Shown here: positions 1 to 64,000 of the stretch, piece after piece
Position numbering within the stretch: position 1 is the stretch's first letter
Layout of the letters: each line of letters begins with the position of its first letter
DNA from: Halobacteriovoraceae bacterium
GTDB lineage: Bacteria; Bdellovibrionota; Bacteriovoracia; Bacteriovoracales; Bacteriovoracaceae
Direction of reading: 5' to 3'
NCBI GenBank assembly: GCA_002712005.1
Contig: PASP01000016.1
Span: forward strand, 124,001-188,000
Length of the DNA: 64,000 nt
Translations under genes and position numbers: made by a program
The notes under the pieces: model-generated
Databases searched by the model: none
Seen by the model: the letters and a program-made list of their open reading frames with translations, nothing else
Told to the model about the DNA's origin: nothing

Positions 1-352
1 CTAAGTAGGCATCTCCGATTTCGAATTGACCACTTCCCTTTTCCTCTAAATCGGCATTATCATTTCTGATATCCATATAATAATGCCAATCTTTCTTAAA
101 ATAGGATTCAAACTCAAAACGCACTCTACGCAAGTAAAAATCAAATTGATTAAGTTCACCTCTTCCCTCATCAGACAGTCGGTTCCACTCAGCTACCGAT
201 TGTAAGCGAGCACCAACTTTGAGTTCGAGATGGGGATTCATATTATGAGGAATCGCCACTCCCCATGTAGGTTTGAGTTGGGAATCCTCTGAGGCTTCAG
301 TATTTACGAAGTAAAATAAAAGCAGAGGTACTATGATCGAGGCCAGTCGCAT
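1..352 (-). CDS. Partial outer-membrane porin (phosphate-selective porin O/P-like)
   Basis: This is the N-terminal 117 codons of a gene running off the left edge. Reading back from the ATG at 352, the protein opens with a hydrophobic signal peptide (MRLASIIVPLLLFYFVN), then a segment containing YLRRVRFEFESYFKKDWHYY and DNADL. The RR-x-R-x-x-x-E/G-x-x-F-K-DW pattern is typical of the first beta-strands of OprO/OprP-type porins. Such proteins are trimeric outer-membrane channels for anions or polyphosphate. A sodium/phosphate cotransporter gene lies 3 kb away, but nothing links the two directly. Family assignment is from this short segment only. Confidence 0.6.
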   Translation of the reverse strand, partial: MRLASIIVPLLLFYFVNTEASEDSQLKPTWGVAIPHNMNPHLELKVGARLQSVAEWNRLSDEGRGELNQFDFYLRRVRFEFESYFKKDWHYYMDIRNDNADLEEKGSGQFEIGDAYL

Positions 353-405
353 CAGTACTCCAAAGTTTGAGATTAAAACTTCTTTAATTCTACCTATAAT
401 TTTCC

Positions 406-411
406 TATACT
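406..411 (+). promoter_or_regulatory. -10 hexamer of a probable leaderless promoter
   Basis: TATACT ends 6 nt before the ATG at 418, and no Shine-Dalgarno lies between. Transcription would then start at or next to the A of the ATG. The -35 region is weak (TTAATT or TTTAAT at a 16-17 nt spacing). An alternative -10, TATAAT at 395-400, would give a leader of about 10 nt. Confidence 0.45.
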
Positions 412-417
412 GAAAAT

Positions 418-954
418 ATGTTTTTAATTCCTTTTATACTCGTTTTCGCCCTTTTAATCGGCTTCTTCTTATACAAGCACTATAAAGTAGAAATTGACCG
501 TGCATTAATTTTAAGAAAAAGAAAGAATGAATTACCTTTATTCAAGAAGGAAGTTTCTGAACTCTCCCATCTCTTTAATCAGCTCAATCCATCACAACTT
601 CAGCAACTCTTCCATACATCCCTTATTTTTCTATACGAAAAGAAATGGTCATCAAATTTAAGTTTTAAAGAGAAATGTCAGGAGTCATTAAAAGCTTGTC
701 TCCCCCTATATAGAAAGAAGTCTAACTTCTATCCTCAAATAAAGAAAATTGAAAAGAAAAGAGAATTGAAACAGTGGCTAGATCTTCATGAGCCCCAATT
801 TGCAGTGGAGATGGGTAAAGATCAATTGCTCAAATTTAAAGGAGAATTTTCTAAGTATGCTGAAATTTTTCTTAGAGAAGAGGGAAATAGAATCAAAAAT
901 GAAGAAAAAGAAAAGGAACTTTTCCAACTCTTAGAGAGATATTTCGCTCCCTAG
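418..954 (+). CDS. Hypothetical membrane-anchored protein
   Basis: This 178-aa protein has one N-terminal membrane helix (residues 1-18) followed by a short basic stretch, so the remaining 155 residues are probably cytoplasmic. The body is charged and Lys/Glu-rich, with a helical, coiled-coil-like C-terminus and a paired Cys motif near residue 85-90. I recognise no family. It is divergent from the porin gene and convergent with the small secreted-protein gene at 999-1280, with a shared terminator hairpin between them. Translation is probably leaderless (see 406-411). Confidence 0.7.
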   Translation: MFLIPFILVFALLIGFFLYKHYKVEIDRALILRKRKNELPLFKKEVSELSHLFNQLNPSQLQQLFHTSLIFLYEKKWSSNLSFKEKCQESLKACLPLYRKKSNFYPQIKKIEKKRELKQWLDLHEPQFAVEMGKDQLLKFKGEFSKYAEIFLREEGNRIKNEEKEKELFQLLERYFAP

Positions 955-960
955 TGAAAA

Positions 961-986
961 GGCCCTCTAAAACAAGATAGAGGGCC
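961..986 (-). terminator. Hairpin terminator between convergent genes
   Basis: GGCCCTCT (961-968) pairs with AGAGGGCC (979-986) across a 10-nt loop. The minus strand continues into TTTTC, so it best fits termination of the gene at 999-1280; it may also stop readthrough from the plus-strand gene. Confidence 0.65.
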
Positions 987-998
987 AACAATAAAAAA

Positions 999-1280
999 CT
1001 AGTTACAGAAGAATGAATCTTTAACGATATAAACTTTTGACCATTTACCAAATTTTGCAGTGAGGTCACATCCCCCTTCAAAAACAACAAGGTAAGTATT
1101 CTTACCAACTTTTTCAACATCAACAACTTCTTCACCAAGATCAGCAGAAGCAGACTGAACAGCTTCACTTCTCATGATGGCATTTTCGGCCATATCAAAA
1201 TCAAGATTAGGAAGATTGAAAGATACAAATGCATTTGCAGAAGATGAAAGAATAAGTGAAACAAATAATGCCTTTAACAT
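999..1280 (-). CDS. Small secreted protein, unknown
   Basis: A 93-aa protein with a clear signal peptide (MLKALFVSLILSSSANA, cleavage expected after ANA). The mature part is about 75 residues and includes two cysteines (one in EGGCDL, one near the C-terminus), which could form a disulfide in the periplasm. AAGGGG lies at a normal distance upstream of the ATG. No family recognised. It ends at the 961-986 hairpin and appears monocistronic. Confidence 0.7.
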   Translation of the reverse strand: MLKALFVSLILSSSANAFVSFNLPNLDFDMAENAIMRSEAVQSASADLGEEVVDVEKVGKNTYLVVFEGGCDLTAKFGKWSKVYIVKDSFFCN

Positions 1281-1495
1281 AAAAACCCCTTTCGTTTTAT
1301 TGTTGAATCAATAAAAGAACTCATAGCAGGAAACTAGACAATTCTTTCGCTAAATGTATTTTTTTCACTAAATAAATTTTACAAGAATCAGTAAAATCAA
1401 TACCTTAAAAAAGCTTCAGAAAGTTTAGATTTACTAATTCAGTTAAAATGAAGAGAATCACTCCATTATTATTTAAAAATTAAAGGTTTGAAGAA

Positions 1496-2212
1496 ATGGG
1501 AAGAAAGTCAGCTAAGATCGCAGCCAAGAAAGGTGCCTCAGATAAGGCAAAAGCTCAGCTCTACGCCAGAGCATTAAAAGATGTTTTTAAAGCTTCTAAA
1601 AGTGGAAGTCCGGACACAGAAACAAATTTTCTCCTAAGAGTTGCTGTTGAAAGATGCAAAAAGTTTAATGTTCCCAAAGATAATATCGATAGGGCCATTA
1701 AAAAGGGTCAAGGTAGTGATGGAGCTGGTTACGAAGATGTAAGCTATGAAGGTTATGGACCTGGTGGAATCGCAGTCTTTGTAGAAGCTTCTACAGATAA
1801 TACAACTCGTACAGCTGGTAACGTCAGAAGCTACTTTAGAAAATGTAATGGTTCATTGGGAGTAAATGGGTCACTCGAATTTATCTTCGAAAGAAAAGCC
1901 GTTTTCATGGTACCTGCGGAAGGTATTGATGAAGATGAATTTACCTTAGAGCTTATTGATGCTGGCGCGGAAGAAGTAGAGCTAGAAGACGGAGTCTATG
2001 AGGTAAAAGGGCCTATGGAGTCTTTTGGTACCATTCAAGAAAAACTTCAGGAACTTTCCATTACTCCAGATGAAGCGAGTCTTGAGAGAATCCCTCTCAC
2101 TATGAAAGAAGCGGATGCCGAAACGAGAGAGCAGATTGAAAAACTTATTGGCCTTCTGGAAGAAGATGATGATGTAACAACCGTATACGATAATCTTGAA
2201 CCAGAAGAATAG
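1496..2212 (+). CDS. yebC: YebC/PmpR (YeeN-type) DNA-binding regulator
   Basis: A 238-aa protein of the YebC/TACO1 family, close to the usual 235-250 aa. It begins MGRKSAKIAAKKGASDKAKA, where the MGRK opening matches the YeeN branch rather than the classical MAGHSKW start. Family hallmarks follow: the AVERCKKFNVPKDNIDRAIKK helix, YEGYGPGGIAVFVEASTDN, NRT-like TRTAGNVRSYF, and GSLGVNGSLEFIF. Family members act as DNA-binding regulators, and YebC-type proteins have also been linked to translation through difficult sequences. The next gene starts 18 nt downstream, so the two may be co-transcribed. Confidence 0.9.
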   Translation: MGRKSAKIAAKKGASDKAKAQLYARALKDVFKASKSGSPDTETNFLLRVAVERCKKFNVPKDNIDRAIKKGQGSDGAGYEDVSYEGYGPGGIAVFVEASTDNTTRTAGNVRSYFRKCNGSLGVNGSLEFIFERKAVFMVPAEGIDEDEFTLELIDAGAEEVELEDGVYEVKGPMESFGTIQEKLQELSITPDEASLERIPLTMKEADAETREQIEKLIGLLEEDDDVTTVYDNLEPEE

Positions 2213-2230
2213 ATACTAGAGGAATTAGAA

Positions 2231-3136
2231 ATGCTAGACTTTAGTCTCGACTCTCTATTTCCCGAACACGGGCGTCATGAGTTCTTAGAAAACTATCTTG
2301 GACATACGCCCGTAATACAACACGATCACCCCTACCTCAAAGAACTATCCCAACTTCCCTACTTAAGCTCTATCGATGAACTCTTTCAATCATGGCCAGA
2401 TCAAGTTAATGCCTATCAAAAAGGCACAGCCGATGAAGTCAATTCACTAGAAGTTAGTTCCAGTGAGGCACAAAAGCTCTATAAGGACCAAGGGGCAGGA
2501 TTATTCTTCGATGATCCTAACCGCTTTATACCTGAACTCAACCCCTATTTGGAACAATTGCGTACAGAGCTAGGACTTGCTCCTTTTACTTATTCAAGAA
2601 GCTTGATCTACTTAATCGCAGCCGGCAAGGGAACTCATGCTCACTTCGATCAAAATATAAATTTTATATTTCAAATAAAAGGTACAAAGAAGTGGTGGTT
2701 AGCGCCAAACGAAACCGTTGCCAACCCTCTTGAGCGCTATACTATTGGTCATGAAGCATCACCAGAACTTAGCTCCTATGCTGAGCGCCCCTTTCCACAA
2801 GAGTTTCCCACAGAAAAGGCAATTGAAATTGAGCTTCGCCCAGGCTCCCTTCTCTTTCTCCCCAAAGGAGTTTGGCATAAAACCTTTGCTGAAAGTGGAT
2901 CACTTTCTCTAAACTTCACTTTCACCCCTCCCTCATGGGCCGACCTACTTTTAAGTCTATTGAGATCACGACTAATTCAGTCGCCCCATTGGAGAGAAAC
3001 GGCTCACCTTCTTGGTGATTCGGAATATGGACCTCATAGTGAAGCCCACTTTCAACAACTCATTCAAGAACTCAGTACAGATGTCCAAAGCTGGAAAGCT
3101 GATGAGATCTTAGAGTTCATTCTCAAACAAGATTAA
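2231..3136 (+). CDS. JmjC/cupin_4-type 2-oxoglutarate oxygenase
   Basis: A 301-aa protein with a JmjC-like double-stranded beta-helix core. The Fe(II) motif HxD is seen in GKGTHAHFDQNINFIFQIKG, and the distal His in LFLPKGVWHKT. The Q-hKGxKxWWL segment between them is typical of the cupin_4/RoxA-like branch, which includes bacterial ribosomal-protein hydroxylases. The substrate cannot be told from sequence. It follows yebC by 18 nt with a GAGG-type ribosome site, suggesting a two-gene operon related to translation. Confidence 0.75.
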   Translation: MLDFSLDSLFPEHGRHEFLENYLGHTPVIQHDHPYLKELSQLPYLSSIDELFQSWPDQVNAYQKGTADEVNSLEVSSSEAQKLYKDQGAGLFFDDPNRFIPELNPYLEQLRTELGLAPFTYSRSLIYLIAAGKGTHAHFDQNINFIFQIKGTKKWWLAPNETVANPLERYTIGHEASPELSSYAERPFPQEFPTEKAIEIELRPGSLLFLPKGVWHKTFAESGSLSLNFTFTPPSWADLLLSLLRSRLIQSPHWRETAHLLGDSEYGPHSEAHFQQLIQELSTDVQSWKADEILEFILKQD

Positions 3137-3453
3137 TTTCCCTAATTGAATCTTGTAAATCTTATGAGCTAAGATACCAGAATCACTTTCCCAATGGTTC
3201 CATCCAAACACAATCCTGACAAAACTCTTCAGGGGAAAGCATTGCTAAGGTCCCCTGAAAAATGTTACTAAATAGCTGAAATTAAACAGATTTTTGACGC
3301 ATAAAGCGATTGAAAATCCAAGGTGACTAAAACTTTTTCACCACGGATTCTATTCAGGAATTATTACTGCCTTCCTAGTTTGGAATCCTAGAAAAAGGTA
3401 CTTTTAGATATCGGAAAATTAACTGATTTACTCCTTACAAAAAGAGCTTATCT
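3137..3453. other. Gene-free stretch upstream of the Na/Pi transporter gene
   Basis: No coding frame of note is visible in these 317 bases. The one clear element is a perfect 9-bp inverted repeat, TTCAGGGGA (3228-3236) and TCCCCTGAA (3251-3259), with a 14-nt loop and no T-run on either strand. It could be a hairpin in the downstream leader or an operator. I looked for tandem CTGTCAT-like Pho boxes and found none. Confidence 0.5.
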
Positions 3454-5127
3454 ATGGAAGTTTTTAAAATTATTTACTCTGTTCTCGGTGGACTTGGAAT
3501 TTTCTTTTACGGAATGAAGTCTATGTCGGAAGCACTCCAGTCAGTGGCCGGTGATGTGATCAAGAATATCATCAATACACTGACAAAAAATAGAGTGTAC
3601 GCCCTTCTTGTAGGAATCATCGTCACTATGCTGGTACAAAGCTCCTCGGTAACCACGGTTATGGTTGTTGGTTTTGTAAATGCTGGTCTCATGCAATTAA
3701 CCCAGGCCATTGGAATTATCTTCGGTGCCAATATCGGAACAACCATCACCGGTTGGATCATCTCTATTAAAGTTGGAAAGTACGGCCTTCTCTTTATTGG
3801 ACTAGGAATTTTCCCAATGCTCTTTGCCAAGAGAAATAACTGGAGGCAAATCGGAAAAGTACTCTTTGGAATTGGAATGGTTTTCTTTGGTCTAGATATT
3901 ATGAGTGGTGCTTTTAAACCACTTCGCTCTATGCCTGAATTCCTAGATGCTATATCTTATTTTAGCGGACAACATTATGGGGCTTATATTGCGAGTATCA
4001 TTGTAGGTTGTCTTCTTACTGTTGTGATTCAATCCTCTTCAGCTATGCTGGGAATTACCATGGCCTTGGCCACTACAGGAGTCATTCCTTTTCATACTGC
4101 CGCGGCTCTTGTTCTGGGTGAAAATATTGGAACCACAATTACGGCCCTTTTGGCATCTGTTGGAGGTAACGTAAACGCGATTCGTGCATCACGCGCCCAT
4201 GCTGTTTTCAACCTTCTCGGGGTAAGTGTTATCTTTTCTCTGTTTCCTTATTATGTAGAATTAATTGATTATATCGTTCCTGGAAACCCTGCTGAAGTTG
4301 GTGCTAATGGTGAATTCACAAATGTTGCCGTTCACATTGCTTCTGGGCACACTATCTTCAACGTAGCATCTGCCCTTATCTTTCTTCCCTTCCTAAAAAC
4401 TCTGGCTGCTTTTGTAACAAAGCTCACTCCAGATCGTGGAACCAAAGAACAGCACCACTTAAAAATGTTAGGTGACCCCAAAGCTGTGGTTCCTGCTACA
4501 GCTCTCGTTCAGGCCAAAGCAGAAACAGATAAGATGAAAGATATCATCGATAGAATGTACAAGAATATTGAAGAGATATATTCAGGAGAACTCTCTGAAG
4601 CAGACCGAAAAATTCGTCGTGCCAAAGTTAGAGATTACGAAAAGATCACTGATAATATTCAAAAAGAAATCACTATATTCTTAATTAAAGTGCAAGAGAT
4701 GGCCTTAAGTCGCAAAGAAAGTGTTATGGCCCAATCTCTTACTAGAATAGCGGATGAGCTCGAATCAATCGCCGACTATCTTGCAGCACTGGCGAATTAT
4801 TCAGAAAGAAGTAAGTTAGAAGAAGTTCTCTATAATGGAGCTGCAAAAGACTTCTTTGCTCTTTATAAAGACGTTAAGTCGTATTACGAAGAGACTTCAG
4901 GACAATTTGTTCACAATGAACCTAATGATATGTCTGTTGTTAAGAGAAGATCAGCTAACTTGAGAGAAGAGGCCAATGATATAAGAGATCGTCATCTTCA
5001 GAGGGTTGGACAAGGTGAATATCCCGCTCTATCAGCGATTACTTACTCTGATATGATTGTGGCCTTAAGAAAAATACGTAGTCACAGTGAAAACGTAGCT
5101 CAGGCCCATAGCTATACGCTCAAATAA
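3454..5127 (+). CDS. Na/Pi cotransporter family protein with PhoU-like C-terminus
   Basis: A 557-aa protein of the PNaS family. The N-terminal ~330 residues hold about 8-9 membrane helices in two inverted repeats, each with the signature QSSS (LVQSSSVTTVMVVGF and VIQSSSAMLGITMA) and a GANIGTT or GENIGTT loop. These are the sodium and phosphate binding elements of NptA/YjbB-like transporters. Residues ~365-557 are a helical PhoU-like domain (ADRKIRRAKVRDYEKITDNI, ADELESIADYL). The role is sodium-coupled phosphate movement across the inner membrane. The stop codon abuts the stop of the convergent gene with no spacer. Confidence 0.9.
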   Translation: MEVFKIIYSVLGGLGIFFYGMKSMSEALQSVAGDVIKNIINTLTKNRVYALLVGIIVTMLVQSSSVTTVMVVGFVNAGLMQLTQAIGIIFGANIGTTITGWIISIKVGKYGLLFIGLGIFPMLFAKRNNWRQIGKVLFGIGMVFFGLDIMSGAFKPLRSMPEFLDAISYFSGQHYGAYIASIIVGCLLTVVIQSSSAMLGITMALATTGVIPFHTAAALVLGENIGTTITALLASVGGNVNAIRASRAHAVFNLLGVSVIFSLFPYYVELIDYIVPGNPAEVGANGEFTNVAVHIASGHTIFNVASALIFLPFLKTLAAFVTKLTPDRGTKEQHHLKMLGDPKAVVPATALVQAKAETDKMKDIIDRMYKNIEEIYSGELSEADRKIRRAKVRDYEKITDNIQKEITIFLIKVQEMALSRKESVMAQSLTRIADELESIADYLAALANYSERSKLEEVLYNGAAKDFFALYKDVKSYYEETSGQFVHNEPNDMSVVKRRSANLREEANDIRDRHLQRVGQGEYPALSAITYSDMIVALRKIRSHSENVAQAHSYTLK

Positions 5128-6021
5128 CTAAAGTCTCTTCTTTAAATAGCGAAGCCCATTAAGGCCCGCGAGGCTCATGAAAAGACAGAAGCACAATCCG
5201 ATGAGTTCAGGTTGTGCTTTTTTAAAATAGCTTAGTATACTTTCATATTGAATGGGATTTTCCATCCACTCAAAAAGCGATGTTTTGACTTCTTTAGGAA
5301 GCTTAGTCCAAAAGAATGAACACCCCAGTAGAGAAAGAATAAAGAAAGCCATACTAACGATTACGCCACCTTTCGCCACTGATTCAATCTCTTTTTTCAG
5401 TTCAAACTCATTTAAAAATACATTCTCATCGGCCATGCTTTCACTCGTTTCGAGGATCGCATCTTTGAACATGCCCTTCTTAGTGGAATGGGAACTCTTA
5501 GCTGGATGGCCCTTCTTAGAGCTCACCTTTACTTTATAAAGAAGACCTAAAGCAAAGAAAAAAAGAGAGAGAAGGGGTGCCAGGTTAAAAAAAAGATCAA
5601 AGGGATCTGCCCAATCCACTTTATTCATTTGAGAAAAGCCTAAGAAACAAGCGATCAAACCAGCGAGGCTAAAAATCACTCCAAGAATTAAATGAGAGCT
5701 ACCTCTGAGCATTACACTCTCTGGCCCATATCTTAAGCTTAGAACCTTAACCTTTTTACCAATCTTATAATTGAAAATAGCATTACTAGAACCTCCGGCT
5801 CTAAAACGATAGTTTTCCCCTTCAAAGGAATACTCAATGATGGGATAATAGAGCACCTTACTACCTGAAGAATTATGTCCCCTATTATGAGAAATAACTT
5901 TTCTCATTCCCACAACCGTAGCAGGTTTTACCTGAGCGTAACGATGATAGTAGAGCCTAATATACAGAAGATATAGACCTAGTAGGGTAAAAATACTGCC
6001 AACAATCATTAAAATAATCAT
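5128..6021 (-). CDS. DUF3592-type membrane protein
   Basis: A 297-aa protein with an N-terminal helix (MIILMIVGSIFTLLGLYLL), then a soluble beta-rich segment containing YYPIIEYSFEGENYRFRAG and GKKVKVLSLRYGPESVM. This is the DUF3592 pattern (pV.Y.y.v.G..y....). Four further membrane helices follow at roughly 108-128, 140-160, 215-237 and 270-290. Function is unknown; related domains occur in envelope proteins. The ATG at 6021 has no Shine-Dalgarno; TAAAAT ends 6 nt before it, as in other probable leaderless genes here. Confidence 0.75.
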   Translation of the reverse strand: MIILMIVGSIFTLLGLYLLYIRLYYHRYAQVKPATVVGMRKVISHNRGHNSSGSKVLYYPIIEYSFEGENYRFRAGGSSNAIFNYKIGKKVKVLSLRYGPESVMLRGSSHLILGVIFSLAGLIACFLGFSQMNKVDWADPFDLFFNLAPLLSLFFFALGLLYKVKVSSKKGHPAKSSHSTKKGMFKDAILETSESMADENVFLNEFELKKEIESVAKGGVIVSMAFFILSLLGCSFFWTKLPKEVKTSLFEWMENPIQYESILSYFKKAQPELIGLCFCLFMSLAGLNGLRYLKKRL

Positions 6022-6027
6022 ATTTAG

Positions 6028-6033
6028 ATTTTA
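6028..6033 (-). promoter_or_regulatory. -10-like hexamer 6 nt before an ATG
   Basis: On the minus strand TAAAAT is followed by CTAAAT and then the ATG at 6021. There is no Shine-Dalgarno and no convincing -35. Same geometry as at 406 and 12984. Confidence 0.35.
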
Positions 6034-6149
6034 ACCTCATAAACAATTCAATAAAAGTGGTTAAAAAGTTTACGGCCATGGAATATTCTATAAGCTGCCT
6101 CACGTGGATGACTCAATTAAGATATGATGCCTCCAATCGGAGGAACCCT

Positions 6150-6554
6150 ATGAAGCTTAAAGCCCTATTCATCTTAACCTTATTATCTCAATCTCTTGTC
6201 ACCCAAGCCTTTTCAGTAAAAGAAGAGAGAGCAATTAAATTACTCCAAAAGCTGACAAAGAGTCAGACTCTAAGCTTTGATGGTCATGCCATGGGTAAAG
6301 CGTACTATCAAGTCAATGAAACGCTGTGCTTGTTTCAAGCTGAAAGTGAGACTCTATCTTGTAACGATATTGAGATATCAAAAGGTGATCAAGCTGCAAT
6401 TGATTTAGAACAAATGATACAACTTGGTCTTGTTAGATATGAAGGATCTGCCATGGGTGGAAAAAGCTATTTCGAAAATGACTCTAAGTACTGCTATATT
6501 TCAACCCAACATAAAGACAAAGAAGAAGTGTTAAGTCTTTCCTGTCAAAAGTAA
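6150..6554 (+). CDS. Secreted protein with internal duplication
   Basis: I chose the ATG at 6150 because GGAGG lies 7-11 nt upstream and the protein then begins with a signal peptide (MKLKALFILTLLSQSLVTQAF). An upstream in-frame start at 6057 would bury it. The 134-aa product contains two similar units of about 45 residues. The first has DGHAMGKAYYQVN, C..., LSC; the second has EGSAMGGKSYFEN, C..., LSC. Each unit carries a Cys pair, suggesting two small disulfide-bonded modules in the periplasm. No named family recognised. Confidence 0.7.
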   Translation: MKLKALFILTLLSQSLVTQAFSVKEERAIKLLQKLTKSQTLSFDGHAMGKAYYQVNETLCLFQAESETLSCNDIEISKGDQAAIDLEQMIQLGLVRYEGSAMGGKSYFENDSKYCYISTQHKDKEEVLSLSCQK

Positions 6555-6561
6555 AAAGCTA

Positions 6562-7581
6562 TTATCGGAGGTAGCCCATTAAGGTTACCTCATTTTTATT
6601 CACATTAAGCTGCCTCAATATAACTTCATAATCATTAAGACTATCCACTTTCTCTTTAAATTCATTCAATATAGAGTAATGATCCTGACCTTGAAACTTG
6701 ATCGTAAATACAAATCTTCGACATAATTTTGTTACGACCCAAGTTTCAACCAATTCTAAAATTCTTTCGGGCATACAAATGATATCTGAGATGGCCCAAT
6801 CGATAGGTTCATTTGTTTTAAACTGAAAGGCATCCGTTTTATAGAATTCAAGCTGATCATCATACAGGAGATCTTCCCTTACTTCTGAACGATCAATGGC
6901 AATAACCTTACATCCCCTATTTAGAGCAACATAGCTCCATCCACCAGGACAAGCTCCAAGGTCGACAACGGTTTCCCCCGGTTGCATAAAACAATTCATT
7001 ACTTTCTGGGCTTCAATAATTTTCTTAAACGCTCTTGAAGGAGCATCCTTATCATCTTTTATTGTCGTAAAACCTCCTGCAAAGGGAGAGATTACTCCTT
7101 TATAGGAAGCTTTCGCTTTTTCAGATTCGAGAATAGACAGGTGAACTTCTCTATTTGGTAAGATCATGGCCTGAACTTGGGCAAGAGAATCTGGATCGTA
7201 ATTACGCTTCACTATATACTGAGAACGTTTTAATTTCTTATGAACTTTATCTCTTAATATTTCTGCTCGCCCTGAAGTGATCACACAGAATTTCTCAGAA
7301 AGAGAGAAGACTTGTAGATTGATTCCATCATCATTTCCTATGTGGTCTTGAACTTGAGAAACAATAGCATCAGCTTGCTCTCCTATTGAGCCCGCCTCTA
7401 TTTCTTGAGCTTCAGGTAAAGCGCAAAGAGACAGACCAACTTGAATATTTTCAACAGAGCCCTCTACCTTAACTAAAGGGAGACCTTTCACTTTTTGAAT
7501 ATTTTCAGTCTCAACCGTATCTTTTAATTCATCAACAAGGTAGGGAGTCCAGTCTAAATTCTTAGCTATAAAAAAGTTCAT
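6562..7581 (-). CDS. rlmM: 23S rRNA (cytidine-2'-O)-methyltransferase RlmM-like
   Basis: A 339-aa protein matching RlmM (about 360 aa in enterobacteria), which methylates C2498 of 23S rRNA in E. coli using S-adenosylmethionine. The N-terminal half is a THUMP-like RNA-binding region. The C-terminal Rossmann domain has motif I VVDLGACPGGWSYVAL, an acidic end of beta-2 (VIAIDRSE), and the later WAISDIICMPERI and FTIKFQG segments, supplying the D and K of the FtsJ-type K-D-K tetrad. It lies downstream of the metal-efflux operon on the same strand, 73 nt after the czcA stop. Confidence 0.85.
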   Translation of the reverse strand: MNFFIAKNLDWTPYLVDELKDTVETENIQKVKGLPLVKVEGSVENIQVGLSLCALPEAQEIEAGSIGEQADAIVSQVQDHIGNDDGINLQVFSLSEKFCVITSGRAEILRDKVHKKLKRSQYIVKRNYDPDSLAQVQAMILPNREVHLSILESEKAKASYKGVISPFAGGFTTIKDDKDAPSRAFKKIIEAQKVMNCFMQPGETVVDLGACPGGWSYVALNRGCKVIAIDRSEVREDLLYDDQLEFYKTDAFQFKTNEPIDWAISDIICMPERILELVETWVVTKLCRRFVFTIKFQGQDHYSILNEFKEKVDSLNDYEVILRQLNVNKNEVTLMGYLR

Positions 7582-7654
7582 AAATTTAAACTACGCTCCC
7601 CATCTCATTCAGTCTAGTAGATGAGCTATATTTACATATGATCAGCTCATGTCT

Positions 7655-10600
7655 CTATATATTTTCTCTATTTAATAGGGACACCAAGACAGAATAACTC
7701 GCGGGCAATACGACGAGTGTTAGTAATGTCGAGGACAAAATTCCACCAATGATGACAGTGGCCAGTGGTCTTTGTACTTCAGCCCCCAATCCCGTCGCCA
7801 TGGCCATAGGTAAAAACCCAAGAACATCAGTTAAAGCAGTCATCATTACGGGTCGAAGCCTTAGAAGAACTCCTCTTTTGATTATATCCAATGAACTTAG
7901 TGAATCTGAGGGATGCTTTTCTTTGAGTTGATTAAAGTTATTAACCAAAACAACTCCATTGAGAACAGCAATTCCAGATAGGGCAATAAAACCAACTCCT
8001 GCAGAAACACTAAAAGGAATATCTTTAATAAAAAGAGCGAGAACTCCCCCCACTAAAGCAAAAGGTACACAAAGAAAAACAAGTAGTGTCTCTCCTACTT
8101 TTTTAAAGGCCATGTAAATCATCAATAGAACAATCACAAGAGCAAGAGGAGCTAGAATCATTAATCTATCCTTAGCTTCATTCAAGTTCTTAAAATTACC
8201 TCCCCACTCCATATAATAGCCACTGGGAAGCTCTATTTTATTCTCTACTCTTTGCTGTGCTTCTCTAATAAAAGACTCTGTGTCTCTACCTCTAGGATTG
8301 ATAAGGATGGCCACTCTTCTCTTCGTTTCTTCACGACTATAGCTGCTATATTTTTCGACAAATTGAATGTCAGCCACTTCTTCAAGAGCGACAGTGGAGC
8401 CTCCACTTAAACCAACAGGCAATAATTTGATCTTACCGATATCTGACCGGTTTTCTTTTTCCATTCGCACAAAAATGGGAAAACGTCTCATTCCTTCATA
8501 AAAGAATCCGACTTTTTCCCCTCCTATTGCGATTCCTACAGCTTGAAGAACTTCATCAGCAGAAACCCCGATCCCTTTGAGTACCTCGTACTTAGGACGA
8601 ACTTCTAAAACAGTCATCTTACCTTTAGCTCCAAGCTCAACATCACCGGCACCGGGGACTTGGGAGATAATTTCAATTATTTCCTGAGCCTTACGAGTTA
8701 AGACATCCTGATCTTCGCCAAAAATTTTCAAGGATACATCAGAGCGAGTTCCCTCCATAAGTTCATTAAATCGCAATTGTATAGGCTGACTTACTAATGT
8801 TCTTTGCCCAGGAGCTAGAAGATTCAACTGAGATATTATATCTTGAACGATTTCTTCTTTTGATCTCAACCCTCCCTTTAACTTTGCTCTTTCTTCTTTA
8901 GGCTTAAGCATAATATAGGAATCTGAAATATTGGGCCCCATAGGATCCATTGAAATTTCAGCTGTTCCTATCCGACTAAAAACATGAGCGACTTCTGGAA
9001 TAGAGAGAATCACTTCTTGAGACTTCTTTTCAAGTATTGCCGAGTGACTAATTCCTACAGAAGCAGGTCGAATCATTTGAACCGCAATGGACCCTTCATT
9101 TAAGGTTGGAAGAAACTCCCCTCCTAATCCCTTAAAAATAAAACCACCAAAAATCAGAATAACTAAAGCACTAACTAAGGTAACTCCTTTGTAACGAAGC
9201 GAGAAATCGAGAAGAGGCGTGTACACTTTTTCAATCACTCTCATTAAAAAAGGCTCTTTGTCCTTAGCAGCCCCACTTAAAAGTAAACTTGCGAGAGCAG
9301 GAACAAAAGTAAAAGAAAGGGCCAAAGCACTACAAAGAGCAAAAATAAAGGTCGCGGCCATAGGTATGAACATCTTCCCCTCTACTCCCACAAAGGCAAA
9401 TATCGGCAAGAATACGACTACTATGATAAGCTCTCCGAATCCAGCTGAACTTCGAATTTCCATTGTTGCTTCAAAAATGGTGTTCTTCACTTCTTCTCGA
9501 GAGAGAGAGCGTTTAAGAGAGCCGGATTTTTCTTGGATATGCCTGACACAATTATCGAGAACAATCACTGCACCATCAACGATGATCCCGAAATCTAGTG
9601 CACCTAAACTTACTAGATTTCCCGAGATTCCATACTTACGCATTAATATAAAAGTTAAAAGTAGTGATGTGGGAATAACAATCGCTGTAATCAGGGCTGC
9701 TCTAAAATTTCCTACAAGAAGAAATAAAATGACAATAACAAGAATTGCACCGTAAATGAGATTGTGCTCAACTGTATCTAAAGTGGCATTAACAAGATCA
9801 GATCGATTATAAAGTACTTCAATCTTATATCCTTCAGGTAGACCTTTTTTTATCTTTTCAATCTGTTGAGAAACCCGAACACTCACTTCTCTAGAGTTCT
9901 CGCCAAGTAACATGAGTGCGGTACCAATGACCACTTCATTTCCATTATATAAGGCAGCTCCTGTACGTAATTCCTCACCGATTCCAACATTGGCCACATC
10001 TGCAATTGAAACCACTTGTAAATTACCAAGAGTCTTTATTGGGATGGCCTTAATTTGCTCAATATTCTCGAAAAGACCACTGGCCTGAACAATAAACTGA
10101 TCAGCTGTCTGTTCAACATATCCACCACTGGTATTTCTGTTGACCTTATGGATCGCTTCAGAAATATCATCAAAGTGAAGACCATAAAGTGCCAATTTTT
10201 GAGGATCAGGTTCAATGTGATACTGCCTTTCGAACCCACCGATGGTATTTACCTCGGCAAGACCTTTTACCGTTAGAAGGCGAGGTTTCACATACCAGTC
10301 TTGAATCGCCCTTATCTCCGTTAATTGCTCTAATCTCTTCGGACCTGTCTCAACATTTTCTGCTTCAATGACATAATGAAATATTTCCCCCAGCCCAGTG
10401 CTCACGGGACCGAGTTTAGGTTCAACATATTCAGGAATTTGGGAAGATGCACTTTGAAGACGCTCGGTAATTAATTGACGGGCGAGATAGATATCCGTCC
10501 CCTCTTCAAAAACTACAGTAACTTGAGACAGACCATAGCGTGACAAGGATCTTACCTGACTCACACCAGGAACCCCATTAAGTGCGGTCTCTAGAGGATA

Positions 10601-10798
10601 AGTTACAGTCCGCTCAACTTCATCGGGAGCACTCCCTGAAACTTGCGTATTAACCTGAACTTGAACATTAGTGATATCAGGTACTGCATCGATGGGTAAC
10701 TTTTTAAAGCTTTCCCAACCAGCAAGTCCTAATATGATTGTAAATAATATAACCGGCCATCGATTATTTATCGAAAATTTAACTATATTTGAAATCAT
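7655..10798 (-). CDS. czcA: CzcA-type heavy-metal RND efflux pump
   Basis: A full-length 1047-aa inner-membrane RND transporter. It opens SINNRWPVILFTIILGLAG...LPIDAVPDITNVQVQVNT, the classic HME-RND start. The membrane-helix-4 signature is LGALDFGIIVDGAVIVLDN, which fits the HME1 class (DFGxxxDGAxxxxEN; Zn/Co/Cd) except that the usual Glu is Asp. The two periplasmic loops and the C-terminal helices are all present. It would export divalent metal by proton antiport together with the adaptor and outer-membrane genes just upstream. It follows the small adaptor gene by 9 nt. Confidence 0.92.
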   Translation of the reverse strand: MISNIVKFSINNRWPVILFTIILGLAGWESFKKLPIDAVPDITNVQVQVNTQVSGSAPDEVERTVTYPLETALNGVPGVSQVRSLSRYGLSQVTVVFEEGTDIYLARQLITERLQSASSQIPEYVEPKLGPVSTGLGEIFHYVIEAENVETGPKRLEQLTEIRAIQDWYVKPRLLTVKGLAEVNTIGGFERQYHIEPDPQKLALYGLHFDDISEAIHKVNRNTSGGYVEQTADQFIVQASGLFENIEQIKAIPIKTLGNLQVVSIADVANVGIGEELRTGAALYNGNEVVIGTALMLLGENSREVSVRVSQQIEKIKKGLPEGYKIEVLYNRSDLVNATLDTVEHNLIYGAILVIVILFLLVGNFRAALITAIVIPTSLLLTFILMRKYGISGNLVSLGALDFGIIVDGAVIVLDNCVRHIQEKSGSLKRSLSREEVKNTIFEATMEIRSSAGFGELIIVVVFLPIFAFVGVEGKMFIPMAATFIFALCSALALSFTFVPALASLLLSGAAKDKEPFLMRVIEKVYTPLLDFSLRYKGVTLVSALVILIFGGFIFKGLGGEFLPTLNEGSIAVQMIRPASVGISHSAILEKKSQEVILSIPEVAHVFSRIGTAEISMDPMGPNISDSYIMLKPKEERAKLKGGLRSKEEIVQDIISQLNLLAPGQRTLVSQPIQLRFNELMEGTRSDVSLKIFGEDQDVLTRKAQEIIEIISQVPGAGDVELGAKGKMTVLEVRPKYEVLKGIGVSADEVLQAVGIAIGGEKVGFFYEGMRRFPIFVRMEKENRSDIGKIKLLPVGLSGGSTVALEEVADIQFVEKYSSYSREETKRRVAILINPRGRDTESFIREAQQRVENKIELPSGYYMEWGGNFKNLNEAKDRLMILAPLALVIVLLMIYMAFKKVGETLLVFLCVPFALVGGVLALFIKDIPFSVSAGVGFIALSGIAVLNGVVLVNNFNQLKEKHPSDSLSSLDIIKRGVLLRLRPVMMTALTDVLGFLPMAMATGLGAEVQRPLATVIIGGILSSTLLTLVVLPASYSVLVSLLNRENI

Positions 10799-10807
10799 AA
10801 TTCTTCC

Positions 10808-11233
10808 TTAGTGGGCGTGTCCTACATTTTCACTTGTAAGATCAGATTCAATCATTCTTAAAAAAACTATGCCTTCAATGGCAATTTCATCACCTGATCG
10901 AATACTCTCTTTCAATTTATGAATCTCAATTCTTTGAATCCAATCCTCTCTTTTGCGATAAAAAAAGGAATGATCTTTAATCTTAACAATGGAATTTCTC
11001 TTAAGCTCTCCCTGAAAGACTTGAAAATGAATTCCTAAATAACTTTTTGTCTTTTCATCGATTTGAAATCCTTTATGTTCATCAAATGCCGTTACTCCTG
11101 ATCCTTCTTTAATCTTCGATTCATGATGATCGCCATGTCCTCCATGTTCACCGTGTCCTCCAGAAGAAAAGGTTGTATTCCCAAGCAGTAAGTACAAAAA
11201 CAAGATTGAATATAATTTTTCTCTAACTTTCAT
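10808..11233 (-). CDS. Short CzcB-like periplasmic adaptor, His-rich
   Basis: A 141-aa secreted protein between czcC and czcA, exactly where CzcB belongs. It has a signal peptide (to about residue 24), a His-rich stretch HGEHGGHGDHH (residues 27-37), and a region resembling the last beta-domain of CzcB adaptors (IRSGDEIAIEGIVFLRMIESDL), ending HAH. The alpha-hairpin and lipoyl domains of a normal ~400-aa adaptor are absent. The start is well supported: AAGGAG precedes the ATG, which overlaps the czcC stop as ATGA. It is therefore a designed short gene, not simply a broken one. It may act as a periplasmic metal chaperone rather than as a tube-forming adaptor. Confidence 0.65.
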   Translation of the reverse strand: MKVREKLYSILFLYLLLGNTTFSSGGHGEHGGHGDHHESKIKEGSGVTAFDEHKGFQIDEKTKSYLGIHFQVFQGELKRNSIVKIKDHSFFYRKREDWIQRIEIHKLKESIRSGDEIAIEGIVFLRMIESDLTSENVGHAH

Positions 11234-12531
11234 ATTTGCTCCTTAAGAATGGCTCCATCAAACTCATAAATATTCCACAAAGAAGAGAGGGCCACTAATT
11301 CTCTTTCATTTCGACTTTTGATATAACTTAGTTTCTGGCGTACAGATTCCAGAAATACAGAACTTGCAATCAGCCCTCGCATATAGAGTTTTTCTATTCG
11401 ATTCTGTCTTTTTTGAAGTTCCTTATTTTTAAGTGTTGCTTTAAGGATACTGACTGTATTTCTATACACATGAAGTTGTTCATTCCTTTCATGACTTTCT
11501 TCGGCTTTTCTAAACTCAACCTCTTTCTGGGATTTTAAATGATTCTCTAATGCTAGTGATTTACCACCGCTATTTTGATTAAGTATAGGAATGGGAAGGG
11601 ACACACTCAATCCTACAAGAGTATTCTTATTAGTAACTCCTTGATCAACCATTAAGGAAGGTCCAACTTTTAAATTAGGCCAAGCCCTAGATCTCTCGAG
11701 CTTCAATTGATTTCTTGCCTGTAGACTCTCTAGCTTTAAGCCCTCTACATAGAGAGAATTTTTACTCTCTGAGCGTTCATCAATTAAGGGCCAGTTATTT
11801 TTAAAACCTGGAATGAATTTTTTGATCTCACCAATCGAATGTCCAGTAGCAATGTGAAAGAAGTGTTCTATTCTTCGTTCTTCTTGATAGAGAACGGCCT
11901 TTTCTACTAAAGCCTCTTCTTTGGCAATCTCAAACAAGGTGAGATCAGCTTCTTGCTCAGCATTGAGTCGAGGCAGATTCTTCAAACGTCTGATCACTTT
12001 CTCAAAAGCCGCTAGAGAATCAGCATTTGCCTTCTCTTCATCTTTTACTTGACGCAACCGATAGAGATTTAGAATAGTCTCCTTCTTCACTTTCGCTTTC
12101 ATTTTTTGCTCAGAGAGTTGAGAATGAGAATAAATACTCTTTGCTAAGTCCTGCCTTGCCTTTTTCTTTCCACCTAATTCAAATTCAAAAAATAGATTAC
12201 TCTCCAGTTCGGAGACTTCCTTTCCTTGTGACTCACCTTGGATATATCTGGTATTGAAGGTGGGATTAGGGACTTGAGAGGCTTGATCAAACAACTTAGA
12301 AGATACTTTGCTCTTTAACTCCTCTCTCTTAACCAACGGATGAAATTGTAAGGCACAGGAAATAATATCATTAACTTGATTGGGTAGCTCACATTCCTAA
12401 TGGGAGCCATGGATATGACAATTTTTTTCTGAGGGATCATGACTTTTTGACTCCTCATTTGAATAGGAGGAATGAATCATTCCCATATAGATAAATAGTG
12501 CGACAAACACACTTTTGTAAAAAAGATTCAT
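11230..12531 (-). pseudogene. czcC: CzcC-like outer-membrane efflux protein interrupted by an amber codon
   Basis: The frame from the ATG at 12531 starts with a signal peptide (MNLFYKSVFVALFIYMG) and reaches a TAG at 12399-12397. The same frame then continues for 388 codons with normal TolC/CzcC features. Just after the stop comes ECELPNQVNDIISCALQFHP, the expected first helix of a CzcC, then helical repeats such as LESLQARNQLKLERSRAWPN and VGPSLMVDQG. The only later start is TTG at 12336, with no ribosome site and no signal peptide. A single base change would restore 433 codons. It may be a recent pseudogene, a readthrough case or a sequencing error. Confidence 0.75.
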
Positions 12532-12581
12532 AGGAAACTCTCTTAGTTTAAGTAAGAAACAAATAATTAAACTTCAATCAA

Positions 12582-12977
12582 TTAAGAAAGAGAGCTTCGA
12601 GGAGGCATTTTATTGGAGTCAAGATGAGGAGAATGATACAGATTTAAATAAAACCATCTCACATCATGAAATGAAATTTTCTTTTGAAAGCGGATTTGGG
12701 GAAGGTGTACAAAGTAGAAGCCTATAGTACATGAGCACAGCCCCTTACAACAATCCCCTTCACCATCTGTACAGCAGTCATTGCAGTCTTCACAGTGGTC
12801 ACACTCATATTGAAGAAAACTTTGAACGATTTCGCCGTTAACATTTTGCTCAATAGAGGCTCCTTCTGATCGCAGCTGTTCAGTGTGATCAGAAACCTTA
12901 TCTATTTCAGCAGCATTAAGCCCGAAACTTAAACAGATAATTGAGGAAAGTAGGAAGGCGATAACCTTAGAACACAT
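12582..12977 (-). CDS. Secreted Cys-cluster protein at the head of the metal-efflux operon
   Basis: A 131-aa protein with a signal peptide (residues 1-23). Nine cysteines fall within residues 59-83 (59, 62, 65, 68, 69, 76, 77, 81, 83), mixed with Asp and His, which looks like a metal-binding cluster. The tail is basic and contains three His (FHDVRW, LYHSPH). It is the first gene of a run with czcC, the short adaptor and czcA, so a periplasmic metal buffer or sensor is a reasonable inference. No known family recognised. Transcription probably starts at the ATG (see 12984-13011). Confidence 0.7.
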   Translation of the reverse strand: MCSKVIAFLLSSIICLSFGLNAAEIDKVSDHTEQLRSEGASIEQNVNGEIVQSFLQYECDHCEDCNDCCTDGEGDCCKGLCSCTIGFYFVHLPQIRFQKKISFHDVRWFYLNLYHSPHLDSNKMPPRSSLS

Positions 12978-12983
12978 AAAGGG

Positions 12984-13011
12984 AGTATAAGCCTAAAAGG
13001 GTTGAAGTCAA
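12984..13011 (-). promoter_or_regulatory. Strong leaderless promoter of the metal-efflux operon
   Basis: On the minus strand a -35 TTGACT (13011-13006), a 16-nt spacer and a -10 TATACT (12989-12984) are followed by CCCTTT and the ATG at 12977. Both hexamers are 5/6 matches to consensus. The 6-nt discriminator places the start of transcription on the A of the ATG. No Shine-Dalgarno is present. Confidence 0.7.
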
Positions 13012-13149
13012 AATTGTAAAATATCATTTTTTGGTTAACTCTCCACAAAAGCAACCTAAGCCACTGATTTCACGAGATCCTCTTCGTCTATTTTCTGAAC
13101 ACCGCTAGAAAGAACTTCACGGTCCCCATCCTTTTCTAACCATATCTCT

Positions 13150-13155
13150 TAAAAT
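13150..13155 (+). promoter_or_regulatory. -10-like hexamer 6 nt before an ATG
   Basis: TAAAAT is followed by AAATTT and the ATG at 13162, with no Shine-Dalgarno. The -35 region is poor. Same spacing as the stronger examples at 406 and 12984. Confidence 0.35.
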
Positions 13156-13161
13156 AAATTT

Positions 13162-14103
13162 ATGAAAATAGCGACTCCTGTAAATCTATTTAAATTAGTT
13201 TCTCTTCCTATATTTATTTTTATGCTCATCAGTTTTCCAGCTTCCGCACAAGAAAACTGTAAAGTCATTAAAGATTACAAACGATGTGATATCGCCCTAG
13301 ATTCGGCAGCTCTTAAAACGACCATTCCAGTCTTTATCTTTCTTCCCCACTTTAATGACCCTACTCTAGAAAGGGAGTATATAGAGGAAGCCCATTCCGT
13401 ACTCTTCTTACATGGAAGGGGTTATGCAAGACAAATGAATGAACCAGGTTCTATGCTAGAACATGCAGACCTAAACCAAGTATTCAAAACATTGCAGTCT
13501 CCTATGATATTCATCGCTCCACAAGACATCGTTGTCCAGGATGATAATCAAAAAATAGGAAATGATTATTGGTTAGGAAATGGCTCTCGAGACTGGGATA
13601 CTTTTTTATCCCATGAATTACCGGAATCCCTTTCCCATTTGAATTTAAATTCTGAACGTCTCAGCGTTTTAGGAATTAGTATGGGGGCTCACGGAGCTTT
13701 GATGTTGGGTTCAAAACATCCTGAACTCATTTCCCATACTCTATCGCTCTCTCCCATTTTTAGATCTTCTTTTGATGAAATTCCAGAAATGGATCGTGAT
13801 ATTTTTCTCCAAAAAGGCTTAGAAAAACTTGAGGAGTTTTCATTTGGAACGAAGCTACTTAATCAAACCGCTCAACTTCCCAAGAGCCTCTATGTAGAAA
13901 TTGACTATCGTGACTTTGGCCTCGACCTAAATCAATTTCCAAATTCAGTAGATGTATGGGGAAGGCTTATTCATGAAAGCTTTAAGCATCCAGGTCAAAG
14001 AGTTAAAATAGTCCAAGAAGGTAGCGGTCATAGTATGAAGTACTGGAAAACAGCGATCAAAGATGCTCTTAGTTGGTTATCTATTCAGGAAAATAAACTT
14101 TAA
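13162..14103 (+). CDS. Secreted alpha/beta-hydrolase (putative esterase)
   Basis: A 313-aa protein with a signal peptide ending in PASAQ (about residue 30). The alpha/beta-hydrolase core shows VLFLHGRGYARQMNEPG (oxyanion region), the nucleophile elbow LGISMGAHGALML (GxSxG), and a late His in VQEGSGHSMKYW. The pattern resembles the esterase-D/putative-esterase family, which cleaves carboxylic esters. It acts in the periplasm or outside the cell. Divergent from the metal operon; convergent with the next gene, 26 nt away. Confidence 0.75.
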   Translation: MKIATPVNLFKLVSLPIFIFMLISFPASAQENCKVIKDYKRCDIALDSAALKTTIPVFIFLPHFNDPTLEREYIEEAHSVLFLHGRGYARQMNEPGSMLEHADLNQVFKTLQSPMIFIAPQDIVVQDDNQKIGNDYWLGNGSRDWDTFLSHELPESLSHLNLNSERLSVLGISMGAHGALMLGSKHPELISHTLSLSPIFRSSFDEIPEMDRDIFLQKGLEKLEEFSFGTKLLNQTAQLPKSLYVEIDYRDFGLDLNQFPNSVDVWGRLIHESFKHPGQRVKIVQEGSGHSMKYWKTAIKDALSWLSIQENKL

Positions 14104-14129
14104 TATAAGTGTCGAATTTAATGGATCAC

Positions 14130-14648
14130 CTAAATACGATAACGTATGACAAAACTAGGATTGAGAAGAATATTTCCCCTTCTATAGTTAATAAACTTAT
14201 CTCTCATCAGACCTTTTAAAGAACGAGAAAAGTCTCTATCATCCATTTCATATTCAGGAAATTGTTTCCAAAGTTTCTTTAATTCGTTATGAAGATCAGT
14301 TTCCCGTTTTCTAAATTTACCTAAACCCCTTAAATGAAAGAGAAGAAATGCTTCTTCGGGATCAAGTTCAAACTGAAGAGCTTGAGTTATCGTCAATAAA
14401 GTTTCACTTCCTAACTTCATTGTATGCTCTTTACCTTTTGAACTTGCAAAGAAGGTTAAACCATCTAGTAACTCACCAAACTTAAATGCTACAGAATAAA
14501 TATTGGGATTATCTTCGCGTTCAATAATCGCCTTCTTAATCGTTTTCCCAATTAATACCTCAAATTTATCCATTGCCGTAAAATCAACATTTTCATAAAT
14601 TTCGGAATAGACTTCATCTAACATAGAACCTTCTTGATTAACGGACAT
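14130..14648 (-). CDS. Hypothetical protein coupled to the DbpA helicase gene
   Basis: I chose the ATG at 14648 (MSVNQEGSMLDEVYSEIYEN), which overlaps the end of the helicase gene by 11 nt; a start at 14720 would overlap it by 83 nt. The 172-aa product is soluble and mostly helical, with an acidic N-terminal half and a basic C-terminal third (SLKGLMRDKFINYRRGN) that looks like a winged-helix or nucleic-acid contact. No family recognised. Being third in a run with two DEAD-box helicases suggests a role in RNA handling, by context only. Confidence 0.6.
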   Translation of the reverse strand: MSVNQEGSMLDEVYSEIYENVDFTAMDKFEVLIGKTIKKAIIEREDNPNIYSVAFKFGELLDGLTFFASSKGKEHTMKLGSETLLTITQALQFELDPEEAFLLFHLRGLGKFRKRETDLHNELKKLWKQFPEYEMDDRDFSRSLKGLMRDKFINYRRGNILLNPSFVIRYRI

Positions 14649-16011
14649 GGCCAACTTTAAATTTTCGATTTTTAATCTTCCCTCTTTCAAGAGACTTGAG
14701 AACATGGTGATACTGATCAAGTTTAATGGCTACATAGCTATAAACGGGAAAAATATTTATTTTTCCAATTGCTTCGAAGTCAATCTTCGCTTCTCCAACA
14801 ATAGCACCTACAATATCTGTGGGTCTCAACTTATCTCTTTTCCCGCCTGATATAAATAATGTTTTCATAAGAGGCTTAATATCATAAGGATGAGACTCAC
14901 AATCATTTATATTTTGCACTTTAAATTCGGCATTTCTAAAATCAGATATCCTATCGAAGAGTTCCTCTTCTTTAGGAATATAGAAACTTACCGCAACTCC
15001 TTTTTCCCCAGCTCTTCCTGTTCGACCAATACGGTGAACGTAAACCTCTGGATCAAAGGGTAAGTCTAAATTGACGACGAGATCTAGTCCTTTGACATCA
15101 ATCCCACGAGCGGCAACATCTGTGGCCACGAGACCATTGATGCTCCCATTTGCAAATCGTGAAAGCACAGAAGTTCGGTCCCTTTGATCTAAATCACCAT
15201 GAATGGGCTCGACTTCAATCCCCTCTCTAGCAAGCTCTCTTGCAACGGAATCTGAAATGACCTTTGTTTTACAAAAAATTATGAATTGTTGCGGCTGATA
15301 TTCACCTAAAACAGTGAGTAGAGCACTTGTTTTTTCCTTGTGGTCATCTAAGCGGAAAAAAACTTCTTCAATAAGATCTTTTTCAGAAACCTCTTCTTGA
15401 ACATGAATAACATCATCTCTTTGAATTTGCTGACTAAGCTCTTTAATATTGTCAGGAAAAGTTGCTGAAAAGAGTAAAGTTTGATGCTCTCTTGGAAGAT
15501 AATCCGTTATTTCTTCAATATCTTCAATGAATCCCATATCTAACATTCGATCGGCTTCATCTAAGACATAGGTTTCAACGAATTCGAGATTCAATACTTT
15601 ACGATTAAGGAGCTTACGTACTCTTCCAGTTGTTCCAACAACAATATGGGCACCGTGGGCCAAAGATCTTTCTTGCTGATACTCAGACTTTCCACCTGTT
15701 ATCGTTAGGACTTTGATATTAGGAATCAAGCGCCCGATTTTTCTCAATTCAGTTGCCACTTGTTCCGCCAACTCTCGCGTGGGACAAAGCACAAGGGATT
15801 GGGGCCTTGTGTTCTTAACTTTTATCTTATTAAGAATTCCAAGACCAAAGGCAAGAGTTTTACCACTTCCAGTTTCAGCTTGGGCGATCATATCTTTATC
15901 ATTCAACAGATGAGGTAAGCTCGACTTTTGAATCGGAGTCATTAAAGTAAAGTTCAACTCCCCTAGGTTTTTAACAAGTCTAGGATCTAGAGCTAATTCA
16001 TTAAAGCTCAT
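14638..16011 (-). CDS. dbpA: DEAD-box RNA helicase, DbpA type
   Basis: A 457-aa ATP-dependent RNA helicase with Q motif (TPIQKSSLPH), Walker A AETGSGKT, PTRELAEQ, DEAD, SAT, and HRIGRTGRAG. The C-terminal ~75 residues (LRPTDIVGAIVGEAKIDFEA, IGKINIFPVYSYVAI) match the DbpA RNA-binding domain, which targets hairpin 92 of 23S rRNA during 50S assembly. The ATG at 16011 overlaps the stop of the upstream helicase gene as TGATG, so translation is likely coupled. Confidence 0.88.
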   Translation of the reverse strand: MSFNELALDPRLVKNLGELNFTLMTPIQKSSLPHLLNDKDMIAQAETGSGKTLAFGLGILNKIKVKNTRPQSLVLCPTRELAEQVATELRKIGRLIPNIKVLTITGGKSEYQQERSLAHGAHIVVGTTGRVRKLLNRKVLNLEFVETYVLDEADRMLDMGFIEDIEEITDYLPREHQTLLFSATFPDNIKELSQQIQRDDVIHVQEEVSEKDLIEEVFFRLDDHKEKTSALLTVLGEYQPQQFIIFCKTKVISDSVARELAREGIEVEPIHGDLDQRDRTSVLSRFANGSINGLVATDVAARGIDVKGLDLVVNLDLPFDPEVYVHRIGRTGRAGEKGVAVSFYIPKEEELFDRISDFRNAEFKVQNINDCESHPYDIKPLMKTLFISGGKRDKLRPTDIVGAIVGEAKIDFEAIGKINIFPVYSYVAIKLDQYHHVLKSLERGKIKNRKFKVGHVR

Positions 16012-17291
16012 CAAGACCTCGATGGATTTGTTTTATTTCGACTCGTATTATTTTTAGGACGACGAGTTCTTCTTCTAGGATTTTGTCCTTTCTTTTGGCC
16101 ACCCGTTTTCCCCATCATTTTATTTCTTGCCCCATTTTTAGAATGATCAGCTGGAACACCGTGAAAAGCGTGATCTTCATCGATAGGAATCTTCGCTTTA
16201 ATCGACTTTTCAATTTGCTTATAAAGAGCCTTTTCAGCGGGGTCACAAAAAGATATCGCGATCCCTTTTTTACCAGCACGTGCTGTTCGACCAATTCTAT
16301 GAACATAATTCTTAGGATCATCGGGTAAATCATAGTTAATCACATGAGAGATTCCTGGAACATCGATTCCTCGAGCTGCAATATCTGTTGCGACAAGAAC
16401 TCTTAATGCTCCCTTCTTAAATCCTCCCAAGGCCCTTTCTCTTGCCCCTTGCGATTTATTTCCATGAATAGCTGCACTCGCAATTCCTACTCGATCAAGA
16501 TGTTTCACCACCCGGTCTGCACCATGTTTTGTACGAGTAAAGACAATCATATTTTTAATTTTCTTATCTTTCAGAATATTAATAAGAAGAAGCGGCTTAT
16601 TTCCTTTTTCGACGAGATTTATTTTCTGATCAATTTTTTCAACAGTTGTTGACTCAGGAGTGACTTCAACTCTTTTTGGATTTTTTAAGAGCTTTTGAGA
16701 GAGATCTGCAATATCTTTTGGCATAGTAGCAGAAAAGAGAAGAGTCTGACGTTTCTCGGGGAGTTTTGCTATGATCTTTTTAATATCTCTGATAAATCCC
16801 ATATCCAACATTCGATCCGCTTCATCAAGAATGAATACATCTAATTGATCAAAGAGAACTCTCCCTTCATTCATGTGATCGAGGAGTCTTCCAGGGGTCG
16901 CAATGATAATATCTTGTCCCTTTACGAGATTTTGAATTTGGGCCCTTTGCCCAACTCCTCCAAAAATAACACAAGACTTAAGGGCCAACCCCTTTGAATA
17001 GGCCTTAATATTTTCTTCAATTTGAGAGGCCAGCTCCCGAGTAGGAGTCATGATTAAGCAACGCATACGTGCTGGTTTAATCTTTTTCTTATTCTTTGCA
17101 ATATTATGAATAATAGGAAGTGAAAAGGCGGCTGTTTTACCCGTGCCAGTCTGTGCAATTCCTAAAATATCGCCCCCTTTCATAATGTGAGCTATAGACT
17201 GTTCTTGAATAGGTGTTGGTTTTGTATACCCCTTATTAGCTAAAGCTTGGGAAATAGGGGCAATAAATTCAAATTTATCGAATTCAGACAT
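16011..17291 (-). CDS. rhlE: DEAD-box RNA helicase, RhlE type
   Basis: A 426-aa helicase starting MSEFDKFEFIAPISQAL, chosen because AAGGA precedes this ATG. Motifs seen: TPIQEQSIAHIM (Q), AQTGTGKTAAF, PTRELASQIEEN, VFILDEADRMLDMGF, FSATMPK, VATDIAARGIDVPG and HRIGRTARAGKKG. The last ~45 residues form a basic, Arg/Lys-rich tail (GQKKGQNPRRRTRRPKN), common in RhlE and likely to bind RNA. It is first in a run of helicase, helicase and unknown protein. Confidence 0.88.
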   Translation of the reverse strand: MSEFDKFEFIAPISQALANKGYTKPTPIQEQSIAHIMKGGDILGIAQTGTGKTAAFSLPIIHNIAKNKKKIKPARMRCLIMTPTRELASQIEENIKAYSKGLALKSCVIFGGVGQRAQIQNLVKGQDIIIATPGRLLDHMNEGRVLFDQLDVFILDEADRMLDMGFIRDIKKIIAKLPEKRQTLLFSATMPKDIADLSQKLLKNPKRVEVTPESTTVEKIDQKINLVEKGNKPLLLINILKDKKIKNMIVFTRTKHGADRVVKHLDRVGIASAAIHGNKSQGARERALGGFKKGALRVLVATDIAARGIDVPGISHVINYDLPDDPKNYVHRIGRTARAGKKGIAISFCDPAEKALYKQIEKSIKAKIPIDEDHAFHGVPADHSKNGARNKMMGKTGGQKKGQNPRRRTRRPKNNTSRNKTNPSRS

Positions 17292-17541
17292 ATATATCCT
17301 TAATATAATTACCAACACTTAATCTAAATACCAGTGTTCGTAAAAGTGTATATATATGTATTCAGATGATGCCTATTCATCCCCCGAATAGCTTCACAAG
17401 TCAATTTTTAATCACTTATCTCAACCTTTTTACAGGTTCATCTGTAAAGGAAATATAGAAAGAATTACAAATCATATGAAATCAATTTCTAAATATGATT
17501 TAGTCAGAAATAAGGGTCAACAATCAAACAACGAGGGAAAA

Positions 17542-17961
17542 ATGAATAAAATCATTACACTGATCGCATTAGGAATCCTAACATTAAGTATTCATGCTCA
17601 AGATTATAGTGGCGAACTCTTTAATCAGAGAATGACTGAGCGCTATCCTGAGAGACAAATCCAAACTTTCACTAATAGAGATAGTTTAGATCTCCCTACC
17701 CAAGTACAAGAGTTAAGAATTGAAGCTTATCAGGACTTACTGGCCTTTGCTCAATCTTATAATCTCTTTCAACTAGGATGGGACTACGAACTCGATAGTC
17801 GCACATATGAAGTCAAAGATAGAGTCGATCAAGTCATCGCTTATAACTTTTCTATCGTACTCTACAAAGAGGGAAAGGCGCGGACTCGCCGTTTTTACCA
17901 AGCTTCAAGAAGAATCGACGGATATTTCTTTGTCGAACGCATAGCAAACTACGATCTCTAG
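17542..17961 (+). CDS. Small secreted protein, unknown
   Basis: The ATG at 17542 is preferred over one 66 nt upstream because GAGGG lies just before it and the protein then begins with a signal peptide (MNKIITLIALGILTLSIHAQ). The 139-aa product is rich in aromatic and charged residues, without cysteines in the mature part. The C-terminal half (VIAYNFSIVLYKEGKARTRR, YQASRRIDGYFFVERI) looks like beta strands. No family recognised. Confidence 0.65.
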   Translation: MNKIITLIALGILTLSIHAQDYSGELFNQRMTERYPERQIQTFTNRDSLDLPTQVQELRIEAYQDLLAFAQSYNLFQLGWDYELDSRTYEVKDRVDQVIAYNFSIVLYKEGKARTRRFYQASRRIDGYFFVERIANYDL

Positions 17962-18016
17962 GCCGTATAACTAATCTTTCTTGATCCCTCTTAAGCAATA
18001 GTGAGAAGATTATGGT

Positions 18017-18439
18017 GTGAACCTCATCTATCTTCTTCACTTTTGTCTTTGCCTCGTTATGCTAGGCGTGATCTGGGTTATTCAAATTGTCCATTACCCC
18101 AGCTTCCGTTTTGCAAAACTTGGCCCCTTTCGAGACTTTACAAGTTTTCATGTGAAAGCGATTAGCTCAATTGTCATCCCTTTAATGACGATAGAGCTTC
18201 TTTCTGGCAGTTTTTTAGCCTATAAAAGTCCCCGACCTTTAATCCTCTTAAATTTTACCCTTATTCTTCTTACTTGGCTGTCAACCTTCATTCTAAGTGT
18301 TCCACTTCATAATAAGTTATCTCAGGACTTTGATTTGAAAAATATTGAAAAGCTTGTTCTCACGAATTGGCCAAGGACATTAATGTGGACCATTCGATCG
18401 GTCATTCTTATATCTCTATTCTATGAATTCGAAGGATAA
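18017..18439 (+). CDS. Four-helix membrane protein (DUF1772-like)
   Basis: A 140-aa integral membrane protein from a GTG start at 18017. Helices lie at about 3-24, 45-70, 75-98 and 120-138. The loop sequence LSVPLHNKLSQDFDLKNIEKL and the following NWPRTLMWTIRS resemble the DUF1772/anthrone-oxygenase-like group of small membrane proteins. Three nucleotides separate it from the SDR gene downstream, so the two are probably co-transcribed. Function unknown. Confidence 0.65.
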   Translation: MNLIYLLHFCLCLVMLGVIWVIQIVHYPSFRFAKLGPFRDFTSFHVKAISSIVIPLMTIELLSGSFLAYKSPRPLILLNFTLILLTWLSTFILSVPLHNKLSQDFDLKNIEKLVLTNWPRTLMWTIRSVILISLFYEFEG

Positions 18440-18442
18440 TCT

Positions 18443-19180
18443 ATGGATACAGCAAAGAATATTCTTATCGTAGGAGCTGGCCATGGCATAGGCTTAAGCT
18501 TTGTTACTCACCTTTCACAGCTTTATCCCCATGCCCAAATTTTTGCAACTTACCGAAATAGGGATAAGGCCAATCCATTATTGAACTCTCAGCTCAAGCG
18601 TGAGCATATTTTTAATATTGACCCCACTGTTGATGAGCATATCAAAAAACTTGCTACAGATTTAGCGGATATTAAATTAGATATTATTATTAATTGCGTA
18701 GGACTTCTTCATAATAAAGAGGGCCTAGCTCCAGAGAAATCGTTGAAAGATTTTTCAACAGACAACTTTCTAGAAGTGATGAGAGTGAATACTGTCGTCA
18801 CCCCTTTATTAGCAAAGTATTTTCATAAAAAGCTCAACCCCACCAAATCCTATTTTGTAACTCTTTCGGCAAAAGTAGGAAGTATAGAAGATAATAGAAT
18901 GGGAGGATGGTATGCCTATCGAGCTTCCAAATCTGCCCTGAATATGGTCATAAAAAATATAGCAATCGAATTTCAGAGAAAGAGAAATAACTGCGTCGTT
19001 CTCGCCATTCACCCAGGAACAACGAAGACTGATTTATCAGCTCCGTTTATAGAGAGAACCAATTACATTCTCCACACTCCAGATGAAACGGCTCAGAATA
19101 TAGTTTCTCTTTTTCATAAAATGAAAGTAGATGATTCAGGGAAGTTCATCTCATGGAATGGTGATGAACTTCCCTGGTAA
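18443..19180 (+). CDS. Short-chain dehydrogenase/reductase (C-factor-like)
   Basis: A 245-aa SDR enzyme. The NAD(P) loop is ILIVGAGHGIGLSFV (GxxxGxG), the NNAG-like segment is INCVGLLH, the catalytic Ser lies in FVTLSAKVGS, and YAYRASK supplies the YxxxK pair. The later HPGTTKTDLSAPF matches C-factor/CsgA-like SDRs. The reaction is NAD(P)-dependent oxidation or reduction of a small alcohol or ketone; the substrate is not evident. AAGGA lies 7 nt before the ATG. Confidence 0.82.
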   Translation: MDTAKNILIVGAGHGIGLSFVTHLSQLYPHAQIFATYRNRDKANPLLNSQLKREHIFNIDPTVDEHIKKLATDLADIKLDIIINCVGLLHNKEGLAPEKSLKDFSTDNFLEVMRVNTVVTPLLAKYFHKKLNPTKSYFVTLSAKVGSIEDNRMGGWYAYRASKSALNMVIKNIAIEFQRKRNNCVVLAIHPGTTKTDLSAPFIERTNYILHTPDETAQNIVSLFHKMKVDDSGKFISWNGDELPW

Positions 19181-19186
19181 ATCATA

Positions 19187-19714
19187 CTAGAATTTCATTT
19201 TAACTTGTTTACCTGACTCATCTTCAGCATAGACTTCAACCCATTTAACACTACCAAATATGGTAACTTTTGAATGAAGTTGAGTTACATTGAATCTTCT
19301 TCCTTTAATGATGATTTCGTTTGTGAGGGAACAGTTTCCAGATTCGTCACGCTCGGCACGTACGGTAACTTGCTCGTGATCAATAATCTTCTTACTCGCA
19401 AATTCATTCATGGACTCTGTTACAAAAATAACTTCGGAACCAGAAAGAATACTACTATGAGGACGAAGAGGCTTTTCAATAAAGCCAGCAGATTCACTGA
19501 GCGGCTTCCAGCGACCATCTTCTTCACCCATTTTCCAATCGGCAAAGACATCACTGCGAATCTCACAGGTTCTCTCATCATACTCGACCTTATAATGAAG
19601 CACATTCTTTGAATTGATGGTTTTAGAAACCTTCAAGATTGTCGCCTCTGAGGCCATTAGAGAAGTAAAGGGTAATAAGGACATAAATAGGGGTACAAGG
19701 ATTTTCTTTTTCAT
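19187..19714 (-). CDS. Secreted beta-rich protein, unknown
   Basis: A 175-aa protein with a signal peptide (MKKKILVPLFMSLLPFTSLMAS) preceded by GGGGG as ribosome site. The mature part alternates charged and hydrophobic residues (FNVTQLHSKVTIFGSVKWVEV) and has two cysteines that could pair. No family recognised. Its stop lies 6 nt from the stop of the convergent SDR gene, with no terminator hairpin visible between. Confidence 0.65.
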   Translation of the reverse strand: MKKKILVPLFMSLLPFTSLMASEATILKVSKTINSKNVLHYKVEYDERTCEIRSDVFADWKMGEEDGRWKPLSESAGFIEKPLRPHSSILSGSEVIFVTESMNEFASKKIIDHEQVTVRAERDESGNCSLTNEIIIKGRRFNVTQLHSKVTIFGSVKWVEVYAEDESGKQVKMKF

Positions 19715-19919
19715 GCCCCCTTATACCCTAAATTTTGCCGCGAGAAGGCCAGAGGTTAAGATATTCATGGGGTGTCAAAAATTTAAACACTCTCCCTATT
19801 TTGTAGAGCAAATGTTCATGTGTAGTTATTTAAACACTTTCTAAAGATTCCTAATAATACTTATTTTCATGAATCTCATAATTTTATTATGAGGTTAATT
19901 CAGTAACAAAGGAAATATC

Positions 19920-21347
19920 ATGGAAGTTCAGATTAATGAAAATAGCTTACCTATTAATAGTGAAGACACGTTCGAAACTATAAATCCTGCCACGGAAGAA
20001 AAACTTGAATCCTATGCCTATGATTCTAAAGAAAGAGTTAACGAAAAACTCAAAATGGCCCATGAAGCCTACAAGAAATGGTCGGCGATGCCTCTTAAGG
20101 AAAGAAAAAAACCTTTTAAGAAAATGATCAGCATTTTAGAAGATCAGAAAGATGAAATCGCGAAACTTATGACCCAAGAGATGGGTAAACCAATTGCTCA
20201 GGGATATCAAGAAATTGATTTGTGTAAAAATATAATTCAATATTCTCTAGATAATGTTGAAGATGCTCTCGCCGATGAAGAAAGAGATCTTCAAGAAGGA
20301 AGGGCCATAGTATCTTATTGTCCTCAAGGAGTAATCCTTTCCATTCAACCGTGGAACTTCCCTTTTTATCAGGTAATACGCTATGCAGTCCCCGTTCTTC
20401 TTTCGGGAAATACAACACTTCTTAAACACGCAGCCTGCGTTTGGGGTTGTGCCAAAAAACTCGAAGAAATTTTTAATGAATCAGGTGTTTTAAAAGGATC
20501 ATTTATCCATCTCTATGCAGAAAGTGAAAATATTGAAGATCTTTATTCCGCAAGAGAAGTGAGAGGGATCACTTTCACGGGAAGTGCCAGTACGGGAAGA
20601 ATTGTCGCTCAAAAAGCGGCAAAAAACCTAAAGAAATCAGTCTTAGAACTTGGAGGGAATGACGCCTACCTAGTTTTAGAAGATGCGGACATAGAGAAAG
20701 CAGCCAAGGCCAGCTCCTTTGGAAGGCTCATCAATAATGGTGAGACTTGTACTTCCGCTAAGCGCTTTATCGTACTTGAAAGTGTTTACGATGAATTTAG
20801 AGAAGCTCTCAAAAATAATATGAAGGAAGCTCAACTGGGTGACCCACTTGAGAAAACAACAAAACTAGGTCCTATGGCGAGAAAAGACCTCTTTGAAAAA
20901 TTAGATGAACAAGTTAGAGATTCACTTGATCAAGGCGCTACAGTTGTCATGGGAGGAAATAAGGAGAAGAGAAAAGGATACTTTTTTCAACCCACAATTC
21001 TTGAAAATCTTAAACCGGGCATGCCGGCTTACGATGATGAGCTCTTTGGTCCAGTTGCAAGTTTAATCAAAGCAAAAAGCTTAGAGGAAGCGATCGAAAT
21101 AGCGAACTCTTCAAAGTATGGACTTGCAGGAGGTATTTTTTCAGAAGATTGGGATAAAGCTCTAGAAATTGCCAAATTTAAACTCGATACCGGACAGGTG
21201 AATATAAATGGTTTCGTAAATGCTCGCCCCCAAATTCCTTTCGGAGGCGTTAAAGAAAGTGGATACGGAAGAGAACATGATCGTTTTAGCTTTAGAGAAT
21301 TCTTGAATATAAAATCAATCAAATTGATCAAGGAGCAAGAATTATGA
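19920..21347 (+). CDS. Aldehyde dehydrogenase, succinate-semialdehyde (Sad/YneI) type
   Basis: A 475-aa NAD(P)-dependent aldehyde dehydrogenase of usual length. The oxyanion/cofactor segment is ILSIQPWNFPFYQVIRYAVP, and LLKHAACVWGCA matches the Sad/YneI branch. The general base Glu is in VLELGGNDAYLVLEDADI and the catalytic Cys in NNGETCTSAKRFIV. It oxidises succinate semialdehyde or a related aldehyde to the acid. AAAGGAAA precedes the ATG. Its stop overlaps the next start (ATGA), so it forms an operon with the Old Yellow Enzyme gene. Confidence 0.85.
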   Translation: MEVQINENSLPINSEDTFETINPATEEKLESYAYDSKERVNEKLKMAHEAYKKWSAMPLKERKKPFKKMISILEDQKDEIAKLMTQEMGKPIAQGYQEIDLCKNIIQYSLDNVEDALADEERDLQEGRAIVSYCPQGVILSIQPWNFPFYQVIRYAVPVLLSGNTTLLKHAACVWGCAKKLEEIFNESGVLKGSFIHLYAESENIEDLYSAREVRGITFTGSASTGRIVAQKAAKNLKKSVLELGGNDAYLVLEDADIEKAAKASSFGRLINNGETCTSAKRFIVLESVYDEFREALKNNMKEAQLGDPLEKTTKLGPMARKDLFEKLDEQVRDSLDQGATVVMGGNKEKRKGYFFQPTILENLKPGMPAYDDELFGPVASLIKAKSLEEAIEIANSSKYGLAGGIFSEDWDKALEIAKFKLDTGQVNINGFVNARPQIPFGGVKESGYGREHDRFSFREFLNIKSIKLIKEQEL

Positions 21348-22450
21348 GTTCTACAGAAAATCATCCTCTCTTTCAACCTGCGAAACTTGGAAGCTGTGAA
21401 TTAAGAAATCGTTTCATTATGGCGCCGCTAACAAGGTCAAGAAGTGATGAAAAAGGATTGGCCAGTGATCTTATGGCAAAATACTATGCTCAACGATCCC
21501 ACGATAGTGGAGCAGGCCTCATCATTTCAGAAGCTACAAATATTAGTCCGCTCGCTTATGGATACGCCCTTACTCCTGGGATCTATTCAGAAGAACAGAC
21601 TCAATCCTGGAAAAAAGTAACCGATGCTGTTCACGAGAAAGGGGGTAAAATATTTTGCCAACTATGGCACTGTGGAAGAATTAGCCATAAAGACCTGATG
21701 CCTAATGGAGAGAAGCCACTATCTGCTTCTCCTATTCAGGCCGATGCTGAAGCCTTTACCCAAGAGGGAAAGAAACAAGCATCTGAGCCTCAAGAGATGA
21801 GTCAAACTCAAATTTTAGCTACCATTAAAGATTACGCCCATGCGGCGAAATGTGCTAAAGAAGCAGGTTTTGATGGTATTGAGGTTCACTGTGCTAATGG
21901 TTACTTACTTCATCAATTTATCGCAACACAATCAAATCGTAGACAAGACGAATATGGTGGGACAATTGAAAATCGCCTAAGATTTCCACTTGCCGTCATT
22001 GAAGCTTGTTTAGAACATTGGGATGCAGGACAAGTCGGAGTAAGAATTGCTCCAGTTAGTCATTTCAATGATGTCTCAACAGAAGACCCTCAAAGAGATT
22101 ACGAATACTTTGTTGATAAATTAGATAAACTTAGTCTTGCTTATATTCACGTTATCGAGGGAAATACTGGGGAAGAAAGAAGAACTAAGATAGAGTTTGA
22201 TTACACTCAATTGAAAGACAAATTTTCAGGTCAGTATATAAGTAATAATTGTCTCGATCTAAAGAAAGCGAAACAACTCTTTAACGATAAGAAGCTAGAC
22301 TTTGCTTGTTTTGGAAGAGACTTTATTGCAAATCCTGACTTAGTTAAACGCTTCAAAGAAGAAGCCTCATTAAATGAGCTCAAGGAAGACGGTCTTTACG
22401 GCGGTGGAGAAGAAGGTTACACCGATTATCCCTTCCTCGAAAACAAGTAG
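21344..22450 (+). CDS. Old Yellow Enzyme family flavin oxidoreductase
   Basis: A 368-aa FMN-dependent ene-reductase. Signatures are NRFIMAPLTRSRS, QLWHCGRISHKD, the FDGIEVHCANGYLLHQFIAT segment with the substrate-binding His, SNRRQDEYGGTIENRLRF and the late CFGRDFIANPDL. These enzymes reduce activated C=C bonds, nitroesters or quinones with NADPH. It is translationally coupled to the aldehyde dehydrogenase, so the two may detoxify reactive aldehydes and enals together. A strong hairpin terminator follows. Confidence 0.88.
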   Translation: MSSTENHPLFQPAKLGSCELRNRFIMAPLTRSRSDEKGLASDLMAKYYAQRSHDSGAGLIISEATNISPLAYGYALTPGIYSEEQTQSWKKVTDAVHEKGGKIFCQLWHCGRISHKDLMPNGEKPLSASPIQADAEAFTQEGKKQASEPQEMSQTQILATIKDYAHAAKCAKEAGFDGIEVHCANGYLLHQFIATQSNRRQDEYGGTIENRLRFPLAVIEACLEHWDAGQVGVRIAPVSHFNDVSTEDPQRDYEYFVDKLDKLSLAYIHVIEGNTGEERRTKIEFDYTQLKDKFSGQYISNNCLDLKKAKQLFNDKKLDFACFGRDFIANPDLVKRFKEEASLNELKEDGLYGGGEEGYTDYPFLENK

Positions 22451-22460
22451 GACAAAATAA

Positions 22461-22496
22461 TTAGCCCCCTTCACTCAATCAGAGAAAGGGGGCTAA
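22461..22496. terminator. Bidirectional hairpin terminator
   Basis: TTAGCCCCCTT (22461-22471) pairs perfectly with AAGGGGGCTAA (22486-22496) over a 14-nt loop. It sits between the convergent Old Yellow Enzyme and heme-utilisation genes. T-tracts are short on both strands. Confidence 0.75.
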
Positions 22497-22501
22497 ATTA
22501 A

Positions 22502-23287
22502 CTAACAATTCTTTGATAGGGAAACAAATTCGCGGTGAAGTCCTTTCATATCTCCGGCAGAACCTTGAAAATTCATATAGTGAAACTTATCTTCACTCTT
22601 AATATGAAATCCTTCCGAGTCTACAGCTACTAAAGTTGCATCGTTCATTTCTTTATCTAATAAAGCTTTTGTGTACTTTACTAGTGATGACTTGTGATCT
22701 TTGTTCATATGATCGATTGCAGACTGTTCACTCCCCTTCCATTCTGGAGTCGGTAAGCTCCAATTACCTTCAGCTTTATAATCATAAATTTGTCCAAATG
22801 TTCTTACAAAATGTACGTGAACAGGCTTAATGGTAAAGAAGTAAAAATTGTGGGCCTTAAAATAATTTCTGGCCATAGGAAAGAATGTAAAATACTTCTC
22901 AGAAATAGTAGCGAATTTCTCAGGCTCTTTCTTTTCATCAATTTGAGTTGCCTCAGCTACAAGAGAAACTCGTGGAGAAGCTTGCTTAAAGCTTGCTTCC
23001 ATATCAAAAACAGTAAAACATACTTGGGGTGCTTTCCACATATTATGAGTGTGAGGCGCAAGATCACTAACAAGTATAATAACATCCCCTTCCTCAGTCA
23101 GAACATAGGGAGTTAAACTTCCAAGAGGATATGACTTATCTTCATAAGAACCTAAACTAGATAATATTCCACTATCCCATTTTTTCATGAAAGCTCTTGC
23201 AACTCGCGATACTTCTTTCATATCTTTCATTAATTCTGGACGTCCACGTCCCTTTGTTGCTGTTTTTGTTTCTTCATTTTCACTCAT
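22502..23287 (-). CDS. HutZ/HugZ-family heme utilisation protein
   Basis: A 261-aa protein with a split-barrel flavin-type fold (residues ~25-165: RAFMKKWDSGILSSL, YPLGSLTPYVL, HTHNMWKAPQVCFTVFD) followed by a DUF2470-like C-terminal domain starting at AIDHMNKDHKSSL. This arrangement is typical of HutZ/HugZ, which bind and break down heme to release iron. It is the last gene in a run of heme ABC transporter genes, 12 nt after the ATPase gene, which strongly supports the role. A Lys/Arg/Gly-rich N-terminal tail precedes the fold. Confidence 0.82.
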   Translation of the reverse strand: MSENEETKTATKGRGRPELMKDMKEVSRVARAFMKKWDSGILSSLGSYEDKSYPLGSLTPYVLTEEGDVIILVSDLAPHTHNMWKAPQVCFTVFDMEASFKQASPRVSLVAEATQIDEKKEPEKFATISEKYFTFFPMARNYFKAHNFYFFTIKPVHVHFVRTFGQIYDYKAEGNWSLPTPEWKGSEQSAIDHMNKDHKSSLVKYTKALLDKEMNDATLVAVDSEGFHIKSEDKFHYMNFQGSAGDMKGLHREFVSLSKNC

Positions 23288-23299
23288 AAATCCCCCTAT

Positions 23300-24091
23300 T
23301 TAATTAAAGATCATAATTGGATATTTTTGTTCACTTTTTAAAATTTGAGTATCCACTTCAAAATATTTTAAAAGATTCGCCTCGGTAAAAACTTCATAAG
23401 AACTTCCCTCTAAGGCACATCTTCCTTTTTCTAATAAATAAATTTTTGAGCAGTGCTTAGCAATATAGTTGAGATCATGTAAAACGAAAACTACTGTAAG
23501 TTTATATTTTCTAACAAGCTCAGAAATACGCTTCAGTATCATTTGTTGCACTGATAGGTCTAAGGCCGAGAGAGGTTCATCTAAGAAGAGTACTTTATCT
23601 CTATTTTTTTCTTCAAAGGGCAGTAGTTGACACAGAGCTCTTCCAAATTGAACCTTTTGTCTTTCTCCTCCAGAGAGCGAAGGATAAGAAGTATCAAGAA
23701 GATCATTCAAATTTAAAGACTCAATGACTTCATCGACAATTTTATAGTCTTCTAAACTTAAGTTTCCGTGTGGAAAACGTCCCATCAAGAGAATATCCAG
23801 CACAGAAAGTCCAAAACTCACCGGTATCTCTTGGGATAAGACACTTCTTTTCAATGCCAACTCACGTGAAGAGTAATGAGAAATATCTTTGCCATCGAGA
23901 AGAATGTCACCTTGAGTAGGAACGATTAAGCCAGAAAGGATTTTTATGAGAGATGATTTCCCAGCCCCATTTCTCCCTATGATCCCAGTGATTGAGCCTT
24001 TCTCAATCTTTAAATCGATATCATCAACTATCGTTTTATATTGACCTTTTCCTATTTGTACAGAGTAAGAGATTCCTTTAGCCTCGATCAA
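23300..24091 (-). CDS. hmuV: Heme ABC transporter ATP-binding protein
   Basis: A 263-aa ATPase with Walker A IGRNGAGKSSLIKIL, signature LSGGERQKVQFGRAL, Walker B KVLFLDEPLSALD and switch His VFVLHDLNYIA. The FecE/HmuV type fits the adjacent FecCD permease and heme-binding protein. It energises import of heme from the periplasm. The ATG overlaps the end of the permease gene by 4 nt (ATGA). Confidence 0.88.
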   Translation of the reverse strand: MIEAKGISYSVQIGKGQYKTIVDDIDLKIEKGSITGIIGRNGAGKSSLIKILSGLIVPTQGDILLDGKDISHYSSRELALKRSVLSQEIPVSFGLSVLDILLMGRFPHGNLSLEDYKIVDEVIESLNLNDLLDTSYPSLSGGERQKVQFGRALCQLLPFEEKNRDKVLFLDEPLSALDLSVQQMILKRISELVRKYKLTVVFVLHDLNYIAKHCSKIYLLEKGRCALEGSSYEVFTEANLLKYFEVDTQILKSEQKYPIMIFN

Positions 24092-25152
24092 GATAATCTC
24101 CTTTTTTGTTTTAAAAGAAGATAAGTAAAGAAAGGAGTACCAACAATGGAGGTTATAATTCCGATGGGGAGCTCAGAAGGTGCAACTACATTCTTTGCCA
24201 CGATATCCGAAAGAACAAGAAAAACGCCACCTAATAAGAATGAGCAAATCAATAAAGAAGAGCTCTTTGGCCCTAAGAATAATCTTAAAATATGAGGAAC
24301 AACGAGTCCTACAAACCCTATAACGCCTACGAAAGCCGTTAAAGGACCACATATAACAGCAGAGAGAATGAGTACCGTCTTTTTTACTTTATCTGTATCA
24401 ACCCCTAAATAGAGAGCCTCTCTTTCACCTAAGGCCAAAGCATCCAATTCCTTATGAAATGAGTAGAGATAGGAGCTAGCTCCCAAAACGAGTAGACTTA
24501 ACAGAGAAATAATAGGCCAAGTTGCCCCATTCAATGATCCCATAGACCAAAAGGTTATTGATCTTAACTGCTCATCATTAAGTAAAGTGATGAGAAGTCC
24601 AGAATAGGCTCCAGCAAAAGCATTCACGGCCACTCCGGCCAAAAGCATAATAGCAATTTGAATACGTCCATGGCTAAGAGAAATTCTATAAACGAGGAAG
24701 CCTAAAAAGAGAGCTCCCAAAAAAGCGAGACTTGGCAAAAAGAATAAGGGGTAACTTTCAAAGAAGGATTGAAAAAAAGGAATAAGTTTCAGTAAGAAGG
24801 TTCCGGTTATCACCCCTAACATAGCACCACTTGAAATACCGATCAGACCAGAGTCCGCAAGGGGGTTGTTAAAAAGTATTTGAAGAGCAGCACCAGCTAA
24901 AGCAAGTCCCCCTCCCGCCAATAGCCCAAGAAGAACACGAGGCAACCTGATATTTAGAACAAGTTCTTTAATAAGAGAAGGCTCCTGATTAAACGCCCTT
25001 TCTATAGAGTCAATAAAACCAGAAGCGGGTCCAAGAAAAATACCCAAAACAATAGTCATGAGAAGCAGAACTAAGAGTACGCAAAAAGTACGGAAAAATT
25101 TACGCTGTTGTTTGATATAGAGCGCTCTAGAATGGAGTACGGCCTCAGTCAT
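24088..25152 (-). CDS. hmuU: Heme ABC transporter permease (FecCD family)
   Basis: A 354-aa inner-membrane permease with about nine helices. FecCD signatures include NIRLPRVLLGLLAGGGLALAG, FNNPLADSGLIGISSGAMLG, GVAVNAFAGA and FVGVIGFVGLVVPHILRL. I chose the ATG at 25152, 7 nt after the upstream stop; a TTG at 25191 would add 13 residues and overlap the binding-protein gene. With HmuT and HmuV it forms the heme importer. Confidence 0.85.
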   Translation of the reverse strand: MTEAVLHSRALYIKQQRKFFRTFCVLLVLLLMTIVLGIFLGPASGFIDSIERAFNQEPSLIKELVLNIRLPRVLLGLLAGGGLALAGAALQILFNNPLADSGLIGISSGAMLGVITGTFLLKLIPFFQSFFESYPLFFLPSLAFLGALFLGFLVYRISLSHGRIQIAIMLLAGVAVNAFAGAYSGLLITLLNDEQLRSITFWSMGSLNGATWPIISLLSLLVLGASSYLYSFHKELDALALGEREALYLGVDTDKVKKTVLILSAVICGPLTAFVGVIGFVGLVVPHILRLFLGPKSSSLLICSFLLGGVFLVLSDIVAKNVVAPSELPIGIITSIVGTPFFTYLLLKQKRRLS

Positions 25153-25159
25153 AATTGAA

Positions 25160-25993
25160 TTAAAGATTATGGATTTTTTTAGAAAACTCAATCAATTCAC
25201 TCGCTGAGCGTGGTCCAAAACCTAAGAATGAGAGATCATCTACTAAAATCATATTTTTATTTTTACCAGCAGTTGTATGCTCAATTCCTTTTATAGAAGA
25301 CCAAGGATTTTTTAAGCTATCCTTACCACTTTTTAGCATCACTACTGCATCTGGATTGCTTTCAATTAAGGCTTCCGTAGTAATGGGTTTAAATCCTTTC
25401 ACTTGATCGAAAGCATTCTTTGCTCCAGCGAGCTGAATCATTTTATCTGCAGCAGTCTCTGACCCAGAAAGGAAAATTCGATTTCCCCCTCTAGCATAGA
25501 TAAAAACGAGTTTCTTTTTAATTTCTTTGTTTGAAGCTTTCTCTTTGGCAACGCTCAATTCTTTTTCTAATTTGGAAATGAGCATTTTTCCCTTTTCGGC
25601 TCTATTGAGTTTATTTGCCACGACTTTAATCTTTTCTTTAGCACTCTCGAACGTGTCCTCTTCTTTAACAACAACGAGATTCACTTTAAGCTTTTTGAGT
25701 GAGTCGATAAGGGGTTGTGGAGTTAATTTAGTACTCGCCAAAACAATATCAGGATTTAAAGAAACAATTCCCTCCATACTAATACTTTGACGATAGCCGA
25801 GATTCTTAATGTTCTTCACTTTTTCTTCAGGATAGACTGAAGTAGCATCAATACCTACAATTTTTTCCCCTAAGCCTAATTCAAAAACAATTTCAGTTAG
25901 AGTTCCACCAATACTTACGATCCTATTTTGAGCAAAAGTATAATGAGAGCAAAATATAAAAAAAGTAATGAAAAGTAGCTTAGGGTGTCTCAT
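25160..25993 (-). CDS. hmuT: Periplasmic heme-binding protein of the ABC importer
   Basis: A 277-aa protein with a signal peptide ending TFAQ. The family pattern is RIVSIGGTLTEIVFELGLGEKIVGID, GYRQSISMEGIVSLNPDIVLAS and the late LVDDLSFLGFGPRSASELI. These match the HmuT cluster of class-III binding proteins. It collects heme after outer-membrane passage and delivers it to the permease. AAGGA precedes the ATG. The gene upstream (26016) is 22 nt away and probably in the same transcript. Confidence 0.85.
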   Translation of the reverse strand: MRHPKLLFITFFIFCSHYTFAQNRIVSIGGTLTEIVFELGLGEKIVGIDATSVYPEEKVKNIKNLGYRQSISMEGIVSLNPDIVLASTKLTPQPLIDSLKKLKVNLVVVKEEDTFESAKEKIKVVANKLNRAEKGKMLISKLEKELSVAKEKASNKEIKKKLVFIYARGGNRIFLSGSETAADKMIQLAGAKNAFDQVKGFKPITTEALIESNPDAVVMLKSGKDSLKNPWSSIKGIEHTTAGKNKNMILVDDLSFLGFGPRSASELIEFSKKIHNL

Positions 25994-26015
25994 AAGAATC
26001 CTTCGATATTAGATA

Positions 26016-26429
26016 CTATTGACAAAAATTTGTTTCAAATTGAACGGAAAGAAGATTGTCTTCGGTAAGTTCAACATTGGGTACTTGAATGACTTGATGT
26101 CCACCATCGAGAAGATAAACAGTAAGATGAACAGCATCACCAATATTCATTCCGATATCTTCAAGAGTCTCAGTAAAATGTTCGGCCAAACGACATTTAT
26201 AATCACTTCCGTAAAGTTTCTTGGTATCATCAATGATCTTTTGAGTTTCAACACCATTAATCGCAATAACAAGATTTGTATAATTCTCATCTAAATAGTC
26301 TGGATTTTCAGCTTGAATGAAATCCCCTCTTCCAGGAAATTGTCCAAATTCGATATAGGTAAAAGGAGACTTTTCTGCAAACGTAGATAAGCTCATAAAG
26401 GCAATTAAGAATAGGCTAAAAATTTTCAT
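26016..26429 (-). CDS. Secreted protein at the head of the heme operon
   Basis: A 137-aa protein with a signal peptide (MKIFSLFLIAFMSLSTFAE) and GGGGAG as ribosome site. The mature part contains two cysteines (CRLAEHFTE and the C-terminal NFCQ) and a His in GGHQVIQVPNV. No family recognised. It lies 22 nt before hmuT and is divergent from the TonB receptor gene, so an accessory role in heme or iron uptake is possible but inferred from position alone. Confidence 0.65.
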   Translation of the reverse strand: MKIFSLFLIAFMSLSTFAEKSPFTYIEFGQFPGRGDFIQAENPDYLDENYTNLVIAINGVETQKIIDDTKKLYGSDYKCRLAEHFTETLEDIGMNIGDAVHLTVYLLDGGHQVIQVPNVELTEDNLLSVQFETNFCQ

Positions 26430-26456
26430 ATCTTTGCTCCCCGTATTAAGAAAATA

Positions 26457-26485
26457 TTGTATGGATTGAATTTAAATGCTAAAAG
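26457..26485 (+). promoter_or_regulatory. Possible leaderless promoter of the TonB receptor gene
   Basis: TTGTAT (26457-26462), a 17-nt spacer and TAAAAG (26480-26485) are followed by TTTGAT and the ATG at 26492. No Shine-Dalgarno is present. The -10 is weak. I saw no clear Fur box in this 62-bp divergent region. Confidence 0.35.
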
Positions 26486-26491
26486 TTTGAT

Positions 26492-28507
26492 ATGTCAAAC
26501 AAATGTAACCTCATTGCAACCTTTGTAGCCACAACCTTCCTCTCTATTTATCTCAGAGCGGAGCCTGTTTCTCACAAAAATCAGGGACTTATAGAGGTAA
26601 TCGGAAATAAAGAAGTCCACTCAGGACTCGTTGATGCTCCAGTAAAGGTAGAGATCCTATCTGAAGAGTATTTCAACGAACAACAATATCAAGACCTATC
26701 CGTTGCAGTTAAAGATATTCCAGGTGTCACCACTCTATCTTCAGATTTAAGAACCCAGGCAAAAACCCCAGTAATCCAAGGCTTTGGGGAAAACTCTGTT
26801 CTTGTCATGATTGATGGCGTTCCAGTGGGACAGAATTCAAGTTTTGGATTTGATCTTTCCCAAGTGGCCACATCTAATATTGAGAGGGTCGAAGTCATAA
26901 AAGGAGCTTCAAGTTCTCTCTATGGGTCACAGGCCATGGGTGGAGTGATTAATATTGTCACTAAGAAAGGCTCTGATAAAACACGTCTAGAATTAGAAGC
27001 ATCCGCCTCACAAATGACACAAACATCGGATGGTCGTTTAAAAAATCTGAAAGGTCATTTTGAGAAAAAACTATTTTCTTACCAGATGAAGATGACTTAC
27101 TCTTTACGAGAACAAGATCAATTTGATCTCGATGACCAATCGATCATTAAAGATGGAACTGACTTTCGAAGACAACAATTTGGTCTAAGAATAGATCGAA
27201 ATTTTGGAAAGCTTAGTACATTCTTTGATCTCCTTTATTTTAAAGGAAATATAGAAAGTTATTCCTCACGACCTCTCAGCTCTAATTCATTCGGTAAAAT
27301 CCAAAATATAACTGAAACTGATAATCTCAATCTCAAATTAGGAACCCAGGGAAAACTAGGTAAAGGCGAATTTAGAGGCATTATCAATATTGAAGATAAT
27401 GACGATCTTTTGATCTTAAGTGATCGTCCAGAGACTCCATTCATAGAGACTAAAAAGCTAACGGATTTCAAAGGAAAGCGAGTTGATATTCAATATAGAG
27501 ATTATGAACTTGGACAACACTCTATAACCACCGGACTTCTCTACAGAGAAAGCTTAGTTGATCAAAGAACAATTTCTCAAAGTACTCCAGAACTGATTGT
27601 TGAAACATCTGATGTTGAGAATAAAAGAGTTAGCTCCTATGAAGCATTTCTTCAAGACAACTTTTGGATAGATAGTTTTGAAATCTCACCGGGTGCTCGC
27701 TATCAATACGACAAAGATTTTGGTTCCCATGTTGCTCCAAAAATTAACATTTCACACTTTAGCGATTATAAAAATTTTGGTTTTAAGACATGGGCATCTG
27801 TAGGTACAGGTTATCGGGCCCCCTCAGTAAAAGAAAGATTTTTCACATTAGATCACACATCACTGGCCAATTATATAGTAGAAGGAAATCCTGATTTAAA
27901 ACCTGAAGAGTCTTTGAGTTTTCAACTGGGACAAGAAATAAAATGGGAGTCGTCTTCAAAACAGTCTCAAATGAATCTCTACGGAAATCTTTTCTTCAAT
28001 AAGATAAGTAATCTAATCGAAATCAATCAGGGACAATCCGATGGGTCACAAACTATTTTTACCTATGATAACTTCGATAAGGTCACAAGTAAGGGGATAG
28101 AAATAGGACTGAAAGGTTCCTATCAGAAATTAAACTTTAGACTCAATGGCTCTTATACAGAAACAGTCGATAGAACAACCGATTTAATTATAGCGAATCG
28201 CCCTCTATATTTGGGAATGTTTTCATTGGGGTATAAACTTACAGATAAAATATCTTTACTCTCGCTAACTCGATATAATGGGAAGTCCTACGCCGACAAA
28301 GAAAATGAACAAATTTCGAAATCTTTTCTCACGACAGACATTAAAGTTAACTATGACATCACTCAAAATTTAACAAGTTTTTTGAGTATCAATAATATTT
28401 TTAATGAAACTAAAGATCCTGCTCAGGATACTGTTACCCCACAATTTGATGGACGTCCTAACAGAGGAACTGAAATCTTTTTAGGGTTTAGACTAAGGGC
28501 CATTTGA
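26492..28507 (+). CDS. TonB-dependent outer-membrane receptor, probably for heme
   Basis: A 671-aa receptor with a signal peptide (to about residue 23), a TonB-box-like GLIEVIGNKE, and a plug domain: DLSVAVKDIPGVTTLSS, TPVIQGFGENSVLVMIDGVP, NIERVEVIKGASSSLYGSQA, GGVINIVTKKG. The remaining ~500 residues are a 22-strand barrel with YRAPSVKERFF and NLKPEESLSFQLG. The C-terminal residue is Ile rather than the usual Phe. The next gene is an HmuY-like lipoprotein and the divergent operon encodes a heme importer, so heme is the likely ligand. Confidence 0.88.
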   Translation: MSNKCNLIATFVATTFLSIYLRAEPVSHKNQGLIEVIGNKEVHSGLVDAPVKVEILSEEYFNEQQYQDLSVAVKDIPGVTTLSSDLRTQAKTPVIQGFGENSVLVMIDGVPVGQNSSFGFDLSQVATSNIERVEVIKGASSSLYGSQAMGGVINIVTKKGSDKTRLELEASASQMTQTSDGRLKNLKGHFEKKLFSYQMKMTYSLREQDQFDLDDQSIIKDGTDFRRQQFGLRIDRNFGKLSTFFDLLYFKGNIESYSSRPLSSNSFGKIQNITETDNLNLKLGTQGKLGKGEFRGIINIEDNDDLLILSDRPETPFIETKKLTDFKGKRVDIQYRDYELGQHSITTGLLYRESLVDQRTISQSTPELIVETSDVENKRVSSYEAFLQDNFWIDSFEISPGARYQYDKDFGSHVAPKINISHFSDYKNFGFKTWASVGTGYRAPSVKERFFTLDHTSLANYIVEGNPDLKPEESLSFQLGQEIKWESSSKQSQMNLYGNLFFNKISNLIEINQGQSDGSQTIFTYDNFDKVTSKGIEIGLKGSYQKLNFRLNGSYTETVDRTTDLIIANRPLYLGMFSLGYKLTDKISLLSLTRYNGKSYADKENEQISKSFLTTDIKVNYDITQNLTSFLSINNIFNETKDPAQDTVTPQFDGRPNRGTEIFLGFRLRAI

Positions 28508-28508
28508 A

Positions 28509-29672
28509 ATGAAAAAACTGACTTCATTATTATCGACAACCTTTATTCTGACTTTTTGTATTTCGATTTCAAGCTGTCGAAAAATTGAAGATAAAAGCCG
28601 TACATCTTTAGAGGTTGAAGAGAGCTATTACCTAGAAACCAAAAGTCCTTTTGTTCAAGACAAGTCATTAGATTTCTTCCTTGAGAATTCGTGGTATGCC
28701 TACGACCAATCTAATCACATTATTTGGCCCAACTTTAGAGTTTATGGGTTAAGAGTAGATAATCAGTTCTATAAGTTCCAAATCATTAATTATTACAATC
28801 AAGCTTCGGAAGCTGGCCACTATAGTATCCGCATTCAAAAAGAAAACGAAAACACATATCAAGAATTTAGACTAGAGGCTGTTGGTTGCGGAAACTCCTT
28901 TACCAATCCAGACTATGAACAATGTATTCAAGATCCTGAGAAAAATGTATACACCTATCTCAATATAGAAAATGGTCTAAGTAAAAAAATGAATAGTTTC
29001 TTTGCGAGAAGAGATAAGACATGGCATATCGGATTTCAAGGTACAAAAGTCATACTTAATAGTGGAGATAATGGACCAGGTGATACGAGAGTAACCTCAC
29101 TATACCTCTATCGACCTTTTTATGAGAATGAAAGCCCTGCGTTCCAAAAATTAGCAGAAGAATCATTTGGAAATAAAGGAATTCGCTTCTTTGAATTAGA
29201 ACATGATTTCAGGAATGCCCCTTACGCCCTCCCCGCAGGTATAGACAGAGTTATTTTTGAAGATGATTGGCTAAGATCCAGTAGAGGAATATTCTCTGCT
29301 AATCAAAATTCTTGGTGGCTTATCAAAAATAGAGAGCAATCATCTTTAACGAAAATTAATATTCATGAAATAACAGAGTCTCAACTTGAGGGACATATAA
29401 ATTCTCTTATTACACTTCGAATTGCTTTAAATAATCCGCTTAATGGTGAGTTTCAAGATGAAGTTTTTTATACTCTCCCAGAAATCTCTTCGAAAGATAA
29501 GTTAATTAAGATGTGTATTGATTTAAACTCTCAAGCAGTAGTTGACTGCAAAAATAAAAATGCTGACTTGATCTTCAGTGCTCTGAATATTGGAAGAAGA
29601 AGATCATGGAGATTCAATGTAACTGAAGGAGCAGTTGGCCCTCTCAGCTATGATGAAATATCTAATTATTGA
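28509..29672 (+). CDS. HmuY-like heme-binding lipoprotein
   Basis: A 387-aa lipoprotein: the signal peptide ends in ISISSC, a lipobox. The body resembles HmuY, the hemophore-like partner of TonB heme receptors. It shows VDNQFYKFQIINYYN, EAGHYSIRI, KTWHIGFQGTKVILNSGDNG, and a second set NSWWLIKNREQSSLTKINI, SLITLRI. It is about twice HmuY length, so a duplicated or extended form is likely. It starts one base after the receptor stop, mirroring the hmuRY order. Surface capture of heme is the inferred role; ligand residues were not identified. Confidence 0.65.
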   Translation: MKKLTSLLSTTFILTFCISISSCRKIEDKSRTSLEVEESYYLETKSPFVQDKSLDFFLENSWYAYDQSNHIIWPNFRVYGLRVDNQFYKFQIINYYNQASEAGHYSIRIQKENENTYQEFRLEAVGCGNSFTNPDYEQCIQDPEKNVYTYLNIENGLSKKMNSFFARRDKTWHIGFQGTKVILNSGDNGPGDTRVTSLYLYRPFYENESPAFQKLAEESFGNKGIRFFELEHDFRNAPYALPAGIDRVIFEDDWLRSSRGIFSANQNSWWLIKNREQSSLTKINIHEITESQLEGHINSLITLRIALNNPLNGEFQDEVFYTLPEISSKDKLIKMCIDLNSQAVVDCKNKNADLIFSALNIGRRRSWRFNVTEGAVGPLSYDEISNY

Positions 29673-29827
29673 GATTCATTATAATTATTCAATTAAGACC
29701 GTCTCAACTTCGGATCAATAAAGAAAATACTTCTTATTTACTCAATATAATGAATGTCTAATGGAAAGATATAGTCCCTTAGCTTTTTAAAATTTATATT
29801 TAAAATGAGTCATTTTAAGGAGAAATA

Positions 29828-30292
29828 GTGAATACAAGCGATATAACAAAACTCTTACATCAAAGAGAGCCTTATCTCATGGTTAGTGAGATAACAGAAT
29901 GCGATCAAAAAAAAATTATAGCTAAGAAAATTTTTTCAGGTGAAGAGTTTTTTTTGAAAGGACATTTTCCTGATGCTCCTGTTGTTCCTGGGGCCATGAT
30001 TCAAGAATTTTGTACTCAAAGTGCAGGAATACTGATCTCTAAATATCATAGTCCAGTAGAAAATTATAATTCGAAATCCACAAAAGGACATGCCTTAGGT
30101 GTGCTTAGAAAGGTTAATTACGCTAAGTTCATTAGTATCGTTAAGCCTACTGACTTCATTGAGTGTGAAGTTGAACTCGAAGAAAAAATAGAAAATCTCT
30201 TTCACTTTAAGGCAAGAGTTATTCAAAACTCTCAAGTTATGGCCAAAATTGGTTTTACTTTGACCAATATTAGTGATGATCACTTAATATAA
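29828..30292 (+). CDS. FabZ-like 3-hydroxyacyl-ACP dehydratase
   Basis: A 154-aa hot-dog fold protein from a GTG at 29828 preceded by AAGGAG. The active-site pattern is FLKGHFPDAPVVPGAMIQEF, with the catalytic His in GHFP and the Glu in QEF, followed by CTQSAGIL as in FabZ. It would dehydrate 3-hydroxyacyl-ACP to the trans-2-enoyl form. It stands alone rather than in a lipid A/fatty acid cluster, so it may serve a specialised acyl pathway. The gene at 30305 follows by 12 nt. Confidence 0.78.
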   Translation: MNTSDITKLLHQREPYLMVSEITECDQKKIIAKKIFSGEEFFLKGHFPDAPVVPGAMIQEFCTQSAGILISKYHSPVENYNSKSTKGHALGVLRKVNYAKFISIVKPTDFIECEVELEEKIENLFHFKARVIQNSQVMAKIGFTLTNISDDHLI

Positions 30293-30304
30293 AAGGTACG
30301 TTTT

Positions 30305-31291
30305 ATGCCACAACTCTCTTTACTTGATCTTGTTTTTGTTAATGACAACCAAAATGAAGCTGATGCCTTAAAGTCATCAGTTCAAGTTGCCCAGACAGCA
30401 GAAAGATTAGGTTATTCTCGTATATGGGTAGCTGAACACCATAATATGCCAGCTATCGCAAGTGCTGCGACCTCAGTGGTCATTGGTCATCTTGCAGCTC
30501 ATACGGAAAGAATTCGAATTGGTGCGGGTGGTATAATGCTTCCCAACCACTCTCCCCTCTCTATCGCAGAACAATTTGGCACACTGGAAAGTCTATTTCC
30601 GAATAGGATTGATTTGGGACTAGGACGAGCACCTGGAACTGATCAACGAACAATGAGGGCCCTTAGAACTGACATCAGAAGCTCTGAACGTTTCCCAGAT
30701 GATGTACTCGAGCTCCAAAAGTTACTCTCTAATAAAGGAGCAAATGAGCCCATTGTTGCTACACCAGGCTTTGGAACCCAAGTACCACTTTGGATTCTAG
30801 GCTCGAGTACGTTTGGCGCTCAATTAGCCGCTCATTTTGGTCTTCCCTATGCCTTTGCCTCTCACTTTGCCCCAGATGCCTTTGACCAGGCCATCGATCA
30901 TTATAGAAATAAATTCTCCCCTTCAGAACAACAGGACAAGCCTTACTTTATGTTAGGAGTAAATATTATTATTGCTGATACAGATGAAGAGGCACAATAC
31001 TTGGCCTCTAGTCAAAGGCAATCCTTTGTAAATTTACGCAGAGGTCATAAATTAAAATTTCAACCGCCTATTGAGGATATGAACACTTTCTGGAATGAAC
31101 CTGAAAAAATAATGGCCGAACATATGCTTAAATTTTCATTTGTAGGATCAAAACAAACGGTTCAAACGCAATTACGTAGTTTTATAAATAAATATCAACC
31201 GAATGAACTTATGGTTGTTACTTCTATATATGACTTAGAAAAGAAAATGAGATCACTTGAGCTTTTATCAGAAATCGATCTCAGTTTATAA
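30305..31291 (+). CDS. LLM-class flavin-dependent oxidoreductase
   Basis: A 328-aa bacterial-luciferase-like TIM barrel. Typical segments: [69 protein letters not shown] and [20 protein letters not shown]. These match the MsnO8/YhbW group of FMN-dependent monooxygenases; the substrate is unknown. It is probably co-transcribed with the FabZ-like gene. Its last 6 nt overlap the end of the convergent thioredoxin gene. Confidence 0.85.
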
Positions 31292-31714
31292 AAAGGCAAT
31301 AGCTAATATTAAAATAAATAAGATGACTCCGACTGTGATCTCAAATGTCCATTTTTTGGGACTATCATCTTTTCGAAACTCTCCATTTTCTCTGAAATAG
31401 GGATCATCAATATGATTTATAACATACTGTAAGTTTCCCAAAGGTGTAAGCCCTGTAAAGCTATAGAGAACTTCTCTATTTTCACAATAAACAACATGGG
31501 GAACTCCTCTTACACCAAAATGAGAGGCGAGTTCGGGACTTTCCATAGTATCTATTTCATATATATTGAGATTAGGGTTATTTTCGTTTAACTTTTCAAA
31601 CACTGGCCCCATAGTTCGGCAAGGACCACATGTTGGAGAAAAAAACTTAATCATAAAAAGTCCTTTCTCATTGGCCAGAGAGTTTTCAAAGTTTTCAATC
31701 GTCATTCTTTTCAT
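31286..31714 (-). CDS. Thioredoxin-fold protein with C-terminal membrane anchor
   Basis: A 142-aa protein. Residues 1-105 are a thioredoxin domain with active site [14 protein letters not shown] (CGPC, the canonical pair) and the cis-Pro loop VRGVPHVVY. Residues ~122-142 form one hydrophobic helix ending the protein ([17 protein letters not shown]), so it is tail-anchored with the redox domain most likely facing the cytoplasm. AGAGG precedes the ATG at 31714. A reductase role is inferred. Confidence 0.8.
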
Positions 31715-31837
31715 AGAGCCTCTTTTTAAAACATTATAATGAAAGTGAGCATTATTTACAGGTTTTAATTTATACGTAGACCAGATACGTTCGAAGTTGA
31801 TATCTATGGGGAAACCCTAAAAAATGGAGCCCCAACC

Positions 31838-32161
31838 ATGAAAACGTTAATTGCTACAGCTTTGTTAGCTGTAATCTCTCTCACATCATTTGCTAAACCA
31901 GTATCTCAAGAAGTGATAACTGAAGCATTTGAAGCAGTAAAAGCATACTATCCAGAAGCGAACTCTATTCAATACTCTCATAGCAGTTCTGAGGATCAAG
32001 AAGTCTTCTTTTATGTGAGCTATACTACAAATCTTAGTGATATGTATTTCGATGAGGGAGAACCCGTTTTCCTTCCCATTACGAGATCATGTGAACAAGA
32101 AGTTGTATATCTGGTTGACCTTAAGAAAGTTCTCTACACACAAGAACATATCTGTTTCTAA
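31838..32161 (+). CDS. Small secreted protein, unknown
   Basis: A 107-aa protein with a textbook signal peptide (MKTLIATALLAVISLTSFA) and GGAG 9 nt before the ATG. The mature 88 residues are acidic and Tyr-rich with two cysteines (ITRSCEQ, HICF) placed to form a disulfide. No family recognised. A hairpin follows 17 nt after the stop. Confidence 0.65.
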   Translation: MKTLIATALLAVISLTSFAKPVSQEVITEAFEAVKAYYPEANSIQYSHSSSEDQEVFFYVSYTTNLSDMYFDEGEPVFLPITRSCEQEVVYLVDLKKVLYTQEHICF

Positions 32162-32177
32162 AATTAGATATAAGCTA

Positions 32178-32212
32178 CTGTATTCTTTAAATTTTACTTT
32201 TAAGGAATACAG
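32178..32212 (+). terminator. Hairpin after the small secreted-protein gene
   Basis: CTGTATTCTTTAA (32178-32190) pairs with TTAAGGAATACAG (32200-32212) with one wobble and a 9-nt loop. There is no T-run after it, so it may stabilise the transcript end rather than terminate. Confidence 0.4.
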
Positions 32213-32255
32213 CTGCTCTTGACATCCATAATAAAGACCCCATCTTTGACTAACT

Positions 32256-32993
32256 ATGGATATTATCAAAGAGCCTCATTCAAATTATTTAAGTCATGGC
32301 CATTATGACTTCTCTTTTAGCAAGGCTCTGATTTGGCCAATATTTTGTCTTCTTATTAGTTGGTATTACTGGAGCCCTTACTCTGAAAATTTTAGAGTCA
32401 CTCATGATTTGATTTTCAATCAAAAAGAAATTTGGAGACTCCCTCTAGGGTTCTTTGTTCATGGGGATTTAAATCACTTCCTATCTAATTCTTTATTTCT
32501 AACCATATTAGGCTATTTTATAGGGAGAACCTATGGCAATAAAATCGTCTTTATTGGAGGATTTGTTATTGCTTTAGGCACACATGCTTTAACTCTACTT
32601 TTTATGAAAGACAATATTAGCTTGGTTGGCGCCTCTGGACTTCTCTATGGGTTTTGGGGTCTTTGGTTTTCTCTCTATTTCTTAATCGATCGCTATATTT
32701 CTAAAACAAGACGTTTAATGAAGATTGTGGCCATAAGTTTACTTCTTCTTGTGCCCCATAAATTTGAACCTAATGTGAGTTACCTAGCTCATGGAATTGG
32801 ATTTTTTCTAGGAGCTGGATTAGGAATAATAATATTTCTTTCAAAGAGAAGGCTTTTTCAGTCTTATGAAAAGTTTCGCTATTCCATAGACCCTCCCTAC
32901 AATCCTGCGTTTGAGGCATTAGGAAAAGACTTCTGGAAAAAAGAAAATATTGACCAAGAAAGCTTAGAAGATGAGAACGCTAAGCTTTCCTAA
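32256..32993 (+). CDS. Rhomboid-family intramembrane serine protease
   Basis: A 245-aa membrane protein with about six helices. The catalytic Ser lies in NISLVGASGLLYGFWG (GxSG) and the His in SYLAHGIGFFLGAGLG; the HGDLNHFLSNSLF segment is the conserved rhomboid helix-2 motif. It cleaves membrane proteins within the bilayer. Upstream is TTGACA at 32219-32224 with a poor -10. The 3' end overlaps a short minus-strand reading frame by 14 nt. Confidence 0.85.
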   Translation: MDIIKEPHSNYLSHGHYDFSFSKALIWPIFCLLISWYYWSPYSENFRVTHDLIFNQKEIWRLPLGFFVHGDLNHFLSNSLFLTILGYFIGRTYGNKIVFIGGFVIALGTHALTLLFMKDNISLVGASGLLYGFWGLWFSLYFLIDRYISKTRRLMKIVAISLLLLVPHKFEPNVSYLAHGIGFFLGAGLGIIIFLSKRRLFQSYEKFRYSIDPPYNPAFEALGKDFWKKENIDQESLEDENAKLS

Positions 32994-33144
32994 CCATGAT
33001 TCTTGAATTGTAATCGAATCGAGAACGAAAGATACTAAAAGGTACCGATTTAACATGAGTAAGCTTTGCAGACTCAATAATAGCATCTGCAGAGAGAGAG
33101 GCGTATATACCCGCAACTTCTCTTCCATTATAAACAAAATTCAA
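32980..33144 (-). CDS. Short ORF coupled to the GNAT/C39 peptidase gene
   Basis: A 54-aa frame begins with TTG at 33144, overlapping the TGA of the upstream gene (33143-33141), and ends TAG at 32982-32980. The product starts MNFVYNGREVAGIYASLSAD and ends RIMVRKA; it is soluble, with balanced composition and a basic C-terminus. No earlier start is possible because an in-frame TAG lies two codons before the TTG. It fills the gap between the peptidase gene and the rhomboid gene. It could be a small partner or a substrate peptide of the ligase system next door; this is inference. It may also be chance. Confidence 0.45.
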   Translation of the reverse strand: MNFVYNGREVAGIYASLSADAIIESAKLTHVKSVPFSIFRSRFDYNSRIMVRKA

Positions 33145-34235
33145 TCTCTATAAAGGGCTACAATTGACTTTAATTGTCGTGAGCCAAATTTGGCCATGAG
33201 CTCAAATTCATCCCGCCTAACCGGTACATTGAAATTATCCACAACCGATTGACCAGCATCAATTTCGGGGTCATGAAAGTAGATAAAGTCACCCTCCATT
33301 GCCGTTAAGACAATCCAATGGGGAGCTTTAGTTTCTGTCAAACGATAGGCACTGATAAGAAGGACAGGGATTCCTCCATGAGCAAAAATTTCTCTAATGG
33401 TATCCCAATCATACTCATCTTTAAAAACCTTGATTTTTTCTTTCTTAATTTTATTTTCAAAATCTTTTTGGACGAGCTCAATAATTTCTTTCTTATGTTT
33501 TGATCTCACCCCTTCAATAAATAAGGGAGCTGAAGAGTTTAAATAAAGCTCTACTTCAAATCCTCTTTTATGAGCGGCTAATGCCAACCCATGAGGTCCA
33601 CAACCCCCATGACCACTTGTCATAAAAATAGTCGTCGCTTCTCGCCAAATTTCTATTTCATGTTCTCGATTGAATTTGGTTTTCTTGCTTAGTGCTTTCA
33701 TTGCCATAAGAAGTGAAGAAGGCCCACAAGTAAACTCTGTGGTCTGCTGATAATGGGGGACCTTCGGACCCTTTATGACTTTGCCCGACAAATTGCGAAT
33801 TTTCTTTTCGTAACATTGAGCATCTTCATGATCTTCATAATAGTCTTTTTTTAGGGCGAACTTTCTATAGCCACAAGATTCATACAATTGAATAGCCGAA
33901 CGATTAGAACTCTTCACTTCTAAACGAAGATAAGTACTCCCCCTATCTTTGGCCATTTTTTCTAACTTTAGTAGGAGCTTCTTACCTAGTCCCTTGCCGC
34001 GAAGTTTTTGATCCACAGCGAGAGAATAGAGCCTAGATAAGGCCGTTCCTCGGTGAAAGAGAATCACTCCATAACCTGAGATTTCCCCCTCTAACTCTTG
34101 AACGAGGATCTCCCCGTGGGATAAGTCAATGAAATACTTGAAGTTTCTATCAGTTAGCTGGTCGCTATCAAAAGAGCTATTTTCTAAAGAAACAAGCTTA
34201 GGAATGTCTGATATTTTTGCTGGTCTATACTTCAT
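33141..34235 (-). CDS. GNAT acetyltransferase fused to a C39-like cysteine peptidase
   Basis: A 364-aa two-domain protein. Residues 1-150 are a GNAT domain (RPAKISDIPKLVSLE, acetyl-CoA loop QKLRGKGLGKKLLLKL, LEVKSSNRSAIQLYESCGY). Residues ~160-364 are a papain/C39-like domain: VPHYQQTTEFTCGPSSLLMA holds the Cys, APHWIVLTAMEGDFIYFHDP the His and Asp. This fusion is known beside RimK-like ATP-grasp ligases with an N-terminal RLAN domain, as it is here (divergent, 104 nt). A role in making or processing a modified peptide is the accepted guess. GAGAG precedes the ATG. Confidence 0.82.
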   Translation of the reverse strand: MKYRPAKISDIPKLVSLENSSFDSDQLTDRNFKYFIDLSHGEILVQELEGEISGYGVILFHRGTALSRLYSLAVDQKLRGKGLGKKLLLKLEKMAKDRGSTYLRLEVKSSNRSAIQLYESCGYRKFALKKDYYEDHEDAQCYEKKIRNLSGKVIKGPKVPHYQQTTEFTCGPSSLLMAMKALSKKTKFNREHEIEIWREATTIFMTSGHGGCGPHGLALAAHKRGFEVELYLNSSAPLFIEGVRSKHKKEIIELVQKDFENKIKKEKIKVFKDEYDWDTIREIFAHGGIPVLLISAYRLTETKAPHWIVLTAMEGDFIYFHDPEIDAGQSVVDNFNVPVRRDEFELMAKFGSRQLKSIVALYRD

Positions 34236-34338
34236 TTTTTTCTCTCATTTTTAGTGACCAAAATGAAAGCTCATAATACCATCAAAGCAAATTAAAGACT
34301 CTTTTTAATTTAATAAAAAGTAGTAGAAAAGGAAGAAA

Positions 34339-35823
34339 ATGAAAGACTTTATTGTTCTGGTAGACCAAATCAAAGACTGGCAAGTATACCATCCATCGGA
34401 GCATATTATTGCGGCAAAGAACTATCTCTTTGATACCAGATTTGGTAACGAAAATAATCGAATCACTCGTGTACTCAATCTATGTAAGAGTTATAAGTAT
34501 CTCTCTGATGGATACTACTGTTCACTACTTGCTGAAGCTAGAGGTCATCGAGTCATTCCTTCTATTAAAACTTTAAACGACTTAAGCAAGAAAAGACTCT
34601 ACCTCTATGACTTAGATGATTTACAAGAGGTGGCAGAACAAGCAGCGAACAAGTTCACTCAAAATGCAAGTGGTCTCAAATCTATTGCCTTTAGAACATA
34701 TTTTGGACATGCCAAAGACCCTCTCTTTAAAGGGTTATCTCGCCATATCTTTGACCAATTCCCCTGCCCAATCTTAGAGGTACGCCTCACTCAAAAAAAG
34801 ATTTGGAGAATTGAATCAGTAGTCCCTGTTCCCTTTACCGATCTCAATGAGGCGGAAGAAGAGCTCTTTGGAAAATCTCTTGAAAAGTATTCAACAAGAA
34901 TTTGGAGACTTCCAGGACCAAAGAAGAATTACCAATTTGATCTAGCCATCTTAGTTAACCCAGAAGAAGAACTTCCTCCTTCAGATGAAATGGCCTTAAA
35001 AAAGTTTGAAAGAGTATGTGCAGAAGAAGGCATTTACAGTGAAAGATTGGGAAGAAAAGATATCACCAAGCTGAATGAGTTTGATGGTCTCTTTATTAGA
35101 GAAACAACAACAATTAAAAACCATACCTATGCATTTAGCCACAGAGCATTTCAAGAAGGTCTGGTCGTTATTGACGATCCCAATAGTATTTTAAAATGTA
35201 CCAACAAAGTCTTTATGTATAACTTAATGGAAAAGCACGGTATTTCTCAGCTTCCCTCTGTATTCGTATCAGATCACTCAGAAGATACCTTACAAATGTT
35301 AGAAGATAAATTTTCCTACCCTCTTGTGCTGAAAATCCCTGATGGAAGCTTTAGTATTGGGGTAAAGAAGGCGAAAGATCGGGAAGAGCTTAAACTTCTA
35401 CTGGCAGACTTTTTAAAGAAGTCCGCCCTTGTTCTCATTCAAAAGTTTCTCCCAACAGACTTTGATTGGAGAATTGGAGTTCTAGAGGGCCAAGCACTCT
35501 ATGCTTGTAAGTACTATATGAGTCGAGGCCACTGGCAAATTTATGATCACGGCAAGTCTGGAGATGATGTCTCTGGAGATAGTGATACTTTAGAATTAAG
35601 CGATGTTCCTAAAAATATTCTGGATACCGCGGTAAAGGTCTCCTCTCTAGTCGGGACGGGACTCTATGGCGTCGATATAAAAGTTATCGACGATATACCT
35701 ATGGTAGTTGAAGTAAATGATAATCCCAGTATTGACTCCGGTGTAGAGGATCTCATCTTAGGTGATGAGCTCTACAGAAAAATAGCGCGAGCATTCCTCA
35801 ACAAACAAAAGGAAGGACGTTAA
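34339..35823 (+). CDS. RimK-like ATP-grasp ligase with N-terminal RLAN domain
   Basis: A 494-aa protein. Residues 1-~200 form the RLAN domain (FIVLVDQIKDWQVYHPSEHI, RITRVLNLCKSYKYLSDGYY). Residues ~205-490 are an ATP-grasp amidoligase with LVLKIPDGSFSIGVKKA, LVLIQKFLPTDFDWRIGVLE, LYGVDIKVIDD and the metal-binding VVEVNDNPSIDSG. Such enzymes form amide bonds between a carboxylate and an amine using ATP, for example adding glutamate to a peptide. GGAAG lies before the ATG. The next gene follows by 1 nt. Confidence 0.87.
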   Translation: MKDFIVLVDQIKDWQVYHPSEHIIAAKNYLFDTRFGNENNRITRVLNLCKSYKYLSDGYYCSLLAEARGHRVIPSIKTLNDLSKKRLYLYDLDDLQEVAEQAANKFTQNASGLKSIAFRTYFGHAKDPLFKGLSRHIFDQFPCPILEVRLTQKKIWRIESVVPVPFTDLNEAEEELFGKSLEKYSTRIWRLPGPKKNYQFDLAILVNPEEELPPSDEMALKKFERVCAEEGIYSERLGRKDITKLNEFDGLFIRETTTIKNHTYAFSHRAFQEGLVVIDDPNSILKCTNKVFMYNLMEKHGISQLPSVFVSDHSEDTLQMLEDKFSYPLVLKIPDGSFSIGVKKAKDREELKLLLADFLKKSALVLIQKFLPTDFDWRIGVLEGQALYACKYYMSRGHWQIYDHGKSGDDVSGDSDTLELSDVPKNILDTAVKVSSLVGTGLYGVDIKVIDDIPMVVEVNDNPSIDSGVEDLILGDELYRKIARAFLNKQKEGR

Positions 35824-35824
35824 T

Positions 35825-36934
35825 ATGAATGCGGGAAAATTGGTCATTTACCGAATCTATGACCTTGCCCATGAAGTCAACTTTGCTGAAGCTTCAGGAA
35901 AATTAAATAAACTTGGACCAACATCTAAGTATACGCTTAAGAGACCCTCTAAAGACTTTCTCTATGGAGATCCTCCTCTGGTCCTCAGCCAAGGAGATGT
36001 ACTTTTTGAGGGAACCAAAGCTCAAATGATTACTAAAATATGGAGCTATGGAGCCGTCTCCTTTTCATTAAGTATAGACTGTGAAGCCTACAGTGAAAAC
36101 GATGAAGACAGAACCAAGCTTATCCAATGGTTTAGCTTTTGGTGTGAAAGTGAGGCTATCGACCATTTCTTAAAAACGAAAATTCAAGAGCTCTTATCTC
36201 TCTTGGGAAATAGTCTTAAGAAACCTGAAGTTTGGAATCAAGAGGAAGACTATAATATATTCTTGGCCAATCCTGATTACAAACCAAAGGATTTTTGGGA
36301 AAAGGATAACTTTGTCTATCAATTCTTAAGTAAAGAAGAAAATATCCCTTTAAGTGAAGCGATGATCTCTCCTATCAAAGAAAGTAGTCTCTCTTATGGG
36401 CCTAACGATCTTGTTGTTATTGACTGGGATAGTGCATTTGTTCTCGCCAGAACAGACTCAGAAGATATCTGCGATGTCATCGAGTTGGCGAATGTTCAAT
36501 TATTAGAGCTTCGCTATTTTGATGATCTACTCGATAAGAAACTATCTGGCCTATATCGCCAAGTTGTCGAAAAGAGACCTTCTATTTTCAATAGTACGAT
36601 TGCCTTACTTGCACGAGATGCTAGTCAACTCTACTTGGAAACAAGTGAGGTCGTCGAGAGGATTGAGAACTCACTAAAAGTTGTAGGTGATATTTACTTT
36701 GCACGGCTTTACCGCTTAAGTCTTAAGAGGCTTCAAGTCCCTCAATGGCAAGCAACAGTCGATCAAAAGCTCAAAAATTTACAAGACGTTTCTCAAATGT
36801 ATATGGGTGAACTCCATACAAGACGTGGCCATTTCATGGAGATTATTATCATTGTTCTCATTGCCATTGAGGTCGTACCTTTCCTCTACCCAATTGTAAT
36901 GAAATACTTAGAATTGGCCTTAAGCCATCTTTAG
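35825..36934 (+). CDS. RMD1/YagE (DUF155)-like membrane protein
   Basis: A 369-aa protein. The C-terminal part (RLSLKRLQVPQWQATVDQKL, MYMGELHTRRGHFMEIIIIV) and the final membrane helix (~340-362) match the RMD1/DUF155 family, whose mitochondrial members are membrane bound and linked to translation. The N-terminal half is soluble. It follows the ATP-grasp gene by 1 nt and is surely co-transcribed, so it may anchor or assist that system. Its 3' end overlaps the convergent gdx gene by 15 nt. Confidence 0.72.
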   Translation: MNAGKLVIYRIYDLAHEVNFAEASGKLNKLGPTSKYTLKRPSKDFLYGDPPLVLSQGDVLFEGTKAQMITKIWSYGAVSFSLSIDCEAYSENDEDRTKLIQWFSFWCESEAIDHFLKTKIQELLSLLGNSLKKPEVWNQEEDYNIFLANPDYKPKDFWEKDNFVYQFLSKEENIPLSEAMISPIKESSLSYGPNDLVVIDWDSAFVLARTDSEDICDVIELANVQLLELRYFDDLLDKKLSGLYRQVVEKRPSIFNSTIALLARDASQLYLETSEVVERIENSLKVVGDIYFARLYRLSLKRLQVPQWQATVDQKLKNLQDVSQMYMGELHTRRGHFMEIIIIVLIAIEVVPFLYPIVMKYLELALSHL

Positions 36935-37243
36935 GCCAATGATAGAAACGAGAAGAAGTGTTAAGAAAAAAACTCTTGAAAGACTTATGGGTTCATTAAA
37001 AAGAAGAATCCCTAAGATCGCTGTGCCCAAAGCTCCAATTCCGACCCAGACGCCATAGGCTGTTCCTATGGGAAGGCTTTGACTCGCTTTGGCCAAGAGA
37101 TACATGCTAAGTGAAAGTGTGAAAGCAGTGAAAAGAGATGGCCAAAGCTTGGTAAAGCCTTCGCTATATTTAAGCCCTATGGCCCAACAAATTTCAAGTA
37201 AACCAGCAAGAATTAAAGTAAACCACGCCCATTGTGCTGTCAT
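36920..37243 (-). CDS. gdx: SMR-family guanidinium exporter Gdx (SugE)
   Basis: A 107-aa four-helix protein. The helix-1 motif LILAGLLEICWAIGLKYSEG, with the essential Glu and Trp, and LPIGTAYGVWVGIGALGTA match the Gdx/SugE branch rather than EmrE. Gdx proteins export guanidinium in exchange for protons as antiparallel dimers. A guanidine-III riboswitch lies directly upstream and a GGAGG sits 7 nt before the ATG, which settles function well. Confidence 0.92.
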   Translation of the reverse strand: MTAQWAWFTLILAGLLEICWAIGLKYSEGFTKLWPSLFTAFTLSLSMYLLAKASQSLPIGTAYGVWVGIGALGTAILGILLFNEPISLSRVFFLTLLLVSIIGLKMA

Positions 37244-37270
37244 AAAAATACCTCCAAATATTTGATATTA

Positions 37271-37310
37271 GAGCCGTCTTTACTTACATGGTACGGTTCA
37301 CCTCGTCATG
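37271..37310 (-). ncRNA. Guanidine-III riboswitch controlling gdx
   Basis: On the minus strand, from 37310, the leader reads CATGACGAGGTGAACCGTAC, then CATGTAAGTAAAGACGGCTC. The conserved blocks of the guanidine-III class are all there in order: ACGAGGUG, CCGU, ACC and AAGACGG. CAUG pairs with CAUG (P1), and GAaCCGU with ACGGcUC (P2, one mismatch); the class folds as a pseudoknot that binds guanidinium. It ends 15 nt before the GGAGG of gdx, so control of translation start is likely: guanidine would switch the exporter on. Confidence 0.88.
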
Positions 37311-37357
37311 AGCTTTTATTTAAATACAGATTAAAGTCTTTGTCTAATTTTTCTATA

Positions 37358-37385
37358 TTGACCAGTCGGTCAAATAAGTTAAACT
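37358..37385 (+). promoter_or_regulatory. TetR operator 1 and overlapping leaderless promoter
   Basis: TTGACC-AGTC-GGTCAA (37358-37373) is a perfect inverted repeat with 6-bp arms. Its left arm also serves as a -35; a 16-nt spacer leads to TAAACT (37380-37385), then 6 nt to the ATG at 37392. No Shine-Dalgarno is present. Binding of the regulator here would block its own promoter. The same palindrome recurs at 37977. Confidence 0.72.
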
Positions 37386-37391
37386 TCCCCT

Positions 37392-37961
37392 ATGAGTAGA
37401 ACTACGGAATTTGATAGAGAAGATATTATTGCTAAGGCCATGAACTTGTTCTGGAACAAAGGTTTTGAAGGAACATCTCTTAAAGACCTCACCCAAGAGA
37501 CAGGATTACTTAAAGGTAGTCTTTATAATACTTTTAAATCAAAGGAGAATCTATTTCTTCTTTGCTTAGAAAAGTATGGCCAACATTCTCGCTCTTTCTT
37601 CTATAATACAGGTGATCCAAACCTCTATCTTAAAAACTTCTTTAAAAGACTCGTTCATGAAGGAGTCAAAGAAGATAATACTAAAGGTTGCCTCATCATG
37701 AACTCATGTCTTGAATTGGCGACTCTAGACAATGCACCGGCCAAACGAACGAAGGCTTTATTTTCTGCTGTTGAACTCAATTTTAAAAATGTATTAGAAA
37801 AGATTGAACTCACCCACACAAGCAAGAAAAGAGATGAGCTCGCTACGATGCTAATTACGACAGCCTTTTCGATTAGAGAAATTTCAAAATTTAAGAAGGA
37901 TAAGAAATTTCTCAAACAAATTGCCAACAACACACTAAGTGAGTTTGGGTTGAAGATTTAG
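37392..37961 (+). CDS. TetR-family repressor of the redox operon
   Basis: A 189-aa regulator. The N-terminal helix-turn-helix is seen in REDIIAKAMNLFWNKGFEGT, SLKDLTQETGLLKGSLYNTF and KSKENLFLLCLEKY. The C-terminal ligand domain contains four cysteines (residues ~61-106, including CLIMNSC), so it may sense thiol-reactive compounds. Matching palindromes lie before this gene and between it and the next, so it most likely represses itself and the downstream CcdA-peroxiredoxin genes. Confidence 0.87.
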   Translation: MSRTTEFDREDIIAKAMNLFWNKGFEGTSLKDLTQETGLLKGSLYNTFKSKENLFLLCLEKYGQHSRSFFYNTGDPNLYLKNFFKRLVHEGVKEDNTKGCLIMNSCLELATLDNAPAKRTKALFSAVELNFKNVLEKIELTHTSKKRDELATMLITTAFSIREISKFKKDKKFLKQIANNTLSEFGLKI

Positions 37962-37976
37962 TTTTTTTTAATCATT

Positions 37977-37996
37977 ATTTGACCATTTGGTCAAAT
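37977..37996 (+). promoter_or_regulatory. TetR operator 2
   Basis: ATTTGACCATTTGGTCAAAT is a perfect 20-bp palindrome (8-bp arms, ATTT centre). It lies 15 nt after the tetR stop and 16 nt before the start of the CcdA-like gene. The core TTGACC-N4-GGTCAA equals operator 1. Confidence 0.82.
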
Positions 37997-38012
37997 ACAC
38001 AAAAGGATGACC

Positions 38013-38741
38013 ATGTCGATAAGTCTCGTTCTCAGCTCTTTTTTAGCAGGATTTCTGACCATTTTTTCTCCCTGTATCCTACCCATGGTTCCTTTTGTTG
38101 CCAGATCTTCATTCCAACGTTCCTATTGGGGACCTGTTTTTCTTGCTCTTGGAGTAGCCATTAGCTTTTCCATCTCAACCTATATTATAGCAACGTCGGG
38201 ACAGCTCTTAGGTTTAACTCCCGATAAACTTAAAATTCTATCGGGAGTCTTTCTATTACTTGCCTCTCTTCTTTTTCTCTTCCCTAAAGGGATTGATAAG
38301 ATCTCATCTCTTCTTTCTCCAATTAATAATAAGCTTCAAAGTATTACCCAAGGAAAAATGGCCAAGAATAACTCTGTGCTTATGGAGTTTATAAACGGCT
38401 TATTTTTAGGTCCGATCTGGGCACCTTGTAGTGGTCCAACTCTTGCGATCATTATTGGCATCATAATCAATAATCCAGAAACAAAGTCTTCTATGATCCT
38501 TCTCAGTATATTTTCACTGGGTTCCATTCTTCCTATTCTCTTTCTTTCCTACGGAGCACAATCTCTAGTATCTAAAGTTCAAAAAAAGAGTTTAGAGAAT
38601 TCAAAAAATGTAAAGATTGGACTTGGAATTTTTTGTGCGATCATGGCGATTCTTATTCTAACTGGACTTGATAAAGCCCTTGAAACTTTTCTCTTAAGCA
38701 TTTTACCCGAAGCAATAACAAACCTTTCATTAACCATTTAA
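38013..38741 (+). CDS. CcdA-type thiol-redox membrane protein
   Basis: A 242-aa membrane protein with six helices. I chose the ATG at 38013 because AAAAGG is 6 nt upstream; an ATG at 38007 would touch it. The paired-Cys motifs are FSPCILPMVP (PCxxP) and GPIWAPCSGPT, the CcdA/DsbD-beta hallmark. Such proteins carry reducing equivalents across the inner membrane from cytoplasmic thioredoxin to periplasmic thiol proteins. The next gene encodes a likely exported thioredoxin-peroxiredoxin, an obvious partner. Confidence 0.85.
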   Translation: MSISLVLSSFLAGFLTIFSPCILPMVPFVARSSFQRSYWGPVFLALGVAISFSISTYIIATSGQLLGLTPDKLKILSGVFLLLASLLFLFPKGIDKISSLLSPINNKLQSITQGKMAKNNSVLMEFINGLFLGPIWAPCSGPTLAIIIGIIINNPETKSSMILLSIFSLGSILPILFLSYGAQSLVSKVQKKSLENSKNVKIGLGIFCAIMAILILTGLDKALETFLLSILPEAITNLSLTI

Positions 38742-38751
38742 AAAGGAATAA

Positions 38752-39747
38752 ATGATGAATAAAAAACTCTTAACGCTATTTTTATCTTTCTTTTCCCTAC
38801 TCACCTATAGTGATGACACAAAGAAGATTAACGAATTCATAAAGAGCAATGACAATGTTCTTGTTCACGTCCATGCGACATGGTGTCCGTCATGTAAAGC
38901 TCAAAAGAAGATACTCGATCAAATGAATAAAGATCATTTCAAGCTCTTAGAAGTTGATTTTGATAAAGATAAGAAATTTTTAAAAGATAATAAAATTTTT
39001 CAACAATCGATGCTCATTGCCTTTAATCAAGGAAAGGAGAAGGCTCGAGTTTTTGGAATTACTAAAAAGGAGAAAATTGTGGCTTTTACTGACAAAAACT
39101 TTGAATACTCACTACAAGAAGAAATTGATAATCGTCGAAAGGCATCAAATATACCAGATGCGGCTCGTATGACCATGGAACAAGCAACTGAGAAGTTACG
39201 AAAATCAGGTATCATTGATAAAGCGACAAAGAAAGGTGATCAATATATCGACTTTACTCTCCCCAATGTTCATGGCAAAGAAGTCACTCTCTCGGAAAAA
39301 TTAAAAGATGGGCCCATTGTACTTACTTTTTATCGTGGCGGATGGTGTCCTTATTGCAACCTACAATTAAAGGCCTATCAAGATCACTTAGAACAATTTA
39401 AAGCGGCAGGTGGACAGCTGATTGCCGTTTCTCCTGAATCAATGGAATCGGCCAATACTACAGTAAAAAAACACGAACTTCAGTACGAAATCCTTACTGA
39501 TAATAAGAATAAAGAAGCTCGTAAATATGGACTCGTTTTTCAACTCGAAGAAGATTTAAAAGAAGTCTATCTCAAGTTTGGATTAGATTTGGAGAAAAAC
39601 CAAGGAAACGATTCTTGGGAGCTTCCTGTTCCAGCGACCTATGTTATTTCTAAAGAGGGAAAAATTGTCTATTCTTTTCTCAATGTAGATTATGTTCAAA
39701 GAGCAGAACCCAATGATATAATCAAAGCCCTAGAGAGTCTAAAATAA
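38752..39747 (+). CDS. Exported thioredoxin-peroxiredoxin fusion
   Basis: A 331-aa protein with a signal-peptide-like N-terminus (residues 1-20). Residues ~22-115 are a thioredoxin domain with active site HATWCPSCKAQ (Cys 45 and 48). Residues ~160-331 are an AhpC/TSA peroxiredoxin with FYRGGWCPYCNLQLKAYQ (Cys 199 and 202) and VPATYVISKEGKIV. The fusion joins reductase and peroxidase in one chain. With the CcdA-like protein it could form a periplasmic peroxide-reducing relay. A paralogue of the peroxiredoxin half is encoded at 59582-60235. Confidence 0.85.
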   Translation: MMNKKLLTLFLSFFSLLTYSDDTKKINEFIKSNDNVLVHVHATWCPSCKAQKKILDQMNKDHFKLLEVDFDKDKKFLKDNKIFQQSMLIAFNQGKEKARVFGITKKEKIVAFTDKNFEYSLQEEIDNRRKASNIPDAARMTMEQATEKLRKSGIIDKATKKGDQYIDFTLPNVHGKEVTLSEKLKDGPIVLTFYRGGWCPYCNLQLKAYQDHLEQFKAAGGQLIAVSPESMESANTTVKKHELQYEILTDNKNKEARKYGLVFQLEEDLKEVYLKFGLDLEKNQGNDSWELPVPATYVISKEGKIVYSFLNVDYVQRAEPNDIIKALESLK

Positions 39748-39757
39748 CAAAGGATTA

Positions 39758-40147
39758 ATGATCATGGCCAAGGTACTCATTGTTGGAGCAAGCAATCGTC
39801 CAGAACGATATAGTTATAAGGCCCTAACGATGTTGAAAGATCATGGCCATGACCTTTTTCTTCAATCCCCTAAATATACAAATATTGAAGGTCACCTTGT
39901 TCAAAAGGAATTATCGGAAATCCAAACCTCAGTGGATGTCCTAACCCTTTACGTTAATCCGCAAATCAGTGACAAGATGAAAGATGATATCCTACGTCTT
40001 CGCCCTAAACTCGTCATATTCAATCCTGGAACAGAAAATGCTTACCTCATGGAAGCCTTGGAAAGTCAAAATATCAAAATTCTTGAGGCCTGTACCCTAG
40101 TCCTTTTATCAACAGGTCAATTCGATCAACAAATACCAGCAAGCTAA
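39758..40147 (+). CDS. CoA-binding-domain protein
   Basis: A 129-aa Rossmann-fold protein of the CoA-binding (YccU-like) family: AKVLIVGASNRPERYSYKAL, ...VDVLTLYVNPQ and ILRLRPKLVIFNPGTENAYL. The ATG at 39764 (MAKVLIVG) is equally possible and better spaced from AAAGGA. One Cys near the end (LEACTLVLL) is at the position conserved in the family. Function is not established; it sits in the TetR-controlled redox run between the peroxiredoxin fusion and SelO. Confidence 0.8.
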   Translation: MIMAKVLIVGASNRPERYSYKALTMLKDHGHDLFLQSPKYTNIEGHLVQKELSEIQTSVDVLTLYVNPQISDKMKDDILRLRPKLVIFNPGTENAYLMEALESQNIKILEACTLVLLSTGQFDQQIPAS

Positions 40148-40153
40148 ATCTCT

Positions 40154-41620
40154 ATGTCTTCATTTAAAAATACTTATTCAAAATTACCTCATTCTTTTTA
40201 CGAGACATCTTCACCTGCATCATTTTCGAAGCCTGAGCTCATTATTTTTAATGAAGATCTTGCTTGCGACTTAGACTTTCAAGAGGTCTTAAATATTCCT
40301 AATGAGAGATTGGCCCAAATATTTTCAGGACAAGAAATCCTCCCCGGCAGCGAACCGCTAGCTCTAGCCTATGCGGGTTATCAATTTGGACATCCCGTTG
40401 CTGTATTGGGAGATGGTAGAGCTCATTATTTGGGTGAAATAAAACAACACGATATTCAATTAAAGGGCTCTGGCCAAACACCTTTTTCAAGGAGAGGTGA
40501 TGGAAGAAGTGCTTTAGGTCCTGTTCTCAGAGAATATCTTATAAGTGAAGCCATGCACTCTCTAGGTGTACCGACGACTAGAGCTTTAGCCGCCGTAAGA
40601 ACAGGTGAAGAAGTCGTACGTCAATTTGGTGCTGAACCTGGAGGGGTCTTTACTCGAGTTGCGTCTAGCCATATAAGGGTCGGAACCTTCCAATATTTTG
40701 CTTTTAAAGGAGATATCGAATCTATTAAAACTCTAGTTGACTACACACTTGAGCGCCACCCCCCTCAGATCCACAAAAAACTTGGGGCGAATCATTATAA
40801 AGAAAAGTCTCTTGCCCTTCTCAAGTCATTGGTCGAGGTCCAGTCTCAATTAGTCGCTCATTGGCAATCCATTGGCTTCATCCATGGAGTCATGAATACT
40901 GATAATTTTTCTCTGGCCGGAATTACCATTGATTATGGTCCCTGTGCTTTTATGGATGAATTTAACTTTCATCAGAAGTTCAGCTCAATCGATCATCAGG
41001 GCCGCTATAGCTTTTCTAATCAAACTCAGATAGCAAAGTGGAATATTCTTCGTTTAGCCGATTGCCTTATTCCCCTTATCAGTGAAGGCAAATATAAAGA
41101 AAAAGAAAAAGGTGAAGAAAAAGAAAGAGCGATCAACATTGTCGAACATGAACTGATGTCTCTCTTTCCTCTCTTTGAAGCCAAGAGAAATGAAAGATTC
41201 GCCCTTAAATTAGGTATTCAAAACTATCAAGCAGAAGACAGTGAACTGATCACAACTTTCCTTACTTATCTTGAAACTGAAAAGCTCGATTTCACACTCT
41301 CTTTTAGAAAGCTCCCCGAACTTTTAGAAAATTCAAAACATAGTTTTTATCCAGACACTCCACTTCTTAAAGAATTTTTAGAACAATGGAAGAAAAGAAA
41401 TCCAAATTCCTCATTAATGGAACAAATAAATCCTCTATATATTCCCCGAAATCATCTTATTCAAAAGGCGATAGACCTCTCTTATCAAGGAGATGACAGC
41501 TACTTTCACAAGCTCCATCAAATCTTTAAGAATCCTTACCAAGAAGGTCCTTACTCTGAAGAATTTTGCTCTCCTCCCACAGAAAAAGAACGTGTAGAAA
41601 AAACCTACTGCGGTACTTAA
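40154..41620 (+). CDS. selO: Protein adenylyltransferase SelO
   Basis: A 488-aa pseudokinase-fold enzyme matching SelO/YdiU in length and motifs: EPLALAYAGYQFGHPV, QLKGSGQTPFSRRGDGRSAL, LREYLISEAMHSLGVPTTRA, GVMNTDNFSLAGITIDYGPC. SelO transfers AMP from ATP to Ser/Thr/Tyr residues of redox proteins and modulates S-glutathionylation. It ends TYCGT, with Cys third from last, the position held by selenocysteine in animal SelO. The gene follows the redox operon closely (6 nt), consistent with a shared oxidative-stress response. Confidence 0.92.
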   Translation: MSSFKNTYSKLPHSFYETSSPASFSKPELIIFNEDLACDLDFQEVLNIPNERLAQIFSGQEILPGSEPLALAYAGYQFGHPVAVLGDGRAHYLGEIKQHDIQLKGSGQTPFSRRGDGRSALGPVLREYLISEAMHSLGVPTTRALAAVRTGEEVVRQFGAEPGGVFTRVASSHIRVGTFQYFAFKGDIESIKTLVDYTLERHPPQIHKKLGANHYKEKSLALLKSLVEVQSQLVAHWQSIGFIHGVMNTDNFSLAGITIDYGPCAFMDEFNFHQKFSSIDHQGRYSFSNQTQIAKWNILRLADCLIPLISEGKYKEKEKGEEKERAINIVEHELMSLFPLFEAKRNERFALKLGIQNYQAEDSELITTFLTYLETEKLDFTLSFRKLPELLENSKHSFYPDTPLLKEFLEQWKKRNPNSSLMEQINPLYIPRNHLIQKAIDLSYQGDDSYFHKLHQIFKNPYQEGPYSEEFCSPPTEKERVEKTYCGT

Positions 41621-41679
41621 ATTGACGAAAGAGCCTCTCTCCTGTTAAATCTTAGTTACCTTTATCATTAGAGATTTTC

Positions 41680-42582
41680 GTGCCTAAGAGTAGAAAAAAG
41701 AAAGACCAAGACGCCATTGAATACTTAGAGCAAAATCATATCAACTGGTTCCCAGGACATATGAATAAAGCTCTTAAAGAGATTAAGAAAAATCTTAAAA
41801 TGGTTAATATTATCATTGAGGTCCGTGATGCCCGTGCTCCTATGGCATCAGGAAATAAAGGAAGCTATTCTCATACAGGAGATAAGCCCTATATCATTGT
41901 ATTTAATAAAACCAATTTAGCAGAACCTGAAACGGTTAAAAAATGGGAAAAATGGTTAACCGAGCAGAATGAATCCTTTATTTTTCTAAATGCGCTTGAT
42001 AAAGCCGGTGCTAAAAAACTTGTGGATAAGGCCAAGAAAGTACTTCATGATCACCGTCTAAAATCCAATGCAAATCTCGAACTCAACAAAAATCAGAAAA
42101 TAAAAATGATGATTCTTGGCCTACCCAATACAGGGAAGTCTACCCTTATCAACAAATTGGCAAACCGAAGCGCTACTAAAGCTGCAGCAACCCCAGGACA
42201 AACAAGAAATCAGATTTGGGTTAAAGTAGGTCAAGAAATTGAACTTCTTGATACTCCGGGTGTGATGCCTCCACGAATTCCAGATCAAACCCATGGGCTA
42301 TGGCTAGCCGCGATTCACGCCATTCCCGACCATATTGTAAGCCCGGAAGATTCAGCCTGCTTTCTCATTCGTCACTTAATCAAGAAGCAATCTATTGGCT
42401 TTAAAGAGCAATATAAATTTGATACTTCACCAAAAGATCTCATTGAAGCTCTTGATCACATTGGAAAAGTTAGAGGCTGTCTGCAAAAAGGAGGTCTCAT
42501 TAACTACGATCAAGTCTACAATCTAGTTCTTAATGATTTCAGAAAGGGCCATCTCGGTCCAACCTCCTTTGAATCCCCTTAA
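41680..42582 (+). CDS. rbgA: Ribosome-biogenesis GTPase YlqF/RbgA
   Basis: A 300-aa circularly permuted GTPase from a GTG at 41680. Motif order is G4-G5-G1-G3: FNKTNL (G4), FLNAL (G5), ILGLPNTGKSTLINKL (G1), LLDTPGVMPPRI (G3). The N-terminal INWFPGHMNKALKEI is the RbgA signature. It assists late assembly of the 50S subunit. The G4 reads NKTN rather than NKxD, an unusual change at the guanine-specificity Asp. The chrA gene follows by 14 nt. Confidence 0.88.
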   Translation: MPKSRKKKDQDAIEYLEQNHINWFPGHMNKALKEIKKNLKMVNIIIEVRDARAPMASGNKGSYSHTGDKPYIIVFNKTNLAEPETVKKWEKWLTEQNESFIFLNALDKAGAKKLVDKAKKVLHDHRLKSNANLELNKNQKIKMMILGLPNTGKSTLINKLANRSATKAAATPGQTRNQIWVKVGQEIELLDTPGVMPPRIPDQTHGLWLAAIHAIPDHIVSPEDSACFLIRHLIKKQSIGFKEQYKFDTSPKDLIEALDHIGKVRGCLQKGGLINYDQVYNLVLNDFRKGHLGPTSFESP

Positions 42583-42596
42583 CCCAACCCAATCCT

Positions 42597-43898
42597 ATGC
42601 CCACTCCTTCAACTAAAGAACTTATTAAAATCTGGTCTCAAGTCGCCGCTCATAGTTTCGGTGGCCCAGCTGGTCAAATCGCTGTGATCCATCAACTTGT
42701 TGTCGAAAAGAAGAAGCTCATCTCAGAAGAGAGATTCCTTCACGCCTTAAACTTTTGTATGCTTCTACCTGGACCAGAGGCCCAACAACTTGCCACTTAT
42801 ATGGGCTATATCATGGCAAAATGGAGAGGAGGTTTAATAGCCGGTGGCCTTTTCATTCTACCAGGCTTTCTTTCCATTCTTGCTCTCTCTTATCTCTATG
42901 TTCTTTTTAATGATGTAAAATTGGTACAAGGACTCTTCTACGGTATCAAGCCAGCTATTATTGCTATCGTCTTAGCTGCCCTTTATAAAATATCAAAAAA
43001 GTCATTAAAGTCTGCCTTTCATTGGATAATTGCAGCACTTGGCTTTATTTCCTTATTCTTCTTTAATCTTTCTTTTCCCCTAGTTGTTTTTCTTTCAGCA
43101 CTATTGGGTATCCTTTACGGAAAATGGATAAAAGGAGACGAACTTTATAATAAGGACAATGTAGACACAGAATTTAGTAGTCTCCCCTCGTCCTTACAGA
43201 CCTTCAAAACCTTGGTCACTTGGCTCATCATATGGTTCTTTCCCATTACCCTAACCTTACTTATTTTGGGCCCTCAATCAACTTTTCATACTCTTAATCT
43301 CTTTTTTAGTAAGATGTCTCTCGTTACTTTCGGAGGGGCTTACGCAGCTTTGAGCTATGTAGCCCAGCAGGCTGTTGATATTTACGGCTGGTTGCAAGGT
43401 ACGGAAATGCTTGATGGACTCGCTCTTGCCGAGACAACACCAGGACCACTCATTCAAGTCGTTCAGTATGTGGGATTTATGGGGGCTTACCGTTTTCCCC
43501 AAGCTTTTAATCCACTTTTTAGTGCTTTCTTAGGTTCAGTCTTAACGACCTGGATGACTTTCGCGCCTTGCTTTCTATTCATCTTCACCCTTGCTCCCTA
43601 TATTGAATTCATAAGAGGGCAAAAGGTTTTTACCGATGCACTGTCGGCCATTACAGCCTCAGTTGTAGGAGTCATCTTTAATCTATCCCTATGGTTTGTA
43701 CTCAAGGCCCTTTTTGAACAATCAGAGCATGTAGAAAATTATATTTTTGATTTCAGCTACCCAATCCCTTCAACTATAGACTGGATCGCAGCTAGCATAT
43801 GTCTCGTGGCCCTCGCCTTACAATTCCATTTTAAGAAAGGTCTCTTTACCATACTTGGTATTTGCACATCCTTGGGAATTTTGGCCAAGCTTCTATAA
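42597..43898 (+). CDS. chrA: Chromate transporter, ChrA family
   Basis: A 433-aa bidomain transporter with 10-12 helices. Each half carries the CHR signature: HSFGGPAGQIAVIHQ with LLPGPEAQQLATYMGY in the N-half, and VTFGGAYAALSYVAQQ with LAETTPGPLIQVVQYVGF in the C-half. ChrA exports chromate from the cytoplasm, driven by proton motive force. There is no Shine-Dalgarno; translation may be coupled to rbgA. Confidence 0.88.
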   Translation: MPTPSTKELIKIWSQVAAHSFGGPAGQIAVIHQLVVEKKKLISEERFLHALNFCMLLPGPEAQQLATYMGYIMAKWRGGLIAGGLFILPGFLSILALSYLYVLFNDVKLVQGLFYGIKPAIIAIVLAALYKISKKSLKSAFHWIIAALGFISLFFFNLSFPLVVFLSALLGILYGKWIKGDELYNKDNVDTEFSSLPSSLQTFKTLVTWLIIWFFPITLTLLILGPQSTFHTLNLFFSKMSLVTFGGAYAALSYVAQQAVDIYGWLQGTEMLDGLALAETTPGPLIQVVQYVGFMGAYRFPQAFNPLFSAFLGSVLTTWMTFAPCFLFIFTLAPYIEFIRGQKVFTDALSAITASVVGVIFNLSLWFVLKALFEQSEHVENYIFDFSYPIPSTIDWIAASICLVALALQFHFKKGLFTILGICTSLGILAKLL

Positions 43899-43955
43899 AT
43901 ACAAAGTCTAATCCTACAATTTTTACCGATTTCCCCTATTCCCTCCTTTCAGCTC

Positions 43956-43984
43956 GAGAAGCTATGGTATGAGGATAGCTTCTC
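43956..43984. repeat. Perfect inverted repeat before the cytochrome gene
   Basis: GAGAAGCTAT (43956-43965) and ATAGCTTCTC (43975-43984) pair perfectly over a 9-nt loop. No T-run follows on either strand. It lies 58 nt after chrA and 18 nt before the next ATG, so it could end the chrA transcript or act as an operator for the cytochrome gene. Confidence 0.6.
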
Positions 43985-44002
43985 ATAGATTTAAATAATT
44001 AA

Positions 44003-45583
44003 ATGAAGACAAGAATTACTCTTTTTTATCTATTTACCTTAAGTACACTCTTACTTCCCAGCGAAGTATTTTCACGCGAGTATATTCCAACAGACTTCTA
44101 TCAATTCTTTGGAAATCCCAAGATTCAAGAGAATTTCTTTCCTAAGAAAAGAATCTCTTATCAAGATATCAAAACATGGCCTATTGATAGCTATGAAAGC
44201 TTTCTTGAACAATTGAATGAGAAAAGACCTCAGTTCTTCCAAAATGAAGTTTTAATTCACACTTCAAGTAGTCTGCAGCCCTCTTCTCTAAAATCACCTC
44301 GAGTACTTCTTTTTGGAGACGGACTCGTGATGGCCTTTAATGAAATTCAAGGAAGTGAGAGTAAATCCCATAGAGTAGAAGTTATCGAATTTGATAGAGA
44401 TAAAGCCCAATTTATTCCTCGCGAAATCCTATTTAATCGTCTTAAAAAGAAAGGTGTCCAATTTAATGACCAACCCACAAGTTGTCTTGCCTGCCATGGA
44501 GAACCTTTTAGACCTATTTGGAATCCCTATGATTTCTGGTCTAGGGCCTTTGGAAGCCGTATAGGCAGAATTGGCTCAGACCAAGAAGAAAAGGCCTATC
44601 ATCAGTATTTTGCTTCATCCCAAAAAGGAATCCGAAAGTATTTAAAAAAAGATGCTATTCCTGAAGGGGATCATCTCATGTTGCGATCCATTGAAGCCTT
44701 CACCGGCTATATGAATACTTTAAATAGCATAACGATGGGTAAGCTTCTCGCCTCAAAGAATCTCGATGCTCTAGAGTATCCCCTTTTATGGATATTAAAT
44801 TACTGTGCATCAAATGAGAATAATCAAGACTCAACTCGAGGAGATCAGGCCTTTCTTAGCCTCTTTAGTGATGACTTTCATGCACAAGCTCCCCTTTCAT
44901 TTGAGGCCCTACAAAAAGAAACACAGCTCGCGCGAAACTGGTTCAAGACTTACTCTGATCACATCTATGCTGAGGTCTTTCCCAATATCCAAAAGGAATA
45001 CTTCTTCATTGATCATAATCGACTAAGAGATGAAGCCTTTACCGTAACACGCCTTAGATACCTCTTAGAAAATAAAGGGATTTCCTTAAGAAATCTAGTT
45101 CTCTCTCATGGAGCAAATGATTACTTCTTCTCGACCCCTAATAATTTCATAGCTGACTTGAAAAACACCTATGAGCATTATTTAAATCAGTCTGCCAGTG
45201 AAGAGCTTAAGAATGCGACTTCTTATTCTTGCCAACAACTTGAAGATATTTCTCGCGCTCTCAATCAAGGTTTCAATAGCGAAGCTAGTAGAACACATAT
45301 TCAGCAATCGAGATTCGATCGTCCTCAGAAAGACTTGTCCCCTATGGGAAAATGTATGAAGTGCCATACCCTAGACTATAATCAACCAAAGACCAAAGGT
45401 CCCTATATCCCGTTTGATGACTCCGCAAAAATGCAGAAGCTTCTCAAAACAACAGGTCTTGGAGAAGAAATCAAGTATCGTATTTCTACTGAGGATTCAT
45501 TTGATCAAATGCCCCCTAAGGCGAGACTCAGTTCTGAGGAAATTTCCGCCCTTAAAGAGTATATAGATACTCTTAAGGAATAA
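44003..45583 (+). CDS. Secreted diheme cytochrome-c-like protein
   Basis: A 526-aa protein with a signal peptide (to about residue 24). Two heme-c motifs are visible: TSCLACHGEPFRPIW near residue 155 and MGKCMKCHTLDYNQP near residue 450. The C-terminal ~80 residues look like a class-I cytochrome domain, with a possible Met ligand in DQMPPKARLSSEEISALKEY. The 290-residue stretch between hemes is not a recognised domain. A periplasmic electron-transfer or peroxidase-like role is possible; no closer family recognised. Confidence 0.75.
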   Translation: MKTRITLFYLFTLSTLLLPSEVFSREYIPTDFYQFFGNPKIQENFFPKKRISYQDIKTWPIDSYESFLEQLNEKRPQFFQNEVLIHTSSSLQPSSLKSPRVLLFGDGLVMAFNEIQGSESKSHRVEVIEFDRDKAQFIPREILFNRLKKKGVQFNDQPTSCLACHGEPFRPIWNPYDFWSRAFGSRIGRIGSDQEEKAYHQYFASSQKGIRKYLKKDAIPEGDHLMLRSIEAFTGYMNTLNSITMGKLLASKNLDALEYPLLWILNYCASNENNQDSTRGDQAFLSLFSDDFHAQAPLSFEALQKETQLARNWFKTYSDHIYAEVFPNIQKEYFFIDHNRLRDEAFTVTRLRYLLENKGISLRNLVLSHGANDYFFSTPNNFIADLKNTYEHYLNQSASEELKNATSYSCQQLEDISRALNQGFNSEASRTHIQQSRFDRPQKDLSPMGKCMKCHTLDYNQPKTKGPYIPFDDSAKMQKLLKTTGLGEEIKYRISTEDSFDQMPPKARLSSEEISALKEYIDTLKE

Positions 45584-45648
45584 GTGTTTATTAATTAATC
45601 ACCCTTTATACTTATTACTTTCACTGCCTTATAAATTATCTGCAGTGA

Positions 45649-45654
45649 TAGAAT
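45649..45654 (+). promoter_or_regulatory. -10-like hexamer 5 nt before an ATG
   Basis: TAGAAT (5/6 match) is followed by ACCTC and the ATG at 45660. No Shine-Dalgarno and no good -35 are present. Another candidate for leaderless initiation. Confidence 0.35.
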
Positions 45655-45659
45655 ACCTC

Positions 45660-46697
45660 ATGAATTTTCGCAACTTATCGTCCACTTTCTCCACTCTAAT
45701 GCTCTTCTTTCTTTCCATGGATTCTGGTGCGATGTACGGCGATCTCCTTCCTCTTGATAAAGCCCCGCTACATGCTTGCCATATTGCCACAGATCTTCAT
45801 GGTGGTACTTGTAGTGGTACAGTGATGACAGATAATATGATCAAAACAGCGTCTCACTGCTTGAGAAACAAAATTGCAGCAGAAATGACTGTGACTTGCC
45901 CCAATGGACAAAAATTTGAAGTAGAAGACATCATTCTTCATCCTGAATACTACAATACGCCTAACCGAATGATGGCCGATGTGGGACTCATTAAAATTAA
46001 AGGAAACTATTCCCATAAAATCCCAGCATATCTAACTCAAAGTAAAGACATTATCGAGATTTTAAAAAAATCAAAGCAATGTGCTGTTTGGTCGTATGGA
46101 TATCATATAGAATCTCTTATTCAGCTTGGGGACTATCATGGAGTGGCCCTTTCTCAATATGAACTCACCAATTCTCATATTGTCATTCCCAATTCTGCTG
46201 AAGTTATGATTCGCTCTGGGGATTCTGGTGGAGGACTCTACTGCTTAGACCAGGATAATCTTTGGGTAAACTTAGGAACTGTTTATGGCCATGACTATGA
46301 AGTTTCCTATATTTTAAGAAATGATTATATTCAAGATTTTCTTTCCAGCTATGGGATAGAAGAAAAAGAATTTAATATGCCACAAGAATCTGATATGGCC
46401 TTAGATAATAATGGAAACCCTTCCCATGAAGAGTTTCCTTTTCAAGAAGGTCAATCCTATAAAGTAAAACCTTTCAGCATACTAGTAGACCAGAATCTTC
46501 AACAGTATGGAATTGGAGATCAGCTCAATGTGCTCTTTAAAGTAGAAGAGATTAACCTTAATAAAGCGACGGGAACACTGATCATTCGAGATGTCGCCCC
46601 CACACGTTACCTTTGTATTGATGGAATTCTTTGCAACGGGAAATATGAAAATCTGACTATTTCACTTGATCGTCTCAATAACGAGACGGCAAAATAG
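45660..46697 (+). CDS. Secreted trypsin-like serine protease
   Basis: A 345-aa protein starting at the ATG at 45660 (a GTG 15 nt earlier is possible), with a signal peptide to about residue 23. The S1 catalytic triad is complete: TASHCL (His), MMADVGLIKI (Asp) and SGDSGGGLYC (Ser). Cys pairs bracket the His and Ser loops as in chymotrypsin folds. Beyond residue ~245 is a C-terminal beta-rich extension (FPFQEGQSYKVKPFSILVDQ) of unknown role. Secreted proteolysis suits a predatory or polymer-degrading lifestyle, by inference. Confidence 0.85.
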   Translation: MNFRNLSSTFSTLMLFFLSMDSGAMYGDLLPLDKAPLHACHIATDLHGGTCSGTVMTDNMIKTASHCLRNKIAAEMTVTCPNGQKFEVEDIILHPEYYNTPNRMMADVGLIKIKGNYSHKIPAYLTQSKDIIEILKKSKQCAVWSYGYHIESLIQLGDYHGVALSQYELTNSHIVIPNSAEVMIRSGDSGGGLYCLDQDNLWVNLGTVYGHDYEVSYILRNDYIQDFLSSYGIEEKEFNMPQESDMALDNNGNPSHEEFPFQEGQSYKVKPFSILVDQNLQQYGIGDQLNVLFKVEEINLNKATGTLIIRDVAPTRYLCIDGILCNGKYENLTISLDRLNNETAK

Positions 46698-46758
46698 TCA
46701 TTCGTCCTCACATTATCTAAAGAAGTAGTAAAATAAAGAAAAAAAATTAAGGATCTTT

Positions 46759-47139
46759 ATGAAACGACTTCTTTTTACTGCACTCTTATTTACATTAATC
46801 AGCTCTACCCAAGCCAAAATATATGATTCTTTTATGTGCTACACCCATGTCGATACAGTGGTACTTTTTGGTATTTTAAAAGAAGAACCTACTCTAAGAA
46901 TTAATTATTATCGTCTTGATAAAAATCCGACCACTATTGAACTGAAGGTAAGCGATTATAGCCGTAATTCGAGAACGATTTCAGCGACTGGACTTTATAA
47001 GGGAAAAGAAGTGATTAAAATCAATTCTAGAAATGGTCGTGGTCTAGCAGATATAAACCTTATGCCGTTTCCAGGAAGTGAAGATGTTAGCTTCGCCCAA
47101 GAGGAAGTTCTCTGTTATTTTGGAAAGTTCGAAGATTAG
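46759..47139 (+). CDS. Small secreted protein, unknown
   Basis: A 126-aa protein with a signal peptide (MKRLLFTALLFTLISSTQA) and AAGGA 6 nt before the ATG. The mature part has two cysteines (SFMCYTHVD and EVLCYFGKF), one near each end, and a beta-rich basic middle. No family recognised. Its last 4 nt overlap the end of the convergent ATP-grasp gene. Confidence 0.65.
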   Translation: MKRLLFTALLFTLISSTQAKIYDSFMCYTHVDTVVLFGILKEEPTLRINYYRLDKNPTTIELKVSDYSRNSRTISATGLYKGKEVIKINSRNGRGLADINLMPFPGSEDVSFAQEEVLCYFGKFED

Positions 47140-48089
47140 AAAAGCACACCTTGTTTGATGAGCTTTATTTTTTCTGGAATAGGAATTTCCTCTGACAGCA
47201 ACTTGATATAATCAAGTCTAGGCTTTAGACCTGCTTTATTAGCGATCTGAATGGATAGCCCTGGTCTTGCATTAATTTCGAGAAGAAGAGGACCTGCATT
47301 CTCATCTAAAACAAGATCTACTCCAATATAACCCATAGAGGTAATCTCATAACAACGAGAAGAAAGTTCAAGAACTTCATCCCAAAATGGAATGACTAAA
47401 TCTTCAAGGATGTGACCTGTATCAGGATGATTGGTAATCCACTTGTCTTGGCATACAGCTCCAGTAATTTGTCCTGTCTTCAAATTTATACCACACCCAA
47501 CAGCACCTTGATGGAGGTTGGCCCTTCCCCGAGAAGACTTGGTAGGAAGACGAATCATGGCCATTACAGGATAGCCTTTAAAAACAATGACCCTAATATC
47601 TGGGATTCCTTTATAGGCATATTCTCCCAGGGTTGGGTGAATCGAAAGCTTCTCTTGGATAATGACTTGGTCAGGCTGCCCACTCAAAGAATACATACCA
47701 CTGAGAATATCAGAAATGTGATACTTCACATCTTTAAGATTCATATCTCCACGAGAAGTATCAAAAACAAGCTCATGATCGGAATCAGCTCCTTCATTCT
47801 TAGTGACACTATTGATTAAGAGAATACCATTTCCCATCGCACCGCGACTGGGCTTGATGACAAAGCTCTCAAGCTTTTCAAGTCTGCGCTGGATGGTTTT
47901 CAATTGTCCAGCAGTCGAAACGGTAAAATAGATATCAGGTTGAGCAATTTTATATTGCTTGGCCATAATATAGGTCAAAATCTTATCGTCCACCTTAGGA
48001 AAATGTTTTCGCGGGTTATAGGGAAGAATAAATTCTCCAACTCGGCGATTAATCCCGAGAATCCCCGCTTTTCTTAGGTAACTAAACAT
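47136..48089 (-). CDS. RimK-like ATP-grasp ligase of the transglutaminase-7TM cluster
   Basis: A 317-aa ATP-grasp enzyme of the alpha-L-glutamate-ligase-like group. Motifs: FVIKPSRGAMGNGILLI (ATP lid), VIIQEKLSIHPTLGEYAYKG, DIRVIVFKGYPVMAMIRLPT, GYIGVDLVLDENAGPLLLEI and NARPGLSIQIAN. It lacks the RLAN domain of the other ligase in this window. It forms the third gene of a conserved trio with the two genes upstream, overlapping the second by 8 nt. The reaction is ATP-dependent amide-bond formation; substrate unknown. Confidence 0.87.
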   Translation of the reverse strand: MFSYLRKAGILGINRRVGEFILPYNPRKHFPKVDDKILTYIMAKQYKIAQPDIYFTVSTAGQLKTIQRRLEKLESFVIKPSRGAMGNGILLINSVTKNEGADSDHELVFDTSRGDMNLKDVKYHISDILSGMYSLSGQPDQVIIQEKLSIHPTLGEYAYKGIPDIRVIVFKGYPVMAMIRLPTKSSRGRANLHQGAVGCGINLKTGQITGAVCQDKWITNHPDTGHILEDLVIPFWDEVLELSSRCYEITSMGYIGVDLVLDENAGPLLLEINARPGLSIQIANKAGLKPRLDYIKLLSEEIPIPEKIKLIKQGVLF

Positions 48090-49701
48090 TTTCGTTTATT
48101 CCTTCAAATTCTCTAAAACGCAGAACTTCATTGAGACGATAACCTTTATAACTTCCAATCATGAGATTCAGAGCAATAATGACTAATAATAATTCCGGAT
48201 TATTAAAGAGAATTTGCTTTAAGAAGTTCAGTTTGAAAATGATATAACAGAGAATCGCAATAGAGAGCGTACCCAACAAGGCCTTAATCGTATTCACTGT
48301 CCCCTCTTCGATGAAGTGAATGCTAAAGCGCTCAATAAAGCCCGTGATAATAACAATAGGAAGATAATTAATCGATTGTCCGACTTGAAAGACCCCGTTA
48401 TTTTCATAAATCACTAAACTAAAGAAAGTGTAGGAAATAATCACAAGAGTTAAGAGAATGGATAATCGCGGTATCGCTAATAAGTAGAGTCTATCGAGAA
48501 GATATCGTTGTCCAAACCCGAGTAGAACAATCACACTAAAGAAGACGATTCCAACGGTTAGCGAAGTTTCTAGAAAGAAGAGACTTAAAAGGATAGGAGT
48601 AAAAATACCAAAGGACTTCAGCCCTAAAATAACTCGAGATATAGAGAGAACCAGGGTCCCCAGTGGAATGAGAAGAACCGTATAAAAAACGGTCCTAACA
48701 TTTACCGGTAGATTGTGAAGAGAAAGAAGAGATAAAATTGAACTTACTGATTTAAGTTTCTTCTTATATAGAGTGGAGTCGACTTTATTCACCATCACTG
48801 AAGCGGCTCTTACTGTGATGAACTCTTGCTTAAATAACTTAGGAAAATCTTCAAAATTCTTATAGAGAACAAAGAAGTCTTGTACATTCTTATCAAACGG
48901 ACTTAAGTCTCTAGCAAGAAGAAACCAATTATCTCCTAAAAGAATCTCGGGCATATAGATAGGATTTAGTTTTGTAACCTGCCCAACTCGATTAAGCTCA
49001 TAGGCCACATTGATTCGTGTGGGTATCCCATTCAGTCGATTTAAATAGGTAAAAATCTGGGCCTTCATTAAATTAGAGCCCGCAGAAAGAGAAAGAGCTT
49101 CTGTGATGGTTTTAATATTTTCATCACGGGTAATTTCTTCTGTTATAAAGAAGTATATCTTCTTGGCCACTTCAGCTTTATCATCATCGATAATATTGAT
49201 TTTAGCATTCAACAACTCCATCTGCTCTCTTTCTTCATCCGTAAGTTTATCTAAACTGAGAAGTTTTTGAATATAATCGTACCCTTCTTCCTTAAGGCGA
49301 GGAGATTTCAGAGGAGTCTCACTTAAGGCTTCCGATAGTTCAACATTTACGAGGGCCACAAGTTTTTCGTTCTTATCTAAGAATTCTTTGGATAGTTTGA
49401 GTAGATTACCGTCATTTGTATTTACAAAGTTGGGCTTGGTTCCATCCAAATAAGATAGATTATCAACACTTTGATATCGAGTCGTTGTGAAAAAAGGAAG
49501 TTTAATCTCTTTCTTATCATCAAAGTAACTTACACCTAATTTATCTTCGATTTTTGAAAAGGGATAATTAATAGAAAGATTCCATTTATTCGTTGCACTC
49601 TCAGGTATCAAATCGATTTCAGCGATATAGTTCTTATAGATAATACTACTGATAGGTATGATAAAGAGAATAAGGATGATGGTTTTTTTTAACAGGTTCA
49701 T
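48082..49701 (-). CDS. Inactive transglutaminase fused to seven membrane helices
   Basis: A 539-aa protein. After one N-terminal helix, residues ~160-310 resemble a transglutaminase domain (SLSAGSNLMKAQIFTYLNRL, GIPTRINVAYELN), but the catalytic Cys position reads AGSN, so it is inactive. The last ~200 residues form seven helices (for example TVLLIPLGTLVLSISRVILG and GIFTPILLSLFFLETSL). This architecture is known from clusters with an ATP-grasp ligase and a retropepsin-like protease, exactly as here. It probably binds a peptide in the periplasm. Confidence 0.87.
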   Translation of the reverse strand: MNLLKKTIILILFIIPISSIIYKNYIAEIDLIPESATNKWNLSINYPFSKIEDKLGVSYFDDKKEIKLPFFTTTRYQSVDNLSYLDGTKPNFVNTNDGNLLKLSKEFLDKNEKLVALVNVELSEALSETPLKSPRLKEEGYDYIQKLLSLDKLTDEEREQMELLNAKINIIDDDKAEVAKKIYFFITEEITRDENIKTITEALSLSAGSNLMKAQIFTYLNRLNGIPTRINVAYELNRVGQVTKLNPIYMPEILLGDNWFLLARDLSPFDKNVQDFFVLYKNFEDFPKLFKQEFITVRAASVMVNKVDSTLYKKKLKSVSSILSLLSLHNLPVNVRTVFYTVLLIPLGTLVLSISRVILGLKSFGIFTPILLSLFFLETSLTVGIVFFSVIVLLGFGQRYLLDRLYLLAIPRLSILLTLVIISYTFFSLVIYENNGVFQVGQSINYLPIVIITGFIERFSIHFIEEGTVNTIKALLGTLSIAILCYIIFKLNFLKQILFNNPELLLVIIALNLMIGSYKGYRLNEVLRFREFEGINENV

Positions 49702-50381
49702 TATTTACCTAGTAAGCGTGTTTGAGAAACGTCAACTACGTATTCTCCCATTAATAAATTTCTACCTACAAGAAAGTTGTATCTCAGATCTTCACGGTCA
49801 TTTAAGTTCACACTTACCTCGTGAATTCGTCCTCCCATCTCTACCGCCATTTTAATAACATAACGATCAGAGGCTTCCCCATTTGAACTTCTTACTCTTT
49901 GCTTCTTCACAATCTCTTTATAAAAAGACTGCTTCTTTCCTTCCGTATTTTCAGAAGTAAACTGAATATACTTCTTACCTTCAACTTCTTTTTCAATAAT
50001 ATTTTCCGCATGCATGGAACATGTTTTAGCTCCTGTATCAATTCTTGCCTTCAGAGCAAAACCTGTTGAGTCGAGTTTAATATTCTCAATTCTTCCAATC
50101 ACCGTTTTATTCTTTATCGACTTCTTAACTTTCTTTTGTTTTTTAAGAATATTCTTAGAAAAGGTTTGTGTAGAGACTTGAAACTTAGGCTGGGGCTGCT
50201 TACTCAGTAGTCCCTTCATTTCATCAATAATTTCTTTCTTAGTTTGATAGAGGTCTTCTTTAATTTTCAGACTAAGCTCTCTTCCCTCTTGCTCAGTGAG
50301 ATAATTTCTCTGTTGTTGAGCACAGGAGGAAAAAAGGAGTCCCATAAGAATCATTGTCACTAGTTGTAATTTATTTACCAT
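49701..50381 (-). CDS. Retropepsin-like aspartic protease, lipoprotein
   Basis: A 226-aa lipoprotein: the signal peptide ends in LLFSSC. A helical linker (residues ~30-80) leads to a retropepsin-type domain with the active-site motif KARIDTGAKTCSMHA and the later RYNFLVGRNLLMGEYVVDVS. This family is often annotated as RimK-associated ATP-dependent Zn protease, though the DTGA motif points to an aspartic protease. It starts the trio; its stop overlaps the next start by 1 nt. It would act in the periplasm beside the 7TM protein. Confidence 0.87.
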   Translation of the reverse strand: MVNKLQLVTMILMGLLFSSCAQQQRNYLTEQEGRELSLKIKEDLYQTKKEIIDEMKGLLSKQPQPKFQVSTQTFSKNILKKQKKVKKSIKNKTVIGRIENIKLDSTGFALKARIDTGAKTCSMHAENIIEKEVEGKKYIQFTSENTEGKKQSFYKEIVKKQRVRSSNGEASDRYVIKMAVEMGGRIHEVSVNLNDREDLRYNFLVGRNLLMGEYVVDVSQTRLLGK

Positions 50382-50551
50382 AAAAGCTACCCTACTTTAG
50401 TTTGGTTCAAAAAAATATTGATAGAGTTATCTAGAATTTTTTTTATCTTATTTAAAGTTTCTTTTGTTAACCATGAATTATTTTAATACTTTATGTTAGT
50501 CTTACCAGTTTTTCTTGCTGCACAGCTCATTTATCTTTAACATGGATTTCT

Positions 50552-51901
50552 ATGAGCGAATCTAAACAAAATGGGGACTCGCTGCGAGGATCTATCGTGG
50601 CCCTACTTCCCCTTCTACTCTTCCTTTCCCTCTATATTGGAGTAGGAATCTATCTGTCCTTTCAAGGGGTGGAATATGCTTTTTATCAGCTCCCAGCACC
50701 AGTTGCCATTTTACCGGCAATCATTGTCGCCTTTATCTTGGACAGATTCTATAGAAAGAAAGAGTTAACCCAATCACTCTCATCAACGCTAGAGGACTTT
50801 CTTCGCGGAGTTGGCCATCCGGATATCATCGCCATGTGCATGATCTACTTATTGGCCGGAGCTTTTGCTGCAGTGGCCAAGGCTTCAGGTGGAGTGGATG
50901 CAACCGTGAATTTAGGCCTCAGTGCCATGAGCCCCAGTATGATCTTGCCTGGCATTTTTATCATCAGTGCCTTTATCGCTACCGCCATGGGTACGAGTAT
51001 GGGAACGATTGCGGCAGTTGCCCCGGTTGCCCTGGGAATTGCTGAATCCGCAGAACTCTCTCTATCCCTTACGGCAGGAGTGGTATTAAGTGGAGCGATG
51101 TTTGGGGATAACCTCTCCATTATTTCAGATACGACAATTGCAGCAACTCGTTCTCAGGGCTGCAAGATGAAGGATAAATTTAAAGAGAATATTCGAATGG
51201 CGCTTCCGGCGGCCATAGCTTCTTTGATTCTTTTCACTTTCTTTAGTGCGAGCACTCAAGTGCCTCAGGTTCAAGAGATTCATTGGATAAAAGTCATCCC
51301 TTATATCACGATACTCATCCTCGCCATCGCCGGAGTGAATGTATTTGCAGTATTAAGCCTTGGTATTTTCTTGGCGGGAATCATCGGCCTTTCCACCCTT
51401 CAAAGCTATAGCTTAACCACATTTTCTCAAGATATATATGCTGGTTTTGGTAATATGCAAGAGATCTTTCTGTTATCCCTTCTTATTGGTGGGCTGAGTG
51501 AGCTCATGAAAAAGCAAGGAGGACTAACTTTCTTGACCCAATTTATTTCAAAGCTCATTTCTAAGGTTCCAAATAAATTGATCAGTGAAAAGAGAACGAG
51601 TGAATATGGGATCGCGCTTTTAGTTTCAGCTATAAACTTTTGTACCGCCAATAATACTGTGGCGATTATAGTATCGGGAAGTGTGGCCAAAAATCTTGCG
51701 CAAAAAAATGATATTGATCCGAAAAGAAGTGCCAGCATTCTCGATATCTTTTCATGTGTCGTTCAAGGGATTCTTCCCTATGGTGCTCAAGTTCTTCTCT
51801 TGGGATCAGTGTTCAAACTCTCTCCCCTTGAAATAATTTCACACTCTTACTATTGTCTTATCTTGGCATTGGTGGCGCTAATCCTTCCCTCTAGGCAGTG
51901 A
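50552..51901 (+). CDS. Na+/H+ antiporter, NhaC-type
   Basis: A 449-aa transporter with 11-12 helices. Typical segments: IIAMCMIYLLAGAFAAVAKA, FIATAMGTSMGTIAAVAPVA, LSGAMFGDNLSIISDTTIAA. These match the NhaC superfamily, which exchanges sodium for protons and, in some members, moves amino or organic acids. The ATG has no clear Shine-Dalgarno. Divergent from the ligase trio. It suits a saline habitat, as does the sodium-coupled phosphate transporter. Confidence 0.82.
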   Translation: MSESKQNGDSLRGSIVALLPLLLFLSLYIGVGIYLSFQGVEYAFYQLPAPVAILPAIIVAFILDRFYRKKELTQSLSSTLEDFLRGVGHPDIIAMCMIYLLAGAFAAVAKASGGVDATVNLGLSAMSPSMILPGIFIISAFIATAMGTSMGTIAAVAPVALGIAESAELSLSLTAGVVLSGAMFGDNLSIISDTTIAATRSQGCKMKDKFKENIRMALPAAIASLILFTFFSASTQVPQVQEIHWIKVIPYITILILAIAGVNVFAVLSLGIFLAGIIGLSTLQSYSLTTFSQDIYAGFGNMQEIFLLSLLIGGLSELMKKQGGLTFLTQFISKLISKVPNKLISEKRTSEYGIALLVSAINFCTANNTVAIIVSGSVAKNLAQKNDIDPKRSASILDIFSCVVQGILPYGAQVLLLGSVFKLSPLEIISHSYYCLILALVALILPSRQ

Positions 51902-52036
51902 GCCGACTTTTTCTTAAGAACTTCTTTAAACCTCTATAGATTTTTCATGTTATGGCCTCGTCCATAAATTTACACTTAGCATTGTATGAAAGCATTGATA
52001 TCTAAAACCTACAATAATTTAAAAGAAGGATAATCA

Positions 52037-52879
52037 ATGTTTAAAACTCTTAAACTTACTACTTCTCTAGTAGCACTTTTTATTATTTCACAAAGCACTA
52101 TGGCCTTTTTCTCAGATTATAGATTTGGTTTCCGACCAAGATGGGTAAAGGACTGCGAAAGAGCTGAACAGAGCTTAGAAACTCATCGTCTTGGGGATCT
52201 CAATCGTTGTACTTCAAAAGGGTACATGGGATACAAAGATGATCTTTCTTACTACTCTACTTATAACCAAGATGGAACTTACAGCTATAGATTTATCAAT
52301 AGTGTCCATGTTGTAGTTACAGATGTTAAACAAGATAGAACAGCTCCGGATTACGGGTCATGTACTTCTTCTATGTGCTACCGTGCCTATGTTTATATCA
52401 ATGGTGATGAGAATACTGGCGACCATGTGGCCACTTGGGTAACTACTCCAGGACGTCCTTGGTATGATGGATCAGGTGGAAACTATACTCCTGAATCTCT
52501 CTATGTATATCGTACTAATCCAATGAAGAACCAAAATAGCAAAGGTGATTTCATGCTCCAAAAAGATGGGGAAATGGGACTTGGTGGAGATGTAACGAAC
52601 AGAATCCCAGGCTACTTTGTTATGGATCACTATAGAAATACAGAAAATGAAGATATGCCTTGGGCGACATTCTATCACTTAGGAATTGCTTTTCACTCAT
52701 CTAAGTATGTTAATGGAGACATTGGCTCTCACGGATGTACTCGTCTTAAGCATATTGAAGCTAAGAAGATGAATTTTCTTGCTCGTCATGTAAAAAGAAA
52801 CTTCACTGTTGAAACTCGCTTTACTGAAAGAGAGAGAATCTCAACACAAGAAAGACAAAAAGTTATCCAAATCCAATAG
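52037..52879 (+). CDS. L,D-transpeptidase-like (YkuD) secreted protein
   Basis: A 280-aa protein with a signal peptide (to about residue 23). The YkuD catalytic motif is clear: His220 in LGIAFHSS and Ser231-His-Gly-Cys234 in GSHGCTRL. The N-terminal region holds four cysteines that may form disulfides. The enzyme would cross-link or edit peptidoglycan through its active Cys; in predatory bacteria such enzymes remodel host walls, though that is inference here. AAGGA precedes the ATG. Confidence 0.85.
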   Translation: MFKTLKLTTSLVALFIISQSTMAFFSDYRFGFRPRWVKDCERAEQSLETHRLGDLNRCTSKGYMGYKDDLSYYSTYNQDGTYSYRFINSVHVVVTDVKQDRTAPDYGSCTSSMCYRAYVYINGDENTGDHVATWVTTPGRPWYDGSGGNYTPESLYVYRTNPMKNQNSKGDFMLQKDGEMGLGGDVTNRIPGYFVMDHYRNTENEDMPWATFYHLGIAFHSSKYVNGDIGSHGCTRLKHIEAKKMNFLARHVKRNFTVETRFTERERISTQERQKVIQIQ

Positions 52880-52889
52880 AACACAAACT

Positions 52890-52918
52890 CTAGTCAGCAG
52901 AATATCTCTGCTGGCTAG
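52890..52918. terminator. Hairpin shared by convergent genes
   Basis: CTAGTCAGCAGA (52890-52901) pairs with TCTGCTGGCTAG (52907-52918) with one wobble and a 5-nt loop. It begins 11 nt after the YkuD gene and its right end covers the stop codon of the minus-strand methyltransferase gene. No T-run on either side. Confidence 0.5.
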
Positions 52919-53502
52919 GCCTTAAAGGCCCTTCTTTCAAAAACCATTAAGGTCGTATCCCCACCTGATGGATCAGCGACATTCTCTTTTTCTAACAATT
53001 TAAATCCGTTCTTATCCATTGCCTGGACAATATTATCAAAATGGCGAATACCAAATTGTGGATTCTTCTCTTTGAGAAGACGATCCTCTTTCTTTAATTC
53101 AGAAGACATTTCTCCCTCACCAAAGGCCACCGTTTCATGCAAGATAACGAGAGAGCTCTCTCTCAGCCTCTTGCCCAAAAGTTTAAAGAGTGCCTTATTT
53201 TCCTTCCAGGATAGATAAGAGAGCGTCTCTTCAATAAAGACATAATCAAAAGGCCTCTTACCTGGAAAGTCATCCTTTCCTAGCATAAAAGTTTCAGGCC
53301 CATGAATATTGGGAAGCTTCGCTTTAATTAAGCAATTTTTTATAGCAGTGTGATTTTTCTTCTCGGAACTACATATCCAATGAAGCGCAGGAAATTCTTC
53401 GGCAATATACTCTGCAATATTTGTTTCAAAAGTATTTATTTCGAGTAAACGACCTTCAGAAATATTAAACCTTTTAAATAGAGATAGTATCTTTTCTTTC
53501 AC
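52915..53502 (-). CDS. DUF938-like methyltransferase-fold protein
   Basis: A 195-aa protein from a GTG at 53502 with GAGGA upstream. The fold signature matches class-I methyltransferases of the DUF938 type: GRLLEINTFETNIAEYIAEE followed by FPALHWICSSE, and the family-like FGIRHFDNIVQAMDKNGF and LMVFERR ending. The normal glycine-rich SAM loop (E-x-GxGxG) is replaced by EINTFETN, so cofactor binding is doubtful. Function unknown. Confidence 0.6.
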   Translation of the reverse strand: MKEKILSLFKRFNISEGRLLEINTFETNIAEYIAEEFPALHWICSSEKKNHTAIKNCLIKAKLPNIHGPETFMLGKDDFPGKRPFDYVFIEETLSYLSWKENKALFKLLGKRLRESSLVILHETVAFGEGEMSSELKKEDRLLKEKNPQFGIRHFDNIVQAMDKNGFKLLEKENVADPSGGDTTLMVFERRAFKA

Positions 53503-53542
53503 GCAATCCTCTTCTTCACTATGAATATTGTTTGCGTAAAGG

Positions 53543-54019
53543 CTAAGCAGAAATTCTTAAGTGATCTCCTATAATCCCTCTCGCATTTACAACAGAAACA
53601 TTATAAACATTTGATACTTCTAATATTAAACTATTTAAACATAAAGAAAAGATTTCTTCTTCGTCTGAATTAAGATCTGTTTTATTCATAAATCCAGCAA
53701 TAACATTCACGACTAAACCAATATCAAAATGAGAATGCATGCGACTATATGAATTGTACTCAAATTCGAATTGCGCTGAATTTATTTTTTCAGCAAGAAC
53801 TAACAAAGCCTCAGAAAGAACACTTAAACTTGATTCTATTCGAATTCGATCATAAGACTTTGTAGAATAAAGCACCGAGTCTCCATTCTTCTTATATTTA
53901 ACTTCAAAATAATCATCAAGTCCGTCATACAAATTGAGATAATTTATAATTTCCCCATCCCCATGATCTAAAGAATAAACTTCAGTATTATATTTTACAT
54001 GTTCTTTAAAAATATTCAT
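53543..54019 (-). CDS. Hypothetical protein downstream of the RRM gene
   Basis: I chose the ATG at 54019 because AAGGA lies 7 nt upstream; a start at 54070 would read through the intercistronic hairpin. The 158-aa product has an N-terminal beta-rich stretch (EVYSLDHGDGEIINYLNLYD, YFEVKYKKNGDSVLY) that recalls an SH3/CarD-like barrel, followed by helices with an acidic run (TDLNSDEEEIFSLC). No family assigned with confidence. It lies 54 nt after the RRM gene and probably shares its transcript. Confidence 0.6.
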   Translation of the reverse strand: MNIFKEHVKYNTEVYSLDHGDGEIINYLNLYDGLDDYFEVKYKKNGDSVLYSTKSYDRIRIESSLSVLSEALLVLAEKINSAQFEFEYNSYSRMHSHFDIGLVVNVIAGFMNKTDLNSDEEEIFSLCLNSLILEVSNVYNVSVVNARGIIGDHLRISA

Positions 54020-54037
54020 GACTAATCCTTTTTTTAG

Positions 54038-54059
54038 AGGCGCCAGTAAACTGACGCCT
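54038..54059 (-). repeat. Intercistronic hairpin after the RRM gene
   Basis: AGGCGCCAGT (54038-54047) and ACTGACGCCT (54050-54059) form a 10-bp stem with one mismatch and almost no loop. There is no T-run. It may act as a processing or stability element between the RRM gene and the next. Confidence 0.5.
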
Positions 54060-54072
54060 GGTATGCACACTC

Positions 54073-54348
54073 TTAGTATCTAGGATTAAAGGATTTACGG
54101 TTATCGCTTTTGGCTAAGTTAACAACCAGATTTCGGCCTTTAAAATCTTTATCATGTAAATTTGTAATCGCCTTCTCTGTATCAGTCGGTGATTCCATTT
54201 CAATAAAGCCAAAACCTCTTGCTCTTCCCGTATCACGGTCTTTAATAACATTTACAGAGCTCACAGCTCCTATAGTAGAAAATAAAGTTTCGAGTTCAGA
54301 GTTTTCAGTATCATAAGAAAGATTACCCACATAAATTTTTGAATTCAT
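54073..54348 (-). CDS. Single-RRM RNA-binding protein
   Basis: A 91-aa protein that is essentially one RNA recognition motif. RNP2 is KIYVGNLSYD and RNP1 is ARGFGFIEM; the linker RDTGRARG and the alpha-2 region TEKAITNLHDKDFKGRNLVV are standard. Small RRM proteins in bacteria bind RNA and are often cold-induced or autoregulated. The leader has stacked hairpins that cover the ribosome site (54350-54434), which fits autoregulation. Confidence 0.88.
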   Translation of the reverse strand: MNSKIYVGNLSYDTENSELETLFSTIGAVSSVNVIKDRDTGRARGFGFIEMESPTDTEKAITNLHDKDFKGRNLVVNLAKSDNRKSFNPRY

Positions 54349-54349
54349 T

Positions 54350-54434
54350 TTTTACCTCCAAGGTAAAATTATAGACGTGACTTTACACGTCTATATAAGA
54401 AATAGGACATGGCCTATCGTGCACAAGATTGTGC
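54350..54434 (-). promoter_or_regulatory. Structured 5' leader of the RRM gene
   Basis: Three hairpins lie upstream of the RRM gene. Nearest the start, TTTTACC (minus strand, 54368-54362) pairs with GGTAAAA (54356-54350), placing GGAGG (54359-54355) in the loop and stem. Next, TATAGACGTG and CACGTCTATA (54370-54395) form a perfect 10-bp stem. Furthest, GCACAA and TTGTGC (54421-54434) form a 5-6-bp stem. The first would hide the ribosome site; control by temperature or by the RRM protein itself is plausible. Confidence 0.6.
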
Positions 54435-54647
54435 TATTAATTACTTTTACTTGTTTTAAGAGTGAAAATAACTTTGGAGAATTATTTCTCCGTAGTCAAA
54501 AGATGATTTATATATCAGGAGTTGCTAGCTGTTTGAGCTATAAAGAAACTTTGGACAATTTCAGTGTAACTTAGTTTGGCATAAAGCACAAACTCTTATT
54601 TCCTTCCAATAGACTAATATTACTCAAAATGAAAAATAAAAATCTTC

Positions 54648-55247
54648 TTAAATTGTTGGAAGTTGAATTTTAAAACGCACGGCCAAGTACCTAAGAACCA
54701 CAGCAAAAATTATGACAAGCGGGATGCTTAGATCCATTGAGATTTCCAGTCTATAAAAAATAATAAAGAGCAAAGAAGCTGCACCTGCAACTGTAGCGTA
54801 GAGTTCTTTCTTATAGAGAATAGAATGTTCTTTACTATAGGCCGATCTCAGAATTCCCCCTAGTACAGCACTAATCGTCCCCATGATGAAAGCCGTCTCC
54901 GAGTTATATCCTAAAACGAGGGCCTTATGAGTTCCAATAACCACATAAGTTCCCACACCTAAGCTATCAAGAAAGAAGAGTAAAGAAGATCCTCTTTCAT
55001 AAACTTTCATGAAGAAGAAAGTTGAGAGAGTAGAGATAAATATAATATAGAGATAAATGGGGTTCACACTCCAAAAAACAGGCTCACCAATAATTAAGTC
55101 GCGAACCGTTCCTCCCCCTACTGCAGTTAAAAAGGCCAAAAAAAGCATCCCGAAGAAATCAAAATTCGATTTACCACCAATGGTTGCACCAGTGATAGCA
55201 AAAACAAAAGATCCTACGTAATCAATGAGAGTGAGAATTTCATTCAT
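54648..55247 (-). CDS. TRIC/UPF0126 family cation channel
   Basis: A 199-aa membrane protein with seven helices in two repeats. The signature GGKSNFDFFGMLFLAFLTAV, then GGGTVRDLIIGEPVFW, recurs in diverged form as GISAVLGGILRS-like TISAVLGGILRSAYSKE. TRIC proteins form trimeric potassium/cation channels. AAAGG lies 12 nt before the ATG, which is a weak ribosome site. No functional link to neighbours is evident. Confidence 0.87.
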   Translation of the reverse strand: MNEILTLIDYVGSFVFAITGATIGGKSNFDFFGMLFLAFLTAVGGGTVRDLIIGEPVFWSVNPIYLYIIFISTLSTFFFMKVYERGSSLLFFLDSLGVGTYVVIGTHKALVLGYNSETAFIMGTISAVLGGILRSAYSKEHSILYKKELYATVAGAASLLFIIFYRLEISMDLSIPLVIIFAVVLRYLAVRFKIQLPTI

Positions 55248-55385
55248 TTGGACTTAATACCTTTACGAGTTTTATTTTCCTTATTGTATAACTCCTGCCA
55301 CCAATTGACTAATGAGTATAAGAGTATTTATTAGCCTTCTTCTTGCCTAATTTGTACAATATCCGCACTTTTAATAGGAGGTTTT

Positions 55386-57248
55386 ATGAAGTGGATCATT
55401 ATTCTTATGGCCATCACAATTTCAAGCTGTAGCACTCAATCTCAAAATAAAGAAATTTCTTTTGATCAATTCAATCAAATTACAAGTTCCGCCGGATACA
55501 TTCCCCTTAACGACGGTAAACACTTACTTCTTCTTACCCGTTTTCCTACTGATGAATATAGAAAGCTCTATAAAGTAGAAATCTCTACCGGAAAGAAGGA
55601 ACTCGTATACGATGCCGGTCAAAGTATTGGTTGGATTCGAGCTGATGAACCTAATCGTCACTTCTACTTAGGAATTGATAAGGGTGGAGACGAACAATAT
55701 CAAATCTACGAGCTTATACTCGAAAAAAAGAAAGTAACTAAACTCATTGGTTCACCAGATCGTAAGGCAAGACTCTATGATACCGATTCTTCTGGAAATC
55801 AGCTTCTGATCGTTAGTAATCATTCTGACAAGGCCCATTATCGTCCCTATATATACAACCGTACCACGAAGCAGCTATCCAAGGCCCTGACGAAAAAGGG
55901 ATTTGGAATAGCAGGGGCAAAAATAGATTGGAAGAAAGGTCGCCTCTTTGTTACGAAATCAAAAAATAATGCGACCTCTGATCTTTATGAAGTGAATATG
56001 AGAACACGAAAGGCAACTCTTCTTCATAAAAGGCCAGGAACTTCTTATTCTCCAAGTTATATTTTGGGTGATAAACTCTACATCAATACCTCACACAAAA
56101 GAGATCGATACGGATGTGCTTATATCGATATCAATCATCCTAAGAAAATCAACTGGGTTCGCTATGATAAGACAAGAGATCTCTTTTGTTCCTATGATAA
56201 AGAGAAGAATCTATCGCGTATTTACTCATCAGGAAGTGGGAGATCAACGATTGAGGTTTTTAAAGGACATTTCCAAACTCCTATTGCGCTAACGAATCAG
56301 CCTGAGAATGAACTTATTAAAAGTGTTTCTCTTATACCCCATACAAAGAATCAATTTATCATCGAAAAGCACCAACTGGGGAAACCGCCAGAGCTTTACT
56401 TTGTAAGTGAAAAAGAGACCAAGCAAATCTCTCATTTTAATAACTCCGGTCTCTCCTTTGATGAGATGGCACAAACAGAGGATATCCATTACAAGAGTTT
56501 TGATGGCATGGATATTCACGCAATTTTAGTGACCCAGAAACATTGGAAGAAAGAAAAGAAGAAGTATCCTGTCATCATTTGGCCTCACGGTGGACCAGAC
56601 TGGTATTCGGGGCATGAATACTATCCCTACTTCCAGTACTATGCTCTAAGTAATTATATCGTTCTTGCTCCAAACTTCAGAGGTTCTACAAGTTTTGGAA
56701 AGAAGTTTGAAACCTTAAACGATCGTGACTGGGGTGGAGCGCATATAAAAGATCTTGTATGGGCCAAAAAGGCCTTAGATAAGATACCCTATGCAGATAA
56801 AGATAACGTCTTCATAGCAGGAAGAAGCTTTGGAGGTTATTCAACTTTAGCTGCAATAACTTATCACCCTAAAGAATTTAAAGCCGCGGTGGCCATTGTG
56901 GCCATTGGAGATCTCTTCGAATTTCTAGAAACAATTCCCCCCAGTGAAGGTTGGCAAAATGAATTCAAGTCAGAAGTGGGCATTATAGGAAAGGATGACA
57001 AACTCATAAGAGAGCGCTCTCCATTCTTTCATGCTGAAAAGGTTTCGATTCCCCTAAAAGTCTATCATACGGAAAATGATACTCGGACAAGAGTAGAGAA
57101 TATGGATAAGTACGTAGCTCGTTTAAAAGAACTCGGAAAACCTGTAGAGTACGAAGTCATTAAAGGCGAAGGACATAGTCCCAAGAAAAAAGAAACTTGG
57201 GAAAAGTTATTAAGAGGGACGATCGACTTTTTTAATAAGCAGAAATAA
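55386..57248 (+). CDS. S9-family prolyl oligopeptidase-like lipoprotein
   Basis: A 620-aa protein with a lipobox (ITISSC) and AGGAGG before the ATG. Residues ~30-350 are a beta-propeller that gates the active site. The C-terminal alpha/beta-hydrolase has VIIWPHGGPDWYSG, the nucleophile in FIAGRSFGGYSTLAA (GxSxGG), the Asp in YHTENDTRT and the His in KGEGHSPKK. It cleaves short peptides, probably in the periplasm or on the cell surface. Followed by a strong terminator. Confidence 0.9.
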   Translation: MKWIIILMAITISSCSTQSQNKEISFDQFNQITSSAGYIPLNDGKHLLLLTRFPTDEYRKLYKVEISTGKKELVYDAGQSIGWIRADEPNRHFYLGIDKGGDEQYQIYELILEKKKVTKLIGSPDRKARLYDTDSSGNQLLIVSNHSDKAHYRPYIYNRTTKQLSKALTKKGFGIAGAKIDWKKGRLFVTKSKNNATSDLYEVNMRTRKATLLHKRPGTSYSPSYILGDKLYINTSHKRDRYGCAYIDINHPKKINWVRYDKTRDLFCSYDKEKNLSRIYSSGSGRSTIEVFKGHFQTPIALTNQPENELIKSVSLIPHTKNQFIIEKHQLGKPPELYFVSEKETKQISHFNNSGLSFDEMAQTEDIHYKSFDGMDIHAILVTQKHWKKEKKKYPVIIWPHGGPDWYSGHEYYPYFQYYALSNYIVLAPNFRGSTSFGKKFETLNDRDWGGAHIKDLVWAKKALDKIPYADKDNVFIAGRSFGGYSTLAAITYHPKEFKAAVAIVAIGDLFEFLETIPPSEGWQNEFKSEVGIIGKDDKLIRERSPFFHAEKVSIPLKVYHTENDTRTRVENMDKYVARLKELGKPVEYEVIKGEGHSPKKKETWEKLLRGTIDFFNKQK

Positions 57249-57257
57249 AACATTCCT

Positions 57258-57289
57258 AACGAAGAGTGAGACTTTCACTCTTCGTTTTT
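57258..57289 (+). terminator. Rho-independent terminator
   Basis: AACGAAGAGTGA (57258-57269) pairs perfectly with TCACTCTTCGTT (57275-57286), loop GACTT, then TTT. It ends the S9 peptidase gene and also lies just beyond the stop of the convergent LysR gene. Confidence 0.9.
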
Positions 57290-57297
57290 ATCTTTAA

Positions 57298-58209
57298 TTA
57301 AACCAGAAGATGGTTAGTTAAATGATCAACAATTGATTGCAGCCTCTTACTCTCTGAAGGACGTCGCGTAGAAAGAAGATAGATTCGATGGGCGGGAAGC
57401 TTCCAAGACTTAAAGAGAATTTTCAAATCCCCTCTTTCAATAGATTCTTGAACAAGATAGCGAGGAATATTTAAAACTCCGACTCCCATCTCACAAGCAC
57501 GAATCAAACTCAAAAGATTATTCGATTTATAACTTCCCTGTACATGAATATCTTTTTGCTTCTTATTTTTGGCAAAGGACCAAATAAATGGACTATCTCC
57601 ACGCATATAGAGAAGACAATTATGCTTGTGAAGAAAGTCAGGATTACGAGGTTCTTTAAACTTCTCAAGATAAGCAGCAGAGGCTACCACGACTCTTTCA
57701 ATCTCACCTAGCTTTCTTACATAGAGACTAGAGTCCTTCAAATGAAAAGCCGTGCGGATACTCAAATCAATATCTTGCTCAACTGGATCTAAGATTCGAT
57801 CCGTAAAGCGTAAATCAAGATCCATATAGGGATGATCCAGCTGAAATTGAGCAAAAATTTCGGCCAATAAATTCTGACCTAATGTTGTAGGTGCCGTAAT
57901 TCGAAGGGACCCTTGAGGAGAACTCACTGAGCCCTGCACCTGATTCTCTAGCTCACTCACATCATTAAGGATTCCTCTTGCTCGATCTAGAACAAGTTTA
58001 CCTTCTTCTGTTAACGATAAGGAGCGTGTCGTTCTTTTAAAGAGTGTCGTGTCTAAATAGGATTCCAGTTTTTGAATCTCTTTTGTGATATGAGATGGAC
58101 TAGTCCCTAGCCTCTTGGCTGCTCCTGCAAAGGTTCCCTCTTTAAGAACAAGGAAGGCCAGTTGAAGAGCATAAATTCGATCAAATGTGGTCTTTTTAAT
58201 TATTTCCAT
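57298..58209 (-). CDS. LysR-family transcriptional regulator
   Basis: A 303-aa regulator. The N-terminal winged helix is seen in LQLAFLVLKEGTFAGAAKRL, GTSPSHITKEIQKLE and TLFKRTTRSLSLTEEG. The co-inducer domain follows (GSLRITAPTTLGQNLLAEIF, DIDLSIRTAF). It is divergent from the NADH dehydrogenase gene with 88 nt between, so it may control that gene. A TTCCA-TAT-TGGAA palindrome (58204-58216) overlaps its own start codon and may be its autoregulatory site. TATATT ends 6 nt before the ATG. Confidence 0.87.
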   Translation of the reverse strand: MEIIKKTTFDRIYALQLAFLVLKEGTFAGAAKRLGTSPSHITKEIQKLESYLDTTLFKRTTRSLSLTEEGKLVLDRARGILNDVSELENQVQGSVSSPQGSLRITAPTTLGQNLLAEIFAQFQLDHPYMDLDLRFTDRILDPVEQDIDLSIRTAFHLKDSSLYVRKLGEIERVVVASAAYLEKFKEPRNPDFLHKHNCLLYMRGDSPFIWSFAKNKKQKDIHVQGSYKSNNLLSLIRACEMGVGVLNIPRYLVQESIERGDLKILFKSWKLPAHRIYLLSTRRPSESKRLQSIVDHLTNHLLV

Positions 58210-58221
58210 ATTGGAAATATA
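58204..58221 (-). promoter_or_regulatory. Palindrome and -10-like hexamer at the LysR start
   Basis: TTCCA-TAT-TGGAA (58204-58216) is a perfect 5-bp inverted repeat across the LysR start codon. On the minus strand TATATT (58221-58216) is followed by TCCAAT and the ATG at 58209, without a Shine-Dalgarno. Either signal alone is weak. Confidence 0.35.
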
Positions 58222-58297
58222 TTATTTCAAAAATAGCCCATTGTTTCAACCGAAGAAAGGGCTTAAAGTAAGCTTAGAAAACAAGCTGGAGTTGTGT

Positions 58298-59554
58298 ATG
58301 ACTGCAAAAAAGAAAGTGATAATCATTGGTGGAGGATTTGGTGGTATCTCAGCCGCAAAGTCATTGGCCAATTCACAATATGAAGTTACTCTTATTGATA
58401 AGAAAAATCACCACCTCTTCCAGCCTCTACTCTATCAAGTCGCCTCAGCTGCTTTATCCCCTGCCGATATCTCCGTTCCCTTAAGAGAAATTGTCGGACA
58501 CTACCCTAATATCCTCGTTCTCTTAGATGAAGTCACAAATATTGATAAGGACAAGAAAGTTATCCAGTGTAAATCAAGTAAGGAATTACCTTACGACTTT
58601 CTGATTGTAGCTCCAGGCTCTAAGCCCACTTACTTTGGTCAAGATAAGTGGCGTCAGCTCGCTCCTGGTTTAAAGACTCTAGAAGATGCCCTCACTATAA
58701 GAAATAAAGTTCTCCAATCTTTTGAGGAGTGTGAGAAGAATAATAGCGATGAGCTAAATTTTGTCATCATTGGAGCAGGACCCACTGGAGTTGAACTCGC
58801 AGGAGCCTTCGCTGAGATTGCTTATGATATCTTAATTAAAGAATTTAAAAACTTTGATTCGAAGAAAGCAAAAATCTATCTCATTGAAGGGGGAAAGGAA
58901 GTTCTCCCTGCCTACTCGGGGAAGCTATCTAAGAAAGCTCAAGAATATATTGAAAAATTAGGGGTCATTGTTCTTACTGGCGATCGTGTAGAGGAAATAA
59001 CAGACGAATATGTGAAAGTCGGTAATAGAGTGATTGCCTCTAAGAATATAATTTGGGCCGCTGGTAATACGACATCAGCTCTTACCAAAGCTCTAATACC
59101 TGATAAAGAACAAGGCGATGACTATGCTGACAAGATGGGACGTCTCTATGTTGAGGATAATCTTAGCCTCAAGGACTATCCCTCAATTTTCATCATTGGG
59201 GATGCCGCGAACTCAAAGGATAAAGAGGGAGATCCTCTTCCGGCCTTAGCCCCAGTTGCCTCTCAGCAAGGAAAACATGTTGCCAAACAATTATTAAAAG
59301 AAAAGAGCCTCCCCTTTCAATATCTCGACAAAGGAACGATGGCGACTATTGGTAAGTATAGGGCCGTGGTTGATTTTCGGGGTTTTAAATTTTCGGGATT
59401 ATTTGCTTGGATATGCTGGTGTGTCGTTCATATTCTATTTCTCATCGACTTTAGAAACCGGGTGATGGTCTTTATGCAATGGGGATTTGCTTTCTTCTTT
59501 AAAGAAAAAGGTGTTCGTATTATCACAGAGAATAAATACGAACACCCCGAATGA
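58298..59554 (+). CDS. ndh: Type II NADH dehydrogenase (Ndh-like)
   Basis: A 418-aa flavoprotein. I chose the ATG at 58298 because GGAG is 6 nt upstream and the FAD-binding loop KVIIIGGGFGGISAAKSL then starts the protein; an upstream frame to 58187 has no ribosome site. The second nucleotide loop is FVIIGAGPTGVELAGAFAEI, and FIIGDAANSKDKEGDPLP plus PVASQQGKHVAKQL match NDH-2. A C-terminal hydrophobic segment (FSGLFAWICWCVVHILFLID) anchors it to the membrane. It feeds NADH electrons to quinone without pumping protons. Confidence 0.88.
   Translation: MTAKKKVIIIGGGFGGISAAKSLANSQYEVTLIDKKNHHLFQPLLYQVASAALSPADISVPLREIVGHYPNILVLLDEVTNIDKDKKVIQCKSSKELPYDFLIVAPGSKPTYFGQDKWRQLAPGLKTLEDALTIRNKVLQSFEECEKNNSDELNFVIIGAGPTGVELAGAFAEIAYDILIKEFKNFDSKKAKIYLIEGGKEVLPAYSGKLSKKAQEYIEKLGVIVLTGDRVEEITDEYVKVGNRVIASKNIIWAAGNTTSALTKALIPDKEQGDDYADKMGRLYVEDNLSLKDYPSIFIIGDAANSKDKEGDPLPALAPVASQQGKHVAKQLLKEKSLPFQYLDKGTMATIGKYRAVVDFRGFKFSGLFAWICWCVVHILFLIDFRNRVMVFMQWGFAFFFKEKGVRIITENKYEHPE
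59505..59546 (-). terminator. Minus-strand terminator inside the ndh coding sequence
   Basis: GGTGTTCGTATT (59510-59521) and AATACGAACACC (59535-59546) pair perfectly over 12 bp. On the minus strand the stem is followed by TTTTT (59509-59505) and CTTT. It lies 35 nt beyond the peroxiredoxin stop but within the last codons of the convergent ndh gene. Confidence 0.75.
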
Positions 59555-59581
59555 GATTAAGTCTGAGAATTCCTAAAGAGA

Positions 59582-60235
59582 TTAGTGCAGGGCTTTCTCT
59601 TTAAGAATCTCTATAATTTCTGAAGGATCAAGTCTTTCTTTATAGTCTATATCTACAAAGCGCTTAATCACCTTCATTTCAGAGTCCATAACATAGGTTG
59701 CGGGCACGGGTAATCGATAGTCCCCATTGAAGTCGGCCACATGAATATCGAGATCTTCCTCGTAAGTCTTTTTAAGAGTTTCAGGTAATTCAAAAGCTAG
59801 CCCGACTCGTTCTGCAAAATTACAGTGATCGTCATGAAGAATAGTCATATGGGGAGCATACTCTTCTCTTGTCTCCTTGGCCTTTTCAGGTTTTTCAGGA
59901 GTAATGGCCACCATTTTAGCGTTATATCTTTCAAATTCAGGTAAGGACTCATTAAGGGCCTTAAGCTCTCTTTGACAATAAGGACACCACCCTCCTCGAT
60001 AAAATGAAACAATGAGAAAACGTGAATCACTTAGTAAATCCTGAGATCTGAGTTCGGTACCTTCACAGTTTATAAGAGAAAACTCGGGAAACTCTTCTCC
60101 TACTTCAATGGCATTTTCACCAACTTTTTTCTTCGCTAGTTCATCATGTCCATCACGCATCTTAGATTGAACGTCATCACTTACATTGCTTTTAAATTCT
60201 TTCTTAAATTCATTAAGTTCTTTCGTTAAATTCAT
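59582..60235 (-). CDS. AhpC/TSA-type peroxiredoxin
   Basis: A 217-aa cytoplasmic peroxiredoxin-like protein with VSFYRGGWCPYCQRELKAL (CPYC) and the PVPATYVMDSEMKVI segment. It closely parallels the C-terminal half of the thioredoxin fusion at 38752-39747, including the RGGWCPYC motif and the VDIDYKERLDP ending, so the two are paralogues. It reduces peroxides with thiol electrons. There is no signal peptide. GGAGA precedes the ATG. Confidence 0.85.
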   Translation of the reverse strand: MNLTKELNEFKKEFKSNVSDDVQSKMRDGHDELAKKKVGENAIEVGEEFPEFSLINCEGTELRSQDLLSDSRFLIVSFYRGGWCPYCQRELKALNESLPEFERYNAKMVAITPEKPEKAKETREEYAPHMTILHDDHCNFAERVGLAFELPETLKKTYEEDLDIHVADFNGDYRLPVPATYVMDSEMKVIKRFVDIDYKERLDPSEIIEILKEKALH

Positions 60236-60444
60236 AATATCTCCTTTATTACTGAAATTATTATAAGTTTAAGGAAAAATGATTACTTGAAGCCCCTATT
60301 AATAAAGTATGTAGATCTCTTAACATGATTTTTGATTGTTAAGATTTCATTAGTTATGCCCTTTCAAAAGGCAGTCTTTTCACAACCCTATTGCCAAAAC
60401 TCCTTTGTCTTCGGTATGAATCAGATAAATATTGGGGGTTTACT

Positions 60445-60774
60445 ATGAAAGTCATGATTACGCTTTTTACTTTATTTCTATCTTTAAATGCTTTTTCTTA
60501 CTTAATTGACGAAGAAAATTTTGCAGTCGAAAACTTCAATGAGCGATGTCTTACAAATTTTACAAGAGAAGATATTGTTTACAACGAAGAGCTCGATTCA
60601 GATTATGATTACTTCTCACTTGTCATTGGCTTTGAAAACGAAGGTCAAGTTTATATGACCATTCAAAGAGTACAAACGAGAGGCGAATACGACGATGATG
60701 ATTACGGCTACAACGGTGATTCTAGGCTCGAGTACTTCATCGACGAAATCTTCTGCACCGAAGGAAGTAACTAA
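60445..60774 (+). CDS. Small secreted acidic protein, unknown
   Basis: I chose the ATG at 60445 because GGGGG lies 7-11 nt upstream and a signal peptide (MKVMITLFTLFLSLNAFS) then leads the protein. The 109-aa product is very acidic, with a DDDDYGYNGD stretch, and has two cysteines (ERCLTN and EIFCTE). No family recognised. Asp-rich loops may bind calcium, but this is a guess. Confidence 0.6.
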   Translation: MKVMITLFTLFLSLNAFSYLIDEENFAVENFNERCLTNFTREDIVYNEELDSDYDYFSLVIGFENEGQVYMTIQRVQTRGEYDDDDYGYNGDSRLEYFIDEIFCTEGSN

Positions 60775-60808
60775 GACTACGACTTCAGATCTCCATGGAG
60801 TTATTCTC

Positions 60809-60839
60809 GTTGACGAAACGAGTCAACACATTGTATTTA
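60809..60839 (+). promoter_or_regulatory. Promoter-like element with a palindrome, before the ABC remnant
   Basis: TTGACG (60810-60815) and TATTTA (60834-60839) at an 18-nt spacing form a plausible promoter. GTTGAC (60809-60814) and GTCAAC (60822-60827) form an inverted repeat over the -35. It may be the promoter of the gene whose remnant follows. Confidence 0.4.
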
Positions 60840-60870
60840 ACAATGAAAAATAATTAAATGGAGATCAAGC

Positions 60871-61014
60871 ATGAGTCCAATGAGTCCGATGAGTCTTAAG
60901 GTAAACTCTGTTTCAAAGACCTACGACAACGGCGTTGAAGCACTAAAAGATGTAAATCTAAACATTCCCAAAGGTATGTTTGGTCTTCTAGGCCCAAACG
61001 GTGCTGCACAATAA
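60871..61014 (+). pseudogene. Truncated ABC-transporter ATPase (N-terminal remnant)
   Basis: A 47-codon frame reads as the start of an ABC ATPase: SLKVNSVSKTYDNGVEALKD, then KGMFGLLGPNGA, the first half of a Walker A motif. Where GKST should follow, the frame reads AAQ and stops. GGAGA precedes the ATG, so the start is intact. Nothing like the rest of an ABC ATPase is found before the next gene. The start itself is three near-perfect 9-bp repeats (ATGAGTCCR), giving MSPMSPMS. This looks like one end of a deletion. Confidence 0.75.
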
Positions 61015-61154
61015 ATCACAAAATGTGGTCACTTTGTCCCTGAAAAAAAGAAATACATAACTTCTTCATTAAATTTTCTAACATTAAAGATAAAACACAG
61101 GGGTGGTGCATTTTGCCTCTATGCCTATGCAAGCTCATTTCCTAAAACGAATAC

Positions 61155-61829
61155 ATGGACAATAACTCTCTAACGAATAGAGAAAAAGAAATGGAGATGA
61201 AGATGGAATTCAAAATGAGAATGATGAAAAAAGTGGTAACTTCTGCAGTCGCACTTATGACACTGTCAATTAGCGCAGCACCTCAAAAGAAGAGCGTAGT
61301 CCTTCAATTTGATCATCAACAATTCAAAAAGCAATCGGTGATAAAACTGAAACAAGAAGTCAAAAAGGTACATCCAAAAATGGATCTTACTAAATGGAAT
61401 CTAAAGAAGGTCGTCCTTAGGGCCAAATCTAAACGAGGAAAGGCAGAGGCCTTTTTAAAAATTGGACCTTCCGTTTCGGCAGTGGAAGCGATTGAAGGCA
61501 ATCAGTTTGATTTTCAATCCAACCGAGCGTATCACCCTATCACCTTCCAAACTTTCGGCGACAACGACAAGGGCGTGTGGCAAATTCATATGAAAGGAAA
61601 TATCAAAGTAAAGCAGGCCAAACTTGTTCTTCAAAAGAAAGTTCAAGACGTAACCCGTAAGTGTTCATTTCAATTTGAAACGGTCTGGGGAAAAGATATT
61701 AAGAGATTCTCCGCTTCAGCGACAGGCCCAAAAGGTTCTGGTGTACAGAAACAAGCTTGTCAGAAGGCCAGAGCGAAGTGTAACCACTTCAAAAAAGACA
61801 TCCCTCTTACTATGTGTACAAAACTCTAA
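61155..61829 (+). CDS. Secreted Cys-containing basic protein, unknown
   Basis: The frame from 61155 has several possible starts; the Met-rich opening (MEMKMEFKMRMMKK) precedes a signal peptide core VVTSAVALMTLSISAA, so a start between 61191 and 61220 is also possible. The mature part is basic, with a middle beta-rich region (VWQIHMKGNIKVKQAKLVLQ) and a C-terminal region with four cysteines (TRKCSF, QKACQKARAKCNHF, LTMCTKL). No family recognised. A strong terminator follows. Confidence 0.65.
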   Translation: MDNNSLTNREKEMEMKMEFKMRMMKKVVTSAVALMTLSISAAPQKKSVVLQFDHQQFKKQSVIKLKQEVKKVHPKMDLTKWNLKKVVLRAKSKRGKAEAFLKIGPSVSAVEAIEGNQFDFQSNRAYHPITFQTFGDNDKGVWQIHMKGNIKVKQAKLVLQKKVQDVTRKCSFQFETVWGKDIKRFSASATGPKGSGVQKQACQKARAKCNHFKKDIPLTMCTKL

Positions 61830-61846
61830 TATATAAATGTAAAAAA

Positions 61847-61874
61847 GGCCTTCCCATGGGGAAGGTCTATTTTT
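61847..61874 (+). terminator. Rho-independent terminator
   Basis: GGCCTTCCC (61847-61855) pairs with GGGAAGGTC (61859-61867) with one wobble and a 3-nt loop, followed by TATTTTT. It ends the secreted-protein gene at 61155. Confidence 0.85.
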
Positions 61875-61910
61875 AGTTCAATGACACGAAAAAACGAACA
61901 AAGTCCGATC

Positions 61911-62363
61911 TTACTTAAAGCCTTTTTGAGCGAGGATACGATTTAGTGTATTTGCGAAGTTTGCCTTATCCTTAACCCCAAAAGATTCCGGACCACCAGT
62001 CTCAATACCACCATCTCTAAGCTCTTTCATAAAGTCGCGCATAGAAAGCCTCTCGCCAACATTTTCTTCATCGTAGAGCTCGCCTCGTGGATTGATGGCC
62101 ATAGCCTTCTTATTCACAATCTCAGCAGCTAAAGGAATATCCGCTGTAATAACAAGATCCTCCGGTGCAACATGCTCGGCGATATACATGTCAGCAACAT
62201 CATCTCCACTTTCCACTTTAATAAAAGAGATCAGCTGATGAAATGGAATATTCATATACGAGTTGGCCACTAAGCACAGCGGTATATTTAAGCGCAGAGA
62301 AGTTTTAAAGAGAAGCTCTTTAACAACCTTCGGACAAGCATCGGCATCAACCCAAATTTTCAT
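61911..62363 (-). CDS. YaiI/YqxD (UPF0178) family protein
   Basis: A 150-aa protein of the UPF0178 family, at the usual length. It opens MKIWVDADACPKVVKELLF, the family signature, then shows VESGDDVADMYIAEHVAPED, LVITADIPLAAEIV and MRDFMKELRDGG. The fold is PIN-like with clustered acidic residues, suggesting a nuclease, but no activity is established. It follows the gene at 62414 on the same strand, past a terminator, so it is probably transcribed separately. Confidence 0.88.
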   Translation of the reverse strand: MKIWVDADACPKVVKELLFKTSLRLNIPLCLVANSYMNIPFHQLISFIKVESGDDVADMYIAEHVAPEDLVITADIPLAAEIVNKKAMAINPRGELYDEENVGERLSMRDFMKELRDGGIETGGPESFGVKDKANFANTLNRILAQKGFK

Positions 62364-62387
62364 ACGTACCTAATTTTAATAAGAAAT

Positions 62388-62411
62388 AAAGCCTCCGAAA
62401 GGAGGCTTTTT
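62388..62411 (-). terminator. Hairpin terminator with GAAA/TTTC loop
   Basis: AAAGCCTCC (62388-62396) and GGAGGCTTT (62401-62409) pair perfectly over a 4-nt loop. On the minus strand TTTATTTC follows; on the plus strand TTTTT. It ends the gene at 62414-63133. Confidence 0.88.
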
Positions 62412-62413
62412 AA

Positions 62414-63133
62414 TTAATAGAGATTATTATCTTCGATTTCAGATTCTTGATAGTCTACCAGTAAACTTTCTCCACCTTCTGTGAGAATCTCGATTTGATG
62501 ATTGGGTAGAGAGCTATCATAGATTGCTCTATTTACTTTCACACCAACCTTACCACCAACGAGACCGCCTCCGGCCATAACTCCCATAGCAACAGGTGCA
62601 ACTGGAATCGTGTAGGCAATGGCCAATCCAATATAAAGCCCTGTGGCGACAAGTCCTACCACTAAAACCCCACCAACAATGACTTTTACGAATTTGTTAT
62701 AACCACGCTTTTGCAACCCGGCCAAAAGATTCTTTAAAAGACTATTTACGAATTCTGGATTTTCAAAGAAGTTCTTCATCTCATCACTACTACCCGACTC
62801 TTTCAAGGCACGATCAATAGAAGCGAGCGCCATATTGAGTAACTCAGTCGACAAGAAACCAAATTCTTCATCAGTATCAACCTCATCGATACCTCGCTCT
62901 TTAATACTTCTCACAAATGCTTTAGAAAACTTCTTAGCCGTTCTCCGACAAGCACGATTACAATGACCATCACCATAGACAATAGACTTTGCCACACTCG
63001 TACCATTAGTAATCATTTGAATATCATTCTTACTAGACGAAGCGATTAAATCAGATTGTGACTCTGCTGCCATCGCAATGGAGTTAAAGAAAATTGAATA
63101 AGCTAATACCCACACATAAACTATTTTTGTCAT
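62414..63133 (-). CDS. Secreted protein with a glycine-rich hydrophobic segment
   Basis: A 239-aa protein with a signal peptide ending in SIAMA. The mature N-terminal part is helical and charged, with a Cys pair (GHCNRACRRT). Residues ~148-200 are hydrophobic and Gly-rich (VIVGGVLVVGLVATGLYIGL, VMAGGGLVGGKVGVKV), enough for two membrane passes or a pore-like hairpin. The tail is acidic. No family recognised; the glycine hairpin gives a faint resemblance to membrane-inserting toxins, but this is speculation. Confidence 0.6.
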   Translation of the reverse strand: MTKIVYVWVLAYSIFFNSIAMAAESQSDLIASSSKNDIQMITNGTSVAKSIVYGDGHCNRACRRTAKKFSKAFVRSIKERGIDEVDTDEEFGFLSTELLNMALASIDRALKESGSSDEMKNFFENPEFVNSLLKNLLAGLQKRGYNKFVKVIVGGVLVVGLVATGLYIGLAIAYTIPVAPVAMGVMAGGGLVGGKVGVKVNRAIYDSSLPNHQIEILTEGGESLLVDYQESEIEDNNLY

Positions 63134-63226
63134 TGTGATCCCTTCGATATCTACTTGGTTAGTTTTGGGATAAACTAAGACAAACGCCTAGAGTCCCAAA
63201 AGTAACCTTGTACCTAATTTTATATT

Positions 63227-63901
63227 TTAAAGATTTTCGATAATATGTTTTTCTAAGTAATTGAGGTCTGGACCGAAAGTAGAAGTTGGGAAGATATATC
63301 TTTCTTGTTCTTCTAAAATGTCTTTAAGTTCTTTAACCCCTTCTTCGACCAATTTAATACTAATTTGGATATCAGAAAACTCAGTGGAATAAGTGAGTTC
63401 TTGCTCACCATCACTTAAAGAAATGGATTCTTTTAAATCAATATCGTCTTCATTCACTGGAATAACACAACCGCCACAAGGAATGGGAACAGGAATCGTA
63501 AAATCTGATTCATAAACGGTGACACCAAGATAGGTCTTATACATTACATTTGTGGGTAAATGAACGATCGTCTTACGCGTAAGCTCTTCCCCCATTCTCA
63601 AAGCTTCATAAGGAGAAAAAATACCACTATTGTGAGCAATATCACCACCCTTTAGCGGAGCCACTGAAAGAAAAAAGCTACCACTTCCTCCATCACCATA
63701 ACGATAGGACTGATTCTTCTGAAGGTTAATCTGAACTTGGTATTCATTACTTGTAGCTCCCAAGAAATTATAGTCACCACTATTTCGTGCCTTAACTTTA
63801 ACTGTAACTTCATACTTCTTAGCATCTACCTCTAAAGCATGTGACGAAAAAGATGCCAAAAGAGCGAGAGCAGCGAAAATCGTTGATTTAAGTTTATTCA
63901 T
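63227..63901 (-). CDS. Secreted beta-rich protein, unknown
   Basis: I chose the ATG at 63901 because GAGG is upstream and a signal peptide (MNKLKSTIFAALALLASFSS) then leads the protein; a frame start at 63970 lies in the preceding palindrome. The 224-aa product is beta-rich (KYEVTVKVKARNSGDYNFLG, YQVQINLQKN) and has a tight Cys pair in PIPCGGCVIPV (CxxC), which may bind metal or be redox active. No family recognised. Confidence 0.65.
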   Translation of the reverse strand: MNKLKSTIFAALALLASFSSHALEVDAKKYEVTVKVKARNSGDYNFLGATSNEYQVQINLQKNQSYRYGDGGSGSFFLSVAPLKGGDIAHNSGIFSPYEALRMGEELTRKTIVHLPTNVMYKTYLGVTVYESDFTIPVPIPCGGCVIPVNEDDIDLKESISLSDGEQELTYSTEFSDIQISIKLVEEGVKELKDILEEQERYIFPTSTFGPDLNYLEKHIIENL

Positions 63902-63963
63902 AAAAACCTCATTTATTTTACTATTTGCCCAATTATAGTAAAAAATGACGTTTATCTTAGACC

Positions 63964-63997
63964 ATGACACCTATTTACTCGCTAGTGTCATTTTTTT
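63964..63997. repeat. Inverted repeat with T-run near the right edge
   Basis: ATGACAC (63964-63970) and GTGTCAT (63985-63991) pair over a 14-nt loop, with a T-run to 63997 on the plus strand. No plus-strand gene ends here, so it could be a promoter-region palindrome for the minus gene at 63901 instead of a terminator. Confidence 0.35.
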
Positions 63998-64000
63998 AGA

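Follow-up and report, generated by a model that had tools for sequence, protein, structure and literature searches.

Is a short open frame that lies directly behind a peptidase gene, in a locus that also carries an ATP-grasp ligase, a hidden gene, and does its product belong to these enzymes? The question is raised by a Halobacteriovoraceae bacterium, in a window of 64,000 nucleotides (the whole stretch of DNA that was analysed). The original prediction had proposed a gene for a peptide modified or cut by the neighboring enzymes, or for a small partner. The features of the locus are collected in Table 1. On the minus strand, positions 33144 to 32980 form an open frame of 54 codons reading TTG ... 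GCT TAG. Its TTG (33144-33142) and the TGA of the peptidase gene (33143-33141) share the motif TTGA in different reading frames, and an in-frame TAG is found two codons 5' of the TTG. The gap of 147 bases that separates the peptidase stop from the rhomboid stop is entirely spanned by this frame, whose 3' end overlaps the convergent rhomboid gene by 14 bases. The overlapping start, the preceding stop and the filled gap had all been read correctly from the sequence; the overlapping frame of 57 codons had not been reported. No clear Shine-Dalgarno motif or other ribosome-binding site could be seen by eye for the 54-codon frame. The gene and codon reference was drawn from the window and 20 other stretches of its genome, 464,000 bases in all; 386 long frames were defined there as genes, and TTG is the first start codon in 52 of them.

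Table 1. Features of the peptidase locus, in positions of the window
Feature	Position	Strand	Remarks
Rhomboid-family protease	32256..32993	+	PF01694; convergent with the peptidase gene; 14-base overlap with the 54-codon frame
Overlapping 57-codon frame	32964..33137	-	Same gap and strand as the 54-codon frame, other reading frame; chance-like score
54-codon frame	32980..33144	-	TTG start overlapping the peptidase stop; coding-like score; no relative found
GNAT acetyltransferase and C39-like peptidase	33141..34235	-	PF00583, PF11814 (DUF3335)
ATP-grasp ligase with RLAN domain	34339..35823	+	PF14401, PF08443; divergent from the peptidase gene
369-aa protein	35825..36934	+	No Pfam or NCBIfam match; C-terminal hydrophobic segment

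The openness of the 54-codon frame is weak evidence, since openness was the criterion by which the frame was chosen. It survives in 1.8% of the dinucleotide shuffles of its own sequence, 5.6% of them leave one or more of the three same-strand frames open, and a chance of 2.3% follows from how often stops occur in the noncoding DNA of this genome. Codon statistics are largely independent of this selection. With a hexamer model trained on sequence outside the window, the frame obtains a score of 0.2225, which places it at the 44th percentile among 259 stretches of the window's own genes and exceeds that of every one of the 515 chance frames (45-75 codons) located inside other genes. The corresponding probability is 0.004-0.0055 in noncoding DNA simulated under three Markov nulls, and 0.0035 against dinucleotide shuffles of the frame itself; among 50 intergenic frames of similar size it ranks fifth. 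By synonymous codon choice alone, the check for bias suggested along with the prediction, the frame ranks at the 76-79th percentile when set against real genes and outscores 98.6-99.8% of the chance frames. The codon usage of the host, a property expected of a coding gene, is therefore present. The signal is unevenly distributed, with hexamer scores of 0.29, 0.36 and -0.04 for the successive thirds, the last of which is devoid of coding signal. The rival frame of 57 codons has the coding score of a chance frame.

Conservation was examined beside the peptidase gene. This protein is found at E <= 1e-60 in 36 of the 129 family genomes (own genome excluded), and the DNA behind it was compared for 31 of these 36 loci, G117, G120, G121, G142 and G143 being left out; in four of the 31 this stretch is short (356-1006 bases). 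The tblastn comparison beside the peptidase in relatives, which the original prediction had itself put forward as the means of refuting it, finds the frame absent from 31 of 31 peptidase-bearing loci, with a best E value of 0.27. Four species of the same genus, whose peptidases are 79-81% identical, are included; the peptidase is kept in four of the six other genomes of the genus. A wider search gave the same picture. The peptide has no match besides itself in its own genome and no convincing match in 59 genomes (16 other genomes have a match at E 0.256-0.981). The 129 family genomes gave two weak matches, at E 0.033 and 0.073, and the 368 genomes of the phylum three, at E 0.013-0.041; none of them is convincing. 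The weak genome matches of E 0.013-0.073, some of them interrupted by stop codons, were judged to be due to chance, as were two plasmid matches (tblastn, E 0.2) within an Enterococcus DUF916/DUF3324 protein. Pattern scans of GTDB contigs and IMG/VR and a tblastn search of phages yielded no relative, and the peptide matches no known family in Pfam, NCBIfam, PHROGs, PADLOC or PDB sequences. A comparably short frame of the same genome, encoding 64 amino acids, was recovered in all seven genus genomes, own included. A failing search alone thus does not explain the absence of the peptide, which counts against an old functional gene. Another control frame matched five of seven genomes, own included; it proved to belong to a longer frame truncated where its stretch ended, and was not counted as a small-gene control. 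The claim of a hidden gene is divided: codon usage supports that the frame may be coding, whereas the coupled role of substrate or partner finds no support in 31 loci devoid of the peptide.

The constant neighbor of the peptidase is of another kind. The RLAN ligase adjoins it in 30 of the 31 loci, the exception being L009, and this ligase, not the 54-codon frame, is the conserved partner of the peptidase. With 0 of 31 loci, the frame is not a conserved component of the DUF3335/RLAN neighborhood. The same pair of genes was also observed in Methylomicrobium and in another gammaproteobacterium (L102, L103), where the two genes lie on the same strand and are not divergent. In the window and in G005 (70%), the protein of 369 amino acids follows the RLAN ligase; in G018 (57%) it follows the peptidase. 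Among the relatives examined, two carry it next to the pair (L043, 12491-13585; L045, 9645-10706), and its tail presumably resembles that of RMD1/DUF155 proteins. Amidoligase neighborhoods in which GNAT and papain-like (DUF3335) proteins stand beside RimK-like ATP-grasp ligases were reportedly described by Iyer et al. in 2009. In the window, the peptidase and the RLAN ligase form such a pair, whereas the 54-codon frame lies outside the conserved gene set. An excerpt of a review describes DUF3335 as frequently fused to GNAT domains (PMC10318531), and the fused architecture is, by that excerpt, already known. According to a passage of another article, the RimK ATP-grasp ligase attaches glutamates to a protein of the ribosome, from which the RimB protease takes them off (PMC12239564). 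By analogy, RimK/RimB offers a possible model for a ligase-peptidase pair working without a dedicated short peptide.

On the other side of the peptidase, the genes behind it vary among the relatives of the genus. An ATP-grasp gene occupies this position in G005 and G006 (PF02222, tested for G006), a short frame followed by a convergent gene for a beta-lactamase-like protein (by eye) in G002, and a convergent gene for a trypsin-like protein (by eye) in G003. The best relatives of the rhomboid protein in four peptidase-keeping genomes of the genus are found on other contigs or, in G002, at a distance of 137 kb. The rhomboid gene being located elsewhere in these four genomes, the junction that contains the 54-codon frame is particular to the organism's own genome among those examined. 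Genes for a second ATP-grasp protein and a deoxyhypusine synthase-like protein were noticed in L043 (7718-8683 and 8721-9875) and L041 (7706-8776 and 11447-12415). A deoxyhypusine synthase-like gene is near the peptidase in both G005 and G006 (PF01916, E 8.3e-41 in G005), and comparison with the window and with 20 further stretches of its genome found neither of the two genes. In G060 (L078), a frame of 89 codons directly follows the peptidase with a four-base stop overlap, ATGA; its product appears GIY-YIG-like by eye and does not match the 54 residues.

Several origins were considered for the 54-codon frame. As a remnant of the second ATP-grasp gene of G005 and G006, it gives shuffle P values of 0.35 and 0.54 with the whole proteins and of 0.81 and 0.23 with their first 70 residues, and this origin was rejected. 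Among 311 frames compared as possible parents, the best was that of a methyltransferase situated close to the G006 rhomboid gene. In a search using a profile built from the query and 30 family homologues (31 sequences), the peptide ranks 398th of 645 scored sequences (1001 given); because of this rank, and of the separate copy of the methyltransferase elsewhere in the organism's own genome, this parentage was rejected as well. No parent gene was found in that genome, among the 311 frames compared or by the profile search. A frameshifted C-terminal extension of the peptidase was dismissed, the peptidases of the genus relatives stopping at about the same point. An RNA element or a terminator in place of a gene was also rejected: the spacer contains no terminator-like site, the single match of an Rfam scan lies outside the spacer and far below the cut-off, and the folding z-scores are -0.88 on the minus strand and -1.87 on the plus strand. 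The structure of the peptide predicted from its single sequence is of low confidence (mean pLDDT 58.5, pTM 0.21) and carries little weight either way.

The reading that best accommodates these data, with a probability of about 55%, takes the frame for coding-like DNA restricted to its lineage, in a convergent spacer produced by rearrangement: it would be a small gene of recent origin and particular to the species, or what is left of a gene that has been lost. A rearrangement would have brought the rhomboid gene tail-to-tail with the peptidase gene and thereby created the spacer in which the frame resides. If the frame is translated, the TTGA overlap suggests that a ribosome terminating the peptidase at the TGA could restart at the overlapping TTG by stop-start coupling. 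The principal rival is an open frame due to chance, lying in a noncoding convergent spacer and translated to no purpose. The figures for openness speak for it, about 2% of shuffles keeping the frame open and 5.6% at least one same-strand frame; so are the 57-codon frame, plainly chance-like and open in the same gap, the lack of a convincing relative in any collection searched, and the silent last third of the frame. What chance accounts for poorly is the gene-like codon and hexamer usage: none of the 515 chance frames equals it, and simulated noncoding frames do so in 0.4-0.55% of cases. Since this excess is of the order of 1 in 200 and the frame was singled out of a window of 64 kb, a chance origin keeps about one chance in three.

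The proposal that had drawn attention to the locus, which made the product of the frame a substrate, a leader-bearing precursor or a small partner of two enzymes, GNAT/C39 peptidase and ATP-grasp ligase, fares far worse and appears very improbable. Its strength is the position of the frame directly behind the peptidase gene, stop and start overlapping, together with the gene-like codon usage. Against it, the peptide is encoded in 0 of 31 peptidase loci, the four same-genus species included, compared with 30 of 31 for the ligase; the peptidase/ATP-grasp system does not include the frame among its conserved parts. The enzyme itself does not fit the leader-type peptidase that had been assumed. 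C39 bacteriocin-type peptidases (PF03412) are associated with leaders ending in a double-glycine type motif. The domain present here is PF11814 (DUF3335), matched with 277 bits, and PF03412, the leader-cutting C39 family, is absent among the Pfam matches of the protein up to E = 1. The translation of the frame, read by eye, contains two Asp, two Glu, no Cys and no Gly-Gly. A variant in which a species-specific short protein, produced through the TTGA coupling, was recently recruited by the peptidase and RLAN ligase as their substrate or regulator, with unrelated peptides taking this role in other species, is just as hard to credit.

Precursors of RiPPs and graspetides resemble the 54-codon frame in being short and in lying beside genes for an ATP-grasp enzyme and a peptidase. 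Graspetide precursors possess a conserved leader and an acidic or hydroxyl-bearing core that recurs in relatives. The 54-codon frame differs from such precursors in that it is not conserved with the enzymes and displays neither Gly-Gly nor an acidic core: it has only the four acidic residues mentioned above and no relatives by which a core could be defined. The ligase of the window, in contrast to those systems, matches the RLAN and RimK families. A likeness also exists with the ORFans and lineage-restricted small frames of bacteria, which are likewise short, gene-like in codon usage and without detectable relatives; unlike them, the present frame is known from its sequence alone and is carried by one genome only.

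If translated, the frame would add another orphan small protein to those of a Bacteriovoracaceae-type bacterium and would be of use mainly as a test case for how new genes appear where a rearrangement has joined sequences. More weight belongs to the negative result, as it strikes out the proposed substrate of the GNAT/DUF3335 peptidase and RLAN ligase. The unit worth studying is the conserved peptidase/RLAN ligase pair itself.

Follow-up and report, generated by a model that had tools for sequence, protein, structure and literature searches.

Does the short leader in front of the gdx gene on the minus strand of this 64,000-nucleotide stretch of DNA (hereafter the window) hold a genuine guanidine-III riboswitch, and how would such an RNA control its gene? 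The conserved blocks of the class are present at the locus, but the Rfam model of the family scores it below its gathering threshold. We conclude, with a confidence of roughly 85%, that the gdx leader is a guanidine-III (ykkC-III) riboswitch of a Bdellovibrionota subtype and a translational ON switch, in which ligand binding, switching and its direction are what we infer.

The gdx leader and its exporter gene

The letters of positions 37310-37271 on the minus strand are CATGACGAGGTGAACCGTACCATGTAAGTAAAGACGGCTC, and the aptamer read directly from this part of the window is CAUGACGAGGUGAACCGUACCAUGUAAGUAAAGACGGCUC. The conserved core blocks of guanidine-III RNAs, ACGAG, CCGUACC and AAGACG, are all present and in order, exactly where a first-pass annotation had placed them (Table 1). 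In the predicted H-type pseudoknot, P1 forms all four of its pairs (CAUG with CAUG) and P2 six of seven, the odd position being A14:C, and C20 finds its G partner. In the crystal structure of the T. fusca aptamer, G7 and G17 hydrogen-bond the ligand and C6 contacts it via stacking and its 2'-OH (PMC5696562); all three bases are kept in the window. The aptamer ends 15 nt from GGAGG, a distance given correctly at first pass, and 27 nt (37270-37244) separate it from the gdx start codon, which places it in the leader of a guanidine-related gene.

The downstream gene had been described as a Gdx-type SMR exporter, and this is borne out by a PF00893 domain and by the best solved-structure match of its product, Gdx-Clo (6wk5, 6wk8 and 6wk9; 8.8e-32). 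Of the named SMR residues E13, W16, S42, Y59 and W62, W16 is conserved in Gdx proteins and replaced by glycine or alanine in Qac-type ones (PMC7695847); the equivalents of all five, the Gdx-specific W16 included, are kept in the window protein at +4. The NCBIfam SugE equivalog model scores the protein at 124.4, just under its cut-off of 126. Judged by these residues the protein is of the Gdx type, and guanidinium export is its predicted function. The gene is the only SMR gene found in the genome, and the aptamer lies directly before it. No gdx match is present in the other six genomes of the same genus, so that gdx and its switch are patchy within the genus, and no promoter was recognised for gdx on the minus strand.

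Table 1. Features of the gdx locus in window coordinates.
Feature	Position	Strand	Basis
Guanidine-III aptamer (H-type pseudoknot), 40 nt	37271..37310	-	RF01763 27.5 bits; leave-one-out subtype model 59.5 bits, E 4e-16
P1 5' strand CAUG	37307..37310	-	4/4 pairs with 37290-37287
ACGAG, third strand and core; ligand-contacting C6 (37305) and G7 (37304)	37302..37306	-	Contacts from PMC5696562
P2 5' strand GAACCGU; G17 (37294) is a ligand contact	37293..37299	-	6/7 standard pairs with 37277-37271
P1 3' strand CAUG	37287..37290	-	Pairing with P1 5' strand checked
G equivalent to T. fusca G29; fifth P1 pair with C20 (37291)	37283..37283	-	C-G in 33/33 sequences; PMC5696562
P2 3' strand ACGGCUC	37271..37277	-	Pairing and 33-sequence comparison
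Anti-Shine-Dalgarno CUCUAA, sharing three nucleotides with the end of P2	37268..37273	-	Predicted apo pairing with 37257-37252
Shine-Dalgarno GGAGG	37251..37255	-	7 nt before ATG at 37243
gdx, predicted Gdx/SugE-type SMR guanidinium exporter, 107 aa	36920..37243	-	PF00893 1.5e-28; best solved match 6wk5/6wk8/6wk9
Palindrome TTGACC-N4-GGTCAA, probable tetR operator	37358..37373	.	Same palindrome before the G004 tetR homologue
Divergent TetR-family regulator	37392..37961	+	PF00440 2.4e-12

A guanidine-III subtype in Bdellovibrionota

Guanidine-III RNAs are common in Bdellovibrionota: a phylum-wide search found matches at E 0.02 in 38 of 369 genomes. Two main sequence types emerge when the aptamers are read base by base. 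Most belong to the first, with P2 strands GCGCCGU and ACGACGC and an unpaired C15:A38, a type that Streptomyces, Myxococcus and a Legionella bin share. In the second the strands are GAACCGU and ACGGCUC; here C15-G38 is paired, A13-U40 replaces C13-G40 and A14:C39 is unpaired; it precedes gdx in over a dozen Bdellovibrionota genomes besides that of the window. The window aptamer belongs to this second type, and its A14:C mismatch is common to most of the subtype. As far as its sequence goes, it is a typical member of a Bdellovibrionota guanidine-III subtype.

Comparison of 33 distinct sequences supports the published fold. Its pseudoknot pairs 90.7% of cells, against at most 43% for slid versions, and changes on both sides are seen at three of the four P1 pairs (1-24, 2-23 and 3-22) and at P2 pair 13-40, with 38 cells changed on both sides versus 12.6 in shuffles (33 sequences, 4 pairs). 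The C20-G29 pair is found in all 33, ACGA is invariant and G9 nearly so. Since the Rfam guanidine-III model cannot hold a pseudoknot and leaves P1 unmodelled, P1 pairing is independent evidence. Six of seven standard P2 pairs occur in nearly every sampled sequence, and a self-complementary P1 (CCGG) is the commonest form outside Streptomyces. The first-pass annotation had correctly seen a self-complementary CAUG stem and one P2 mismatch, but its verdict of a somewhat diverged example is misleading: one unpaired P2 position is the rule among the sampled sequences, and the idea that the mismatch means decay is corrected. The positions changed in the second type lie outside the pocket, where P2 forms a regular triplex (C15-G38:G10 and G14-C39:U11). 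On a Gdx tree, which has few columns and whose forks are weak, members of the subtype tend to group (6 label changes versus 14.2 when shuffled) without forming one clade.

A different departure is seen in Bdellovibrio bacteriovorus and its relatives (L076, L118, L123, L125-L131 and L133), which have ACGAU for ACGAG and ACGUAC for CCGUAC. The two changes, G9 to U and, at the P2 position next to it, C15 to A, make one more local variant of the P2 triplex.

At the locus, RF01763 gives 27.5 bits (E 0.0011 over 701 bases) against a gathering score of 36. It is the only Rfam family there with E below 1, and no other site in the 4.0-Mb genome matches it at E up to 10. We built a subtype covariance model, R1, from 16 second-type members with the window left out; it scores the window site at 59.5 bits (E 4.2e-16), and the next best site in the 64-kb window at 10.9 bits. 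Over the 369 genomes R1 scores are two-humped, with the second type at 47-66 bits and all others at most 27-28, in a sample that reaches as far as the Rfam and Gdx-similarity searches by which its members were found. Sibling aptamers of the same subtype have Rfam scores both above gathering (38-47 bits) and below, and among 14 second-type loci scanned, the window's included, only 4 have a guanidine-III match above the cut-off. The Rfam search proposed at first pass does find the family at the locus, and the shortfall named there as grounds for rejection is real, but it does not refute the assignment because siblings score on either side and R1 gives 59.5 bits. The missed gathering score is a sensitivity limit of the Rfam model, not a defining biological feature, and the cut-off misses many aptamers of one lineage. 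By every feature tested except that cut-off, which rejects siblings too, the sequence in the window is that of a guanidine-III aptamer. The class named at first pass is upheld by the R1 score, by a P1 that pairs and covaries and by the kept ligand contacts.

Predicted switching at the Shine-Dalgarno and alternative readings

In the predicted apo fold, CUCUAA (37273-37268), made up of the CUC of P2 and the adjoining UAA, pairs with UUGGAG (37257-37252), so that P2 and the Shine-Dalgarno hairpin are predicted to be mutually exclusive. With the P2 3' strand held, opening the Shine-Dalgarno is predicted to cost 0.8 instead of 5.6 kcal/mol in the window, and on average 0.35 instead of 5.6 kcal/mol in 17 second-type leaders. 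With 45 further bases, coding sequence included, the window cost falls from 8.2 to 3.7, in the same direction, and the drop exceeds 2 in 11 of the 17 leaders. Second-type linkers (17 leaders) hide the Shine-Dalgarno more than shuffled linkers do (p 0.0008); the window linker alone is unexceptional, with 14% of shuffles as good, and the window leader overall folds no better than shuffles (z -0.81). This opening-energy test took the place of a pairing-count test, so that one question was examined twice. The earlier test gave no excess of Shine-Dalgarno pairing with the P2 strand over shuffled linkers (19/84 versus 19.9), because the P2 strand of the subtype is itself complementary to GAG. By opening energy, the linkers of Streptomyces leaders give no excess over shuffles either. 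First-type leaders outside Streptomyces have much of their blocker immediately downstream of P2, and more occlusion, 2.1 kcal/mol, is left when the P2 strand is held. In second-type leaders, then, the modelled blocker is the P2 strand itself, with CUC used by both P2 and the hairpin.

For guanidine-III RNAs, a review describes guanidine freeing the Shine-Dalgarno, together with an RNase E effect (PMC12186494). In the gdx leader, pairing of CUC and UAA with UUGGAG would hide the Shine-Dalgarno and the start codon region when guanidine is absent, and little exporter would be made. Bound between G7 and G17, with C6 as its stacking partner, guanidinium would lock the P1/P2 pseudoknot; P2 would then take up CUC, the Shine-Dalgarno hairpin would lose its foot and GGAGG would be freed. 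As P2 formation would free the Shine-Dalgarno, we infer a translational ON switch that would raise guanidinium export. The earlier suggestion that control acts on translation gains support from the predicted hairpin that excludes P2. If correct, this places guanidine sensing and export in predatory-type Bdellovibrionota, and makes the subtype a simple test case of an aptamer some of whose bases also block its own Shine-Dalgarno.

By itself the Rfam score could not settle the choice between this reading and a chance resemblance, because a match of 27.4 bits, almost equal to that of the window, lies inside a peroxiredoxin coding sequence in another genome (G350; L142 1515-1556, G350:C144). This is a false positive and a useful negative control: the subtype model gives it 25.5 bits against 59.5 for the window site, which is also intergenic, directly before the only SMR gene and endowed with a pairing P1. 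Another RF01763 match, of 25.3 bits, lies inside a gene that reads as moeA-like from its translation (G325, L143). For practical purposes, chance resemblance is excluded by computation. That the subtype binds another ligand, a substituted guanidine or other cation, with the shifted mismatch reflecting changed specificity, strikes us as very improbable. The subtype does depart from the canonical form at P2 positions 13-15 and 38-40, and it also precedes LysE/ArgO-type exporters in two genomes; yet neither the core nor any of the three ligand-contacting bases has changed, the differences sit in the distal P2/triplex rather than in the pocket, and most members precede gdx.

The remaining alternatives accept the aptamer and move the main control elsewhere. 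An effect chiefly on mRNA stability, in which a guanidine-stabilised 5' pseudoknot blocks RNase E scanning and translation is secondary, has been reported for guanidine-III (PMC12186494), and a few subtype leaders (L007, L042 and L097) have a weak predicted Shine-Dalgarno hairpin or none. We regard this as unlikely to be the main effect here, given that in most Bdellovibrionota leaders the Shine-Dalgarno is predicted to be hidden in a hairpin incompatible with or abutting P2, and stability and translation effects can coexist. There is also a palindrome, TTGACC-N4-GGTCAA, between gdx and the divergent tetR gene, 47 nt upstream of the aptamer, and the TetR protein might mainly control gdx through it, leaving the RNA as a relic or modifier. 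We give this little credence: a tetR homologue in the same genus (58% identical; G004) has the same palindrome and no gdx nearby, with redox-type (MauE-like and peroxiredoxin-like) genes following it, the relatives inspected have no tetR next to gdx, and the aptamer is intact. Because G004 keeps the palindrome and tetR without gdx, the operator is most likely tetR's own and probably no part of the switch. Neither the neighbouring TetR nor its operator seems tied to the riboswitch; the operator may have an additional effect on the gdx promoter.

Two other gene groups were noted in the window. At 37392-40147, tetR is followed on the same strand by genes for a DsbD-like membrane protein, a fused thioredoxin/AhpC-TSA protein and a CoA-binding protein, which together with the palindrome (37358-37373) looks like a TetR-controlled redox cluster. 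At 22502-28507, the translations include a TonB-dependent receptor, a periplasmic binding protein, an ABC permease and ATPase and an FMN-type protein, possibly a heme uptake cluster; Rfam finds no riboswitch there.

A possible second exporter family and comparison with known systems

The most interesting by-product comes from two relatives in which an aptamer of this type stands before a LysE/ArgO-type gene. In one (G203; L146 1520-2202 and 2878-3260), a second-type aptamer precedes a LysE/ArgO-type exporter gene, and a second aptamer with gdx follows; the other (G317; L145 1522-2212 and 2877-end, also L071) has the same layout. The two LysE/ArgO-type genes match PF01810 (5e-32 and 4e-35), and in L146 an FMN_bind_2 gene lies between the LysE/ArgO-type gene and the second aptamer. 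The gene possibly encodes a second kind of exporter of guanidine or guanidino compounds, of which the literature searched makes no mention. These loci fit a broader reading that we hold tentatively, with the odds somewhat against it: a separate, under-annotated guanidine-III lineage of Bdellovibrionota, whose P2 3' strand is the anti-Shine-Dalgarno (CUC versus GAG) and which also controls LysE/ArgO-type exporters, pointing to a second exporter kind. If so, aptamer and expression platform would share bases.

Among known systems, the guanidine-I, -II and -IV riboswitches respond to the same ligand and often serve the same gene family (PMC12186494, PMC7736828), but have other folds, and none of them matched at the window locus. 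On the protein side, the predicted exporter of the window aligns to Gdx-Clo, which comes from another organism, without gaps over 101 residues and with the five key residues kept. With guanidine-III (ykkC-III, RF01763; T. fusca, PDB 5NWQ) the window RNA shares the block order, the P1/P2 pseudoknot, the core nucleotides, the C20-G29 pair, the C6, G7 and G17 contacts and the place before gdx near the Shine-Dalgarno. It differs in having an A14:C39 mismatch, where most sampled aptamers have C15:A38 and that of T. fusca is fully paired, in A13-U40 for C13-G40, in an ACGGCUC strand that carries the anti-Shine-Dalgarno CUC, in a weak 5' hairpin of A and U only, and in an Rfam score below gathering. 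The riboswitch class is known; the gdx leader is a newly found, real member of it, slightly unusual in how P2 and the Shine-Dalgarno are arranged.
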